Of a stretch of 45,958 bases of DNA, positions 1 through 45,958 are shown piece after piece; the first letter of the stretch is position 1, and each line of letters opens with the position of its first letter. The notes under the pieces were generated by a model, which was not told where the DNA came from, did no database searches, and worked only from the letters and a program-made list of their open reading frames with translations. The position numbers and the translations under genes were made by a program. This stretch comes from a virus. Location: positions 1-45,958 of the IMG/VR virus record IMGVR_UViG_3300035699_000198. The stretch is one strand, 5' to 3'.

Positions 1-4
1 TTAT

Positions 5-355
5 TTAGAAAACAGCGTCATAATTGATGAGTCCTTGATCAGTTAAGTCTGTATCTTCGTTGTGAGCGACGAATGCAACAGTGCCGTCGCCGTATAGCGT
101 GTAGGTGTACTCTTGGCCCATTTGTGCATTGAAAGGCACGACGCCCCAGCCGGTGTATAGACTGTCGTCGAGGTCGAAAGCTTTGGCGCGCAAAAGCTGA
201 GCGAACTTGTATGCCGGGTCATCACCGCGATCGTCTGTAAACTTATTATTGAATGCTTTCAGCCAGGGCATTGTGTGATCAGGGTCGCCGTCCCAGTGTT
301 GATAGACGGATGCGAAGTCGATGCCTGCTACTTCAATAATGGCTTTAGTGCCCAT
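5..355 (-). CDS. Hypothetical protein, 116 aa
   Basis: I do not recognise this protein. It is 116 aa, acidic overall, with no signal peptide, membrane segment or cysteine cluster visible; it is rich in aromatic residues and Asp, and looks like a soluble single-domain protein. The ATG at 355 is preceded by a good AGGAG about 8 nt upstream, which supports the start. It lies 18 bp downstream of the next minus-strand gene and is probably the distal part of the RadC operon. The stop is only five bases from the window edge, so its downstream context is unseen. Confidence 0.6.
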   Translation of the reverse strand: MGTKAIIEVAGIDFASVYQHWDGDPDHTMPWLKAFNNKFTDDRGDDPAYKFAQLLRAKAFDLDDSLYTGWGVVPFNAQMGQEYTYTLYGDGTVAFVAHNEDTDLTDQGLINYDAVF

Positions 356-373
356 GATTTGCTCCTGTTTTGC

Positions 374-625
374 TTAGATTGCGATGGCTTGTGCCAGGTG
401 TTCAAGAAAGGGCTCGATGGGCTGATTGTAAAAATCGAGGCGCACGACTCTTTCGTAGAATAGAAATTGCTCACCACTGTCAACCTGCTTGAGCGTTTCG
501 ATGACGTTCTCGTAGGTCATGTAGTTGGTGCCGGATTCTCCTTCAATCTCGAAAGACTGCTCCGGGTCGATGCCCTTTTCCTGAATGAAGGTGTCGAGCC
601 ACTGATTGAATTGTTTTGGTGTCAT
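374..625 (-). CDS. Hypothetical acidic protein, 83 aa
   Basis: Short, Glu- and Gln-rich soluble protein of unknown function. Its ATG overlaps the stop codon of the RadC-family gene (TAATG arrangement), so the two are almost certainly translationally coupled and co-transcribed. No recognisable motif or catalytic residue pattern is visible. I infer only that it belongs to the same small accessory operon as the RadC-family gene. Confidence 0.6.
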   Translation of the reverse strand: MTPKQFNQWLDTFIQEKGIDPEQSFEIEGESGTNYMTYENVIETLKQVDSGEQFLFYERVVRLDFYNQPIEPFLEHLAQAIAI

Positions 626-1086
626 TAGATGAGTCCTCTTTCAGCGAGTGAGATACAGCGAGCGTGACCGACAACAATGTGATCCAGAACACGAATGTCG
701 AGTAACGCGAGTGCCTCTTTGAGACGCTTGGTAATAGTAACGTCGGCTTGACTGGGTTCAGGATTGCCGCTGGGGTGATTATGCGCGAAGATCACTGCCG
801 CTGCGTTAGCGGCAAGCGCTTGCTTGACGACTTCACGCGGGTAGACAGCAGCCCCGTCAATCGTACCGGATGAGATTTGCGCAAATTCAACGACGCGGTG
901 CCTGTTGTTCAAAAACAGCCCGTAAAACATTTCACTGTCGTTGCTACCAATCTTGTTTTGCAGGTAGTGCATCGTATCTTCGGGTCGCGTCAGGGCAACG
1001 TCGTACTGTCGCATCTTGCGCTCCATGATGGTGTTCGCAGATTGCAGAATACGGAGCTCGCCCGGGGTGTAAATGTTTGCGTTCAT
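625..1086 (-). CDS. radC: RadC/MPN (JAB) family protein, putative metalloprotein
   Basis: This 153-aa protein is the C-terminal MPN/JAB domain of the RadC family without the N-terminal helix-hairpin-helix region. The zinc motif is intact: H102-N-H104-P-S-G-N-P-x-P-S-x-x-D115, with an upstream acidic residue (E52 in the EMFYGLFL strand) at the position of the conserved Glu. RadC-family MPN proteins are common on plasmids, prophages and integrative elements; their biochemical role is not settled despite the historic DNA-repair name. It is the first gene of a three-gene unit (625-1086, 374-625, 5-355) and has a degenerate copy of the window-wide dyad at 1110-1131. ATG at 1086. Confidence 0.88.
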
Positions 1087-1109
1087 AATGTGTCTCGCTG
1101 TGGTGTTTG

Positions 1110-1131
1110 TGTGATTTCACGATCATTATGA
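1110..1131 (-). promoter_or_regulatory. Degenerate 22-bp dyad operator (site 1)
   Basis: Plus-strand half-sites TGTGATT and ATTATGA separated by 8 bp, 24 bp upstream of the RadC-family start. It has the geometry of the dyad family described at 24266 but ATT/AAT replaces the central ACT/AGT. Toward the gene it is followed by the shared leader (CACAAACACC). Its identity as the same operator rests on geometry, position and near identity to the site at 1754. Confidence 0.4.
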
Positions 1132-1139
1132 CAAGCGCA

Positions 1140-1158
1140 CTGCGGCGTAGCACCGCAG
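1140..1158. terminator. Small GC-rich hairpin downstream of the 198-codon frame
   Basis: Inverted repeat CTGCGG/CCGCAG with a 7-nt loop, between the stop of the gene at 1174-1728 and the promoter region of the RadC-family gene. No T-run follows in the transcribed direction, so a rho-independent terminator is only a possibility. Confidence 0.3.
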
Positions 1159-1173
1159 GCACTCGCTTTTTAA

Positions 1174-1728
1174 CTATGCAGCCTTTTCGAATGCTTCTTG
1201 CACGAAGCGACGGATGATTGCAGGGTCGCAGTCGTCTTCATCAACGGGAAAGAATCTCTCCGGGTCGTCGCGCATGGTGGTGAAGTTCAACTCTGCCGCA
1301 GTCGCTGCAAGCTCTCTGATTTCAGGTTCGCAAGTGGCGTCATACGTGCGCTCGTCGCATTCGCAGTCGAATGACAGGCACATGAAGACGAATTCTTCAG
1401 GCGTTGCTACGGACTCAACCCAGGGCGACCCCATGCTGCCATAGGTGCAGTCAAAATCAGTGGTCGGTGTATACTCCGGGTCGATTCTGTGAATCTCATC
1501 GTAAATGGCGGTTGCGATTTCGATTTCGAAACGAATATAGTCGATACTGGGAATGACACCCGGCTTTCTGATAGCTATCAGAAAGTAATGGTCGAGCTGG
1601 TAGTGCAGGCGTAACACGTATAGCTGATCAGGTGTCAGCCCTTTGCGAAACTCGGCATTGTCTTCGTTGTCTAGCATATCGGCATTTTCGACGTTGCTGA
1701 TGAGTTCAAGCGCATTTTGTAATTGCAT
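1174..1728 (-). CDS. Hypothetical acidic protein, 184 aa
   Basis: Not recognised. The protein is strongly acidic with a mid-protein Cys/Asp-rich stretch (DFDCTYG, then FDCECDER) that could bind metal, and a C-terminal helix. An upstream ATG at 1770 exists but would lie inside the dyad regulatory site at 1754-1775; the ATG at 1728, preceded by AAAAGAGAG, is the better start. It is a monocistronic unit flanked by dyad sites on both sides. Function unknown. Confidence 0.6.
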   Translation of the reverse strand: MQLQNALELISNVENADMLDNEDNAEFRKGLTPDQLYVLRLHYQLDHYFLIAIRKPGVIPSIDYIRFEIEIATAIYDEIHRIDPEYTPTTDFDCTYGSMGSPWVESVATPEEFVFMCLSFDCECDERTYDATCEPEIRELAATAAELNFTTMRDDPERFFPVDEDDCDPAIIRRFVQEAFEKAA

Positions 1729-1753
1729 GGTTAGTGCTCTCTTTTGGTGTCTG

Positions 1754-1775
1754 TTTGACTTCAAGATCATTATGA
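1754..1775 (-). promoter_or_regulatory. Degenerate 22-bp dyad operator (site 2)
   Basis: Plus-strand half-sites TTTGACT and ATTATGA around an 8-bp spacer, 26 bp upstream of the start at 1728. The right half and spacer end are identical to site 1 (GATCATTATGAC), showing that the two upstream regions are related by duplication or selection. Confidence 0.45.
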
Positions 1776-1803
1776 CAAGACAGCACCGGCTGATCTGCTA
1801 TGG

Positions 1804-2121
1804 CTACCAGTCATCGTTGCTGGTGCCGTCGTCACTGCCACCGTACTCATCGTAGAAATCCTCAACAGAGCCTGAGTCGTAATCGCTTTCATCCTGCTCG
1901 ATGCGACCTTCATACTCGCCGCTTTCATCATAAAAACGCTGCCTTTCTATACGCCCCTGATACTCGCCTTTCTCGTCATAGAGGCGCCCGTTATCTTGTA
2001 CCTGCCCTTGGTAGCGCCCCTGCTCGTCATAGAGCCGTTCTGTCGATTGAGCCGGTGTCGCAAGCAGGGCACACACAAGAGCGACGCCGCAGAGCATCAC
2101 AAGCCCGTTGAATTTACTCAC
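1804..2121 (-). CDS. Secreted repeat protein with YDE-x-G-x-Y-x-G-R repeats
   Basis: A 105-aa protein with an N-terminal signal peptide (hydrophobic residues about 6-22, probable cleavage after PAQS) and at least three tandem ~17-residue repeats with the core LYDExGxYQGR (residues ~30-80), followed by a strongly acidic Asp/Gly/Ser tail. The repeats alternate Tyr/Gly in a way that recalls MORN-type or short beta-hairpin repeats, but I cannot assign a family. It should be exported to the periplasm or beyond. Start is GTG at 2121, with GGGGG upstream, overlapping the end of the gene at 2114-2308 by 8 bp. Role in phage or host unknown. Confidence 0.6.
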   Translation of the reverse strand: MSKFNGLVMLCGVALVCALLATPAQSTERLYDEQGRYQGQVQDNGRLYDEKGEYQGRIERQRFYDESGEYEGRIEQDESDYDSGSVEDFYDEYGGSDDGTSNDDW

Positions 2122-2308
2122 TAAGAAACCCCCTCACTGGTGACTTTGGGTCGCCGTAAAACCCCAACTCCATCAAGTCTGCTTCCGTCGCCCACCTCCA
2201 TCGAAAAAACCATTCACCCGGCACGTCGTCAGGAAGCCGCTTTTCGACTTTAATAGCGACGCGCCCGCGTGATCGCTTAACTAACCATCGCCCTGTTAAA
2301 TCACTCAT
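2114..2308 (-). CDS. Hypothetical basic protein, 64 aa
   Basis: Small, Arg/Trp-rich protein of unknown function. Its ATG at 2308 overlaps the end (TGA at 2301-2303) of the reading frame that continues past the stop of the upstream gene, an arrangement typical of coupled genes; see the entry at 2301-2411. It is likely co-transcribed with its neighbours from the site at 2848-2869. No motif recognised. Confidence 0.55.
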   Translation of the reverse strand: MSDLTGRWLVKRSRGRVAIKVEKRLPDDVPGEWFFRWRWATEADLMELGFYGDPKSPVRGFLSE

Positions 2309-2411
2309 CAGATTCTCTCAGTGCCTCTACTACACTGACCCAGACCCAGCCTTGCACGTAAGCGCCGTGATCATATCCTTTGCCTACAGCGGCATCTTCA
2401 TCAACCTCTGT
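2301..2411 (-). pseudogene. In-frame continuation of the 2412-2828 gene beyond a TAA stop
   Basis: After the TAA at 2412-2414 the same frame stays open for 36 codons, ending TGA at 2301. It encodes an acidic tail with the core VDEDAAVGKG and GAYVQGWVWV. Together with the residues before the stop (YRKAAREIVLEGG) this reads like one small domain known from memory in phage and plasmid proteins (AR..y..EG-iEvDe-A-V-GAYVxaWVWV). No start codon with a Shine-Dalgarno lies in the segment. The downstream gene's ATG overlaps its TGA, as expected if it is or recently was the true gene end. Either a nonsense mutation, a sequencing error or readthrough. Confidence 0.5.
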
Positions 2412-2828
2412 TTAGCCGCCTTCAAGTACAATTTCTCGCGCCGCTTTTCGGTATTGCTCGTTAGTTGGCTCTTGCATGACGCTCTCCAATTCACGCGGTA
2501 TTTTAGCGATAGCAGCCAACGTGCGTTCGTAAATCGCTTGCGCATCGGCGTTGTCGGTGTGATCGGCAATCAGTTCTTCAAGACTGTTGCCAAAGATCAG
2601 GCAAAAATCAATCCAGCGCGCGTCACCGCTGCGGCGAAACTGAATAGTGCTAAACTCAGTTGCGATTGCCAGATTCACCATCTCGCCAATGTCAGACGTT
2701 CTGACATTGGTACAGCCTTCTTCATCACAGACCCGGTGAACACTGTAGCCCGCTTGAACAGCATTGACGCACAGATAAGCGATAGCCAGGCGCTCATGAG
2801 CCTGAAGTAATTTCATTTCGGGATTCAT
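2412..2828 (-). CDS. Hypothetical protein, paralogue of the 3601-4101 product
   Basis: A 138-aa protein of unknown function. Residues ~70-95 contain IFGNSxEELIADHTD, which is nearly identical in the protein at 3601-4101, and both share an upstream C-V-x-A-x-x-AGY segment, so the two are paralogues. An upstream ATG frame extends to 2891, but it would run through the dyad at 2848-2869; the ATG at 2828 has GGAG 7-8 nt upstream. The frame continues past its TAA (see 2301-2411), suggesting the product may be truncated. Confidence 0.6.
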   Translation of the reverse strand: MNPEMKLLQAHERLAIAYLCVNAVQAGYSVHRVCDEEGCTNVRTSDIGEMVNLAIATEFSTIQFRRSGDARWIDFCLIFGNSLEELIADHTDNADAQAIYERTLAAIAKIPRELESVMQEPTNEQYRKAAREIVLEGG

Positions 2829-2847
2829 AGTGCGCTCCATTGGTGTT

Positions 2848-2869
2848 TGTGACTTCAGATACAGTATTG
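2848..2869 (-). promoter_or_regulatory. 22-bp dyad operator, degenerate (site 3)
   Basis: Half-sites TGTGACT and AGTATTG (plus strand) with an 8-bp spacer, 20 bp upstream of the start at 2828. Spacer and left half are identical to those of the site at 4122. Followed toward the gene by the leader CACAAACACC. Confidence 0.5.
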
Positions 2870-2905
2870 CGCTTGTGACGCGGGCAATCATCTGAGGGCG
2901 AAGCT

Positions 2906-3139
2906 CTACCCGTCTTGGTGCATTTCAAAAACGCCCACGTAATCGCAAGGGCTATATTTGTACAGCCAGTCATCAAGCTCGTCTTCGGTCATCGTGGTGA
3001 CTACGTGAATTTGGGAATAACTGCGGTCTTCGCGATACATACCGCCGTCTTCAACGCTATGCACAGATTTGAGTCTCGCCAGGCGACGAATAATTTCACG
3101 CTTGCCACTGGTGTCTACATCAATGCCTAATGCATTCAT
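2906..3139 (-). CDS. Hypothetical protein, 77 aa
   Basis: Unrecognised soluble protein, mixed charge, ending ..DYVGVFEMHQDG. The ATG at 3139 is preceded by TTTGGAGCGCACT, the same leader that precedes the start at 2828 (GGAGCGCACTATG), indicating local duplication of translation-initiation regions. A longer frame from a TTG at 3151 lacks support. It is probably transcribed with the gene at 3158-3517. Confidence 0.55.
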   Translation of the reverse strand: MNALGIDVDTSGKREIIRRLARLKSVHSVEDGGMYREDRSYSQIHVVTTMTEDELDDWLYKYSPCDYVGVFEMHQDG

Positions 3140-3157
3140 AGTGCGCTCCAAAAAGTA

Positions 3158-3517
3158 TCACTTAAAAGTTGCCGCCTTTATCTTGGTGTAGGATTTGCTA
3201 TCAGTGGTGCCCATAAATTTGCGACCGTCTTTAAACTCAGCCACAAACGTGACCTCTTTCTTCTTGCCGCCGAGCAGCAACCCGGCAAGCATGCCCGCTG
3301 GCCCCAGCAGTACAGCGCCCGCAGTACCCCAGCCGACAGTGCCCCCTACTTTCTTCACGCTTTCTTCGGTTGCGATTTCAACCGTCTGTAGTTCTTTTAA
3401 TGAGATTAGCTCGCACCCAAATTTATTTCTTTGCCTTCTGAGTTGAAGACCTCCCCAACCTAAGCCGCTGCCAGCACCTTTTGCGAAATCCCCGGCGTGA
3501 ATTGTGATTGTTGACAT
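3158..3517 (-). CDS. Conserved hypothetical protein with Gly-rich hydrophobic segment
   Basis: A 119-aa protein. The middle (~residues 62-86: VGGTVGWG, AVLLGPAGMLAGLLLGG) is a Gly/Ala/Leu-rich hydrophobic stretch long enough for a membrane hairpin, followed by KKKEVTFVAEFKDGRKF, a beta-rich basic region. I recall similar proteins widely annotated as hypothetical in Proteobacteria, with no function. The ATG at 3517 has AGGTG 6 nt upstream; the longer frame to 3595 would overlap the dyad at 3543-3564. Confidence 0.6.
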   Translation of the reverse strand: MSTITIHAGDFAKGAGSGLGWGGLQLRRQRNKFGCELISLKELQTVEIATEESVKKVGGTVGWGTAGAVLLGPAGMLAGLLLGGKKKEVTFVAEFKDGRKFMGTTDSKSYTKIKAATFK

Positions 3518-3542
3518 TTTTTCACCTGTTTCTTGATTGTGT

Positions 3543-3564
3543 TTTGATTTCAGATTCAGTATCG
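3543..3564 (-). promoter_or_regulatory. 22-bp dyad operator, degenerate (site 4)
   Basis: Plus-strand half-sites TTTGATT and AGTATCG with 8-bp spacer TCAGATTC, 26 bp upstream of the start at 3517; spacer differs from the site at 2848 in one base. Confidence 0.45.
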
Positions 3565-3600
3565 CAGCAGCAACAAGGCACTGCGATACTGGCAAGCAAA

Positions 3601-4101
3601 TCAGATTCTCTGTTGCACGGCTTGCCAGATGAGCTCCGCATGCGGGCGATCGGTGTGATCCGCGATCAGTTCTTCGGCGCTGTTGCCAAAAATAAGGTGA
3701 AAGGTAATGGGTTGACCGCCTTGCTTGCGTTTAAAGGTAATCGCGGATTCATCGACAGCGGTTAGCAAATCGATGCAATTAGCGATGCTGCAACCAGAGA
3801 CGCTGTGCAATTCTTCGCCATCATTGACGCTATCGAAAACATAGCCCGCTTTGAACGCCTCAACACAGAGAACCTGAATCACTTTTTCTTCAGCCATGAC
3901 GCGATCAACGACGACCTTGAAACGTCTCAGCCAGCTTAGATTTTCCGTCTTTTCTTCCTCCGTCATGCTGGGGTCAATGCTGCACGATTCACCCTCTATG
4001 CTTGCAATCAACTGCAATTCGAGGTCAGCAAGGGAAAGCTCCGGCAAGTTGCGCTGCTCGCATTGCTCGATGTAGCGGCTTTTCATTCTCTCTACGATCA
4101 T
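3601..4101 (-). CDS. Hypothetical protein, paralogue of the 2412-2828 product
   Basis: A 166-aa protein, acidic and helical at the N-terminus (TEEEKTENLSWLRR), whose C-terminal part carries HLIFGNSAEELIADHTD, shared almost exactly with the 2412-2828 product. The conserved block suggests a common small domain of unknown activity. Start ATG at 4101 with GAGGA upstream and TTTTAAA immediately before it, the same pre-start sequence as at 5413 and 16083. Monocistronic, with a dyad site 21 bp upstream. Confidence 0.6.
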   Translation of the reverse strand: MIVERMKSRYIEQCEQRNLPELSLADLELQLIASIEGESCSIDPSMTEEEKTENLSWLRRFKVVVDRVMAEEKVIQVLCVEAFKAGYVFDSVNDGEELHSVSGCSIANCIDLLTAVDESAITFKRKQGGQPITFHLIFGNSAEELIADHTDRPHAELIWQAVQQRI

Positions 4102-4121
4102 TTTAAAATCCTCATGGTGTT

Positions 4122-4143
4122 TGTGACTTCAGATACAGTGTGA
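4122..4143 (-). promoter_or_regulatory. 22-bp dyad operator, degenerate (site 5)
   Basis: Half-sites TGTGACT and AGTGTGA around 8-bp spacer TCAGATAC, between the RNase H gene end and the gene starting at 4101. It is almost identical over >30 bp to the region at 2848, including CGTCACAAGCG on the far side. Confidence 0.5.
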
Positions 4144-4161
4144 CGCTTGTGACGTGGGTGA

Positions 4162-4845
4162 TCATTTCTGGCTACAGGCGTGATGGTAAGCCTCTAAAGT
4201 GATACCATCGCCTCTCGTTTTCACACCGGCGCGTTTAGCCTCTGCACGACTCAATAGCTTCTCCCGGCAGAATCTGCATAACCCGTCAATCTCACTGGCA
4301 TGACCTTTTGCGCACCTGCATTCTATTTTTGCCTGGCTGCGTTGACTTCGCAATTCCCGCATCTGCCTTCGCGCTGCCTTGTCACACCAGTTATTAACCC
4401 AGGTTCGCGGCTTGCCATCGCTGTTGTGCGCCTTGACGTGATTGATCTTCAGGTCAAAATTACCACGCCTTATCAAATCCCGAACCTTGCCCGAAAATGC
4501 AAACAGCTCGGCGCTCATTTTAGGCATGCGCGCTTTCTGCCCATTTTTAAACTCACGCCACTCCAGCGCCTGTTTGACGAACAGGCAATCGACTACCAGT
4601 ATCATCATGCCTCGCTTGTCATCGCGAAGGCGCTTGCCCAGGTCTTTGTGCTGAATGCACTCTATGATCGCACGACAAGCCGCGATCAACTCTGCTTCAT
4701 GCGCCTGTAGCGCGTTGTCAATCGTAAAAGACCGGCTGATCTTGCAGTCACTATCCCGCGCCCAGTACGCACCACCACCAGCCTTTGTCCGCTCACAATG
4801 ACTGGCATCCGTAAAGATGGTGACGTTGTGAGTCGCCTGAGTCAC
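4162..4845 (-). CDS. rnhA: Ribonuclease HI-like protein with C-terminal Cys motif
   Basis: Residues ~7-160 form an RNase H fold with the four acidic catalytic positions visible: D13 (IFTDAS), E52 (AELIAA), D86 (LVVDCLF) and D155 (NWCDKAA), plus HVKAH at 136-140. RNase HI removes RNA from RNA-DNA hybrids, such as lagging-strand primers. The C-terminus (residues ~173-227) adds a basic region with C176-x-C178 and C190-x-x-C193, likely a zinc-binding extension for nucleic acid. Start GTG at 4845 overlaps the upstream stop (GTGA). Length 227 aa exceeds the ~155 aa of bacterial RNase HI because of this extension. Confidence 0.88.
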   Translation of the reverse strand: MTQATHNVTIFTDASHCERTKAGGGAYWARDSDCKISRSFTIDNALQAHEAELIAACRAIIECIQHKDLGKRLRDDKRGMMILVVDCLFVKQALEWREFKNGQKARMPKMSAELFAFSGKVRDLIRRGNFDLKINHVKAHNSDGKPRTWVNNWCDKAARRQMRELRSQRSQAKIECRCAKGHASEIDGLCRFCREKLLSRAEAKRAGVKTRGDGITLEAYHHACSQK

Positions 4846-5120
4846 TCCAAGTCCACTGTTGTCGATTTAAAATTACTCACGACGACTTTCAATTCTGCAT
4901 CAAGGGCATCAATAGTCGCATCAATGATTTGATCGCCTACAGTTTCAGAAGTAGGCAAGGTAAAAATGGGGGCATCTGTATCGCCGTCTCTCGCGTAAAG
5001 CTGTACAAGCTCGATCGACTGATTCGCCTTAAAGTCTTTCAGCGCTTCAATCTGTCGGCGCAGATTGCCTATTTTTGTGACCCATTCTTCAATGTCTTCT
5101 AACCGATCAAGCGTCATCAT
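4842..5120 (-). CDS. Hypothetical coiled-coil protein, 92 aa
   Basis: Small acidic protein with an N-terminal helical region (RLEDIEEWVTKIGNLRRQIEALKD) of heptad-like spacing; unknown function. It is embedded in a coupled chain: its ATG overlaps the stop of the gene at 5117-5413, and its stop overlaps the GTG of the RNase H gene, so all three are one operon. Confidence 0.6.
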   Translation of the reverse strand: MMTLDRLEDIEEWVTKIGNLRRQIEALKDFKANQSIELVQLYARDGDTDAPIFTLPTSETVGDQIIDATIDALDAELKVVVSNFKSTTVDLE

Positions 5121-5413
5121 AGTTCCCTCACAATCTCGAAATCATTGCCGTAGCCAAGCTGCGCAATGAGAATAAAATCCGGTTCATCGTCGTAGCCGTA
5201 TTTATCTTCATCACCGTCAGGCTCACCTTTGAACAGGCGCAAGATCAATTCTCGATCGTTGATCTGAAAGTGCTGTCGCGCCTCGATCCGAAACTGACTT
5301 TCAGCGGCTTGCAGATTTTCAAAAGTCATTGCTTCTTGAGGGTGTACCTGCGCATTGATACCGATTACGTCGCTGTAGCCGTAGACTGGCTGCAATGTCT
5401 CTGAATCGCTCAT
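5117..5413 (-). CDS. Hypothetical acidic protein, 98 aa
   Basis: Asp/Glu-rich soluble protein with a central EPDGDEDKYGYDDEPDF stretch; function unknown. First gene of the operon leading into the coiled-coil protein and RNase H. The start ATG at 5413 has GGGG upstream followed by TTTTAAA, and a dyad site lies 21 bp further upstream. Confidence 0.6.
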   Translation of the reverse strand: MSDSETLQPVYGYSDVIGINAQVHPQEAMTFENLQAAESQFRIEARQHFQINDRELILRLFKGEPDGDEDKYGYDDEPDFILIAQLGYGNDFEIVREL

Positions 5414-5433
5414 TTTAAAACCCCGTTGGTGTT

Positions 5434-5455
5434 TGTGACTTCATGTTCAGTGTCG
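5434..5455 (-). promoter_or_regulatory. 22-bp dyad operator, degenerate (site 6)
   Basis: Half-sites TGTGACT and AGTGTCG around spacer TCATGTTC, 21 bp upstream of the start at 5413, with the shared CACAAACACC leader on the gene side. Confidence 0.5.
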
Positions 5456-5510
5456 CAACGTCAGCAAGGCAGAGATACACCGGCGCCAGGCGCTTAAAAG
5501 CTCGCCTTTC

Positions 5511-6104
5511 CTAACGCCCGCTAATCGTCTTCCTGTCTCGCGGCTTGTACGCTGCGATCTCGCGCTCCATTGCAGCTGCCCAGTCGTCATCGTTGCTCTC
5601 GCGCTCTGGCAGCGTCTGTGACAGTGTTTGTAGTCTAATGCGTGTCTTGTATGCACCAACGCATTCCCGCAGCGCTGAGCGCATTTCAGAGCGCTCATCG
5701 AAACCGTACACGTCACAATAATACCGAACGACACGATCAAAGGCGGCATCAACGCCGTGCCTGTCGATGCTGACGCTGGTAAACGCCGGCTTTGTCTCCC
5801 AGGGCAGCTTGATGCGCACGGCAAAGGCTTCTTTGGGGTTGCGCCCTTCACGAATGACCGTGACCCGGCGTACCCCGCGCAACTTGCCGTCATCGAGAAT
5901 GTGATAGTCCAAGTCAAAGACCTGTCGAGTAAGGTAGGCACGCTGCCGGCTACGCAGCGATTGGTCTTCGGCGTTTGCCTTTTTCAGTGATTCGCGGGCG
6001 TTAGGTTTATCGACACGAAAGTACCGCTGGGCCGGCTTGTCGCCCCAATAGCGGTAGACTTTCCAGTAATCGATCCCGGTAATAGTGCAACGGCTCACGG
6101 CCAT
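5511..6104 (-). CDS. Basic protein, possible AP2-like DNA-binding repeats
   Basis: A 197-aa basic protein. Two segments look alike in layout: an N-terminal ITGIDYWKVYRYW...AQRYFRV strand pattern and a second LRGVRRVTV...AFAVRIKLPW...SVSIDRHGVDAAF pattern. The latter resembles AP2-type domains of phage DNA-binding proteins (beta strands with R/W contacts followed by a helix). This is weak, from-memory similarity; no catalytic residues are recognisable. ATG at 6104, seven bases after the methyltransferase stop at 6111, so the two are probably co-expressed. Confidence 0.4.
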   Translation of the reverse strand: MAVSRCTITGIDYWKVYRYWGDKPAQRYFRVDKPNARESLKKANAEDQSLRSRQRAYLTRQVFDLDYHILDDGKLRGVRRVTVIREGRNPKEAFAVRIKLPWETKPAFTSVSIDRHGVDAAFDRVVRYYCDVYGFDERSEMRSALRECVGAYKTRIRLQTLSQTLPERESNDDDWAAAMEREIAAYKPRDRKTISGR

Positions 6105-6110
6105 TTTTGA

Positions 6111-6869
6111 TTATCCCCTGTGGTACAAGTGCCATCGTGATTCATCAGTGATTGCGCCCACTGCATTGTCTAACGCAAAGGGTGCAGTGCAACAGTGTAC
6201 CGGATCAAAGCCGAAGTTCGCCATGGTGTCTTCGACTTCCCAATCGTAAGAAGGCTCAAACGACGGCTGCCAGAGAAAATGGTGCTGCAGTGGCCTGTGA
6301 CGTATCAGTAAGCGCCCGAAGTCACGCACAGAGGCAGATGGATGCACGTCGGCAATTAATTGAACGATGCGAAACGCCTGATCTTCGTCGGTGCAGTCTT
6401 TCGTCATGTCCCGGTAGATCAGACGCTCGGCCCAAACTGACCGGTTGCAGACGCGAATCAGTATCTGTGCTTTATCAGCCAGCTTTGTCTTGAGCCTTTT
6501 AAGCAATTGCCCGCGTGTGTGCGCATCGATATAGCTGAACACCCCGGCAATGATCGCCGTGTCATACTTGAAGCCGCCACCACCGATGATAACCCAGGGT
6601 GACGAAAATTCCAGGCAGTCAAAGTGAGCATTGCCCGGTGCGCCTGCTTTAGCGACTCGAATGTAATCTTCATTCTTATCGATGCCGTAAAACTGACGAT
6701 GCGGCTCCGCACGCGCCATTGCGTTGACTTCAGTGCCGTCGCCACACCCCGGTATGATGATGCTCTCCGGTGAAAAGCCATAGTGAGTGATCGCCTCGAT
6801 GTGATCAGGCTCGTTCACCAAGTAGTTCGTGCAGGCAGAACGTGCCCAGGTTCGCAGTGGTGCATTCAT
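6111..6869 (-). CDS. Class I SAM-dependent methyltransferase-like protein
   Basis: A 252-aa protein with a Rossmann methyltransferase signature: motif I at ~37-47 (IIIPGCGDGTEV) and the acidic post-I position D64 in FYGIDKNEDYI, followed by DTAIIAGVFSYID (motif IV-like region) around 103-115. No DNA-methyltransferase NPPY/DPPY motif is visible, so the target is not evident; small molecules, protein, RNA or DNA are all possible. ATG at 6869 overlaps the preceding stop by one base (TAATG). Its place in a phage accessory operon is compatible with a modification or host-takeover role, but that is inference. Confidence 0.6.
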   Translation of the reverse strand: MNAPLRTWARSACTNYLVNEPDHIEAITHYGFSPESIIIPGCGDGTEVNAMARAEPHRQFYGIDKNEDYIRVAKAGAPGNAHFDCLEFSSPWVIIGGGGFKYDTAIIAGVFSYIDAHTRGQLLKRLKTKLADKAQILIRVCNRSVWAERLIYRDMTKDCTDEDQAFRIVQLIADVHPSASVRDFGRLLIRHRPLQHHFLWQPSFEPSYDWEVEDTMANFGFDPVHCCTAPFALDNAVGAITDESRWHLYHRG

Positions 6870-7243
6870 TAGAATAGTCCTGTTTCTTCCGATTCCATTT
6901 CGATCTCCATGGCGTCCTCAATCTCTTGAAGATTGCCCGCGTGTACGCGCAAGCAGCCTTTCAGCTCTGACAGCGCAATCCAATACAGACGCTCGCTTAA
7001 TGGCCTGCTGATGAAGTTCTCGCGGCGCTGCACCTGTAGCTCTTTTTGACGCCGACGCGTGACGCGCTCCGGGTCTTTCATATCCAGAAAGTTTTCGAAG
7101 GTTTTGTAGGTGATCAAGCCTGAATCTTTCGCCTCTGTCACCGTGATCGCGTTATCGGTTTTTCGATTGTAAGCATCGGCTTCAGACAGGCAAAGATTTT
7201 CGTATTCTTTCAGGTATTTGGCGACCTGCTTTGGACCGAGCAT
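6869..7243 (-). CDS. Hypothetical protein, 124 aa
   Basis: Charged, mostly helical protein with a basic middle (RVTRRRQKELQVQRRENF) and an acidic C-terminus (IEMESEETGLF). The basic segment could contact nucleic acid, but no domain is recognised. Its start overlaps the stop of the zinc-motif gene at 7243 by one base and its own stop overlaps the methyltransferase start, so it is part of a tightly coupled operon running 7816 to 5511. Confidence 0.55.
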   Translation of the reverse strand: MLGPKQVAKYLKEYENLCLSEADAYNRKTDNAITVTEAKDSGLITYKTFENFLDMKDPERVTRRRQKELQVQRRENFISRPLSERLYWIALSELKGCLRVHAGNLQEIEDAMEIEMESEETGLF

Positions 7244-7527
7244 CAGAATACTCCGTAATCATTGTTGTCATAGATTGTCGCATCCTCGCGCGCTTTTTTT
7301 TCAGCCCTAAGTCTTTGCAGCCTCACCTGCTTGGCCTTTTCGACACAAGCCAGGCAGTAACCATTGACAGTGTGCTTGTATAAAACAAGCTTGCCGCAGC
7401 TTGGCGCGCGACACGGCTGCTGATAACTGGTGCCATTATGAATCTTCTCAGGGTAGTCAAGCTTTCCCAGAAGCCTGTCGACTGCATCCTGTGACGTCAC
7501 TAAATCACGCTTGCGCTTGCTGCTCAT
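7243..7527 (-). CDS. Small basic zinc-ribbon-like protein
   Basis: A 94-aa Lys/Arg-rich protein with a four-cysteine motif C39-x4-C44 ... C58-x2-C61, typical of a zinc ribbon or knuckle, followed by a basic helix (~62-82). Likely nucleic-acid binding, identity unknown. It overlaps the upstream gene by 23 bp and ends in a coupled overlap with the next gene. Confidence 0.55.
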   Translation of the reverse strand: MSSKRKRDLVTSQDAVDRLLGKLDYPEKIHNGTSYQQPCRAPSCGKLVLYKHTVNGYCLACVEKAKQVRLQRLRAEKKAREDATIYDNNDYGVF

Positions 7528-7816
7528 CGCTTAAGTGCCCCATCGCCTGCATTGTCATCACCATGCGCTCCAGCTGAAGCTGGCTCAGCGGTGCATTATT
7601 GATCGCATCGTAGTAGAGATAGCCCGGTGCATAGCGCGTAATGGTGCGCGCATCTGTCACACAGGCGTCTCGCGAGCCGAGACTGAGGTAATTCAGCGGA
7701 TTCTTGGCGACTTTATTGAGGCGGTAAAAGCGATCACCGGCGCGCACGTAGATTAGGGCTTGACCCAGGCGTGCATTGTGCAGACAGGCAACGAGCTCAA
7801 TATGGCGTTGAGACAT
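7505..7816 (-). CDS. Hypothetical protein, 103 aa; first gene of operon
   Basis: Unrecognised soluble protein with no transmembrane or cysteine motif. It is the first gene of the operon that includes the zinc-ribbon protein, the methyltransferase and the AP2-like candidate. The ATG at 7816 has AAAAGGAAAA upstream, and the dyad operator at 7861-7882 lies 45 bp upstream. Confidence 0.55.
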   Translation of the reverse strand: MSQRHIELVACLHNARLGQALIYVRAGDRFYRLNKVAKNPLNYLSLGSRDACVTDARTITRYAPGYLYYDAINNAPLSQLQLERMVMTMQAMGHLSDEQQAQA

Positions 7817-7860
7817 GGTATTTTCCTTTTATGCTGTTTGTGATTCGTGTTTAGTCTAGC

Positions 7861-7882
7861 TCTTACTTATCGGTCAGTATAC
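7861..7882 (-). promoter_or_regulatory. 22-bp dyad operator TACT-N8-AGTA (site 7)
   Basis: Plus-strand half-sites TCTTACT and AGTATAC separated by TATCGGTC. It lies in the 271-bp gap between genes at 7505-7816 and 8088-8882. Toward the gene it is followed by a leader resembling the others (CACAAACAGC). The rest of the gap holds the terminator at 8048-8072 and otherwise nothing I can support. Confidence 0.6.
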
Positions 7883-8047
7883 ACAGGGCAGCGCGTAATG
7901 CATCTGCGCGAGCTGACGAGGCTCAAAATCATGCACTGTGAGAGCGTCTACCCGGTGTTTTCAATCTTTACTGGTACATTGGTGCAGCTTTTTCAAACGT
8001 CTTTCACAGACGCTCTGTGTGCGTCGAAGCTCCCTTAGATTGAGCGC

Positions 8048-8072
8048 GAAAAAGGCGCTCCGTAGAGCGCCT
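8048..8072 (-). terminator. Rho-independent terminator
   Basis: Perfect hairpin AGGCGCTC-TACG-GAGCGCCT (minus strand) directly followed by TTTTT, 16 bp after the stop of the gene at 8088-8882. It separates that gene from the operon starting at 7816. It is the clearest intrinsic terminator I found in the window. Confidence 0.85.
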
Positions 8073-8087
8073 GACGCACAACTCGCG

Positions 8088-8882
8088 TTACTCGGTAAGC
8101 GCTGCAACAAGTGGACTGTCTTCATTGAGCACCAGCATATTGCCCTCGCGTGTTGCAATCTCCAGTGCCGGTAGCAGCTTCATCATTTGACTGCTCTGCG
8201 CGGAAGACGTACCCGGCGAATACGGACGCGACAGGTACTTGCTCTTGAGATTGACACCGGACAGCTGCTTGTTTTCTGCCAGCATGTCGATAGCAATGCG
8301 TGTGTAGACCGACAGTGTTGCTTGACCGGCGACTGCTTGAAACAAATTGACTGCCTTTTCTTTCACCTTCTTGGCGAGATTATCGACGTTCTCCACCAAA
8401 AAGGTATCAACAGAAAGCTGGCGCGCTTCATAATCCGATTCAATCTGCGCCTGATTCACAACGCAGGCGTCGTAAATCCGATCACCAAGCGCGGTATGCA
8501 GGGCGATCGACGGTGGTAGACCGGACAGCGACTGACGCTTGGTCGGTGTTGACTTGCTCACTTCGGTGTCGGTCGTCTTCTCTGTCTCTGTCTCTGTCTC
8601 TGTCTCTGTCTCTGTCGCTTGCTTTTCTGCTTTCTTCTTTGGCTTCGCTTTGGCTTTTGACTTGCTTGCTTTCTTGTCAGTATCAGACGCTTTCAGCTTG
8701 TCAGCATCTGTTTCCAGATGATCATCTTCGGCAACAATCTCGTCACCGGAGACTTCTTCGACTTCAGGCTGCTCAGAATCTTCTGAGGCGTTCAGCTCCG
8801 CTTCAAGCTCGGACAGAAAGTCGTCATCGTTACCAAAAATTTCGCTATCAGGAATTGCAGTTTGCGCGTTTGAATGTGCCAT
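8088..8882 (-). CDS. Acidic/Lys-rich low-complexity N-terminus protein, 264 aa
   Basis: Function unknown. Residues 1-~60 are very acidic (DDDFLSELEAELNASEDSEQPE), ~65-95 are Lys/Ala/Ser-rich, then comes a Thr-Glu repeat (TETETE...) encoded by six copies of a 6-bp DNA repeat; residues ~120-264 look like a folded helical domain (GLPPSIALHTALGDRIYDA onward). The acidic N-terminal motif resembles that of the protein at 27953-28843, which may indicate a shared binding partner. Monocistronic: terminator downstream, start ATG at 8882 preceded by AAAAGGTGAAACACC. Confidence 0.6.
   Translation of the reverse strand: MAHSNAQTAIPDSEIFGNDDDFLSELEAELNASEDSEQPEVEEVSGDEIVAEDDHLETDADKLKASDTDKKASKSKAKAKPKKKAEKQATETETETETETEKTTDTEVSKSTPTKRQSLSGLPPSIALHTALGDRIYDACVVNQAQIESDYEARQLSVDTFLVENVDNLAKKVKEKAVNLFQAVAGQATLSVYTRIAIDMLAENKQLSGVNLKSKYLSRPYSPGTSSAQSSQMMKLLPALEIATREGNMLVLNEDSPLVAALTE
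8581..8616. repeat. Six tandem copies of the hexamer TCTGTC
   Basis: Perfect 6 x 6-bp microsatellite inside the gene at 8088-8882, encoding alternating Thr-Glu on the minus strand. Because the unit is two codons, copy-number change by slippage would alter linker length without shifting the frame. Confidence 0.9.
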
Positions 8883-8984
8883 GGTGTTTCACCTTTTGAT
8901 TGTGTTTTGCGTGCGTTTTGTCTCTCGACAATTCACACTTTACGAAAGCTCAGCAGGCGGTGCTCCTACGGCTGCAAATTATTT

Positions 8985-9329
8985 TCAGTTCGCCTGATTG
9001 CTGTCTCGCATCTGCTGCTCAATGTCTGAAATTGTTTGTGCGGCAGGTGAGTGCAGGTACAAACGACAGCCAAAAAACGGTAGTGCAAGCGCATAAAGAA
9101 CGAGCAACGGGGATAGGATCAGATGCAGCAGAGCGACAGTCACCGCCGATAACTTCGCCAGTATGCTGCTCGCTTCAAAATGAAACAGCATGCTCCAAAC
9201 GGGTGACAAAAATATTGTCGGGTAGGCCACCAACAAGCTGAAGGCGTACAGCATATTCTTCTTGAAGCCGGGAAACACGACTGGCTTGTAAATTTCCAGC
9301 ATTGCTGTTAATGATCGGGACAAACTCAT
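8985..9329 (-). CDS. Small integral membrane protein, 114 aa
   Basis: Two or three hydrophobic segments are visible: ~27-47 (MLYAFSLLVAYPTIFLSPVW) and ~56-85 (two possible passes: AVTVALLHLILSPLLVLYALALPFF). The C-terminus is polar. Function unknown. Its ATG overlaps the stop of the candidate outer-membrane barrel gene (ATGA), suggesting an envelope-related pair. The 102 bp between this stop and the next upstream gene start (8882) hold only leader-like sequence. Confidence 0.6.
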   Translation of the reverse strand: MSLSRSLTAMLEIYKPVVFPGFKKNMLYAFSLLVAYPTIFLSPVWSMLFHFEASSILAKLSAVTVALLHLILSPLLVLYALALPFFGCRLYLHSPAAQTISDIEQQMRDSNQAN

Positions 9330-9796
9330 AGGTCAAACTCCCATCGCAAACTCAGTGCGACATAGTGAGGGGTGATTAAAAGCCCGGGTTGGGCCGTGTA
9401 TTGATCGTAGTACAAGCCGCCAATGACGTAAGGACAAATGCGCTTGCTTTCTTGTCTGGCGTTTTGTCTGACACCCTTGAGACAGTCTGTGTAGCCGTAG
9501 TTGATACCACCACTCAGGACTGCCGTAACATTTTGCAAAGCTGGCCTTTCCCAAATTCCTCCCACTAAGACCGTATCCCGGTAGTATGAATTTTCGAAGT
9601 AACCCGCGTAGAGCCAGTCATACTGCAAGGCGATCAGGCGGTGATCACTGTTGAAGTTATCTTCATCGGGCTCTGGCTCGACAAAGTGCTGCGAGACTGC
9701 GCCGGTGTAGAGCTTCACGTCATCTGCACTCGACAAACGACAGTAGAGCACGGTGATCATGGCGGTAATAACCAGGCAGCAATTCGCCCACTGCAA
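9326..9796 (-). CDS. Exported protein, candidate outer-membrane beta-barrel
   Basis: A 156-aa protein with a signal peptide (~1-24, CLVITAMITVLYC, cleavage near LSSA-DD) and a mature part dominated by alternating hydrophobic/aromatic strands (YDWLYAGYFENSYYRD, INYGYTDC, PYVIGGLYYDQY, HYVALSLRWEFDL), as in small outer-membrane barrels such as lipid A-modifying enzymes. No catalytic triad could be assigned. Start TTG at 9796 has AGGGAG nearby; an ATG 12 codons downstream lacks a clear Shine-Dalgarno but is possible. A phage-encoded envelope modifier or superinfection-exclusion protein is plausible, but unproven. Confidence 0.5.
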   Translation of the reverse strand: MQWANCCLVITAMITVLYCRLSSADDVKLYTGAVSQHFVEPEPDEDNFNSDHRLIALQYDWLYAGYFENSYYRDTVLVGGIWERPALQNVTAVLSGGINYGYTDCLKGVRQNARQESKRICPYVIGGLYYDQYTAQPGLLITPHYVALSLRWEFDL

Positions 9797-9809
9797 ATTA
9801 ACGCACTCC

Positions 9810-10382
9810 CTAAGCTGCTTGCTTTAACGAGTCCAACTTGGGAACGCTAAAGACGCCCTGCTCAAGACCGAGAAAGAAGCAACTCATCGTCAGATCAATG
9901 TCGTAGCTGGCTGCGTGGGCTTCACTGGGGTCGTAGTAGAGTCCAAATGCCCAGGCAAGCTCCGCAAGCGAGGGCAGCTTGCCCATGCTTGTCGCTTGTC
10001 TGCCGTTCTCCATCGTGCAGAAGTAGTCGAATTCGGGCATATCGAAGCCCGCTCTGACCAACTCCAGTGCAAGAAAAGGCATATCAAAACCTGCATTATG
10101 GGCTACCATCACATCACAGGCCGAGATTAGCTTATTTATCTTGGCCGCAACCTCACGCCATTCGGGGCAGCCCTTGAGATCGGTGATAGCGATGCCATGC
10201 ACCTGCTGGGCGCCGGCATCGATGGTGCGCATGGGATTGATCCGCTGTGTCCAGGTTTTACCCAGCTTGCGAAAGTCGATGCCGTTCTTGGTGTCGTACA
10301 TCGCCAGGGCAATTTCAACGATGCGGTGGCCGTCCTCCTGCTTGAGCCCGGTCGTTTCCAAATCGATGCCGCCGATGATCAT
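9810..10382 (-). CDS. DnaQ-like 3'-5' exonuclease (DEDDh)
   Basis: A 190-aa exonuclease of the DnaQ/RNase T superfamily. Catalytic residues are all visible: D7 and E9 in GGIDLETTG, D100 in HNAGFD, H156 and D161 in the HAASYD motif (DEDDh type). The obvious role is proofreading for the phage DnaE-type polymerase (28908-32210), whose own PHP domain looks metal-dead; RNA trimming is the alternative. ATG at 10382 overlaps the stop of the upstream gene (ATGA). Confidence 0.9.
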   Translation of the reverse strand: MIIGGIDLETTGLKQEDGHRIVEIALAMYDTKNGIDFRKLGKTWTQRINPMRTIDAGAQQVHGIAITDLKGCPEWREVAAKINKLISACDVMVAHNAGFDMPFLALELVRAGFDMPEFDYFCTMENGRQATSMGKLPSLAELAWAFGLYYDPSEAHAASYDIDLTMSCFFLGLEQGVFSVPKLDSLKQAA

Positions 10383-11017
10383 GCGTTTGCCTGCTTTTGT
10401 TGCGCCATGACTTTCAGCACGTCATCGAAGATCACAGCCGGTGGCGTGTTCACTGCATCACCGAAGTAAGCGACCCACTCATCGTGCAACTCAGCAGAGG
10501 CTTCTTTGAGCTTATTGAGTGTGCTGACCTGTGCCATGCGCGTGCTCAGGCTTTCCTCAAAATCCATTTTCTCTTTGCAGATTTTGCCATAACTCTCAAG
10601 TAGCGGTGAAAATTGCGACAAGATAATATCCTTGCCCGCCTCCGTTAACCAGTGGGGTAAATTGTCGATATTGACATAGCGACTGTAACCCATGACCAAC
10701 GCTGCAGGCCCACTACTAAAGCCGTTAAAAGGCACTGGCGTTAATTGGGGCAGGTCGATACAAAACGTTTTAAACCTCCATTTACTCTGGTGAACAATCG
10801 TCAGGCTAATCGTAAATGACCGCACCTTGCAGAGCATCGTGTCGGGAAGTGCCGCACTGGCCTCAATCTGCTTCGGCGTGGCTAAAACCCGCGTCATGGG
10901 TTCGGCCATGCCCGTAATCTCATCAGTGATGGCATCCAGTTGACGCTTGAACAGCTTGTTCGCCATGTGATTGCAAAAATCTTTTTTCTGCGCCTTGTTC
11001 AGTTTAACGCTTGGCAT
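10379..11017 (-). CDS. Hypothetical protein, 212 aa (weak Nmad5-like layout)
   Basis: A basic, helical N-terminus (MPSVKLNKAQKKDFCNHM) is followed by a beta-rich middle and a helical C-terminus. The opening resembles proteins annotated from memory as phage nucleotide-modification candidates (Nmad5), but the match is weak and I would not assign function. The ATG at 11017 has a strong AAGGAG 8 nt upstream; the longer frame to 11092 overlaps the upstream gene and is unlikely. Coupled to the exonuclease gene downstream. Confidence 0.55.
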   Translation of the reverse strand: MPSVKLNKAQKKDFCNHMANKLFKRQLDAITDEITGMAEPMTRVLATPKQIEASAALPDTMLCKVRSFTISLTIVHQSKWRFKTFCIDLPQLTPVPFNGFSSGPAALVMGYSRYVNIDNLPHWLTEAGKDIILSQFSPLLESYGKICKEKMDFEESLSTRMAQVSTLNKLKEASAELHDEWVAYFGDAVNTPPAVIFDDVLKVMAQQKQANA

Positions 11018-11027
11018 GATGTTCTCC

Positions 11028-11459
11028 TTATAATTGTCGATAGCCGTTGGCTTTGAGTTTTGCTTCAAACTTGTGAAACTTGCGCACGGCATCTTTCACG
11101 GTATCCAGGTCTTCGCCTCTGACGATTTTCTTGCCCTCACCTGCCGGTATGGTGCGCACGATGAAGTAGTCGTCGCCAACATTCATACTGATCAGGTAGA
11201 CCGCATTGGCCGCTGCCCAAATCGAAGTGAGCTTGTCTTTTTCAGGCAGATTGCCGATTTCATTGTCGATCGCCAGTGAGTACATTTCTGGTGTCAATCC
11301 CCGCGTGCACAGATCGACCCCCTCCAGAGCGCCGCGATACGCGCTGTCACTCATGCGTCCACTGCGGTGCTGCTGATCGAGCAACTCAAGCGCCTCATAC
11401 GTCTTGCGATTGAGTTCTTCCTGACAGTCGTACACATAGTTACCGGATAAGTCCGTCAT
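11028..11459 (-). CDS. Hypothetical protein, 143 aa
   Basis: Unrecognised soluble protein. The N-terminal half is helical and acidic, the C-terminal half carries YFIVRTIPAGEGKKIVRGEDLDTVKDAVRK, a mixed alpha/beta region. One-base overlap (TGATG) with the upstream gene at 11459-11947 points to translational coupling. No motif assigned. Confidence 0.55.
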   Translation of the reverse strand: MTDLSGNYVYDCQEELNRKTYEALELLDQQHRSGRMSDSAYRGALEGVDLCTRGLTPEMYSLAIDNEIGNLPEKDKLTSIWAAANAVYLISMNVGDDYFIVRTIPAGEGKKIVRGEDLDTVKDAVRKFHKFEAKLKANGYRQL

Positions 11460-11947
11460 CAGAATTGCGCCTCATCGCTCAGCATCGGATCAACTTCATT
11501 CATCGCTCTGTCAACGCGCTGCTTGCTCAGGCGCTCTTTTTCAGGCGCATACTGCTCGATCATCTTTTTCAGGTGATACAGCGTGCCTTTTCTGAGTGAA
11601 TACGAAGTGCCGTCAACCCTGATCATGCAAACAGGGTACTTGGGGCGACTCATCTTGCAGCCGCAGTAAATCCAGCGACAACCGTCAACGACAAATACCA
11701 TGCCCAGCATGTCATCGCACAGCCCGGGATAACGCCTCTTGTAGAAGTTATGCCCCTGCTCTGTCTTATGATCCGCATGCGCCAGGTATTGCGCGTAGTC
11801 ACCGCTAACCTCTTGACTCATTGTCAACGCGGCGCTCAGCACGTTACCGGTGCATCGGTTCAATTGCAGACTGAATGCGATACCGTGACGCTTGGCGACA
11901 AGCCCCAAAGCCTTGTTGATGTCATTTTGAATAGCGCGTGTGTCCAC
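11459..11947 (-). CDS. Hypothetical protein, 162 aa
   Basis: Function unknown. The central part (MVFVVDGCRWIYCGCKMSR, YPVCMIRVDGTSYSLRKG) is beta-rich with several cysteines, followed by a long basic helix. It looks like a small OB/SH3-type sheet with helices but this is not diagnostic. Start GTG at 11947 has AGAGGAT 7 nt upstream. First gene of the unit 11947 to 8985. Confidence 0.55.
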   Translation of the reverse strand: MDTRAIQNDINKALGLVAKRHGIAFSLQLNRCTGNVLSAALTMSQEVSGDYAQYLAHADHKTEQGHNFYKRRYPGLCDDMLGMVFVVDGCRWIYCGCKMSRPKYPVCMIRVDGTSYSLRKGTLYHLKKMIEQYAPEKERLSKQRVDRAMNEVDPMLSDEAQF

Positions 11948-12041
11948 CTGTCTATCCTCTTACTGATTGTGCGTGGTGTTTGATGCTGATGATTGATATT
12001 AACGCTGATGCTAAGGCGCTACACGTCAGGCTCAGGCATTT

Positions 12042-12656
12042 TTAGTGCAAGGTAAAAACTTCCTGACCCTGCTTTGTGCCCGTTGCGATTGCGCGATTGT
12101 AGGCATGGCGCACACCGTTGATACGCCTTTCCATGTCCAGCGTTTCCCGATTCAGGAAAACCCCATTGGTCATCAGGTCTCTGCGGATCAATAGACCGGC
12201 CATGATGACGTTCAAATGCTCGATATAGCCCGCAGAAAGTGCTGCCTTTCCCGATTCTGCCTTTAAAGGAATCCCTGGCTGCACCAGTACAATCAGTCCG
12301 AAATAATCATTCGCCGCCTTGATGCAGCTGCGCGTGTAGTGCGCCATGATCGCTTCACTGGCGCTATCCAGCGTATCGCCCTGAATATCGGCCATTGTGT
12401 AAGCCAGCATATCAATCGGCGTTCGATCGGTAATGAAGCTGCCTTTCTGATCGCCCCACTGCTCGATGCACGTCTTCAGTACGACGCTTTGCACCATCAG
12501 CCGCGTCTGAAAGTCCATCGGTTGACCCGGATCAACACCCAGCGTCTCGAACACACTGGATACGGAAGTCTCGACAAAAGAAAGCCCCAAAGCGCGGGCA
12601 GATTCCCGGGCTAAGGAGGTTTTGCCGGTGCGGTGTGCGCCAGCGAGTCCAATCAT
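12042..12656 (-). CDS. P-loop NTPase, putative (deoxy)nucleotide kinase
   Basis: A 204-aa protein that begins directly with a Walker A motif (MIGLAGAHRTGKTSLA, G5-T13 region) and has ITDRTPIDMLAYT at ~75-87, the DR-type motif of nucleoside and deoxynucleoside kinases and of AAA_28/NadR-like ATPases. Adjacent genes are a MazG-like hydrolase, DHFR and ThyA, so a role in dNTP supply is reasonable; other P-loop roles remain possible. ATG overlaps the stop of the MazG-like gene (ATGA). Confidence 0.65.
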   Translation of the reverse strand: MIGLAGAHRTGKTSLARESARALGLSFVETSVSSVFETLGVDPGQPMDFQTRLMVQSVVLKTCIEQWGDQKGSFITDRTPIDMLAYTMADIQGDTLDSASEAIMAHYTRSCIKAANDYFGLIVLVQPGIPLKAESGKAALSAGYIEHLNVIMAGLLIRRDLMTNGVFLNRETLDMERRINGVRHAYNRAIATGTKQGQEVFTLH

Positions 12657-13165
12657 TCGGCGACTTCCTTTGCGTCTTCGGGGAAGATAATCGGCGTCAA
12701 CTGAGGCTTTTCAAAGCCCGGGCCTTTAACCACCTTGCCCTCGTCGTTGTAAATCGGCTGACCGTCTTCGCCGAGCTTGGTCATATTGGAGCGGTGAATT
12801 TCCGCGACCACCTGGGGCAGTGGAATACCGAAGGTCAGCGCTGCGCCGCTGGTGATATAGTCCAAATCGCCCAGCGCGTCTGCGACTTCTACCAAATCCA
12901 CGTCGTCAAATTCATAGTCATTCGCCATTTCAATCTGATCGCGGGCATGATCAATCAAATCAACGGCGCGACACAGGTGCTTGTTCTTGGCGTGACGCGC
13001 GCCTATGGCCTCAATCAGCTCGCTCATTTCTTCCAGCAAAAAGCGCGCGCGAAAGCGCATTTGCTTAATGTCAGGAGTAAGCGGCGCCGACTCTACCGGG
13101 TGGCCAAAGACCTGGTGAAACTCTGTAACCATTTCATGTGTGCTGGATTGCTTTTGCTTTTTCAT
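12653..13165 (-). CDS. MazG-like all-alpha NTP pyrophosphohydrolase
   Basis: A 170-aa all-alpha protein with the EExxE...ExxD signature of MazG/dUTPase-like enzymes: E45-E46-x-x-E49 (LLEEMSELIEA) and E93-x-x-D96 (VEVADALGDLDY). These enzymes hydrolyse NTPs or dNTPs to the monophosphate and pyrophosphate; phage versions can clear non-canonical nucleotides or modulate host (p)ppGpp pools. The substrate cannot be read from sequence. The C-terminus contains a conserved-looking KxGPGFEKPQLTPI tail. Located in the dNTP operon. Confidence 0.75.
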   Translation of the reverse strand: MKKQKQSSTHEMVTEFHQVFGHPVESAPLTPDIKQMRFRARFLLEEMSELIEAIGARHAKNKHLCRAVDLIDHARDQIEMANDYEFDDVDLVEVADALGDLDYITSGAALTFGIPLPQVVAEIHRSNMTKLGEDGQPIYNDEGKVVKGPGFEKPQLTPIIFPEDAKEVAE

Positions 13166-13183
13166 GGGTCTCTCCTATTGATT

Positions 13184-14026
13184 TTAACCAGAGTGAGTAA
13201 CGGAATATGGCTGACGCAGTGCCTCCATTTCCTCTTGAGATAGTGCCGGTTCAGGTACCTTGCGAACCGGCGAGGGACGCATTACCGCTTCTTGCTCAAA
13301 CAGATTGTCCAACTCCCTTAGAAGATGATCGAGATTCATTTCGTCATTGCCGACATGAAAGCCGACCCCGTTGCCGCCGAGAAACACACTATCTTTTTGC
13401 GCGACGACCGTTTGCAGTTGCGACAGACGAAAGTACGTACCGTTGGCAAGCTTGACAAAATCACCAATGACCGTCTCGATGCAGGGCGTCAGATCGTAAC
13501 TTTCAAAGTGGACCTTCATATTGCCGTCGTAAAATTCAGAGCCGTCCACCTGAGCCAGCCGGTTGTCGTGAAGCATCTGATCAAATGCTTCGGTCGGAAA
13601 GCGCGCCCCGCCGATGCTGTCATCGTCGAAGCGTGTCAAAAAGAAGTGCTCCGCTTCCCACATAAAATGCCGGTAAATTTCAGTGCCACCGGCAATGACG
13701 ATCGCCTGTTTACCCTGAAGCTCAGCCAGACGGTGCGCCGCATTTATCGCGTTATCCGGGTCGCCCACCTGTAGAAAGTCATTGCGCGTGACGCCTGTCG
13801 GGTGCTTCAGGTCGCGACTTTTGGACACCACCACGACAGAGCGATCCGGCAGCTTCTTGGGCAGCGACTCATAGGTTTTGCGCCCCATGATCAACACGCT
13901 GTTTTTGGTCAGCGTTTTAAAGCTTTGCAAGTCACGATTGCACCTGATCAGCAAATCGCCCTCATCGTTGCCGATATAGCCGAGATTGTTCATTGCGGCA
14001 ATCAAAATAATCGGAATATCTTTCAT
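13184..14026 (-). CDS. folA: Dihydrofolate reductase with C-terminal extension
   Basis: Residues 1-~178 are a DHFR domain: IILIAAMNNLGYIGN at the N-terminus, catalytic acid D32 (RDLQSFKTLT), MGRKTYESLP at 47-56 and the NADPH-binding IAGGTEIY at 111-118. The usual Trp of the M20 loop is absent. DHFR regenerates tetrahydrofolate for ThyA, encoded two genes downstream in genome order. Residues ~180-280 are an extra ~100-aa region (VIGDFVKLANGTYFRLSQL..., then LDHLLRELDNLF and a Pro-rich tail) not found in ordinary 160-aa DHFRs. The ATG at 14026 has AAAAGG upstream and fits the gap to the previous gene; the longer frame to 14104 would overlap it. Confidence 0.9.
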   Translation of the reverse strand: MKDIPIILIAAMNNLGYIGNDEGDLLIRCNRDLQSFKTLTKNSVLIMGRKTYESLPKKLPDRSVVVVSKSRDLKHPTGVTRNDFLQVGDPDNAINAAHRLAELQGKQAIVIAGGTEIYRHFMWEAEHFFLTRFDDDSIGGARFPTEAFDQMLHDNRLAQVDGSEFYDGNMKVHFESYDLTPCIETVIGDFVKLANGTYFRLSQLQTVVAQKDSVFLGGNGVGFHVGNDEMNLDHLLRELDNLFEQEAVMRPSPVRKVPEPALSQEEMEALRQPYSVTHSG

Positions 14027-14036
14027 ACTGCGCCTT

Positions 14037-14297
14037 TTACTGTGACTGTGAGTGTTCAAATTGCAGGTAGAACCGGCGCTGCAGGTAGCGCTCTTTGAGT
14101 TCATTGGCTGCCTGAAAGGTTAAATCGTGACTGACTCGAATCTTCTCCCCTGTTGGCACTTCGATATGCACCGCGAAGTGACCAATACTGTCACCCCGCG
14201 ATACCGTGACGCAGCGAGCGGCTTGCAGTTGATGATCCGGCACTGCCCTTATATGGCCAGACCCTTTGCAATTTTTTTGGCCGTAAAAAGACTTCAT
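14037..14297 (-). CDS. Hypothetical protein, 86 aa
   Basis: Small basic protein with C-rich N-terminus (NCKGSGHIRAVPDHQLQAARC) and a beta-rich middle (GHFAVHIEVPTGEKIRVSHDLTF). Function unknown. It sits between thyA and the DHFR gene; its ATG overlaps the thyA stop by one base (TGATG), so it is coupled to thyA. Confidence 0.55.
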   Translation of the reverse strand: MKSFYGQKNCKGSGHIRAVPDHQLQAARCVTVSRGDSIGHFAVHIEVPTGEKIRVSHDLTFQAANELKERYLQRRFYLQFEHSQSQ

Positions 14298-15283
14298 CAG
14301 ACGCTAACCGGTGCTTTAATGGCGGGTTGTGGGTGGTAGCGCTGTACCTCGAAGAAGTCCGCCATGACCTGATCCAGTGCCAGCGTGGGCTCATAAATCA
14401 ACGCAATATTGGGCTTTTGCGGCACGATTTCCCGCCTTAGCTGTTCTAGCGCCTGCTCGACATGGTTCGAGTACAGGTGCAGATCACCGAATGTATGAAT
14501 GAAGTGACGTGGCTCCATATTGACGTGGTACGCCAGCATCTTCAGTAGCAGCGCATAGCTTACCGCGTTAAAGGGCACACCCAGGAACCAATCCGCACTG
14601 CGCTGGTACAGTTGCAGGTCCAGGTAATATCGAGGCACATAGCATTCATCAAGAAAGGTGTCGCGCCCGGGCGACGGTGCCTTCGCTTCTTCGTGTACGT
14701 CCTCACCGAGCTTTTCAAGCGCCCAGTGCAAGCGCTCGCCGTGACTCATCTTCTGCGCGAAACACTGAAATAGCGTGTGACACGGTGGCAGCGCCTGATT
14801 ACCAGCTGCGGCGTTTTGCGATGGGGAAAGCGAAGAAACCGGTAAAACGTCAGGATTCCAGGCGCTGACAATCATGCGCCGGGATTCAGGATTGGTGCGC
14901 AGTTGATCAATCAGTCCGGCAATCTGATCAATCCCGATGCCGCCCCAGTTTTTCCATTGAGCGCCGTAAATCGGCCCCAACTCGCCGTCTTGCGCTGCAA
15001 ATTCATTCCAGATATTGACGCTCTTTTCCTTCAGCGTGTTGTTGTTGGTCTCACCGCGCAAAAACCACAGCAATTCCTCGATGATGCCGCGAGTGAACAC
15101 CTTCTTGGTGGTCAGCAGTGGAAAGTCGGTGCGCAGGTCACAGCGTAATTGCGCCCCAAAAAGACGTGCCGTGCCCGTACCGGTGCGGTCGCTTTCGACG
15201 CCGGTTGCCATCATCTGATCGACCAGCAGTTGCAGCTGATGCAGGTAACATTCTTCATAGGATGGTGGATTGAACCTTGCCAT
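14297..15283 (-). CDS. thyA: Thymidylate synthase (ThyA) with two insertions
   Basis: Makes dTMP from dUMP using methylene-tetrahydrofolate. Conserved elements are clear: DRTGTGT at 32-38, W-F-L-R-G near 73-77, ESRRMIVSAWNPD at 133-145, catalytic C168 in ALPPCHTLFQCF, YQRSADWFLGVPFN at 226-239 and HTFGDLHLYSNHVEQ. It is 328 aa, against about 264 for E. coli ThyA; extra length lies at ~148-163 (before the catalytic loop) and ~177-217 (between catalytic strand and the YQRS strand). Neither insert has intein motifs. First gene of the dNTP operon, with the dyad at 15313-15334 upstream. Confidence 0.97.
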   Translation of the reverse strand: MARFNPPSYEECYLHQLQLLVDQMMATGVESDRTGTGTARLFGAQLRCDLRTDFPLLTTKKVFTRGIIEELLWFLRGETNNNTLKEKSVNIWNEFAAQDGELGPIYGAQWKNWGGIGIDQIAGLIDQLRTNPESRRMIVSAWNPDVLPVSSLSPSQNAAAGNQALPPCHTLFQCFAQKMSHGERLHWALEKLGEDVHEEAKAPSPGRDTFLDECYVPRYYLDLQLYQRSADWFLGVPFNAVSYALLLKMLAYHVNMEPRHFIHTFGDLHLYSNHVEQALEQLRREIVPQKPNIALIYEPTLALDQVMADFFEVQRYHPQPAIKAPVSV

Positions 15284-15312
15284 TGTGCTTCCTTTTTCTG
15301 TTTGTGTTTATG

Positions 15313-15334
15313 TCTTACTGATTACTATGTATGA
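15313..15334 (-). promoter_or_regulatory. 22-bp dyad operator (site 8), one half degenerate
   Basis: Plus-strand half-sites TCTTACT and TGTATGA around spacer GATTACTA, 30 bp upstream of the thyA start. The second half matches the ideal AGTAAGA at 5 of 7 positions. Followed toward the gene by CACAAACAG. Confidence 0.5.
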
Positions 15335-15342
15335 CTTTAGCG

Positions 15343-15370
15343 CAGTGCGCAGAGCAGCACAAGCGCACTG
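15343..15370. terminator. Hairpin after the luxR-type gene
   Basis: Inverted repeat CAGTGCGC/GCGCACTG, 8-bp perfect arms with a 12-nt loop, starting 9 bp after the LuxR-type stop. No T-run follows on the minus strand, so termination is plausible but not proven. Confidence 0.4.
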
Positions 15371-15378
15371 TGTCGGTT

Positions 15379-16083
15379 TCAAATGATACTCATTGTCGCC
15401 AGATGATAGACAATCTCTATCGTTGATAGCCCTCCCAGGCGCTCCCCCAGGCGCTTGAGCGCCTTCTTAATGGTATCGGGTTGGACACCCAGCTTATCGC
15501 CAACCTGAGCGTTCGTGAGACCCTGAGCTTTAAGCAGCAGCATACGCCGGGTGCGCTCGGTAAGCCCGGGTATATCGAAAGCATCACACAAATGATTAGC
15601 CCGTATAATCATATCGATAATTTTTGTGATCTGCACCATGTCGCTTTTGTTGTAATTAGCCACCCAATTATTTGTCACATTACTTTCAAAAGCGTAAGCC
15701 ATTGCTGCATTTTTAACGCCCTCGATGGGGATAATAACGCCATCAATAAGTCCCACTTCCTGACCAATCAATAAAAAGTAAACTTCTTCAGATAATATGG
15801 CATCATGAAAGAATACAGCCTCTCTATTGCGTAATGACCTGACCACAAAGCTGAAAGGTTCTTTGGCTTTTTTCAGATACTCCCGGGTCACTATCTCTGG
15901 ATAGTTCGTCAGCATCTTAGGCAGAACGCCTGCTTTCAATAATTCATAAGATTCAGGCAGTTGCACGTAGGCAAAGCGAACGCAGCCCATTTCCTGCGTG
16001 ATCGCATTTAAGCCGCGCATTAGCTCTGCTTTGTTTTTAGGCAATGTAATTGATTGATAATTATTTAAGTCGATTTCATGCAT
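15379..16083 (-). CDS. LuxR-type transcriptional regulator
   Basis: A 234-aa regulator with the quorum-sensing LuxR layout: an N-terminal ligand-binding-like domain (~10-160) and a C-terminal LuxR/FixJ helix-turn-helix (~174-230; LTERTRRMLLLKAQGLTNAQVGDKLGVQPDTI region). In the sensor domain the region equivalent to the acyl-homoserine-lactone pocket reads YPEIVTREYLKKAKEPF, where the usual Trp and the Asp-Pro pair are replaced (E75-P76), so AHL binding is uncertain; GVIIPIEG resembles the conserved GxSxPxxG strand. No synthase gene is seen nearby, so it is a solo. ATG at 16083 has GGTGGG about 8 nt upstream; the GTG at 16095 is less likely. Flanked by hairpins on both sides, so independently transcribed. 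Confidence 0.8.
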   Translation of the reverse strand: MHEIDLNNYQSITLPKNKAELMRGLNAITQEMGCVRFAYVQLPESYELLKAGVLPKMLTNYPEIVTREYLKKAKEPFSFVVRSLRNREAVFFHDAILSEEVYFLLIGQEVGLIDGVIIPIEGVKNAAMAYAFESNVTNNWVANYNKSDMVQITKIIDMIIRANHLCDAFDIPGLTERTRRMLLLKAQGLTNAQVGDKLGVQPDTIKKALKRLGERLGGLSTIEIVYHLATMSII

Positions 16084-16136
16084 TTTAAAACCCACCTGAT
16101 AATAAGCGGTAATGCATGAAAGTTTGAAGATAAGTT

Positions 16137-16164
16137 ATAGCGCTTGCAAGTGCGCAAGCGCTAT
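16137..16164. terminator. Perfect 11-bp hairpin between nrdA and the luxR-type gene
   Basis: Arms ATAGCGCTTGC and GCAAGCGCTAT are perfect inverted repeats with a 6-nt loop, 9 bp after the nrdA stop. It lacks a U-tract, so it may be a weak terminator, an RNA-stability element or an operator for the luxR-type gene. Confidence 0.5.
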
Positions 16165-16172
16165 TGCCTTAC

Positions 16173-18278
16173 TTAAGCGTGACAAGCCGTGCATTCACCG
16201 CTAGATGCTCGCACATTACTCATCGATCGCAGGTAATAAAGCCCCTTGATTACCGGACTCTTTAGCGCCTGCTGGTGAATCCGGGCAATGTATTCCTCGC
16301 TTTCCTCGGCTGAGAAAAACAGATTCAATGATTGACCCTGACAAATGTGCTTCTGACGCGCCTCTGCCAGACGGATCAAATCCGCTTGATTGATTTCATG
16401 CGCCGTCAGGTAGATCAGCTTTTCATACGCTGTGAGCCAGTCTTCACCCTGAACGCTACCCACGTTATTCACCATGCGCCGGATCGTCTCGTCATTATAG
16501 ACGCCCTCGCGCTTCATGATTTCCACAAGCTGCGGATTCACCCGCTTAATTTCGCCCACCGCAGAATTCTGATTGTAGGCGTTGGCAACGATGGGCTCGA
16601 TGCCCTGACTATTGCCACCACAAATGACAGACGTGCTCATCGTCGGAGCGAGGGCAGTTCGATGGGTATTGCGTACGCCATAGCCTTTACACCACGCGGG
16701 CTCTCCCAGGTGGCCTGCCATCCACTTCGAGGCCCTGAGTGACTCATCATGCAAGTGCTTAAAGATCGTGTTGTTAAGCAGGTGCGCTTGAAAATCACCA
16801 AAGGGAATACCCTCTTGCTGCAGTAGCGAGTGAAAGCCCAACACACCCAAGCCCAGTGCCCTGCCCTTTTCGGTAAAGCGCACGGCGCGGTGCAGCGCCG
16901 GTATTTCGCGAGCTCGCTCGATGAACTCCTGCGCCACGCAATCCAGAAAAACCGTGGACCAGAATACCGCATTGGTGCCTTCCCACTCGTCCCACTTGGA
17001 CAGATTCATGGAGGACAACACGCATGTAAAGGAATGGTCTTGATCAGAGAACAGGGTGATTTCATCGCACTGACCGGTCAGGATGCCATTAAAGACGCCC
17101 AAGTGACGCTTGCGCTCGGTAAAGCAGTAGGTGTCGTCCCGGCGGCCCTCATCAACAATCGCCTTAATGGTCATCGTAACCACCGATTGATTGTCGGGCA
17201 GACTTTCAGGCTGAATAAGGCGATCGCCCGGTAGCAGGTCCATCGCCCGCCTTTTCACGGTGTCACCGTTGTCATCAATAATGTAGAACTTGTGCCGGGG
17301 TGTGCAATCCAGCGAGTGACCGGTGTCGGTTTTGACCCTGATCAACGGCTGATTAGCGCCGGTCTTCTTGATTGTGACCGTGCTCCACTCAGAGCCATTC
17401 CAAACCTTGACTCTTTTGTTGTTCAAGTCGGCAATCGGCATGGAGCCGTGGTTGGTCAAGATCGTGGTTTCTGGAGCCACGCACAAATTGGACGATTTTA
17501 CTGTCAAGCCCAAATCTTTGTACATTGAAGGCGACAGACGATTGATCGTGTCCAGCTTGCACAGGTAGCCCTTGCCCGTCACCGCGCGAATCTTGAGCAC
17601 CCGGTGCCAGCGTTTGTGCGCTTCTTCATCGCCCGCATCCAAACGCTTTATAAAGCTGTTGTGAATGTTCCAACCCAGGTTGAGATCATCCGGGTTGTTG
17701 AACAGGTAATCCGCCACTTCCCAGAAGTCACCATGCTCGATGTTAAGATAACCGGCCCAGGCACCGCGACGATTGTTACCCTGACTAACGTCACGGCTAA
17801 GCTGCACATAATCCTTTAGCACCGGTAGCACGCCGCTGGCCGTACCGCCGGTAGAGATTGGCGCACCGCGAGGGCGAATCTTTGATAGGTCTGCCGAGGT
17901 GCCAAAGCCGTGCTTGGTGAGTGCCGCGGTTTCTGCCTGTGTGGTGTAGAAATCGGTCACGTCGTCCTGAATTTCAGCCCCGCTGCAACTCACCGGCATG
18001 CCGCGATTGGTGCCCATGTTCACCAGTACCGGCGTTGCCGGCGATAGCCAGCCTTTCCACATAATGTCGAAAAAGCGCTCTGCCCATAGAGCGCGATAGG
18101 GCAGGTGCTGTGCGGCTGTCACCGCCACGCGCTCGTACATGCGCTTGACCGTTTCCCCGGGTAGCAGGTACTTGCCCTTGACCATCTGCCAGCCGCCTGT
18201 GGTGTACCAGTCCGGTATGGTGCCTTCAGCCTGCCCGTCTTTGCGCTCCTGACTCAACTTCTCGTACATTTCACTCAC
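16173..18278 (-). CDS. nrdA: Ribonucleotide reductase large subunit, intein-containing
   Basis: Class I NrdA, which reduces ribonucleotides to deoxyribonucleotides with NrdB. The 701-residue precursor carries a 138-aa mini-intein (residues 266-403). After removal the extein is 563 aa and reads SSNL-C404-DE, restoring the thiyl-radical loop (NLCxE); partner cysteines are C98 (PVSCSG) and C419 (SFTCVLSS). PTMSTSVICGGNSQGIEP is the phosphate-binding region, and C696-x-x-C699 is the C-terminal redox pair. There is no N-terminal ATP-cone, so dATP feedback control is probably absent. Start GTG at 18278 (GGGAGA 7 nt upstream) overlaps the nrdB stop by 8 bp. Confidence 0.96.
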   Translation of the reverse strand: MSEMYEKLSQERKDGQAEGTIPDWYTTGGWQMVKGKYLLPGETVKRMYERVAVTAAQHLPYRALWAERFFDIMWKGWLSPATPVLVNMGTNRGMPVSCSGAEIQDDVTDFYTTQAETAALTKHGFGTSADLSKIRPRGAPISTGGTASGVLPVLKDYVQLSRDVSQGNNRRGAWAGYLNIEHGDFWEVADYLFNNPDDLNLGWNIHNSFIKRLDAGDEEAHKRWHRVLKIRAVTGKGYLCKLDTINRLSPSMYKDLGLTVKSSNLCVAPETTILTNHGSMPIADLNNKRVKVWNGSEWSTVTIKKTGANQPLIRVKTDTGHSLDCTPRHKFYIIDDNGDTVKRRAMDLLPGDRLIQPESLPDNQSVVTMTIKAIVDEGRRDDTYCFTERKRHLGVFNGILTGQCDEITLFSDQDHSFTCVLSSMNLSKWDEWEGTNAVFWSTVFLDCVAQEFIERAREIPALHRAVRFTEKGRALGLGVLGFHSLLQQEGIPFGDFQAHLLNNTIFKHLHDESLRASKWMAGHLGEPAWCKGYGVRNTHRTALAPTMSTSVICGGNSQGIEPIVANAYNQNSAVGEIKRVNPQLVEIMKREGVYNDETIRRMVNNVGSVQGEDWLTAYEKLIYLTAHEINQADLIRLAEARQKHICQGQSLNLFFSAEESEEYIARIHQQALKSPVIKGLYYLRSMSNVRASSGECTACHA
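17070..17483 (-). other. Mini-intein coding segment in nrdA
   Basis: Encodes 138 residues with splicing blocks but no homing endonuclease. Block A begins with Cys1 (CVAPETTILTNHG), block B has TDTGHSLDCTPRHKF with its conserved Thr and His, and blocks F/G end DTYCFTE...HLGVFNGILTGQ followed by extein Cys. The last residue is Gln rather than Asn and the penultimate is Gly rather than His. Functional Gln-terminal inteins are known, including one in an iridovirus ribonucleotide reductase. The +1 nucleophile is the catalytic cysteine C404 of NrdA itself. Confidence 0.93.
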
Positions 18279-19278
18279 TTGCTATCTCCCATGTAAAACG
18301 GTTTTCCGCCCAGTCACGCATGTACTCCGAACCGGTGCCGGTAAAGAAGTCGTGAAACTGGACAGCATTAATCGAGTCGTAGAACCACTCAGCGACCGGG
18401 TTTTCTTTCACCGTAAACAGCGCCTCAATGCCGAGATTGCTCAGACAAATATTGAGGCGAGAGGCGACGAAGGTGCGCAGATCAATAGCCTTGATGCCTT
18501 CGATTTCACCCTTGGCAAAGATCAGATCGATGATGCGGCACTCATGCTGGTAGATGGCCACCGCCGCCGATTCAATATCCCCGTTGAGGTAATCCAAGTA
18601 ACCACCGGCGTCCTGGTACTCCTGACGCAGCGTGCGATACAGCCAGGCACCGGCCTCACAGTGCAGATTCTCGTCACGCACTGAAAAATTGATGCCACGC
18701 ACCACATTGACCAGCATGTTTTTACCCGCGGTCTGAAAGTGCTTGAGAAACGCAAAGCTGGAATACAGCACGGCGCCTTCCATCATGGAAAACACCGCCA
18801 GTGACTTCAGCAAGTCCTTGGAGGCCACGTACTGCTCCAAAAAGTCCATCCGATCGGCGAGCGCCGAGTCATCCTGCCACGAGTTGTAGAACTCCGGTGT
18901 GTTGATCATCATGGCTTCGTTGATCTGGTTGTAGAACGGGGCATGGACGTTCAACTCGAAAAACGAAAAGCAGTTGGCCATGCGTTGTACATCGGCCGGA
19001 TGCTTGAAATTCTTGAACACCTTTTGTGTCCAGTATTCCGCGCCAATTTCTACTTCGTACTGCGTAAACAGCTTGAGCACGGTCAGCACGGCATGATTCT
19101 CAGCGTCGGTCATGTTGACGCGCAAATCCTGAATGTCCTTTTCGACTTGAATCTCGGTATCGAGCCAGAAAATTTCATTTTGCGCTTTGGCGTAAGCCAG
19201 TGCAGTGGGGTATTCGACGGTGTATTCGGTCTTGCGTTGAAGCAGCCGAGGGAGTTCGCGCACAGATGATTCGGGCAC
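18271..19278 (-). CDS. nrdB: Ribonucleotide reductase small subunit
   Basis: Class I NrdB, which carries the metal-tyrosyl cofactor for NrdA. Visible ligand positions in the 335-aa product are E81 (IGAEYWTQ), E108 and H112 (FFELNVHAPFY), E167 (SMMEGAVLYSSF), E203 and H206 (RDENLHCEAG), with the radical tyrosine at Y116, four residues after the His. Note the spacing ELNVH (E-x3-H) rather than the usual E-x2-H. The GTG at 19278 has GAGGA 7 nt upstream; the longer TTG frame at 19317 has no Shine-Dalgarno. Forms the operon nrdB-nrdA. Confidence 0.95.
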   Translation of the reverse strand: MPESSVRELPRLLQRKTEYTVEYPTALAYAKAQNEIFWLDTEIQVEKDIQDLRVNMTDAENHAVLTVLKLFTQYEVEIGAEYWTQKVFKNFKHPADVQRMANCFSFFELNVHAPFYNQINEAMMINTPEFYNSWQDDSALADRMDFLEQYVASKDLLKSLAVFSMMEGAVLYSSFAFLKHFQTAGKNMLVNVVRGINFSVRDENLHCEAGAWLYRTLRQEYQDAGGYLDYLNGDIESAAVAIYQHECRIIDLIFAKGEIEGIKAIDLRTFVASRLNICLSNLGIEALFTVKENPVAEWFYDSINAVQFHDFFTGTGSEYMRDWAENRFTWEIASE

Positions 19279-19332
19279 GGAAAAGTCCTCTATCTGGTGT
19301 CTTGGGGGAACGTTCAATACTATATATCGAAA

Positions 19333-19356
19333 AGCATACTGACAAGTAAGTATGCT
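19333..19356 (-). promoter_or_regulatory. 22-24 bp dyad operator TACT-N8-AGTA (site 9)
   Basis: Perfect 8-bp arms AGCATACT and AGTATGCT around spacer GACAAGTA, between the RuvC-like gene and nrdB, 55 bp upstream of the nrdB GTG. A strong member of the family; it would control nrdB-nrdA. Confidence 0.7.
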
Positions 19357-19374
19357 GTTTACCGCGCAAAAAGG

Positions 19375-19941
19375 TTACGCGCTATCGCGATTCATGTAGC
19401 GCAAAATTTCCAGAGCACTGCGAAACTGATCATTCTTGATGCCGGAGTGGATCGTCAGTATCGCGTCCGCCATGTGCTCGGCGTTGGCTTGCACCTGCCC
19501 TTGTCGCATCGGCCAGCCAGCTTTTGGGTGCGCTTTAGACGCCCACTCAATAGACTCGCGCTTGGTGGCGCTCTTTTTACCCAGTGTCCCCAGTTTGACT
19601 TCCTGCTCGGTCAGCTGCACCAGTGGCACCTTCATATTGCCCAGTACGCCCAGGCACATGGCGTAGCTTTTCATGCCGGATGCTGATTGACTGCCATGCG
19701 GAATTTCAACAAAGGCGATCTGTACGCCTTGGCTGGCTTCTTCTAACGCATCGCATAAGGCGCGTGAGCGCTCCAGGTCATCCGAGCTGACTCGGATTTG
19801 CTTGCGGGCTTTGGTCTTTTCGGTATGCACGGTCCAGATTTTATCGACGGTGACGTTCATCGTCTTGACATTAAGGGTGGCTCTGGTAAAGCCCCAGTGA
19901 CTCATCGACGGGTCCATACCCAGTACGGTGATCTGATCCAT
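19375..19941 (-). CDS. RuvC-like Holliday junction resolvase
   Basis: A 188-aa RNase H-fold nuclease resembling RuvC. Catalytic acidic residues: D10 in VLGMDPSMSHWGF, E79 in IAFVEIPHGSQSA, and E155/D159 in NAEHMADAILTI with H156. RuvC-type enzymes cut four-way junctions; phage versions resolve recombination and replication intermediates before packaging. Start ATG at 19941 lies directly after the upstream stop. It is the last gene of the recombination operon starting at 24230. Confidence 0.82.
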   Translation of the reverse strand: MDQITVLGMDPSMSHWGFTRATLNVKTMNVTVDKIWTVHTEKTKARKQIRVSSDDLERSRALCDALEEASQGVQIAFVEIPHGSQSASGMKSYAMCLGVLGNMKVPLVQLTEQEVKLGTLGKKSATKRESIEWASKAHPKAGWPMRQGQVQANAEHMADAILTIHSGIKNDQFRSALEILRYMNRDSA

Positions 19942-20655
19942 TCAAAATACTCCAAAGTCGGAAAGTTCAGCGACGGCTTGTTCGCTGTATAGCGTTTCTT
20001 TTTGGCTTCGACCTGGCACAATAACGACGGCGCTTATTAGCTTCTCAGCCTCCATGATGCCGAAGGCATCGAAAATCTCAATCATCGGTATTTCAACAAG
20101 ATCGACCAGTCGGGCATTTTTAAGCCCACAGCGGTCTTCCAGGGCAAACTGCAGTATGACGCCCTTCTTCTTGCCGTCATAAGCGCTTCTGAGCTTTAAG
20201 CGACCGGGCGACAGTGTGCTCTTTCTAAAGCGACCGTCCTTCATCCTGGTGGTGGCCATGCCACCGTTGTGTTGAATAATCAGGGCTTCCGGGTCGGCCT
20301 GTGTTATGTCGATCTGACTGGCCTTGGTGATCCAATCAACTATTGATAGGGGTTGCTCCACTGTCAGTGTACCTTTGTTAGAAATGGTCATTCCTAGTGT
20401 TGATGCGACTTCATCATCCACGATGATTTCACTCGCACCCAAGCCTCTGATTTTAGAGTCTGCAATTGCAGAATCGCTGTCAGGGCTGCATGAGTATTCA
20501 ACATTAAAAAGCTGACGCGCGCTTACCCCGGCGGGCTCCGCGTCGTAGATTGAGTAAGACTTCCAGTCGAACGCACGGAAGGCTGAATTTGCGGCGGCAG
20601 AGATACCCGGCCTTCGCCCTTTTATTATTGCCGTTTTATGGTGATCATCTGGCAT
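19942..20655 (-). CDS. Hypothetical protein, 237 aa
   Basis: Not recognised. Mixed alpha/beta protein containing LGASEIIVDDEVASTLGM, IIQHNGGMATTRMKDGRF and a C-terminal VVIVPGRSQKETL, without a clear catalytic signature. ATG at 20655 has GAGG 6-7 nt upstream; an in-frame TTG at 20667 is less likely. Located between the SbcC/128-aa pair and the RuvC-like gene, so it may act in recombination or replication. Confidence 0.6.
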   Translation of the reverse strand: MPDDHHKTAIIKGRRPGISAAANSAFRAFDWKSYSIYDAEPAGVSARQLFNVEYSCSPDSDSAIADSKIRGLGASEIIVDDEVASTLGMTISNKGTLTVEQPLSIVDWITKASQIDITQADPEALIIQHNGGMATTRMKDGRFRKSTLSPGRLKLRSAYDGKKKGVILQFALEDRCGLKNARLVDLVEIPMIEIFDAFGIMEAEKLISAVVIVPGRSQKETLYSEQAVAELSDFGVF

Positions 20656-20663
20656 AACAAACC

Positions 20664-21050
20664 TCAAAAAGTGCCAAAAGTCGAGTCATCACTGCCGTCG
20701 TCTAATTGTGCCCGATTCCACTGCTTGATGGCATAAAGAAACACGCTATTGAGAAGATCACCAATGTCCGGCTCGAATATCAGCGGCATGCTCTTATCAC
20801 TGACCTGCATAAACAGATTTTCCTGCGGCTCAAAAAACGTGAAGTAAAAACGCTCGGAGTCGAGCGATTTCCTCTTGAACTTCAACAGTCGAAATGTCAC
20901 GCCTTTTTCAAACTGAACGAGTTTGTCCTTGTCGCCCGGTGTTTTGGCGTAGCGCGAAAACGTATGCGCCGCTTCCAGTTCGACGCGCTCCTTTTTCAGA
21001 TATTGATTGACGATTCTTTCTTCGACGAAACTAACCTCGCGCCAATTCAT
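20664..21050 (-). CDS. Hypothetical protein, 128 aa
   Basis: Soluble protein of unknown function, with a charged helical N-terminus and a beta-rich middle (FEKGVTFRLLKFKRKS, RFYFTFFEPQ). The ATG at 21050 overlaps the sbcC stop (ATGA), so translation is coupled; the longer frame to 21119 lies inside sbcC. Its position suggests an accessory to the SbcCD nuclease or next steps, but nothing in the sequence proves it. Confidence 0.6.
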   Translation of the reverse strand: MNWREVSFVEERIVNQYLKKERVELEAAHTFSRYAKTPGDKDKLVQFEKGVTFRLLKFKRKSLDSERFYFTFFEPQENLFMQVSDKSMPLIFEPDIGDLLNSVFLYAIKQWNRAQLDDGSDDSTFGTF

Positions 21051-22987
21051 GACAGCGCGCCCCCATGCAGGTGCGACACGCCACCGGATTTCACCACCGT
21101 CACATAATTGGAGCACCAATCCTGCAAGGGCTGATGACTGATCACCAACACGGTGCCGCGATCACTGGCTTTGTCTTCGAGTATTTCCATTAGACGTTCG
21201 AGACCCGCCTCATCCAGCGCGTGATCAATTTCATCAGCGATATACAACTCAATCGGCTTGGTCGCGCGACTGCTCACCAAGTCCTGTAACGCCATTGAAC
21301 ACGCAAGCCGGGTCTTGCGCTTCTCACCACCGGAGAGTCCTTTGAATGTCTTACCACCGACTCGCGATTGCACGGCTATCGCGAACTTCTCTTTGATCTC
21401 GCCTTTGGCATTGGTGTCGATGGTGCTCCACAGCGCACTGATGTTGCCGTCTGTCAGTGATGACAGGTAGTGATTGGTGCGATCGTTGAGAAAGGGTGTC
21501 ACGGTATCAAGAATGTGAGCGCGTACCCCGGCGGGGCCGAATACCTGTGACGCGGCTTTGCGCACGTTGTGCTCACTCTCAAGCGCCTTGATCTTGCCGG
21601 CCAGCTCGTCGTACTCCTGTTGCACGTCCTTGAGCAGCTTGCGCTCTTGCGCCAATAAATCATCGTTGGGGTTGATCTGCGTCTTGAGCTTTTTCAGGCG
21701 GATCATTTCATCGCGTAGCTGCTTTGCTGCATCGTTTGCGGTGCGCTTGGTATCATCAATACGTCTGAGACTGTCTGAGAGCGTATCCCTGCGCTTTAGC
21801 TCCGTACTGGTGTCTGGTACTGCATCTTTTGCTTTTTGTAGCTCAGATTGCAGCTCAGAGAGCTTGGCTTCGACTTCTACTTTAAACTCCCGGCGACGCT
21901 TCACGCAGCCAATCGCATCATTCAGCTGCCCTTTGAGGATTTTCTTGCGCGTGGCAATGTCATCCTCTGTGTAGGGCTTGCCACAGGTATCACAGCCAGT
22001 GCCGACAATCTTACCGACACTTTCATAATCCGCCTTCAGCTTGCGCGTATCATTGGTATTCTGTGTGATTTCACGATCCACCAGGCGCAGTTCACTGGTT
22101 TGCTCGTTGACGACTTTCTGTGCGTCGTTGACGGCTCGTTGATAGCTGTCCATTGAAGCCAGCTTGGTGTTGACCTCCTTTAGCGCTGACTCAAGACCCT
22201 CCTTATCCTTACTGGCTGTCTCAAAAGTCGCCTGCGCTTTTTGCGCTTTGTCTTTTTGCTGACGCACCAGAATGGCAGACTCTTTGAGATTTTCCTTGTG
22301 TTGATCCTCCCAGTCCGACTGACTGCCAATCAGACGATCGACGCCTTCTTTGCGCGACTGAATCAGCCTTTGCGTGGCGTCCTGCGTTGCCGTCTTGGCG
22401 GTGATCGCTTTGGCGGTATCATTGGCCCGCTCCCGGGCGACTTTATAAGCCGCTTCCAGTCGCGCCGTGCCGGCAGCTTCCTCGATCAGCAGCTTGAGCA
22501 TCTTGTCAGTCATACCGGGCAAGTCCGGCGTCTTTTCCTGACCCGAGTAGATCGCGTTGTTGAATACGTCTTCGCTGCAGCCAATGATCTGATTGATCAG
22601 CACTTGCGTGAGCTTCATGGTGCCTTTGGTGAGCGTCTTCCACTTGCCTTTCTCTTTCAGCTCGACTTCGAGAGTGCCCTTGCCCTTGAGACGGGTGCGC
22701 GTGATCTTGTAGAGCGTGCCACTGTCATCAATTTCGAGACTGACGGTGGCACCACCCCGACTCACTCTGTTATTGATAATGTCGTTACCGGACTCACCCC
22801 GGGCGGTGACGCCGTAGCAGCAAAAGCTGATACTGTCCACTAACGCCGACTTGCCGCTGCCGTTGGAATCCTGACTACTGTCGTCGGTATTCTCACCGGA
22901 GATTAACACCAGCCCTCTTTCATCGAGACGAAAGTCGGCTTCTTTAATCGAGAGGAAATTTCTGATACTGATTTTGGTAAATTTCAT
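21047..22987 (-). CDS. sbcC: SbcC/Rad50-like (T4 gp46-like) ATPase
   Basis: SMC-type ATPase partner of the SbcD nuclease for DNA end processing. A 646-aa protein with Walker A N42-G-S-G-K46-S at the N-terminus, two coiled-coil arms flanking a zinc hook C332-D-T-C335 (GTGCDTCGKPY), signature LSGGEKRK at 551-558, Walker B LYIADEID at 581-588 and D-loop ALDE at 590-593. It is much shorter than E. coli SbcC (about 1050 aa), in the size range of T4 gp46. It overlaps the small coiled-coil gene upstream and is in one operon with sbcD. Confidence 0.95.
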   Translation of the reverse strand: MKFTKISIRNFLSIKEADFRLDERGLVLISGENTDDSSQDSNGSGKSALVDSISFCCYGVTARGESGNDIINNRVSRGGATVSLEIDDSGTLYKITRTRLKGKGTLEVELKEKGKWKTLTKGTMKLTQVLINQIIGCSEDVFNNAIYSGQEKTPDLPGMTDKMLKLLIEEAAGTARLEAAYKVARERANDTAKAITAKTATQDATQRLIQSRKEGVDRLIGSQSDWEDQHKENLKESAILVRQQKDKAQKAQATFETASKDKEGLESALKEVNTKLASMDSYQRAVNDAQKVVNEQTSELRLVDREITQNTNDTRKLKADYESVGKIVGTGCDTCGKPYTEDDIATRKKILKGQLNDAIGCVKRRREFKVEVEAKLSELQSELQKAKDAVPDTSTELKRRDTLSDSLRRIDDTKRTANDAAKQLRDEMIRLKKLKTQINPNDDLLAQERKLLKDVQQEYDELAGKIKALESEHNVRKAASQVFGPAGVRAHILDTVTPFLNDRTNHYLSSLTDGNISALWSTIDTNAKGEIKEKFAIAVQSRVGGKTFKGLSGGEKRKTRLACSMALQDLVSSRATKPIELYIADEIDHALDEAGLERLMEILEDKASDRGTVLVISHQPLQDWCSNYVTVVKSGGVSHLHGGALS

Positions 22988-23169
22988 AGTTGTTTACCAT
23001 CCTGATGATAATTGGCGCATTTCATGGCTTTTTGTATGGATTGACGGTCGTTGAAATCGATCACATCACGCAGGCAGTCAACCGCCTTTTCTAAATCTTT
23101 TTCCGCCTTGATCAGCTGATTTTTAGTGATTTGCAACTCATCAATGCAAATGCTCAGAGAGTCCTGCAT
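22984..23169 (-). CDS. Small coiled-coil protein between sbcD and sbcC, 61 aa
   Basis: A 61-aa helical, charged protein (ITKNQLIKAEKDLEKAVDCL heptad-like region). Its start overlaps the sbcD stop (TGATG) and its stop overlaps the sbcC start (ATGA). Position suggests an accessory subunit or a translational coupler for the nuclease pair. No homologue recognised. Confidence 0.55.
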   Translation of the reverse strand: MQDSLSICIDELQITKNQLIKAEKDLEKAVDCLRDVIDFNDRQSIQKAMKCANYHQDGKQL

Positions 23170-24230
23170 CAGTCTTCCTCACCCGTTTCGGATTCAGCCA
23201 GTACCGCTGCACACTCCTTACTCAGCGCCTTCTTATCGACCGTTGTCTCGCTGCCGGCAATGTACTCATGCACTGACGCCTCCAGACTGGCACCGGCTTT
23301 TACCGTGGACGTGCGCTCTGACGTGGTGCGCTTGGGCTGCGCATGTACGATCACCGACTTGGCGTCATACTCAGACTTCACGCGCTCGCGAACCTCCTGA
23401 ATGTCTTTTTCGCTGGCTTCTCCAAGCTTCACGCGCACGTAGTTACCCGCACACACTGTCTTTGCCTGCGCGTTCGTCATGCTGTCATCAAGATCGACAA
23501 ATTTAGGCGCGTCACTCTCTAATGCGCGAATCTTGCGATCGCCGTAGACGATCAGGTAGCCGGCGCCGGTATTAACGTCGCTCCAGGTCTGGTGCGTGAG
23601 TGCGCCAATTGACCAGACCCCGTTACCGAAGTCCACGCGATTGTGGTAGTGACCTGAAAAGATAAAGTCAAAGCCGAGACTCGCCAGCTCTTTATCATCC
23701 AAGCCGTGATCCGGTATCCCGGGTATCACCCCGTTCAGTGGCGCGTGAATAATCGCTGTTTCCGGCTGGTGTTCCTCCCAGCCCACCTTGAGTTTCTTCT
23801 TGAGCTCGCCAAGGTGGGCCTCCCAGGGCACCATGTACACGTCGTCATCGAAGAACTGCGTAGGCTTGGTGATCACCGTGCATCCCAATGCCGCAAGCGC
23901 TTGCGTGGCGTTGGTGAGCTCACAGGAATCATTGGATTCGAGATCGTGATTGCCCGGGATGATGCGCACGTCCAGCAGCTTTACGATGCGCTTGAAGGCG
24001 GCAAGTGTGGGGTTTAGAACAGATGGGGTGATCTTACCGCGCACATGAAACAAGTCACCGGCAATGTACATGCGCTTGCAGCCTTCACGATGCATTTCGT
24101 GAGCGCTACTCTCCAGCGCCTGCAGGACAAGCATCAAGCGCTCGTTCTCACCCGTAGACAGAATGCTCGAAAACGCGGACCAATTGTGCAGGTGAATATC
24201 GGAGACGATACCGTAGGGCGTTTTGCTCAT
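23169..24230 (-). CDS. sbcD: SbcD/Mre11-like (T4 gp47-like) nuclease
   Basis: Calcineurin-like metallophosphoesterase with the phosphoesterase motifs in order: D11-I-H13 (SDIHLH), GDLFH at 58-62, GNHD at 93-96, H162 (IIHAPL) and GHYH at 193-196. With SbcC it forms an ATP-dependent exo/endonuclease that processes DNA ends and hairpins. At 353 aa it is close to the family size. First gene of the operon sbcD, 61-aa ORF, sbcC, two unknowns, RuvC-like. ATG at 24230; the dyad at 24266-24287 lies 36 bp upstream. Confidence 0.95.
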   Translation of the reverse strand: MSKTPYGIVSDIHLHNWSAFSSILSTGENERLMLVLQALESSAHEMHREGCKRMYIAGDLFHVRGKITPSVLNPTLAAFKRIVKLLDVRIIPGNHDLESNDSCELTNATQALAALGCTVITKPTQFFDDDVYMVPWEAHLGELKKKLKVGWEEHQPETAIIHAPLNGVIPGIPDHGLDDKELASLGFDFIFSGHYHNRVDFGNGVWSIGALTHQTWSDVNTGAGYLIVYGDRKIRALESDAPKFVDLDDSMTNAQAKTVCAGNYVRVKLGEASEKDIQEVRERVKSEYDAKSVIVHAQPKRTTSERTSTVKAGASLEASVHEYIAGSETTVDKKALSKECAAVLAESETGEED

Positions 24231-24265
24231 GATTTATCCTTGATGATTTTAGTGTTGTGTCATTA

Positions 24266-24287
24266 TCTTACTAAGCGCTTAGTAAGA
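24266..24287 (-). promoter_or_regulatory. 22-bp perfect palindromic operator (site 10, type example)
   Basis: A perfect 22-bp palindrome with arms TCTTACT/AGTAAGA and self-complementary spacer AAGCGCTT. On the minus strand a -10-like GATAAT overlaps its gene-proximal edge, so a bound protein would cover the region between the -35 and -10 positions of the sbcD promoter. Best-symmetry member of the dyad family. Confidence 0.75.
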
Positions 24288-24306
24288 GAGCAAGACAGGG
24301 TGAGGC

Positions 24307-24319
24307 ATTGCTAAGCAAT
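24307..24319. promoter_or_regulatory. Short palindrome ATTGCTAAGCAAT
   Basis: A 13-base odd palindrome five bases after the stop of the gene at 24324-24854. It may form a small hairpin or bind a dimeric protein. It belongs to no larger repeat family seen here. Confidence 0.3.
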
Positions 24320-24323
24320 ACCC

Positions 24324-24854
24324 TTAGAAGGCAATGACTGTCGCCCCTTTGCTGCCCTCAAAGACCAGCTTGCCATAGTTGTTGCGCAGGATTTTCAGCA
24401 GCTTTTCTGCCGCCTCTACTTCGCCCAGTTGTTTGGCAATGAGCATGTGATTGGTCTGCGCGCTGTCTTTCAAGCCATCGACGCTTATGGCGACAATCTC
24501 CACGCGCGTGACCCGGGTGCTCAATACCAGCTGCTTGTCGTGATTGAGTAACCCGACGTGATCACCGACGTGCAAGCGTTTAGCCCAGGCTTCGCCTATG
24601 CGAATGGTGTTGAAGCCAGGCACATCGATGCCGATCGTGTTCACAAAGTGAATGGGATACTGGTACACACTGCACGTCGTAACAGGTGCCATCATTTTGG
24701 CAGCTCGCTCGATCTCTGTCAGACGCACCCGGTAATCACAGTGATTAAGCAGGGCGCAGTGATTGCACAGATTCTTGATATTGCTGGTCGCTTTAGTAAG
24801 CGTGGTGGCACCGGTCTCGGTGCGCTTAACGGAACGGACGTTAGTATCAATCAT
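24324..24854 (-). CDS. Cys-cluster protein with possible ASCH/PUA-like domain
   Basis: A 176-aa protein with four N-terminal cysteines, C30-x2-C33-x5-C39 and C61, which could hold zinc or an iron-sulfur cluster, followed by a beta-rich region (FNTIRIGEAWAKRLHVGDHVGLL, LVLSTRVTRVEIVAIS) whose layout recalls ASCH/PUA-like RNA-binding domains. Both assignments are tentative. ATG at 24854; a half-site of the dyad (GATACT) lies upstream but no full dyad. It is downstream of recA. Confidence 0.5.
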   Translation of the reverse strand: MIDTNVRSVKRTETGATTLTKATSNIKNLCNHCALLNHCDYRVRLTEIERAAKMMAPVTTCSVYQYPIHFVNTIGIDVPGFNTIRIGEAWAKRLHVGDHVGLLNHDKQLVLSTRVTRVEIVAISVDGLKDSAQTNHMLIAKQLGEVEAAEKLLKILRNNYGKLVFEGSKGATVIAF

Positions 24855-24910
24855 AAGAATTTCCCTGTTTGAGCAATCGATACTAACGCATTCTGGTGAC
24901 GTTTACGGGT

Positions 24911-26023
24911 TCAGTCTTCGGCTGTTTCTTCGGCTATTTCTGGCGCCGCTTCGAGCTTTCGATCATCGACCATCGCCATCAGCTTGTCGATGCCATTGGG
25001 CTCTGCCTTTAGCTGCTTGATCACAGCGCTTACATGATCTTTCTTGCCTTCCCACTCGATGCGACCATTGGCGTCCTTTTCTATAATGCCCTTGCGCACC
25101 AGAAAATTGACCATCGTCGTAATGCGATCCACATAGACACCCAGCTCATCGTGAAAGCGTACCTGCCACTGCGCCTTGCGAAACGGTCGAGCGACTTTGT
25201 TTTTAATGGCATTGGCGGTGATCTCAAAGCCGAGTATTTCCTTCTCATCGCCCTTCTTGCCATTGGTGACATCTTTCTTGCCTAGATTCACACGAATGTC
25301 GGCGTAAAACTCACCGGATTTACCGCCGGGTGTTTTCTCGGGATTGCCAAACATAACCCCAGGGTCCATCCGAATCTGATTAAGCATAATAACCGTGACA
25401 TTGTAATCCTCCGCGAAACTTTTCAAAATGGGATAGTTGACGCTGGTGCAGGTGGCAAGCTCCAGCTTGTCTTTCATATTGGCGTTGGCATTCTCGCGAC
25501 GCACCAGCTTGCTGCCCTTCTTTTCATACAGCAGGGCGCGGGGAATCATGGCAGCTACGGAGTCGAACACCCAAATCAGGGGCACCTCCATAGGCAGCCC
25601 CTTCTCGCGCAGCATCGGCACCACACGCTTGAATTGCTCGACAGAATCCTCGAATGTCTCCGGGCGTAGGTGTTTGAACACTGTCGGGTCAAGATTCAAC
25701 CCTAGTATGTCTGCAAACTCAGGACTGAAAGAGCGTTCGTGATCCGCGAAAAAGGCAATACCGCCTTGCTCCTGCGCGGCTTTCATTAGCATGGTTGAGA
25801 TATAGGTCTTGCCAGAGCTTGAGGCTCCGTATATCTCCAGAAAACGCCCCATTGGGCAGCCCCGTTTATAAGAGCCGCCTAATGCAAAGTTTAACTCCGG
25901 CAGTCCGGTATCCAGCCAGCCTCGAATTGAAGCGGCGTCGGCATTCTCCCCAATGATGTTGGTCAAATCGTCAAACAAATCTGCCGCGGTGGCTGGCTTC
26001 ACTGCTTTTTCTGCTTTAGCCAT
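24911..26023 (-). CDS. recA: RecA/UvsX-like recombinase
   Basis: Strand-exchange ATPase, 370 aa. Walker A is G66-A-S-S-S-G-K72-T, the catalytic Glu is E96 in FADHERSF, and the Walker B region is VPLIWVFDSVAAMIPR. The L1/L2-type segment follows with LNQIRMDPGVMFGNPEKTPGG. The C-terminal tail is acidic (EIAEETAED), as in bacterial RecA. It differs from host-type RecA in its short N-terminus and in DHE for DAE. With the gp32-like SSB, UvsY-like candidate and SbcCD it forms a T4-like recombination-dependent replication set. Confidence 0.93.
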   Translation of the reverse strand: MAKAEKAVKPATAADLFDDLTNIIGENADAASIRGWLDTGLPELNFALGGSYKRGCPMGRFLEIYGASSSGKTYISTMLMKAAQEQGGIAFFADHERSFSPEFADILGLNLDPTVFKHLRPETFEDSVEQFKRVVPMLREKGLPMEVPLIWVFDSVAAMIPRALLYEKKGSKLVRRENANANMKDKLELATCTSVNYPILKSFAEDYNVTVIMLNQIRMDPGVMFGNPEKTPGGKSGEFYADIRVNLGKKDVTNGKKGDEKEILGFEITANAIKNKVARPFRKAQWQVRFHDELGVYVDRITTMVNFLVRKGIIEKDANGRIEWEGKKDHVSAVIKQLKAEPNGIDKLMAMVDDRKLEAAPEIAEETAED

Positions 26024-26033
26024 GATGATTCCC

Positions 26034-26972
26034 CTATTTAAAGGTGCGCTCCCAGCTCTTGAGATCGCGTGTGATCGATAGAAAGCTCAACTCCATGCAC
26101 AGATCAGCGAATGCATCGAAGTCACGCTTACCGCGCACCACCGATGCGTTCCCGCGCACATGCTCATCGCGCGCTGTATCGCACAGATTCATCAGCTTGT
26201 AGTTCCGCACAAACTGCTTAACACCACCGTTGGCGCAGAACTCGTTGATCTTTTTCTTGAAGCGCGACAAGCCATTAGGCAGTCGGTCTTTGTCGAACTC
26301 CCCATTGGCACGATAATCCGCGATCAAGCCCTTGATGGAGCCAAAATTCTGCATAATCAAAATGGAGGCTTTCTCACCGATACCGGGGATACCCGGGATA
26401 TTGTCGGAGGTGTCACCGATCAGCGCCTTGCTTTCGAGAAACTGCGCCGGGGTATCGAGTCCGGTGAACTCCGTAAAGTCCGCCTTGTTACAGTGCTTTT
26501 CAATGGTGGTGCGCGGATCGTGCCAGCGCGTCTTGCCATTGATCAATTGCAGCCAGTCTTGATCCCCGGTCAGCAGCAGTACGTCTTTGTCGCTCGCCTG
26601 CAGCTTGCGTGAGAAGTAACCCGCCAAGTCATCGGCTTCGTATTGCGGTGCCACCACTTGATCCACACCCAAATGCGTCAGCGCTTTCTCAATGTAGGGT
26701 TTAGCAGCGTGGTACTTCTCTTTGATTTCGACCTTCTCCGGCGTGTCTTTGCGATTGCCCTTGTACTCCGGTAAAAGCTCGAAGCGAAAGTCGGCGCGAC
26801 CATCCCACAGCCAAAGCAGCTTGGCGTACTCGGGGTAATTCTCGCGCGCTTTTTTGAGCATCTTCAGTGTCTGGTAAATCGCTTGCGTCTCCATACCGTC
26901 CGCAGTCAACACTTGCGTATTCTGCGCGGCATAGCCCAGTGAATTACCATCAATCAGCATAAAGCCGTTCAT
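26034..26972 (-). CDS. 5'-3' exonuclease / flap endonuclease (T4 RNase H-like)
   Basis: A 312-aa FEN-family nuclease. Metal-binding carboxylates are visible: D8 (LIDGNS), D57 (LWDGRAD), E112/D114/D115 (YEADDLAG), D137/D139 (TGDQDW) and D187/D190 (IGDTSDNIPGIPGIGEKA), the last followed by the H3TH DNA-binding motif. Such enzymes remove RNA primers and 5' flaps during lagging-strand synthesis. Placed directly between ssb and recA, 10 bp before the recA start. Confidence 0.93.
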   Translation of the reverse strand: MNGFMLIDGNSLGYAAQNTQVLTADGMETQAIYQTLKMLKKARENYPEYAKLLWLWDGRADFRFELLPEYKGNRKDTPEKVEIKEKYHAAKPYIEKALTHLGVDQVVAPQYEADDLAGYFSRKLQASDKDVLLLTGDQDWLQLINGKTRWHDPRTTIEKHCNKADFTEFTGLDTPAQFLESKALIGDTSDNIPGIPGIGEKASILIMQNFGSIKGLIADYRANGEFDKDRLPNGLSRFKKKINEFCANGGVKQFVRNYKLMNLCDTARDEHVRGNASVVRGKRDFDAFADLCMELSFLSITRDLKSWERTFK

Positions 26973-27028
26973 AGTTTTTGCCCTGTCAAAAAATGGGGCC
27001 GCAGCCCCATCAGATTGCGTGGTGGTGT

Positions 27029-27901
27029 TTAGCCGTTGGTGCCGTCGAGATCGCCCAACAGGTCATCCAGCTCGTCGTCGCTAATGTCGTCATCAGCCGA
27101 CTCGCTGGAGTCCTCTGCATCAGTGGCTTCGACTTCATCATTGGCGTCGGCGTAGCTCGCGTCTTCGACTTCTGACATATCGACCAGCGACGCTTTGGAG
27201 GATGACGCTTTAGCCGGCAGCACACCGGACACCTTGCTGAGATTATCCAGCGCCAGATTCAGCTTGGTTTCGTTTTCCTGTTTGACGACCGCATCCAGAT
27301 CGAAAATCTGCTCCATGACGCCTTTATCAACTGGCTTCGACTTGCCCGCTGGCATCACCGTGTACTTGGTATCGAGCCCTGAGCCTTCACGCACGATGAT
27401 CAAGTCAAGACCGTCTGCGAGATCGGTAATATCGCCGTACTCAGTGACGAATTCCAGAATCTGCTCGAAAATCTTGTTACCCACCTCAAGCACCTGCACT
27501 TCGTTAGGCTTGTCGGTGGATGAGCGATGCAGCACGTTGAACAGGTATTTCTGTGAGGCGTTGGCGTCTTTCAGCAGTTCCACCGTCTCATCGTCGTTGG
27601 AGGCTGAAATACCGCGACCAATCGCGCTGCATACCGGGCAGTCTGCGCCGAAGGTCTTCTCCAGACAGATATAGGCTGTCGGCTTACCGTTCTTTTCGGT
27701 GCGTACCCAGTGCATTGCGAAGTCGTGCCAGAAGGGCTGCGCTTCTTTGGCGGCTTCTTCAGGCATCGTATTCAAACGCCAGGTCGGCAGAATGCGATAG
27801 GTGTGACGCCCGGGCTGGGGCTTCATGGTGCGCAGATTGGACGCTTTTTTAGAAGCGTGCTCTTGCTTGGTCTTTTTGATCAGGTCTTGAATTCCGCTCA
27901 T
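27029..27901 (-). CDS. gp32-like single-stranded DNA-binding protein
   Basis: A 290-aa protein with the T4 gp32 layout: basic N-terminus for cooperativity, OB-type core with a putative zinc site H64, C79, C88-P-V-C91 (gp32 uses H64, C77, C87, C90), and a long acidic C-terminal tail (~residues 235-290, ending DISDDELDDLLGDLDGTNG) for partner binding. Coats ssDNA at the replication fork and during recombination. ATG at 27901 with a short direct repeat upstream. Confidence 0.88.
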   Translation of the reverse strand: MSGIQDLIKKTKQEHASKKASNLRTMKPQPGRHTYRILPTWRLNTMPEEAAKEAQPFWHDFAMHWVRTEKNGKPTAYICLEKTFGADCPVCSAIGRGISASNDDETVELLKDANASQKYLFNVLHRSSTDKPNEVQVLEVGNKIFEQILEFVTEYGDITDLADGLDLIIVREGSGLDTKYTVMPAGKSKPVDKGVMEQIFDLDAVVKQENETKLNLALDNLSKVSGVLPAKASSSKASLVDMSEVEDASYADANDEVEATDAEDSSESADDDISDDELDDLLGDLDGTNG

Positions 27902-27916
27902 AGTCTTTCTCGCTTT

Positions 27917-27947
27917 GGTAAAAGGCTCGTAAAAGGTAAAAGGCTCG
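27917..27947. repeat. Two direct copies of GGTAAAAGGCTCG
   Basis: Two identical 13-bp copies at 18-bp spacing in the gap between the gene ending at 27953 and the SSB start at 27901. Likely duplication of the translation-initiation region; function unknown. Confidence 0.7.
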
Positions 27948-27952
27948 AAAAG

Positions 27953-28843
27953 TTATTTACCCTGGTTCATTGCGCTCATGGCGCGGTTTTTCACATCGTC
28001 CTGGGATTGCTGGCGTTCTCTCATGCGCAGATCACCCTTGAATTCCTCGCGAACATTGGCGCCCACCTGAATGAGCATGTCGCGGCGCTGCTTGAACGAC
28101 TCGCAAGCGTCTTTCGTCATTCCCGCCACCGCTTTGGCATCAAGCATTCGCTCAGTGATTTTGCGGTGACGTGAATCCAGTAAAATTCGATTTTTAACGA
28201 CAGGCTCAGTAACCTTCTCGCCGTCTTCAAACGCTTTCTGACGTACTTCATTATCGATCTTGGCGTAGACCAGCTTCTCTTGCTGTGACAGCTGATCATG
28301 GCGTCGTGCGGCTCTGTGAGAGACGCCCGAGTAGTGCGCGAAGAAACCCGGCTGACTCATGAAGGCGTCATCGAGATTGTTCTCGCTGAATGCCAGGTCT
28401 TTTTGCAACTGACGTGGATTAAACGACGTGCTGGCGTTGAGCAGCATATCTGTCAGATCGTCGTCATCGGTATCGGTATTATTGGTGGCTTCGACGCTGT
28501 TCTGCTCAGGCTCTGCTGCGGTAGCCGGTGCCTCATCTTCGACGGGTTCTGGCTCTACGTCTTCCGCCACGCTGTCAGGATCAAACTCAGGCTCCAAATC
28601 TGTACCGCTGTCGTCCTCATGAGCAATCGCGTTCAACTCAGCTTCCAATTCTTGATCTTCGCCTGCGTCTTCATCAGAGTCACTTTCCAACTCAGGCTCT
28701 GTCGCTTCTGACTCTGGTGGCGTTGCATCTTCTAACGCATTGTCTGAGGCGCTTTCTGCTTCAGGCTCATCAGAGTCATCAAGCTCGGAAAGCTCCGCTT
28801 CAAGTTCAGCCAGTTCTTCGTCGGATAGGAAATCATTGCTCAT
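27953..28843 (-). CDS. Acidic N-terminus protein, UvsY-like recombination mediator candidate
   Basis: A 296-aa protein. Residues 1-~130 are an extremely acidic, Ser/Pro-rich disordered region (DFLSDEELAELEAELSELDD). Residues ~140-296 are helical with LVYAKIDNEVRQKAF, KVTEPVVKNRILLD, RKITERML, FKQRRDMLIQVGANVREE, a pattern similar in helix order to UvsY-type mediators and to phage proteins next to gp32-like SSBs. Location directly upstream of SSB, FEN and RecA supports a mediator role. The assignment is from layout only. First gene of the SSB-RecA operon; dyad at 28882-28903 upstream. Confidence 0.5.
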   Translation of the reverse strand: MSNDFLSDEELAELEAELSELDDSDEPEAESASDNALEDATPPESEATEPELESDSDEDAGEDQELEAELNAIAHEDDSGTDLEPEFDPDSVAEDVEPEPVEDEAPATAAEPEQNSVEATNNTDTDDDDLTDMLLNASTSFNPRQLQKDLAFSENNLDDAFMSQPGFFAHYSGVSHRAARRHDQLSQQEKLVYAKIDNEVRQKAFEDGEKVTEPVVKNRILLDSRHRKITERMLDAKAVAGMTKDACESFKQRRDMLIQVGANVREEFKGDLRMRERQQSQDDVKNRAMSAMNQGK

Positions 28844-28881
28844 TGTTGCTTCCTCATGCTGTTTATATCAGAAAGTGTAGC

Positions 28882-28903
28882 ACGTACTCACAGCTAAGTA
28901 AGT
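28882..28903 (-). promoter_or_regulatory. 22-bp dyad operator TACT-N8-AGTA (site 11)
   Basis: Arms ACGTACT and AGTAAGT around spacer CACAGCTA; symmetry extends to 28880-28905 (GCAC...GTGC). On the minus strand an extended -10 (TGCTACACT) follows directly, 17 bp after a CTTACT -35-like element inside the dyad. Would control the SSB-RecA operon. Confidence 0.65.
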
Positions 28904-28907
28904 GCGG

Positions 28908-31900
28908 TTATGCAATAACCTCAGCGGCTGTTGCGACGATCTCGTTCAACATGGATTGCTTGTCCGAATCCATCACCACCATCATCGGGTTCAAGCCGAT
29001 CAAAATGGTGGCGTCAAGCTCCGGGTCGTACACATCTTGCCCGAAGATTTCCTCCCAGCCGCCTTTCAAGTCAGGACACAGGTGACGCGACACGCGGCTG
29101 CCCAGTGCCAGTATCACTGCCGGCTTGAGTAATTCGATTTCCTTGCGCAAGTAAGGCGAGCAGTTGTTGATCATATCGTTCTGAATGTCAGCGCCCTTCA
29201 CCTTCGCCTTGATCATACTGGTCACATACACGTCTTTCATGGTGAGCCCGGCTTCTCTAAGCGCTTGCTTCAGTGGCTCGGCGCACTCACCTTCCCCAAT
29301 CTTGCCCGATTGTTCTTCACTCCAGTTCACCGCATCCGTGACCACCATCACCTTGGGACTGCGCCCGAGTCGTGGTATCGGGTGTGACTGGTCTTTCAGT
29401 GAGCAGCCGGTGCATTCCCTGCACTGTGATACCAGCTTGGTGATCTCCGACTTGACGAACGGGCTAATGTCGATCTTGCGATCAGCTTTTACCGTTGCAC
29501 TGACCAAGCCCTTGAGCAGTTGCTTTTGATCCTTGATGCGATCCGGGTGACGCGCCGGCAGCTGACCTTCCTCGATAGCACCAAACGCACCCACCAGATC
29601 AAGACGCTCTTGCTGGCGCACATTGCAGGTACGCCGGTGTACTGTTTTGATAAACGCCTGTTTGGATTCAAACGGCTTACCGTACCTGTGCTTCGCCTCC
29701 ATGATCGCGGCAGCCGACTTCTCCGACAGCCCATTGATCGCCTGAAACGGGGCAAACAGCAGCGTCTCGCCATCGTGACCGGTGCCAATCTCAAAGCGAT
29801 TCGAGGACTTGTTAATATCAGGTGGGGCGACCTCGATGCCCTTTTTCACGCAGTCTCTGAGTAGCGACTTGCGACGATCCTCATCAGCAATGGTCAGGGT
29901 GGCAGCGAAGAACTCTGCCGGGTAGTACGTCTTGAACCACATGCTCCAGTAGGAGATCACCGTGTAGGCGGTGGCGTGCGACTTGTTAAAGGCGTAGCCC
30001 GCGAATTCTTCAATCTGATCGAACAGCTGCGCGGCAGTTTGAGCGTGAATAGATGACGTGCTTACTGCGCCATTAACAAACGCATCACGCATGGTTTTCA
30101 TTTTTTCCACGTCTTTCTTGCCCATAGCGCTGCGCAGCTTGTCGGCTTCTGCCATTGTGAAGCCGGCTAAGTCTCGCGCCACCTGCATGATTTGTTCCTG
30201 AAAAACGATAACCGAGTGCGTTTCTTTCAGCGCCGACTCCATACTCGGATGCAGGTAGCTGGGATGCTGATTGCCCTGCTTGATCGCCACATAATCATCC
30301 ATCAGCCCGGCTTCCATCGGTCCTGGACGATAGAGTGCGGTGGCCGCCACCACGTCATCAAACGTCATTGTTTGCTCTTGTCCTATATTTTTCAATAGGT
30401 TACGTATTCCGCCTGATTCAAATTGAAAGGCTCCTGCGGTATCACCGACGCTAAAGCGCTCCAACACGCGCTTATCGTCCAATGCAACATCAGTCAAGTT
30501 TATTGTTTTGCCGTGTCGCTCTTTCACGTATTGCTTTGCGAGTGCCAGTACGTCGAGCGTCGAAAGCCCCAGTACGTCGAGCTTGATCAGTCCAAAGTCT
30601 TCCACCAGGCGCTTGTCCCAATTGACCACCCGATCCTTTTTGCGTCTCTCCAGCGCCGCTCGCTCTGCAATGGGTTCGCCTGCGACAATCACACCGGCTG
30701 CGTGTTGCGCCAGGTTACGCATGACACCTTGCAACTCAATGGCTTTTTCCCAAACGTCCGGGTACTTGCTCGCGAATGCTTCCAACTCGGCTACGTCTTC
30801 AACGCAGTCCTGCAAGGGGATCGACGTACCGTGTTCGTCCGGTATCAGCTTGGAGCACTTATACTCACTCTCATGCAAGCCATACGCCTTCGCAGCGCCA
30901 CGCAATGCGGATGCCGGCCCCAGTTTGGAGTAGTTGCTGATGCCGGCGACACGATCATCGCCGTAGACTTCGATCAGGTGTTCGATAATCTCATGCCGCC
31001 TGGAACTCATGAAGTCCAAGTCAATGTCAGGCAAGTCCAGGCGCTCCGGGTTGATGAAGCGCTCGAAGATCAAGCCGAAGCGCAGCGGGTCAACATCGGT
31101 AATACCAATGAGGTACGCAATCAGTGAGCCACCGCTACTACCGCGTCCCGGGCCGACTGTGAGATCGTTTTCCTTGCACCAGTTGGTGACTTCATGCACC
31201 AGCAAAAAGTAATCGCAAAAGCCCATCTTGCGCAGCACACCCAGCTCATAAGCAAGGCGCGACTTGTACTCCTTGAGCTTCGACTTTTCCGGCGTGTATC
31301 CCATCACCGGCTTGTCGATGCGATTGCGCCAGCCATCCTTGCACAGCTGCACCAGCGTCTTGAATGGATCGTCTGCCATATTGGGCAGGCACACGTCGTA
31401 CTTTTCCCATTGGTATTGGCACAAATCAGTGAAAGCTCTAACGCCTTCACTAAGCGGCTTTGACTCGTTGAGATCATCAGCACTGAGAAAGTGATACCCG
31501 GGTGGCACCTTGTTGAGCCACGGTGTGTCGATGGTCGCGCGAGGACTAAAAACGATTTCCATCGTGTCACGTACCGCGCTTTTCTCCGGGTCGTGCAATA
31601 CCGGCAGCGCCGGGATTGTATGGAGATCGTATTCTTCTGCCAATTCACTCGCTACTTGATTGACGCGATTGAAATACAAAGTATCGACTGCGACGTAATC
31701 CACGAAAAGCCGCTCTGTGTCGATCTCTGTGAGCGTTTTTAAGCGATCACCTGCATTGCTATGACTCATCAGCGAATGCACCGTGCCCGTACTCACAGCG
31801 ACGTTCCCGAGACGGTACGCAACGCACAATTGATCAAAGTCGATTTGCGGGGTGAAGTAGAAATTATCCTCACTGTTGGCAAGACTCAACAGCTTCATCA

Positions 31901-32210
31901 TATCCGTGAAGCCCTGCTTGTTGATGGCATACACCGATGCGTAGAAAAATGGATTCTTGGTTTTGGGGTCGCCCTTCTTGGGCTTACGCCAGTGCAGATC
32001 GTCAACCACCTTGATACTCATACCGGCGATCACGCGAACGCCCTTGTCTCTGCCTTCGGTAGTCAGCGCCGGTATCGCATTGACGGTATTCGTATCAGTG
32101 ACGGCAATGGTGTCAAAGCCAAACTCAATCGCCTGACTGATAATCGTCTTGGGCGACAGAATGCTCTCGGTCATGGAAAAGCTGGTGCGCACACCGGTCA
32201 GAAAATGCAT
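28908..32210 (-). CDS. dnaE: DNA polymerase III alpha (DnaE-type) fused to UDG-like domain
   Basis: A 1100-aa C-family replicative polymerase. PHP-like residues ~1-240 lack the metal-binding His pair (FLTGVRTSFS replaces HLRVHSDYS), so PHP activity is unlikely. The palm has GPGRGSSGGSLIAYL (353-367), D395-D397-D399 in PDIDLDF and D545 in IKLDVLGL; fingers follow (~590-770) and an HhH-like segment ~868-885. The usual OB and tau-binding C-terminus is missing; residues ~920-1100 resemble family-4 uracil-DNA glycosylases with cysteines C930, C933, C936 and C1017 and VILALGS. The UDG motifs are altered (TDAVN for GEAPG; NPMMV for HPxxL). Confidence 0.95.
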   Translation of the reverse strand: MHFLTGVRTSFSMTESILSPKTIISQAIEFGFDTIAVTDTNTVNAIPALTTEGRDKGVRVIAGMSIKVVDDLHWRKPKKGDPKTKNPFFYASVYAINKQGFTDMMKLLSLANSEDNFYFTPQIDFDQLCVAYRLGNVAVSTGTVHSLMSHSNAGDRLKTLTEIDTERLFVDYVAVDTLYFNRVNQVASELAEEYDLHTIPALPVLHDPEKSAVRDTMEIVFSPRATIDTPWLNKVPPGYHFLSADDLNESKPLSEGVRAFTDLCQYQWEKYDVCLPNMADDPFKTLVQLCKDGWRNRIDKPVMGYTPEKSKLKEYKSRLAYELGVLRKMGFCDYFLLVHEVTNWCKENDLTVGPGRGSSGGSLIAYLIGITDVDPLRFGLIFERFINPERLDLPDIDLDFMSSRRHEIIEHLIEVYGDDRVAGISNYSKLGPASALRGAAKAYGLHESEYKCSKLIPDEHGTSIPLQDCVEDVAELEAFASKYPDVWEKAIELQGVMRNLAQHAAGVIVAGEPIAERAALERRKKDRVVNWDKRLVEDFGLIKLDVLGLSTLDVLALAKQYVKERHGKTINLTDVALDDKRVLERFSVGDTAGAFQFESGGIRNLLKNIGQEQTMTFDDVVAATALYRPGPMEAGLMDDYVAIKQGNQHPSYLHPSMESALKETHSVIVFQEQIMQVARDLAGFTMAEADKLRSAMGKKDVEKMKTMRDAFVNGAVSTSSIHAQTAAQLFDQIEEFAGYAFNKSHATAYTVISYWSMWFKTYYPAEFFAATLTIADEDRRKSLLRDCVKKGIEVAPPDINKSSNRFEIGTGHDGETLLFAPFQAINGLSEKSAAAIMEAKHRYGKPFESKQAFIKTVHRRTCNVRQQERLDLVGAFGAIEEGQLPARHPDRIKDQKQLLKGLVSATVKADRKIDISPFVKSEITKLVSQCRECTGCSLKDQSHPIPRLGRSPKVMVVTDAVNWSEEQSGKIGEGECAEPLKQALREAGLTMKDVYVTSMIKAKVKGADIQNDMINNCSPYLRKEIELLKPAVILALGSRVSRHLCPDLKGGWEEIFGQDVYDPELDATILIGLNPMMVVMDSDKQSMLNEIVATAAEVIA

Positions 32211-32212
32211 AG

Positions 32213-32803
32213 TCAGTCCACTTTGTAATAAACATCGTTGCTTTTTTGTATCACGTTAAGCGCACTCAACACACTCACGGCAATGCTGGCTTGGGTCTCT
32301 GCCGTTCGGTCGCTCCAGTGGGGGAATTCTTGCAACAGTGCTTGCTTGAGCTGCGAACGCAAAAAGCGACCCTGCTCAATGAGCATTCGACAGGGCACAC
32401 GTAAAAAAGCCGGTCGGTAATTGTCAAAAGGATTTGAATTACCACGTAGCATATTTTTCACCGGTATGCCTTTCTTTTGAATACCTGTAATAATCCGTCG
32501 CTGCTTTACCGGCAGGTGCATGATCAAAAGCGCTGAGTTCTTACCCTGCGAGTATTGCTTGAGTTTCTGACGCCTGTTTTTTGGTGGCTTTTTTCCCATG
32601 TGAATCGGGTCTTTGTCATTTTCAACCAACTCCCTAAAGCGCCCCATCAGGCTCGTTACATCAATTTCAGCGCTCAGACGTTTGAGCGCCTTGTACGCCT
32701 CCACCTGACAGCTTTTTCGCAGTGGGCACTGCTGACAGGCAGCGGCTTGCTCGTTAAACGTGGTGACGTAGCCGTAGCAACCGTAAGCTTGCTCAACTTT
32801 CAT
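32213..32803 (-). CDS. Basic protein with four-cysteine N-terminal cluster
   Basis: A 196-aa basic protein. C9-x13-C23-x2-C26-x5-C32 near the N-terminus could bind an Fe-S cluster or zinc; the middle is strongly basic (KKPPKNRRQKLKQYSQGK), suggesting nucleic-acid binding. Function unknown. Its ATG overlaps the end of the sigma-like gene by 11 bp and its stop lies two bases before the dnaE start, so it bridges the two and may be a regulatory or polymerase-associated factor. Confidence 0.55.
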   Translation of the reverse strand: MKVEQAYGCYGYVTTFNEQAAACQQCPLRKSCQVEAYKALKRLSAEIDVTSLMGRFRELVENDKDPIHMGKKPPKNRRQKLKQYSQGKNSALLIMHLPVKQRRIITGIQKKGIPVKNMLRGNSNPFDNYRPAFLRVPCRMLIEQGRFLRSQLKQALLQEFPHWSDRTAETQASIAVSVLSALNVIQKSNDVYYKVD

Positions 32804-33317
32804 ACAGTTTAGCCTTTGTCAAGATTTCCCGGTATGCCGCGTCTAGCGCATCTGCGGCGTACCCTTGTTCTTTTAAATAGTGAATCAGCGCCATGAGAGA
32901 GTTTCTGCGCCCCACGGTGCGCAAGGCGATAGCGCTCTGTAATGGCCTGGAAGGCATGAGCCAGGCATTGATTACTCGTTGAGCCGGCTTCGACAGTGAG
33001 CGCTTAAAGCCCCACAAGTTGAAATCATCATGCTGGTACAGCTCGAACTGCGATAAATCAATGCCGCCAATCTCATGCTGATTTTGATAAATGGCATAAT
33101 CAACGCGGAGATTCATTGCGCGCTGCAAAGCCCGATAAAGGTACGTTGATGCCTTGCCCTTCTGCGCATCAAATGTGCGCTGCGCCTTTGTCGCAATCTC
33201 ACTAGCGTCTTGAATAAGATCATCCATATCCAGAGTAACGCCGGCTGCTTTGGATCGACCACCCACCTTATGGGCGATCGAGATAATCATGCCTCTGTGC
33301 TCGATCGCCCAATCCAT
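32793..33317 (-). CDS. Sigma-70 region 2-like protein
   Basis: A 174-aa protein whose N-terminal ~70 residues match sigma region 2 in pattern: HRGMIISIAHKVGG, then DDLIQDASEIATKAQRTFD and KGKASTYLYRALQRAMN (core-binding and -10 recognition helices). The C-terminal half is helical (SKPAQRVINAWLM, ALRTVGRRNSLMALIHYL) and could be a divergent region 4. It may direct host RNA polymerase to phage promoters. ATG overlaps the stop of the CobS-like gene by one base (TAATG). Confidence 0.6.
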   Translation of the reverse strand: MDWAIEHRGMIISIAHKVGGRSKAAGVTLDMDDLIQDASEIATKAQRTFDAQKGKASTYLYRALQRAMNLRVDYAIYQNQHEIGGIDLSQFELYQHDDFNLWGFKRSLSKPAQRVINAWLMPSRPLQSAIALRTVGRRNSLMALIHYLKEQGYAADALDAAYREILTKAKLYES

Positions 33318-34522
33318 TACCCTAAAATCCTTGATGCCAAATCCATAGCAGCCTTGCGCTCCGCTTCGGGGAGTCGATTGGCATACGCCAGTTTGACACC
33401 CTGCGAAAAGTTGCCCTTCAAGCGACCCAGGCGACCGATCTTGATCAGCACGCGCGGGCCGATGGTGAGTGGAAATTCATGGGGAAACTGATTGCGAATC
33501 TTATCTGCGAAGCTCCACAGTTTTTCGGCGTGAGCGGCAGAAACCTGCGCCTTCTCTTTGAGCATGGCGACTTCATCGCTTTTATCGAGATAGCCCAGCT
33601 GCATCACAATGGAAAAGCGCTCGAAAGTGGCTGCGTCTTGACGCTGCACAGCGCGATGAATACCGGTCTCATCACCCATGCCATTTGAGTTACCCGTCGC
33701 CACAAAGCGAAAGTCGGGGTGTGGCGTGATCAAGCGATTGTCTTCGTCAGCTTCTGGCAGATGCAAAGGCTGCCCTTCAAGCACAGACTGGTACGCTGAC
33801 AGCACTTCAGGCTGCGCTCTGTCGATTTCATCAGCCAGGTAAATCCAGCCGTTTTTCATCGCCAGTGGCAGATCACCCACTTGAAACTCGGTATAGCTAT
33901 ACGCCTTGCCCGTCTCGTCGAAACCCTTGCTGACTTGCATCTGTCCGAGAATCTTGTGCTCTTGCGTCTCGGCGGTATGCTGAACACGTACCAGACGACG
34001 ATTGGTGCCGCGAGCGACAAAACGAAAGATTGAGGTTTTGCCGACCCCAGCGTGACCGTAGAGCATGATCGGTTCATTAAACTCCAGTGCCAGCATGACA
34101 TTCTTGAGCGCTTCAATATCGGGGTAGTATTCTTCATACGCCGGTACGCGATCCGCGCTATCTTCACGCAGTGAGACGGAGACTTCGGGCTGTTTGCCTG
34201 AGCCTGTCATCGTGCGCTTCTTGTCGAGACTAAAAACCTCATACATGGGTTTTTTGATATAGCCTCCTTTGGAGACGTTTTGAGATTCAGGCTTGGGTTC
34301 CTTCGGCTTGATGATTTCGCCCTGATCTTCTTCTAACTTCTTCCTTTCGGCGAGCTTTTTCATCATCAGTTCGGAAAGCACCGGTGCGTCAGGAAATTGC
34401 GCCTGATACCCGTTTAGCGCCATAGGCTGAGCTGAGCTGACGCTGTGAGCTTCTTTCAGATGCGCCTTGATGGCGTGACACTTGACACCGCAAAGCCGGC
34501 ACTCAATCTGTTCCATGTTCAT
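33317..34522 (-). CDS. cobS: MoxR/CobS-like AAA+ ATPase with N-terminal zinc finger
   Basis: A 401-aa AAA+ protein with Walker A GHAGVGKT (156-163), Walker B WIYLADEID (226-234) and sensor-like FVATGNSNG. The N-terminus has a C2H2-like finger, C8-x2-C11 with H21-x4-H26 (CRLCGVKCHAIKAHLKEAH). Phages often carry this with a CobT-like VWA protein; the names come from cobaltochelatase, but the phage role is unknown and probably chaperone- or remodelling-like. The ATG at 34522 has AGGA 8 nt upstream; longer in-frame starts up to 34585 overlap the dyad. Confidence 0.85.
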   Translation of the reverse strand: MNMEQIECRLCGVKCHAIKAHLKEAHSVSSAQPMALNGYQAQFPDAPVLSELMMKKLAERKKLEEDQGEIIKPKEPKPESQNVSKGGYIKKPMYEVFSLDKKRTMTGSGKQPEVSVSLREDSADRVPAYEEYYPDIEALKNVMLALEFNEPIMLYGHAGVGKTSIFRFVARGTNRRLVRVQHTAETQEHKILGQMQVSKGFDETGKAYSYTEFQVGDLPLAMKNGWIYLADEIDRAQPEVLSAYQSVLEGQPLHLPEADEDNRLITPHPDFRFVATGNSNGMGDETGIHRAVQRQDAATFERFSIVMQLGYLDKSDEVAMLKEKAQVSAAHAEKLWSFADKIRNQFPHEFPLTIGPRVLIKIGRLGRLKGNFSQGVKLAYANRLPEAERKAAMDLASRILG

Positions 34523-34548
34523 AATGTTTCCTGCTTCTGATTTTTGAT

Positions 34549-34570
34549 TCATACTTACGATATAGTATGA
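34549..34570 (-). promoter_or_regulatory. 22-bp dyad operator TACT-N8-AGTA (site 12)
   Basis: Perfect 7-bp arms TCATACT and AGTATGA around TACGATAT, 27 bp upstream of the CobS-like start and 12 bp after the CobT-like stop. A -10-like TATGAA overlaps the gene-proximal arm on the minus strand. Confidence 0.7.
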
Positions 34571-34581
34571 GCAGCGGGCAA

Positions 34582-36429
34582 TCAAGACTCCAGCAAGGCA
34601 TCACGCACCTTGCCGATGACGGTACCCGCGAGATCATCCATTTCGTTCACCACCACATGCTTTGGGTAGTAGTTTTTGACGCTGCCCGTCTGAATGCCAA
34701 TGCCCATCACATTGATACCGGATTTCGTTATATCCTTGACGACTTGTTTCAAGTGGGCAGAGAAAGCATGGTGATCGCCGTCACCAGCAGGCTGACCATC
34801 AGATAGCACAATCATCGTCTTACCCGGTTCCCTCTGCTGCATCAATCTTAGCGCGGCATACTGCAGCGACTCGCCATCGACGTTGCCGCTCATCGGCAAG
34901 TCGCTGTCGCTCATGCGTGTAAAGTGGCGCTTGTGCATCTGCGTAAAGTGAGGCTCATCCCATGATTTGAGAATTGGCATGTAGATTGGCCCCATGCGTG
35001 TGAATGACGCCTTCTCTGCGTCTTTCTTTATGTGTTTGTAAGCCTCACCTGCGGGTTTGCCCCAGCCTAAGCCATGCTGTGTGAAGCCAATCACTTCATT
35101 TTTGATTTTCAGACGACCCAGCACCTCGCACAGCGCCCATGCGACTTGCGAAGCCAGCTTGATTCTGGAGCCTGACATAGAGCCTGAAATATCGACCACT
35201 AGCTGTACCGCCGAGTCTCGGGTTTTGATTTCTTTATTCTGGTAGTAAACCCGATCATCGTTGGACACCAGACGATGCAGACTAGGACCGGACAGTCTAC
35301 CGCTGCGCTTACCATGCACTTGAAAGTTACGATTTCTGGATTCAAACGCATTCGCCAGGGCGCGCTGAACCGGTGCGATTGTCTTGCGAATCTCTTTTTC
35401 CATCGCGTCCACCTGATCCGGGCTTACTGGGGTATCCTCCAGCGATTCAATAATGTCAGCGTCGCGAGTGTAAGGCAGGTATGAGCTGGCGTCGGTCGCT
35501 TTTTTAGCTTCCTCACTGATGACGTCATGCATGAAGTCTTCAACGCCTTTCATATCCTCATCGTTAAAATCTGGATCGGGTTTGGATTCTTCACCGGGTT
35601 GTGCCTCGCTTACCTCACTCTCGTCTTCGCCCTCACTCTCGTCTTCGCCCTCACTCTCGTCTTCGCCCTCGCTTTCACCCTTGCCTTCGCTCTCGTCTTC
35701 ACCTTCACTCTCGTCTTCACCCTCGTCCTTCTCTTTTTCCTCTTTTTCACCTTCCTCTGGTGGCTTATCAGCCTCCTTGACGATGTGAGAAATGCGAATG
35801 GCCGCCTTCAGTGATTCGTCGGTATTGGTAATCGCCCGTAAACGCTCTGGAATCTTTTTGTCGTTGGCAATTTTCGGAATCTCGCCCAATAATTCCCACT
35901 TATCATCCATATACAGACGAAACTCGGTATGACCCGCCCATGCCCTGATCGCGCAAACGCCCAGCAGACCCCACCAGGCTTTGGAATCGGTAACGCCAGA
36001 TTTTTTCGCCTGTTGCACCTTGGGCTCGATGAACTCATCAATAAACAGGTCGCGCATTTTGGCGACGTTGCTCTTGGTGCCCTCGTAAACCTCCCCCATC
36101 TTGCGCTCAATGAAGCTATCCTCCACTGCATTAAGCAACATGGGGATTTTCATTTTGATGCCTTCAGCGAGCGCGTCGAAGTCACTAAAGAGTACGTGCG
36201 CAACTTCGTGATCCACGAAACCCTGAATAGCGTCTATCAGCGTTTCAGAGGAATTATCCGGTAGCGACGGCAGGTAAATGCGAACAGGCTTGCCGGTCAG
36301 CGGATCGTATTCGACGCGCGCTTGAACGCCCGCCATGATAACCGGCAGCTTGGATTTGGTGAGTAGGCGTGTGACCTTGCGAATCGAGGTTCGCAGCACT
36401 TCCATTTTGGCAGCTTTGGTGAGAGACAT
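34582..36429 (-). CDS. cobT: CobT-like VWA-domain protein with HExxH motif
   Basis: A 615-aa protein. The C-terminal VWA domain (~405-615) has the MIDAS motif D413-I-S-G-S417 (VVDISGSMSG) and DGQPAGDGDHH later. The central ~225-290 is an acidic GEDESE repeat linker. The N-terminus contains H74-E-V-A-H78 (FVDHEVAHVLFSDF) followed by NAVEDSFIE at ~100-108, matching a gluzincin-type zinc site; whether it is catalytic is unknown. VWA proteins pair with MoxR-type ATPases like the adjacent CobS homologue. It carries its own dyad at 36454-36475, so the pair may be expressed from two linked promoters. Confidence 0.85.
   Translation of the reverse strand: MSLTKAAKMEVLRTSIRKVTRLLTKSKLPVIMAGVQARVEYDPLTGKPVRIYLPSLPDNSSETLIDAIQGFVDHEVAHVLFSDFDALAEGIKMKIPMLLNAVEDSFIERKMGEVYEGTKSNVAKMRDLFIDEFIEPKVQQAKKSGVTDSKAWWGLLGVCAIRAWAGHTEFRLYMDDKWELLGEIPKIANDKKIPERLRAITNTDESLKAAIRISHIVKEADKPPEEGEKEEKEKDEGEDESEGEDESEGKGESEGEDESEGEDESEGEDESEVSEAQPGEESKPDPDFNDEDMKGVEDFMHDVISEEAKKATDASSYLPYTRDADIIESLEDTPVSPDQVDAMEKEIRKTIAPVQRALANAFESRNRNFQVHGKRSGRLSGPSLHRLVSNDDRVYYQNKEIKTRDSAVQLVVDISGSMSGSRIKLASQVAWALCEVLGRLKIKNEVIGFTQHGLGWGKPAGEAYKHIKKDAEKASFTRMGPIYMPILKSWDEPHFTQMHKRHFTRMSDSDLPMSGNVDGESLQYAALRLMQQREPGKTMIVLSDGQPAGDGDHHAFSAHLKQVVKDITKSGINVMGIGIQTGSVKNYYPKHVVVNEMDDLAGTVIGKVRDALLES
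35631..35735. repeat. 18-bp tandem repeats encoding GEDESE linker
   Basis: Unit TCGTCTTCGCCCTCACTC (18 bp): two exact copies at 35631-35666, then diverged copies. It encodes the acidic linker of the CobT-like protein and can expand or contract in frame. Confidence 0.85.
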
Positions 36430-36453
36430 GGTGCTTTCCTTGTGCGTTTGTGA

Positions 36454-36475
36454 TCATACTTAGTGATTAGTACGA
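36454..36475 (-). promoter_or_regulatory. 22-bp dyad operator TACT-N8-AGTA (site 13)
   Basis: Arms TCATACT and AGTACGA around spacer TAGTGATT, 25 bp upstream of the CobT-like start. On the minus strand a -10-like TATGAT overlaps the gene-proximal arm and the leader contains CACAAACGC. Confidence 0.65.
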
Positions 36476-36531
36476 CTGTAGCGCAAGAAAAGAGGGCGCA
36501 CAATGACACCCTTCTATCAACCTAACACTCC

Positions 36532-36711
36532 CTATTGGCTGATGACGGCTGACTGATCGTCACACCCCGGGTTTTCCACTAAGAGCAGCTCGCCGTCTTC
36601 GTGAGTGATTCGGTGCAGGCTGACCGCCCCCAGATTGGTCGTTTCGACGGCATCCGAAGCTAATAAATATTCTTGCATTTCATCATAGGTGATTGTTTTG
36701 ATTGTTTTCAA
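36532..36711 (-). CDS. Hypothetical protein, 59 aa
   Basis: Small acidic protein (DEMQEYLLASDAVETTNLG) of unknown function. The TTG at 36711 has AGGGAG 7 nt upstream and is the best start; upstream ATGs in the same frame (36732, 36903) lack Shine-Dalgarno sequences. It is transcribed divergently from the XRE-like gene and could be part of that regulatory switch. The 288-bp gap upstream is AT-rich and holds the promoter at 36907-36935. Confidence 0.4.
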   Translation of the reverse strand: MKTIKTITYDEMQEYLLASDAVETTNLGAVSLHRITHEDGELLLVENPGCDDQSAVISQ

Positions 36712-36906
36712 AGGTAACTCCCTGGTAGTCATGAGGACGACAGCGAGAAAATATACGGCAATCTGAAACCCCTGTACACTGAAAATTCTCAATAGCCTAA
36801 AACAGTTGTTGAAAGCGCTCCCCAAAAGTGGACAGTGTAAAATATTGTAAGTTAACAGCCACTTAGCACTGTAACAGCAGATTAACAATTGTTTATTTTT
36901 CAATTA

Positions 36907-36935
36907 TTGCCGTGCCGTGCCGCGTATAGTCTAAT
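36907..36935 (+). promoter_or_regulatory. Sigma-70-type promoter for the XRE-like gene
   Basis: TTGCCG, 17-bp spacer, TCTAAT, 64 bp upstream of the start at 37000. A triple GTAAGTAAGTAAG repeat follows at ~36946-36959. No 22-bp dyad is present here. The adjacent 36820-36905 is AT-rich with inverted CAATTGTT/CAATTATTG-like sequence; nothing else is supported. Confidence 0.5.
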
Positions 36936-36999
36936 GTGATGAATGGTAAGTAAGTAAGAAAAATACCAATAACACTAGGAATGAATCAGGAGAATCAAC

Positions 37000-37359
37000 A
37001 TGGCTAGCAGAAAGCAATACGCTCAAAACGATATGGTTGTCACGGTGCTCAATGAGTGGCTGGAGGACAACAGCGAATACAACCTCATTGAGATCGCTGA
37101 GCGGATTGGCGTTAAAAAATCCGCCAACTGCTTTATGAGTCAGATTCGATCCGGGCGCAGCAAGCTGCCTATTAGCAAGCTGGTGCCCTTGGCAAAGCTG
37201 ATGGGCAAAGACCCCAAGCCCATGGTGGTCGCGGTTTTAGAAGAATACTACCCGGACCTTAAAGCGGCACTCGTCGAAGCCGATATGTTCGATGACTCTT
37301 TTAACGCTGGTGTCACGAATCTGCGCGAAATAACGAATAAGCAAAAAAATACCGGGTAA
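37000..37359 (+). CDS. XRE/Cro-like transcriptional regulator
   Basis: A 119-aa protein with a helix-turn-helix at ~27-60 (NLIEIAERIGVKKSANCFMSQIRSGRSKLP), typical of small Cro/C1-type DNA-binding proteins. The remainder is acidic and may mediate dimerisation. It is the first gene of the only plus-strand block and precedes parA by 70 bp. A repressor controlling lysogeny/plasmid maintenance or copy-number genes is plausible. ATG at 37000 with AGGAG upstream. Confidence 0.65.
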   Translation: MASRKQYAQNDMVVTVLNEWLEDNSEYNLIEIAERIGVKKSANCFMSQIRSGRSKLPISKLVPLAKLMGKDPKPMVVAVLEEYYPDLKAALVEADMFDDSFNAGVTNLREITNKQKNTG

Positions 37360-37389
37360 GTTTGCCCATTATTCCCTGTTTTGCCTAAT

Positions 37390-37408
37390 ATGATGGAAAC
37401 ACCATCAT
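37390..37408 (+). promoter_or_regulatory. Inverted repeat, probable ParA/ParB operator
   Basis: Perfect repeat ATGATGG-AAACA-CCATCAT, 22 bp upstream of the parA start. It overlaps a -10-like TAATAT (37386-37391; -35-like TTGCCC at 37362-37367). It contains GGAAACA, also present in the parS-like sites, so ParA or ParB may autoregulate here. Confidence 0.6.
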
Positions 37409-37429
37409 TACAAGCAAACAGGGAACTTT

Positions 37430-38578
37430 ATGAAGACCACTCCAACTCTCAGTATTACGAATCCCGCCTCCCTATTCGATGACTTCTCACAGCGTAGCCA
37501 AGACGAGCTGCTGAAAATCCGAGAAATCGTCAAGCAAGATACCGATTACATTCCCAAGAGCCCGCGTACCTGGGGCATTAAAGACACTGCTGCCCTGATT
37601 GGTCGCTCGATGCCCTGGTTGCGTGAGAGCGACCCCGGTGTGCCCCGCAACACACAGAATCATGGACGCTGGGACTTGCCGCGCATCAACAGACTTCGCG
37701 ATGAGATTGGCTCCCGAGTGCGCCGTCCCGATCACGTCAAGACGCCCATTGTGGCGTGTGTGAATTTTAAAGGCGGCGTGGGTAAGACGACCATCACGGC
37801 GCACCTGGCTCAAAAAGCGGCGATAGAAGGCTTGCGCGTGTTGGCGCTGGATATGGACCCCCAAGCCACCCTCACCTTCTTATTGGCGGGGCTGATCCCC
37901 GAAGTGGACCTTGACGAAAACGACCTGATCAACGACTACCTGCTGCAAGACGCGAACGGCTTTGATGCCATCATCAAGCCCACCTATTTTGAAGGCGTGG
38001 ATATTGTCCCGACCAGCCTGCCCCTGCAAGACCTCGACCTGACACTGCCCAACCCGGAGCTGAACAACCGCGACAACATGGGGAGTGCTGCGCTGCGTCT
38101 GCGCAATGTATTGGCGACCGTGCAGGATCGCTACGACCTCATCCTGATCGACTGCCCGCCGAACATGGGCTCGATTACCGCCAATGCGTTAGCGGCTGCC
38201 AATGGACTGCTCATCCCCCTACCCCCAGCGGCGGCTGATCGCGCCTCCTTTATGATGTTTTGCCAGAGCTTGTCGCTGTTTTACGACCAGCTGGGTCGTG
38301 AGCTTGATTTCATGCGTGTTTTGATTTCCAAGCATGACGGCTCGACCACGCACAAATTCAACGAAAGCCGTATCCGCGCTTTATATGGCGAATACGTGAT
38401 GGATAGCGTGCTGCCGGTTTCCACCGAAATCGACAAAGCGGCTGCTTACATGCGCACTGTCTACGAACTGGAAAAACCCATAAACAGCCGGGACACCTAC
38501 AAGCGAGCGCTGAATAGCCTGAATGCCATCTGCGAAGAAATTCTGACCGACATTAAACGCCAGTGGAGCAATGTATGA
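37430..38578 (+). CDS. parA: ParA partition ATPase (type Ia)
   Basis: A 382-aa ATPase for plasmid segregation. An N-terminal DNA-binding domain (~45-95; WGIKDTAALIGRSMPWLRES) precedes the deviant Walker A KGGVGKTT at 114-121, DMDPQ at 141-145 and LILIDCPP near 232-239. This N-terminal HTH is characteristic of type Ia ParA (P1 ParA, SopA), which repress their own operon. It overlaps parB by 4 bp (ATGA). Its presence says the element can exist as a stably inherited, low-copy replicon. Confidence 0.95.
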   Translation: MKTTPTLSITNPASLFDDFSQRSQDELLKIREIVKQDTDYIPKSPRTWGIKDTAALIGRSMPWLRESDPGVPRNTQNHGRWDLPRINRLRDEIGSRVRRPDHVKTPIVACVNFKGGVGKTTITAHLAQKAAIEGLRVLALDMDPQATLTFLLAGLIPEVDLDENDLINDYLLQDANGFDAIIKPTYFEGVDIVPTSLPLQDLDLTLPNPELNNRDNMGSAALRLRNVLATVQDRYDLILIDCPPNMGSITANALAAANGLLIPLPPAAADRASFMMFCQSLSLFYDQLGRELDFMRVLISKHDGSTTHKFNESRIRALYGEYVMDSVLPVSTEIDKAAAYMRTVYELEKPINSRDTYKRALNSLNAICEEILTDIKRQWSNV

Positions 38579-39543
38579 GCGACAAGCGACTCTCCGGTGC
38601 CTTCGGCATGCTCAGTGACGAACTCAACAAGCCCGATGCGGATACGCGCACACCTGCGACGACAAACAAACAACTCAGTAAGAAGCCAAAAGCAAAGCCC
38701 GTCGAGTCAGCCGGTGCTCGTCTGACACAGATTGATCCATTGAAAGTGCGCAGCTGGCTTTATAAAGATCGCGAAAAAGAAGACCTCAACGGTATCGACT
38801 TTGAAGACTTGATGCGCTCCATTGCCAATGAAGGACAGCACACGCCGATTCGTGTTCGCGAAATTGAGCACCCGGATTACAACTATGAGGAAATCTTTGG
38901 CTTTCGTCGTTTGCATGCCTGTTTAGCTTTGGGCATTAAGGTATTGGCTTTAATTGAGCCGATAAATGATGAAAAAGGATTTGTGGCTCAGATTACCGAG
39001 AATGATGATCGAACAGCACCTTCATTTTGGCGTCGGGCCAATACATTTAAAATGGCGATTGATAACTCGTTATTTGCCAGTGTTGAAGCCATGAGTATTA
39101 AAACGGGTATAGCGCGTTCGACAATTGCCAATTACATTCGCGTCGCACAATACATGCCTGAAATATTCAGAGACAAGGTACGTCTTCAAAATTGCAGACG
39201 CGATACGTTGTTTTATTTTATGGCGTTACAAGCGCATCCAGAACAAACCATTAAAGACTGGATTGAATCACCTAAAACAATCTGGATGCATACCAATCCG
39301 ATTCAAAAGAAAGAGGTTGAAAAATCTTTTAAGCAGTTTGTTAAAAGACTACCTGATAATGAAACGCAAAAGCCTGTCATAAAAAATGGAGCAAAGACTT
39401 ATATTGGAAAGGCAGGTAAACTTTTTTCAATTACTCGAAAGGGCGATCAGGTTTTTATCAATGTCTTGAAAGATGGCAAACGAATTATGACCGATTCTGA
39501 AATTGCAGACGTTTTACAAAAAGCGATGGACGAAAAGGGCTGA
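38575..39543 (+). CDS. parB: ParB centromere-binding protein
   Basis: A 322-aa ParB-family protein: N-terminal nuclease-like fold with FGFRRLHACLALGIKVLALI, central HTH (VEAMSIKTGIARSTIANYIRVAQY) and a C-terminal dimerisation region. ATG at 38575 has GGAG upstream. From about 38900 the gene becomes visibly more AT-rich than parA and the rest of the window, suggesting that the DNA-binding part and adjacent parS sites came from a different source by recombination. Confidence 0.93.
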   Translation: MSDKRLSGAFGMLSDELNKPDADTRTPATTNKQLSKKPKAKPVESAGARLTQIDPLKVRSWLYKDREKEDLNGIDFEDLMRSIANEGQHTPIRVREIEHPDYNYEEIFGFRRLHACLALGIKVLALIEPINDEKGFVAQITENDDRTAPSFWRRANTFKMAIDNSLFASVEAMSIKTGIARSTIANYIRVAQYMPEIFRDKVRLQNCRRDTLFYFMALQAHPEQTIKDWIESPKTIWMHTNPIQKKEVEKSFKQFVKRLPDNETQKPVIKNGAKTYIGKAGKLFSITRKGDQVFINVLKDGKRIMTDSEIADVLQKAMDEKG

Positions 39544-39645
39544 AAATTCCAAGTTTCCATGGAAACAGTTGCTCAAAAATTCCAAGTTTCCATGGAAACA
39601 CCTCTGAAAATACCCCTCAAAAAATTCCAAGTTTCCATGGAAACA
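39543..39645 (+). repeat. Three parS-like centromere repeats
   Basis: Three copies of AAATTCCAAGTTTCCATGGAAACA, each centred on the perfect 14-bp palindrome GTTTCCATGGAAAC (39553-39566, 39586-39599, 39631-39644), directly after parB. Spacing of 33 and 45 bp between palindrome starts. The core resembles chromosomal parS (GTTTCACGTGAAAC) except for the central bases. Probable ParB-binding centromere. Confidence 0.9.
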
Positions 39646-39740
39646 CCTTTCAAAAGCACCCAGTAGAGTGATTGCGTAGCAAACCCGTATCTGAGACTTC
39701 GTGAGAGCGTCGTGGTGACGTTTTTAGCGTTAAGGTGAGT

Positions 39741-39772
39741 CGTAGCACTGTTCACGATTAAACGGTGCTACG
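39741..39772. terminator. 12-bp stem-loop between convergent transcription units
   Basis: Arms CGTAGCACTGTT and AACGGTGCTACG (one T-G wobble) around an 8-nt loop, between the plus-strand parAB and the minus-strand gene at 39809. It is likely a bidirectional terminator, although no T-run is present. The rest of 39646-39808 has no supported feature. Confidence 0.5.
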
Positions 39773-39808
39773 GAGCTTGGGAGAGCTTCGATTGAAACGG
39801 CGGGGAAT

Positions 39809-40435
39809 TCAGTTCGCGAGCAGTGTTTCGATTTCGGGGTGTGCGAAATGCTCAAACCGGAGCAGATTTTCCGTCACGCGGGCGAACTCAGCCCAGCTCA
39901 CCTGCAAGTCCTGCTTGATGGATCGCTCCAAAAACAGCAATGGGGTAGGGCGGTGCAGCGTGTTTTCCTCCCAAAAGACATAATCGCAGCCCAAGCGAGA
40001 GGGGATTTTGGCGATCACCCTGCGGCTGAAATCTGACCAGGGCATCAGCTGTGCGGCTTTTCGATCCAGGTTGACCAGCTCACTGATGTGACGGTTTTCT
40101 GATAAAGCCACCAAAATACAGGCGCGAGTGACAAATGACTGCGCCTCTATAAATGCCAGCAGGTGAGGGGCGACAAGATCATTGACCGGTGGCCGCCAAT
40201 CGATAAAGGGGCAGGTGAGTATGTCGCCCAACATCATGCTCAACAGGCATTCACCCTTGAGATTCTGCATGATGTTGATGGCGTCAGCGCTGCCCAGTTG
40301 CATCTTTAATAGTGAGTAGTGTGCCAGTAACTGTGTATGACTGAGCGTTTCGACTTCGGCGTTCCAAATGGAAAAACGCTGCAGCGATAGCAAAGCACCG
40401 GTTTCATCCTTGTTTGCGATTTCTGAGATTTTCAT
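39809..40435 (-). CDS. Hypothetical protein, 208 aa
   Basis: Unrecognised, mostly helical protein. A segment (ALSENRHISELVNLDRKAAQL) faintly recalls tyrosine recombinases but the catalytic R-K-H-R-H-Y set is not present, so I do not assign it. The start at 40435 has a strong AGGAGG. It is convergent to parAB and is the last gene of the ligase unit or separately transcribed. Confidence 0.6.
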   Translation of the reverse strand: MKISEIANKDETGALLSLQRFSIWNAEVETLSHTQLLAHYSLLKMQLGSADAINIMQNLKGECLLSMMLGDILTCPFIDWRPPVNDLVAPHLLAFIEAQSFVTRACILVALSENRHISELVNLDRKAAQLMPWSDFSRRVIAKIPSRLGCDYVFWEENTLHRPTPLLFLERSIKQDLQVSWAEFARVTENLLRFEHFAHPEIETLLAN

Positions 40436-40491
40436 GCCCTGTCCTCCTGTGGCAAAGAAGATAACAGGGCACAGCGGGGTGGTCTACGGTG

Positions 40492-40575
40492 TTAGAAAAA
40501 CTCCAGCAGTAGCAAAAAGTCGATTGCGACCCAGCAAGCCGCAATCAGCGCATTTAGAGTATGGGTCGCTGTCAT
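40492..40575 (-). CDS. Tiny membrane peptide, 27 aa
   Basis: An ORF whose ATG overlaps the ligase stop by one base (TGATG) and which encodes a short N-terminus followed by one hydrophobic helix ending LLLLEFF. No own Shine-Dalgarno is clear, so expression would depend on translational coupling. It may be a small membrane regulator or non-functional. Confidence 0.35.
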   Translation of the reverse strand: MTATHTLNALIAACWVAIDFLLLLEFF

Positions 40576-41873
40576 CAGACGCCGTGACCATCCTCTACCG
40601 GCTTGTCATCGCGAAAGCGAGTAAAGCGCGGATGCCTGAGACTGCCATCGGGAGTTTCCTCATGATATTTAACCTCAATCATGCGATTGATCAGTTCATC
40701 AGGATCGAGATTGCGAATGTCGTCGGTCAAGCCGGAGCCGACGCGCACCTGTGTACCGTTGTAATCGATCAACACCGCCCCGATTTTACCCTCGTACTTA
40801 CCGGTGCCGCCTTCAGTGGCGAGAATCACCGCATCAATGGAGTGCTCCCCTTTGATCTTGAGCCAGTTGTACGAGCGCTTCTTTTCGTACAGTCCATTAA
40901 GCGGCTTGACGATTAAGCCTTCGCCGCCTTGTGCCATGATTTCTTCAGCCCACTTTTCAATCTGCTTGAGATTGCGTAGCACTCTGACAGGCGTCACTCT
41001 GACGTTCTTTAGCGTCACCATCCCGGTGTTTTCCGCAAGTGCGCTTAACTCCATGCGACGCTGACGGTAATCACGCAGTTCCTTATCGGCTTGAAAATCT
41101 TCCCACGAAATCGCATCGAACACGTAATACAGTGCATCGTTAGCGGCAAAGTCTTTCTTGTGAACATCACCCACGATTTTATTAAACTCGTTGGATTTAT
41201 CCATTAGCTCACCATCCAGCACGGTGGCTGATACATCATGCAGACTGAATTTTTCCGCAATGGCATCGGCAATTGGCGTCATCCCTTCAAACACCTTGCC
41301 GGTAAGTGAGTAAAAGGTGACTTTCCTACCATCCCACACAGCTAAGGAGCGCACACCGTCATACTTGGGTTCAGCAGCGACCGGCCATTGCTTGATACGC
41401 TTTCCTTCAAACTTGTGCGCCTTCATACACTTAAACACAAAGATGAAACCCGGCTCGATGCGGTTGCAGGTTTCGGCGGTGAATCCGGCTCGCAAGTCTT
41501 TCTTGAGAATCCGGGTCAACAGTGTTACTGACTCATCACTCAGTAAGTTCAGCTCTGAAAGAATCGCCTGCTTGGCGGCATTACCGGTCAGTTCGCGAGT
41601 GGCGAGCTTGTGCAGCAATTCAAACGTGTGATCGGTGAAGTCCTCATTGCCCGCTACTGTGCTTACCGGTATCTGCTTGATGCCATAGGTGACAAACGGA
41701 TCGTAGGTGGCTGTCAGTACGGCGCGCAGCATGGGGTCATCGAAGCGCTGTTTTAGAATCGTCTGCTTTTCATTACCACTGACTCTGGCGACTTCTTTGA
41801 TCACGCCAAAGACTTGATCGCTGGTCATAACCAGTGGTTTTTGCGCTGGCATTGTGCCTGTCATTAAACCCAT
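40575..41873 (-). CDS. lig: ATP-dependent DNA ligase
   Basis: A 432-aa ligase that seals nicks using ATP. Nucleophile K170 lies in motif I (EPKYDGVR), with motif III LYYVFDAIS, motif IV GEGLIVK, motif V YNWLKIK, and an OB domain ending RHPRFTRFRDDK. The N-terminal ~150 residues are a helical DNA-binding domain as in T4 ligase. The ATG at 41873 has GAGGA 8 nt upstream; the longer frame to 41897 has none. Confidence 0.95.
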   Translation of the reverse strand: MGLMTGTMPAQKPLVMTSDQVFGVIKEVARVSGNEKQTILKQRFDDPMLRAVLTATYDPFVTYGIKQIPVSTVAGNEDFTDHTFELLHKLATRELTGNAAKQAILSELNLLSDESVTLLTRILKKDLRAGFTAETCNRIEPGFIFVFKCMKAHKFEGKRIKQWPVAAEPKYDGVRSLAVWDGRKVTFYSLTGKVFEGMTPIADAIAEKFSLHDVSATVLDGELMDKSNEFNKIVGDVHKKDFAANDALYYVFDAISWEDFQADKELRDYRQRRMELSALAENTGMVTLKNVRVTPVRVLRNLKQIEKWAEEIMAQGGEGLIVKPLNGLYEKKRSYNWLKIKGEHSIDAVILATEGGTGKYEGKIGAVLIDYNGTQVRVGSGLTDDIRNLDPDELINRMIEVKYHEETPDGSLRHPRFTRFRDDKPVEDGHGV

Positions 41874-41901
41874 TTTGATTTCCTCATTTTTCAGCATTTA
41901 A

Positions 41902-41917
41902 CATAATGTTGATTATG
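41902..41917. promoter_or_regulatory. Inverted repeat CATAAT-GTTG-ATTATG
   Basis: Perfect 6-bp arms with a 4-bp spacer, 29 bp upstream of the ligase start. It shares the CATAAT half with dyad sites 1 and 2 but has different spacing, so it may be an unrelated operator. Confidence 0.35.
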
Positions 41918-41929
41918 CGCAGTAATGGC

Positions 41930-42580
41930 TCAGGCACTTTGAAGCTGACTGAGCTCGGTTTTTAAGACTTTGAGCTGGTGCATTTCGGCTTTTGTCATGT
42001 AGTGCAAAACTGAGGGCTTCAGCGTATCCCCCTTACGCTGTGCCTTTGCGCGGCGGGCAGCGGCGGGACGCCCCACGGTGATCATTTCCTGCTTGATCTG
42101 CTTCTGCGTGCGTTTGGATACCGCATTGACGATGGCGCCGGCGAACTCGACAAATTCATCAGGCTGCTTTTTTGGCATCGACTGTGCGATCGCCGATTTG
42201 CTTTGGGATTTGTGCTTGGACTCGCTGGAGCCCCAGATCACCCCGTAGCGCCCGCGCTGGTACGAATCACTGTTGGTATCGATCTTGGCTTGCTGACGCG
42301 CTTGATGCGCCGTGTCGTAGTGGCGCGTGGTTGGTGCTTCACGCGCCACAAAGTACAGCGCTTCACCCGCCTGTTGTTCTTCCTTTCGCATCTTCATGGC
42401 GGGGCAAGTGCCGTCTTGCATTGCCTTTACGCATGGGGCTTCATTGAGTTGCTGCCCGCGCTCGAATGCCTGGAGTGTAAACAGACAAACGCCGTAGTGA
42501 CGCTGCCTGCCCACTGCGTCGCATGGATGGTAGTAGCCGTTGTCACCGGCTTTGCTTCTTTCCGGTTTGTGTTTGGTCAT
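41930..42580 (-). CDS. Hypothetical basic protein with Cys cluster, 216 aa
   Basis: Lys/Gln/Arg-rich protein with C20, C32, C50 and C59 in the N-terminal 60 residues (YHPCDAVGRQRHYGVC, APCVKAM, TCPAMKM), likely zinc-bound, and a basic helical C-terminus (RPAAARRAKAQRKG). Possibly nucleic-acid binding. Begins just after the dyad at 42582; AAGG lies 9 nt upstream of the ATG. Confidence 0.55.
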   Translation of the reverse strand: MTKHKPERSKAGDNGYYHPCDAVGRQRHYGVCLFTLQAFERGQQLNEAPCVKAMQDGTCPAMKMRKEEQQAGEALYFVAREAPTTRHYDTAHQARQQAKIDTNSDSYQRGRYGVIWGSSESKHKSQSKSAIAQSMPKKQPDEFVEFAGAIVNAVSKRTQKQIKQEMITVGRPAAARRAKAQRKGDTLKPSVLHYMTKAEMHQLKVLKTELSQLQSA

Positions 42581-42581
42581 T

Positions 42582-42606
42582 CCATACTTACCTTATAGTT
42601 AGTATG
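42582..42606 (-). promoter_or_regulatory. Variant dyad operator (site 14)
   Basis: CATACT and AGTATG arms with a 12-bp spacer, or CCATACT and AGTTAGT with the usual 8 bp. It abuts the start codon of the gene at 41930-42580, closer than the other sites, so a repressor here would also block translation initiation or the site may serve a leaderless start. Confidence 0.45.
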
Positions 42607-42614
42607 TGCGAGTC

Positions 42615-43139
42615 TCAAAATGCGCCCCAATTGATCAGCTTTTCGCCCTCTTGATTCAAGCGCCTGCCGGCGTCGCGCTTCTCTCTGAGTGCATTCTGCG
42701 TCATGAATAGATCATCCGGGTCTTCGGTATTTTCGGTCATGAAGCTGCCAATCTTGTTCAATGCAGTTGCCAATTTAGCTCTGAAACTGGGTGTGAATTT
42801 TTCCCACTGACCGTGATCTTTGAGTGATTCCAATACAAACTTCTCACCCTGATCCTTTTGCGACCAGTCTGATCGCGAACCACGCCAGGCATACATTTTA
42901 TGCAATTGGACTTGATCATAGGTCTTTATCTTTTCGTCGAAAATTTTCCGGCAGCTCTCCTGAATTTTAATGGGGGTGCCATCAAACGTCTGAATTTGTT
43001 TGGGGCTGACGCTAGGCCCGTAAACGCGAAAATAGGTACTTATCACGTCGTTTACCCAGACGCCGACAATTTGATAGATTTTATCACTATTGCCTTCCTG
43101 ATTTTGCAACGAGTTGATGCCTAAAGTAACGGTATTCAT
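42615..43139 (-). CDS. Hypothetical protein, 174 aa
   Basis: Unknown function. N-terminal beta-rich segment (YQIVGVWVNDVISTYFRVYGP) recalls WGR-like folds only vaguely; the C-terminal half is helical and charged. ATG at 43139. The upstream 62 bp to the primase stop contain a TGATCATTGATCA repeat but no full dyad. Confidence 0.55.
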   Translation of the reverse strand: MNTVTLGINSLQNQEGNSDKIYQIVGVWVNDVISTYFRVYGPSVSPKQIQTFDGTPIKIQESCRKIFDEKIKTYDQVQLHKMYAWRGSRSDWSQKDQGEKFVLESLKDHGQWEKFTPSFRAKLATALNKIGSFMTENTEDPDDLFMTQNALREKRDAGRRLNQEGEKLINWGAF

Positions 43140-43201
43140 GCTGTTTTCTCGTTTCTGCTTTTAATGGTGATCATTGATCATATCGCGCTAGATGCGGGCG
43201 T

Positions 43202-44335
43202 TCACGCTCGGGTCGCTCGCAGTCGCATCTTGATGGCATTGACCTTCATCGTCGTTGCCTGGTGCGCGGCATTGATCGCCTGACGCACCACACTCGCCGG
43301 CACTTCATTGGGGTCTTTACCGGCGGGGAGCATCGCGATATAGGTGTCAAAGCCATAGCGTCGAAGCTGTAGTGCTTCATCGCAGGCGTCATTCAGCGTG
43401 GCAAGATCACCATCCCACAGAAAGATGAATTGCTTGGTGCCTGATTCACGCAATTTGTAGAGCTGTGACAGCTGATCTTCCTCACCCTGCGCTGACATTG
43501 AGATGCGCTTGCCAAAGCTGCCCACGACGCCACAAGACTGCGTGTGATCGTCTTTCAATGCCATCAGTGTTGCTGCAACGTCAAACACGCCCTCCGCAAT
43601 GATCAGCGTCTCACAGTTCAGGGCATTGTGCGCGTTGAACAGGAATTGCCCGGTGCCGGCTAATCCCGGTGGAAACAGATACCGACGCTCCGCGGTGCCG
43701 GTAATATCACGGCCCTGAAAGGTGCGCACCTCGCCCTGCAAATCACGCACCGGCACGATCACCCGGCCACTGTAGTCCTGACGGCGCTTGTTGCCATCGG
43801 GGGCGGTGTAGTCGAACCCGCCCTGCTTGCAAAAGCGCAAACCCAGCTCCGTCGCAATCTCGATACTGATGCCGCGCGTTTGCAGGTAGCTCAGATTTTT
43901 ACCGTTGATCGGTATGGCGTAGCTCTTGGGCAGCGTGATCGCCCCTGCGGCTTTAACGCTTTGAGTAAGCGGCGCTTTCTTTTTTGGCTTCCAGCCCACA
44001 GTCGCGGCGTAGTTTTTCAGTTGAGCGACAGTCTCCTTTGCATCGCCCTCAAAGAAAGCTCTGGTAAATGAAAACAGGTTGTAACCGGGCTCATCGACGC
44101 AGCTGCCGTGAAAGCAGTTGCCCAGGCCACTCTCCGCGTTGAGATAGACCTTGCGCTCTGCGCCACCACAGCGCGGGCACTCCTTGATGTTGAGCTGGAC
44201 ACCTGAGCGTCCGCGTGTCATCTGATAGTCCACACCCAGCCAGATCAGAAAGTCTTCCGGGTCTACCAGATCAAGAAGATCGGTCAGTTCCTCATTATTC
44301 TTGTGGTAATGATGGTTCGTCGTCGTCATCGTCAT
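43202..44335 (-). CDS. DNA primase (zinc finger plus TOPRIM)
   Basis: A 377-aa DnaG/T7-type primase that makes RNA primers for lagging-strand synthesis. Zinc ligands C53-x2-C56 and C74-x4-C79 (CPRCGG ... CFHGSC) with H76 as alternative; TOPRIM with E248 (IIAEGVFDV) and D308-x-D310 (FLWDGD). No helicase domain is fused; the helicase is a separate upstream gene. The start at 44335 overlaps the preceding membrane-protein gene by 41 bp in a GAC/GAT repeat, read as poly-Asp in one frame and MTMTTTN in the other. Confidence 0.93.
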   Translation of the reverse strand: MTMTTTNHHYHKNNEELTDLLDLVDPEDFLIWLGVDYQMTRGRSGVQLNIKECPRCGGAERKVYLNAESGLGNCFHGSCVDEPGYNLFSFTRAFFEGDAKETVAQLKNYAATVGWKPKKKAPLTQSVKAAGAITLPKSYAIPINGKNLSYLQTRGISIEIATELGLRFCKQGGFDYTAPDGNKRRQDYSGRVIVPVRDLQGEVRTFQGRDITGTAERRYLFPPGLAGTGQFLFNAHNALNCETLIIAEGVFDVAATLMALKDDHTQSCGVVGSFGKRISMSAQGEEDQLSQLYKLRESGTKQFIFLWDGDLATLNDACDEALQLRRYGFDTYIAMLPAGKDPNEVPASVVRQAINAAHQATTMKVNAIKMRLRATRA

Positions 44336-44549
44336 CGTCGTCTTCAGCCTGTTCGCGAAGTCGGTACTTGGCGGGCCACACCGTCAGGTATTTGAGATAC
44401 GACCACAGCACTACAAACTTTTCACCAATAGGGTCGTCCCGGTACTCCGCCATTTCCTCAGAAAAATCAGGAAAGCGCATGCTCATTACCAGTGAGCCGA
44501 TCACCATCCACAATCCCCAGTACGCTAACAGCCAGCCGATCAATGCCAT
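44295..44549 (-). CDS. Small membrane protein with poly-Asp tail, 84 aa
   Basis: One N-terminal transmembrane segment (~2-24, ALIGWLLAYWGLWMVIGSLVM) followed by a cytoplasmic or periplasmic soluble part and a run of eight or more Asp. It lies between helicase and primase, 10 bp after the helicase stop. It could anchor the replisome to the membrane, but this is speculation. ATG at 44549. Confidence 0.55.
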   Translation of the reverse strand: MALIGWLLAYWGLWMVIGSLVMSMRFPDFSEEMAEYRDDPIGEKFVVLWSYLKYLTVWPAKYRLREQAEDDDDDDDDEPSLPQE

Positions 44550-44558
44550 GTCTTACCT

Positions 44559-45926
44559 CTATGTGAATCCAGTGACGCCCTTGATGAATTGCATCTTGCT
44601 CAAGTCCTGCGTGATTTTAATGGTAATTTCACCCACCTGATTGCGAGAGGCGGCAATAAACAGTCGCGCTTCGCCGGCAGCTTTTTCATCATCACTGCGG
44701 TTAATGGAGATCATCAAGTCAGCAATGCGCACCTTGTTGAAATCTTCGGCGGTGTCTTCGGCTTTGGCGGTGTCTTTCTTGAAGCCATCGCGATTGGTCT
44801 GTGTTGCGGTGAGTACAGCGGCGTCTTCCTCATGTGCAATCGCTCGCAGCCCCAGCCATACCTGCTTGCTGTTGGCAATGTCGTTATCGGTGTAATGCTC
44901 CGGTGCCATAATATCGGCGTAATCGACGGCGATCATATCGAAGATAATGCCATCGGCTCGGTAGCGCTCGATAACCCGGCGCAGCATGGAGGGCGTCAGA
45001 CTGCCTGATGAAAAGCTAACGATACGCAACTCACCGCGCCCGGTCTTGCTGCCTTCTTTGTTCACCGAATCCTGCACTTCGTGCATTTTGGATTCGAGTG
45101 CGTCCATATCGGTGCCGGAGATATTCGCATCGTTACGCTCGGCGATAATTTCACCGGCCACTTCCAGTGTGACGTAGAGCGCGTTGTAGCCGGCTTTCGA
45201 GGCGTTTACCGCGAAAAAGCCCAAACCCATGCTTTTACCGCGCTTGGCTGCGCCGAGAATCGTGGAAAGCTCTTTACGACCCCAGCCATCGTGATACAGC
45301 ATTTTGTCCAGCTTGGGGACGCCAGTGGTAATGCCGTTGGGCTTGATTAAACCAGCGGCTTTATCCTTGCGGTACTGCGTTCGCGCTTCAATGCCGTTCC
45401 AATAGTCGATTTCCTCAAACGCTTCCAGCGACCCGGTATCAAACGCCTTCTTCATCAGATTCTGAGCGCCGTCCAGATCGCCCTTGTCGATCAGCGACTG
45501 TGAGCGAAAGTACGCCTGTATCACTGCCTGACGCCGTGCAAAGGTGCCGACCTTATCCGCGATGAAGTCGCCGTCTTCCAGTGAGACCTTGTTGATCAGC
45601 TTGTAGGTCTCGATGATCTCCCGGCGTAGTTCTTCACGCAGTCGCTTAGCCGAGAACGCATCTTTGAACAGCTCGGCAACAATGGCTCTGCCCTTTGGGA
45701 TGCGTCGGTACTTGTCGAAGTAGCTATTGGAAATATCCACCAAGAAACTCATGGCTTCAGAATCCATATACTCCGGCCTGACCAATCCCTCTGTGCGCCG
45801 CATGAACTTGGGGTCGCGCATCATCAGCGCCACAATGCGCTGCTGAAAGTCACTGTCAAAGTCGTACTGCGCGACCGGTGTCTCGTCGGTATCGGTATCG
45901 GGATCAGCGGGTGCCGATTCGCCCAT
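44559..45926 (-). CDS. dnaB: DnaB-like replicative helicase
   Basis: A 455-aa RecA-fold hexameric helicase that unwinds DNA at the fork. N-terminal helical domain (~20-170), then Walker A G225-AAKRGK231-S, E-containing TLEVAGE at ~253-259, Walker B MIAVDYADI with D335, and TATQTNRDG (motif H3) near 380. Smaller and more divergent than host DnaB (about 470 aa), as is usual for phages. ATG at 45926 with AGGCAGG upstream. Operon: helicase, membrane protein, primase, unknown. Confidence 0.93.
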   Translation of the reverse strand: MGESAPADPDTDTDETPVAQYDFDSDFQQRIVALMMRDPKFMRRTEGLVRPEYMDSEAMSFLVDISNSYFDKYRRIPKGRAIVAELFKDAFSAKRLREELRREIIETYKLINKVSLEDGDFIADKVGTFARRQAVIQAYFRSQSLIDKGDLDGAQNLMKKAFDTGSLEAFEEIDYWNGIEARTQYRKDKAAGLIKPNGITTGVPKLDKMLYHDGWGRKELSTILGAAKRGKSMGLGFFAVNASKAGYNALYVTLEVAGEIIAERNDANISGTDMDALESKMHEVQDSVNKEGSKTGRGELRIVSFSSGSLTPSMLRRVIERYRADGIIFDMIAVDYADIMAPEHYTDNDIANSKQVWLGLRAIAHEEDAAVLTATQTNRDGFKKDTAKAEDTAEDFNKVRIADLMISINRSDDEKAAGEARLFIAASRNQVGEITIKITQDLSKMQFIKGVTGFT

Positions 45927-45958
45927 CAAATGCCTGCCTATGTCTTCGGTTATCGATG

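Follow-up and report, generated by a model that had tools for sequence, protein, structure and literature searches.

A Gly-Gln-Ending Mini-Intein before the Active-Site Cysteine Codon of a Phage Class I Ribonucleotide Reductase Gene

The nrdA Gene and Its Neighborhood

The virus record analyzed here (IMGVR_UViG_3300035699_000198; 45,958 bases, hereafter the window) contains an nrdA gene at positions 16173–18278 of the minus strand, encoding the large subunit of a class I ribonucleotide reductase (RNR) as a 701-aa precursor with a GTG start and an intein inside. The assignment draws on Pfam, NCBIfam, and the PDB entries 6dqw and 6dqx; the ORF contains domains PF02867 (E 2.8e-72) and PF00317 (E 6.6e-14) in a Pfam scan, and it matches the NCBIfam model TIGR02510, NrdE-prime (E 2.5e-175). 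Directly upstream, with an 8-base overlap, lies nrdB (18271–19317, minus strand), encoding the RNR small subunit (PF00268, E 8.3e-43). NrdB reads FELNVHAPFY around the expected metal-ligand/tyrosine site, with a Glu-His spacing one residue longer than in the usual ExxH; since this spacing is common to relatives, such as FAMFELNIHAPFYNK, it looks like a subclass trait. One nrdA and no second copy was found within the 45,958 bases of the record, which may itself be a fragment.

According to profile searches, the region surrounding nrdA is made up of phage nucleotide-metabolism and replication genes. The former include those encoding thymidylate synthase, a dihydrofolate reductase-like protein, and MazG-like proteins, while replication and recombination are represented by a RuvC-like resolvase, SbcCD-like proteins, a UvsX-like recombinase, DNA polymerase III alpha, ligase, primase, and a DnaB-like helicase. 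The polymerase III alpha protein (28908–32210, minus strand) carries a C-terminal uracil-DNA-glycosylase-like domain (PF03167, residues 965–1053), and phrog_405 spans nearly all of it, so the fusion seems common to a phage family. Other genes of the window include two adjoining ones at 33317–36429 (minus strand), encoding an ATPase that matches phrog_249, annotated as porphyrin biosynthesis, and a second protein with weak PHROG matches annotated as cobalamin biosynthesis and as cobaltochelatase CobT. The product of 9326–9796 (minus strand) matches a PHROG annotated as lipid A acylation protein PagP. A ParA-like ATPase gene followed by a ParB-like gene (37430–39543, plus strand) runs against the direction of most genes and is likely a partition pair.

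Position and Identity of the Insert

The nrdA reading frame is interrupted, in frame, by a 138-aa insert (CVAPETTILT...GVFNGILTGQ) corresponding to residues 266–403 and mapping to 17070–17483 of the minus strand. It separates an N-extein of residues 1–265, ending in SSNL (17484–18278), from a C-extein of residues 404–701 plus the stop codon (16173–17069), both delimited by PDB alignments and intein-less relatives. An earlier note, made from the DNA letters, had placed a mini-intein without an endonuclease at these residues, exactly before the catalytic cysteine, and had predicted that its removal would restore NLC-DE; position, identity, and the missing endonuclease were all borne out. The NrdA sequence computed after splicing has 563 aa and reads VKSSNL/CDEITL at the junction (slash). 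In phmmer alignments, the end of the N-terminal part and the start of the C-terminal part meet at one target cysteine (Cys286 in 6dqw, Cys275 in 6dqx), so the junction has neither missing nor extra residues. The empty site is equally clean, as 78 of the 79 intein-less viral NrdA relatives covering it have the cysteine with no surrounding gap. This first C-extein residue, Cys+1 (17067–17069), is thus aligned with the conserved active-site cysteine, which by homology we take to be the thiyl-radical cysteine equivalent to C439 of E. coli. The spliced sequence keeps SNLCDE (Asn-x-Cys-x-Glu), VSCSG, FTCVLSS, and LYYLRS, in which the active-site cysteine, the redox cysteines, and the C-terminal Tyr-Tyr presumably have the roles assigned to them by homology to class I RNR. 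Judged by its sequence, the spliced protein would have the features of a class I large subunit with an intact active site.

The insert scores above the cut-offs of two intein profiles, just above that of Pfam Intein_splicing (PF14890; 36.3 bits, cut-off 35.8) and clearly above that of NCBIfam TIGR01445 for the intein N-terminal region (37.2 against 24.5). An AlphaFold2 model built with 23 homologous mini-inteins has a predicted Hint fold at a pLDDT of 97; VIA-align superimposes it on the Ssp DnaB intein (1mi8) with Z 19.4 and 2.0 Å rmsd over 127 residues, and Foldseek matches it to the SspDnaB M86, NpuDnaB, NrdJ-1, and Mtu RecA inteins. The residues expected of a class 1 intein are in place. 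Cys1 of block A (17481–17483), the predicted first splicing nucleophile, and Thr61 and His64 of the block B motif TPRH (Thr61-x-x-His64; 17292–17303), a predicted helper of the first step, are invariant in alignments A1 and A2. Block F has Cys120 at its position 4 in place of the commoner Asp (17124–17126), and the insert ends in GILTGQ, whose last residue, Gln138 (17070–17072), a recognized variant of the intein C-terminus, is predicted to cyclize and is followed by Cys+1. Across the 24 aligned mini-inteins of the family, Cys1, Thr61, His64, Cys120, and Gly137 are invariant. A Pfam scan found no endonuclease domain in the 138-aa insert, which therefore does not qualify as a homing intein, the latter carrying an endonuclease between blocks B and F. 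Taken together, sequence profiles and the modeled fold confirm the mini-intein reading of the insert far beyond chance. Third-position codon GC is 0.71 in the intein versus 0.68 and 0.63 in the exteins, and this closeness gives no sign of a very recent arrival.

The Intein Family at the NrdA Active-Site Cysteine

A tblastn search detected a related intein in 318 phage records. For a survey of the site, viral contigs and genome contigs were scanned, near-copies were removed, and only junctions with Cys+1 were kept; three loci (L143, L151, and L156), whose C-terminal junction was missed by the search pattern, are omitted. At least 87 non-redundant inteins occupy the active-site-cysteine site of NrdA, from phages and some bacterial contigs, and the phages include ICP1 and phages of Rheinheimera, Curvibacter, Aeromonas, Vibrio, Staphylococcus, Burkholderia, and Nitrincola. 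In the annotated phage nrdA genes, insertion is always at NL/C, but at QL/C in the Curvibacter phage. The window intein belongs with this same-site family by its insertion before the active-site cysteine and by the similarity of its splicing domain, which reaches up to 57% identity to those of other members; the searches turned up no relative above about 60% identity.

The earlier note had pointed to Gly-Gln, in place of the usual His-Asn, as a peculiarity of the window intein. The ending itself stands, and His-Asn is usual for inteins generally, but the ending is not unusual in this family. Gly-Gln is the commonest ending among the 87 members listed (59 members, against 27 with Gly-Asn and one with Met-Asn, a Gln:Asn ratio that may be biased because an alignment of mostly Gln-ending inteins served as the seed of the survey and at most 80 viral loci were taken), and a penultimate His occurs in none of the 87. 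For instance, GILTGQ/C is found in ICP1, helene 12B3, PG07, PhAER-4, P26059A, Barba1S, St1.CM, and 1M3-16, and GVVTGQ/C in FLC6, while 1.193.O, SelmaRatti, Herod, CcrPW, phiCbK, C3PO, and P1201 have Asn-ending inteins. Cys120 is likewise shared, with Cys at this position in 86 of the 87. As to length, 28 of the listed members are mini-inteins (131–159 aa) and 59 are longer (239–375 aa, mostly about 330). LAGLIDADG_3 was present in both long members scanned, those of the Vibrio phage ICP1 and the Curvibacter phage P26059A, and the length of the remaining long members suggests that they too encode an endonuclease. By sequence, the striking features of the window intein are thus the norm for the NrdA-site family, an intein type already known from dozens of phages.

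Several members of the survey deserve separate mention. L176 is an intein of intermediate length (239 aa) with a Gly-Gln end, its endonuclease perhaps partly deleted. The mini-inteins of L139 and L188, the latter on a Synergistaceae MAG contig, are preceded by NNP or TNP and not by NL before the cysteine. L101 and L183, with CVESYSN and CTESFSN after the site, were considered as class II NrdJ, an assignment rejected since class I alpha-subunit models score best.

The inteins nearest in site and ending are those of ICP1 (gp203), helene 12B3, PG07, PhAER-4, P26059A, and Barba1S, which share the insertion site and GILTGQ with the window intein and have splicing domains about 49–54% identical to it. 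However, they are 325–332 aa long with an endonuclease insert (LAGLIDADG confirmed in ICP1 and P26059A) that the window copy lacks. Descriptions of the ICP1 intein are given in PMC9040626 and PMC10448857, the latter counting at least eight LAGLIDADG endonucleases carried by inteins of phage nrdA genes. Nitrincola phage 1M3-16 and Burkholderia phage FLC6 carry mini-inteins (136 and 139 aa, respectively) that share the site, the Gly-Gln end, and the lack of an endonuclease with the window intein; these two inteins are just 40–43% identical to it, and on a poorly resolved branching order they apparently belong to other lineages. The RIR1 intein of Corynebacterium phage P1201 (159 aa) has the same insertion site, but it differs in its Gly-Asn end, its lack of the block F Cys, and its distant sequence; the P1201 RNR is reported in PMC3653736 to be experimentally active. 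Splicing has been demonstrated for the RNR intein of Chilo iridescent virus (PMC4031507), which, like the window intein, has a native C-terminal Gln and a viral RNR as its host protein. That virus is a eukaryotic one, unlike the window phage, and the comparison covers the Gln and the RNR host.

A tree of the splicing domains, based on 135 columns and poorly resolved, requires at least five changes between the mini and endonuclease-bearing states and at least 12 between Gln and Asn. The window intein is not firmly placed on it (nearest fork 88/68), and its lineage may have lost the endonuclease or may never have had one, as the tree fits both.

Proposed Splicing and Alternative Readings

We propose that the insert is a class 1 cis-splicing mini-intein, allelic at the active-site-cysteine position of phage class I NrdA. 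Cys1 would attack the peptide bond just before it in an N-S shift, the chain would be transferred to Cys+1, the future catalytic cysteine, Gln138 would cyclize and release the intein, and an S-N shift would restore a normal peptide bond, yielding intact NrdA of 563 aa. From the chemistry of the enzyme we soundly infer, as the earlier note did, that the intein-bearing precursor would be catalytically inactive. Since the window copy lacks an endonuclease, it would depend on vertical inheritance or ordinary recombination, and its retention may reflect how seldom an insert is lost precisely from an essential codon. We infer splicing, the step order, and the reason for retention; position, family, fold, motifs, and the missing endonuclease come from sequence or prediction. 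As a whole, the explanation as a self-excising class 1 mini-intein of a widespread, mostly Gly-Gln phage RNR family has, in our estimate, a probability of about 0.93.

Previous studies support, by analogy, each departure of the window intein from the textbook motif. In Chilo iridescent virus, the RNR intein splices better with its native Gln than with Asn; other Gln inteins also splice, though some, such as Pab and Mma PolII, can be slow; and inteins without a penultimate His can be functional (PMC4031507). As Gln inteins are sometimes slow, efficient splicing of the window intein is not guaranteed. It might even be degenerate or very slow, with partial splicing or cleavage giving a poorly active NrdA, as suggested by the slowing effect of a C-terminal Gln in some inteins, by the Pab PolII intein, which Asn speeds up (PMC4031507), and by the intein-bearing nrdA genes of Campylobacter phages, which appear to be degenerating (PMC3653736). 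However, the window intein has an unbroken reading frame and a full set of motif residues, Gly-Gln is the family norm across diverse phages, and both parts of NrdA match 6dqw and 6dqx over their length, so that we regard degeneration or very slow splicing as very improbable.

Least probable of all, and given hardly any credence here, is that Cys1, Cys60, Cys120, and Cys+1 tie splicing to redox state or to an effector and time NrdA activation during infection. Insertion silences exactly the catalytic residue, Cys120 is near invariant in the family, and precedents exist in disulfide or stress switches of inteins elsewhere (Nicastri 2013, as cited in PMC4031507) and in the M. smegmatis DnaB intein (PMC6195587), but selfish homing with purifying selection also predicts insertion at conserved active-site codons, and at block F position 4 Cys ranks second in frequency and is an ordinary choice (PMC4031507). 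In addition, the site holds endonuclease-bearing alleles in diverse phages and is empty in many relatives, which gives no sign of a required switch, and the passages searched in the phage RNR and intein literature yielded no claim of splicing-based regulation at this NrdA site. In A. aeolicus, the R2 intein is also inserted between residues that serve as metal ligands (PMC8772380). Insertion at the catalytic cysteine is adequately explained without regulation; a regulatory role is possible, yet it is highly unlikely that an endonuclease-free mini-intein has been kept on the radical cysteine as a switch that restricts the release of active NrdA to particular redox states or stages of infection.

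Under the preferred reading as an ordinary self-excising mini-intein, the window intein adds one clean, small member to the large phage RNR intein family. Its small size (138 aa), Gln end, and confidently predicted fold also make it a candidate tool for protein engineering. Since many inteins at this site end in Gly-Gln or lack an endonuclease, the family offers a natural set for studying shifts between Gln and Asn and between endonuclease-bearing and mini-inteins.
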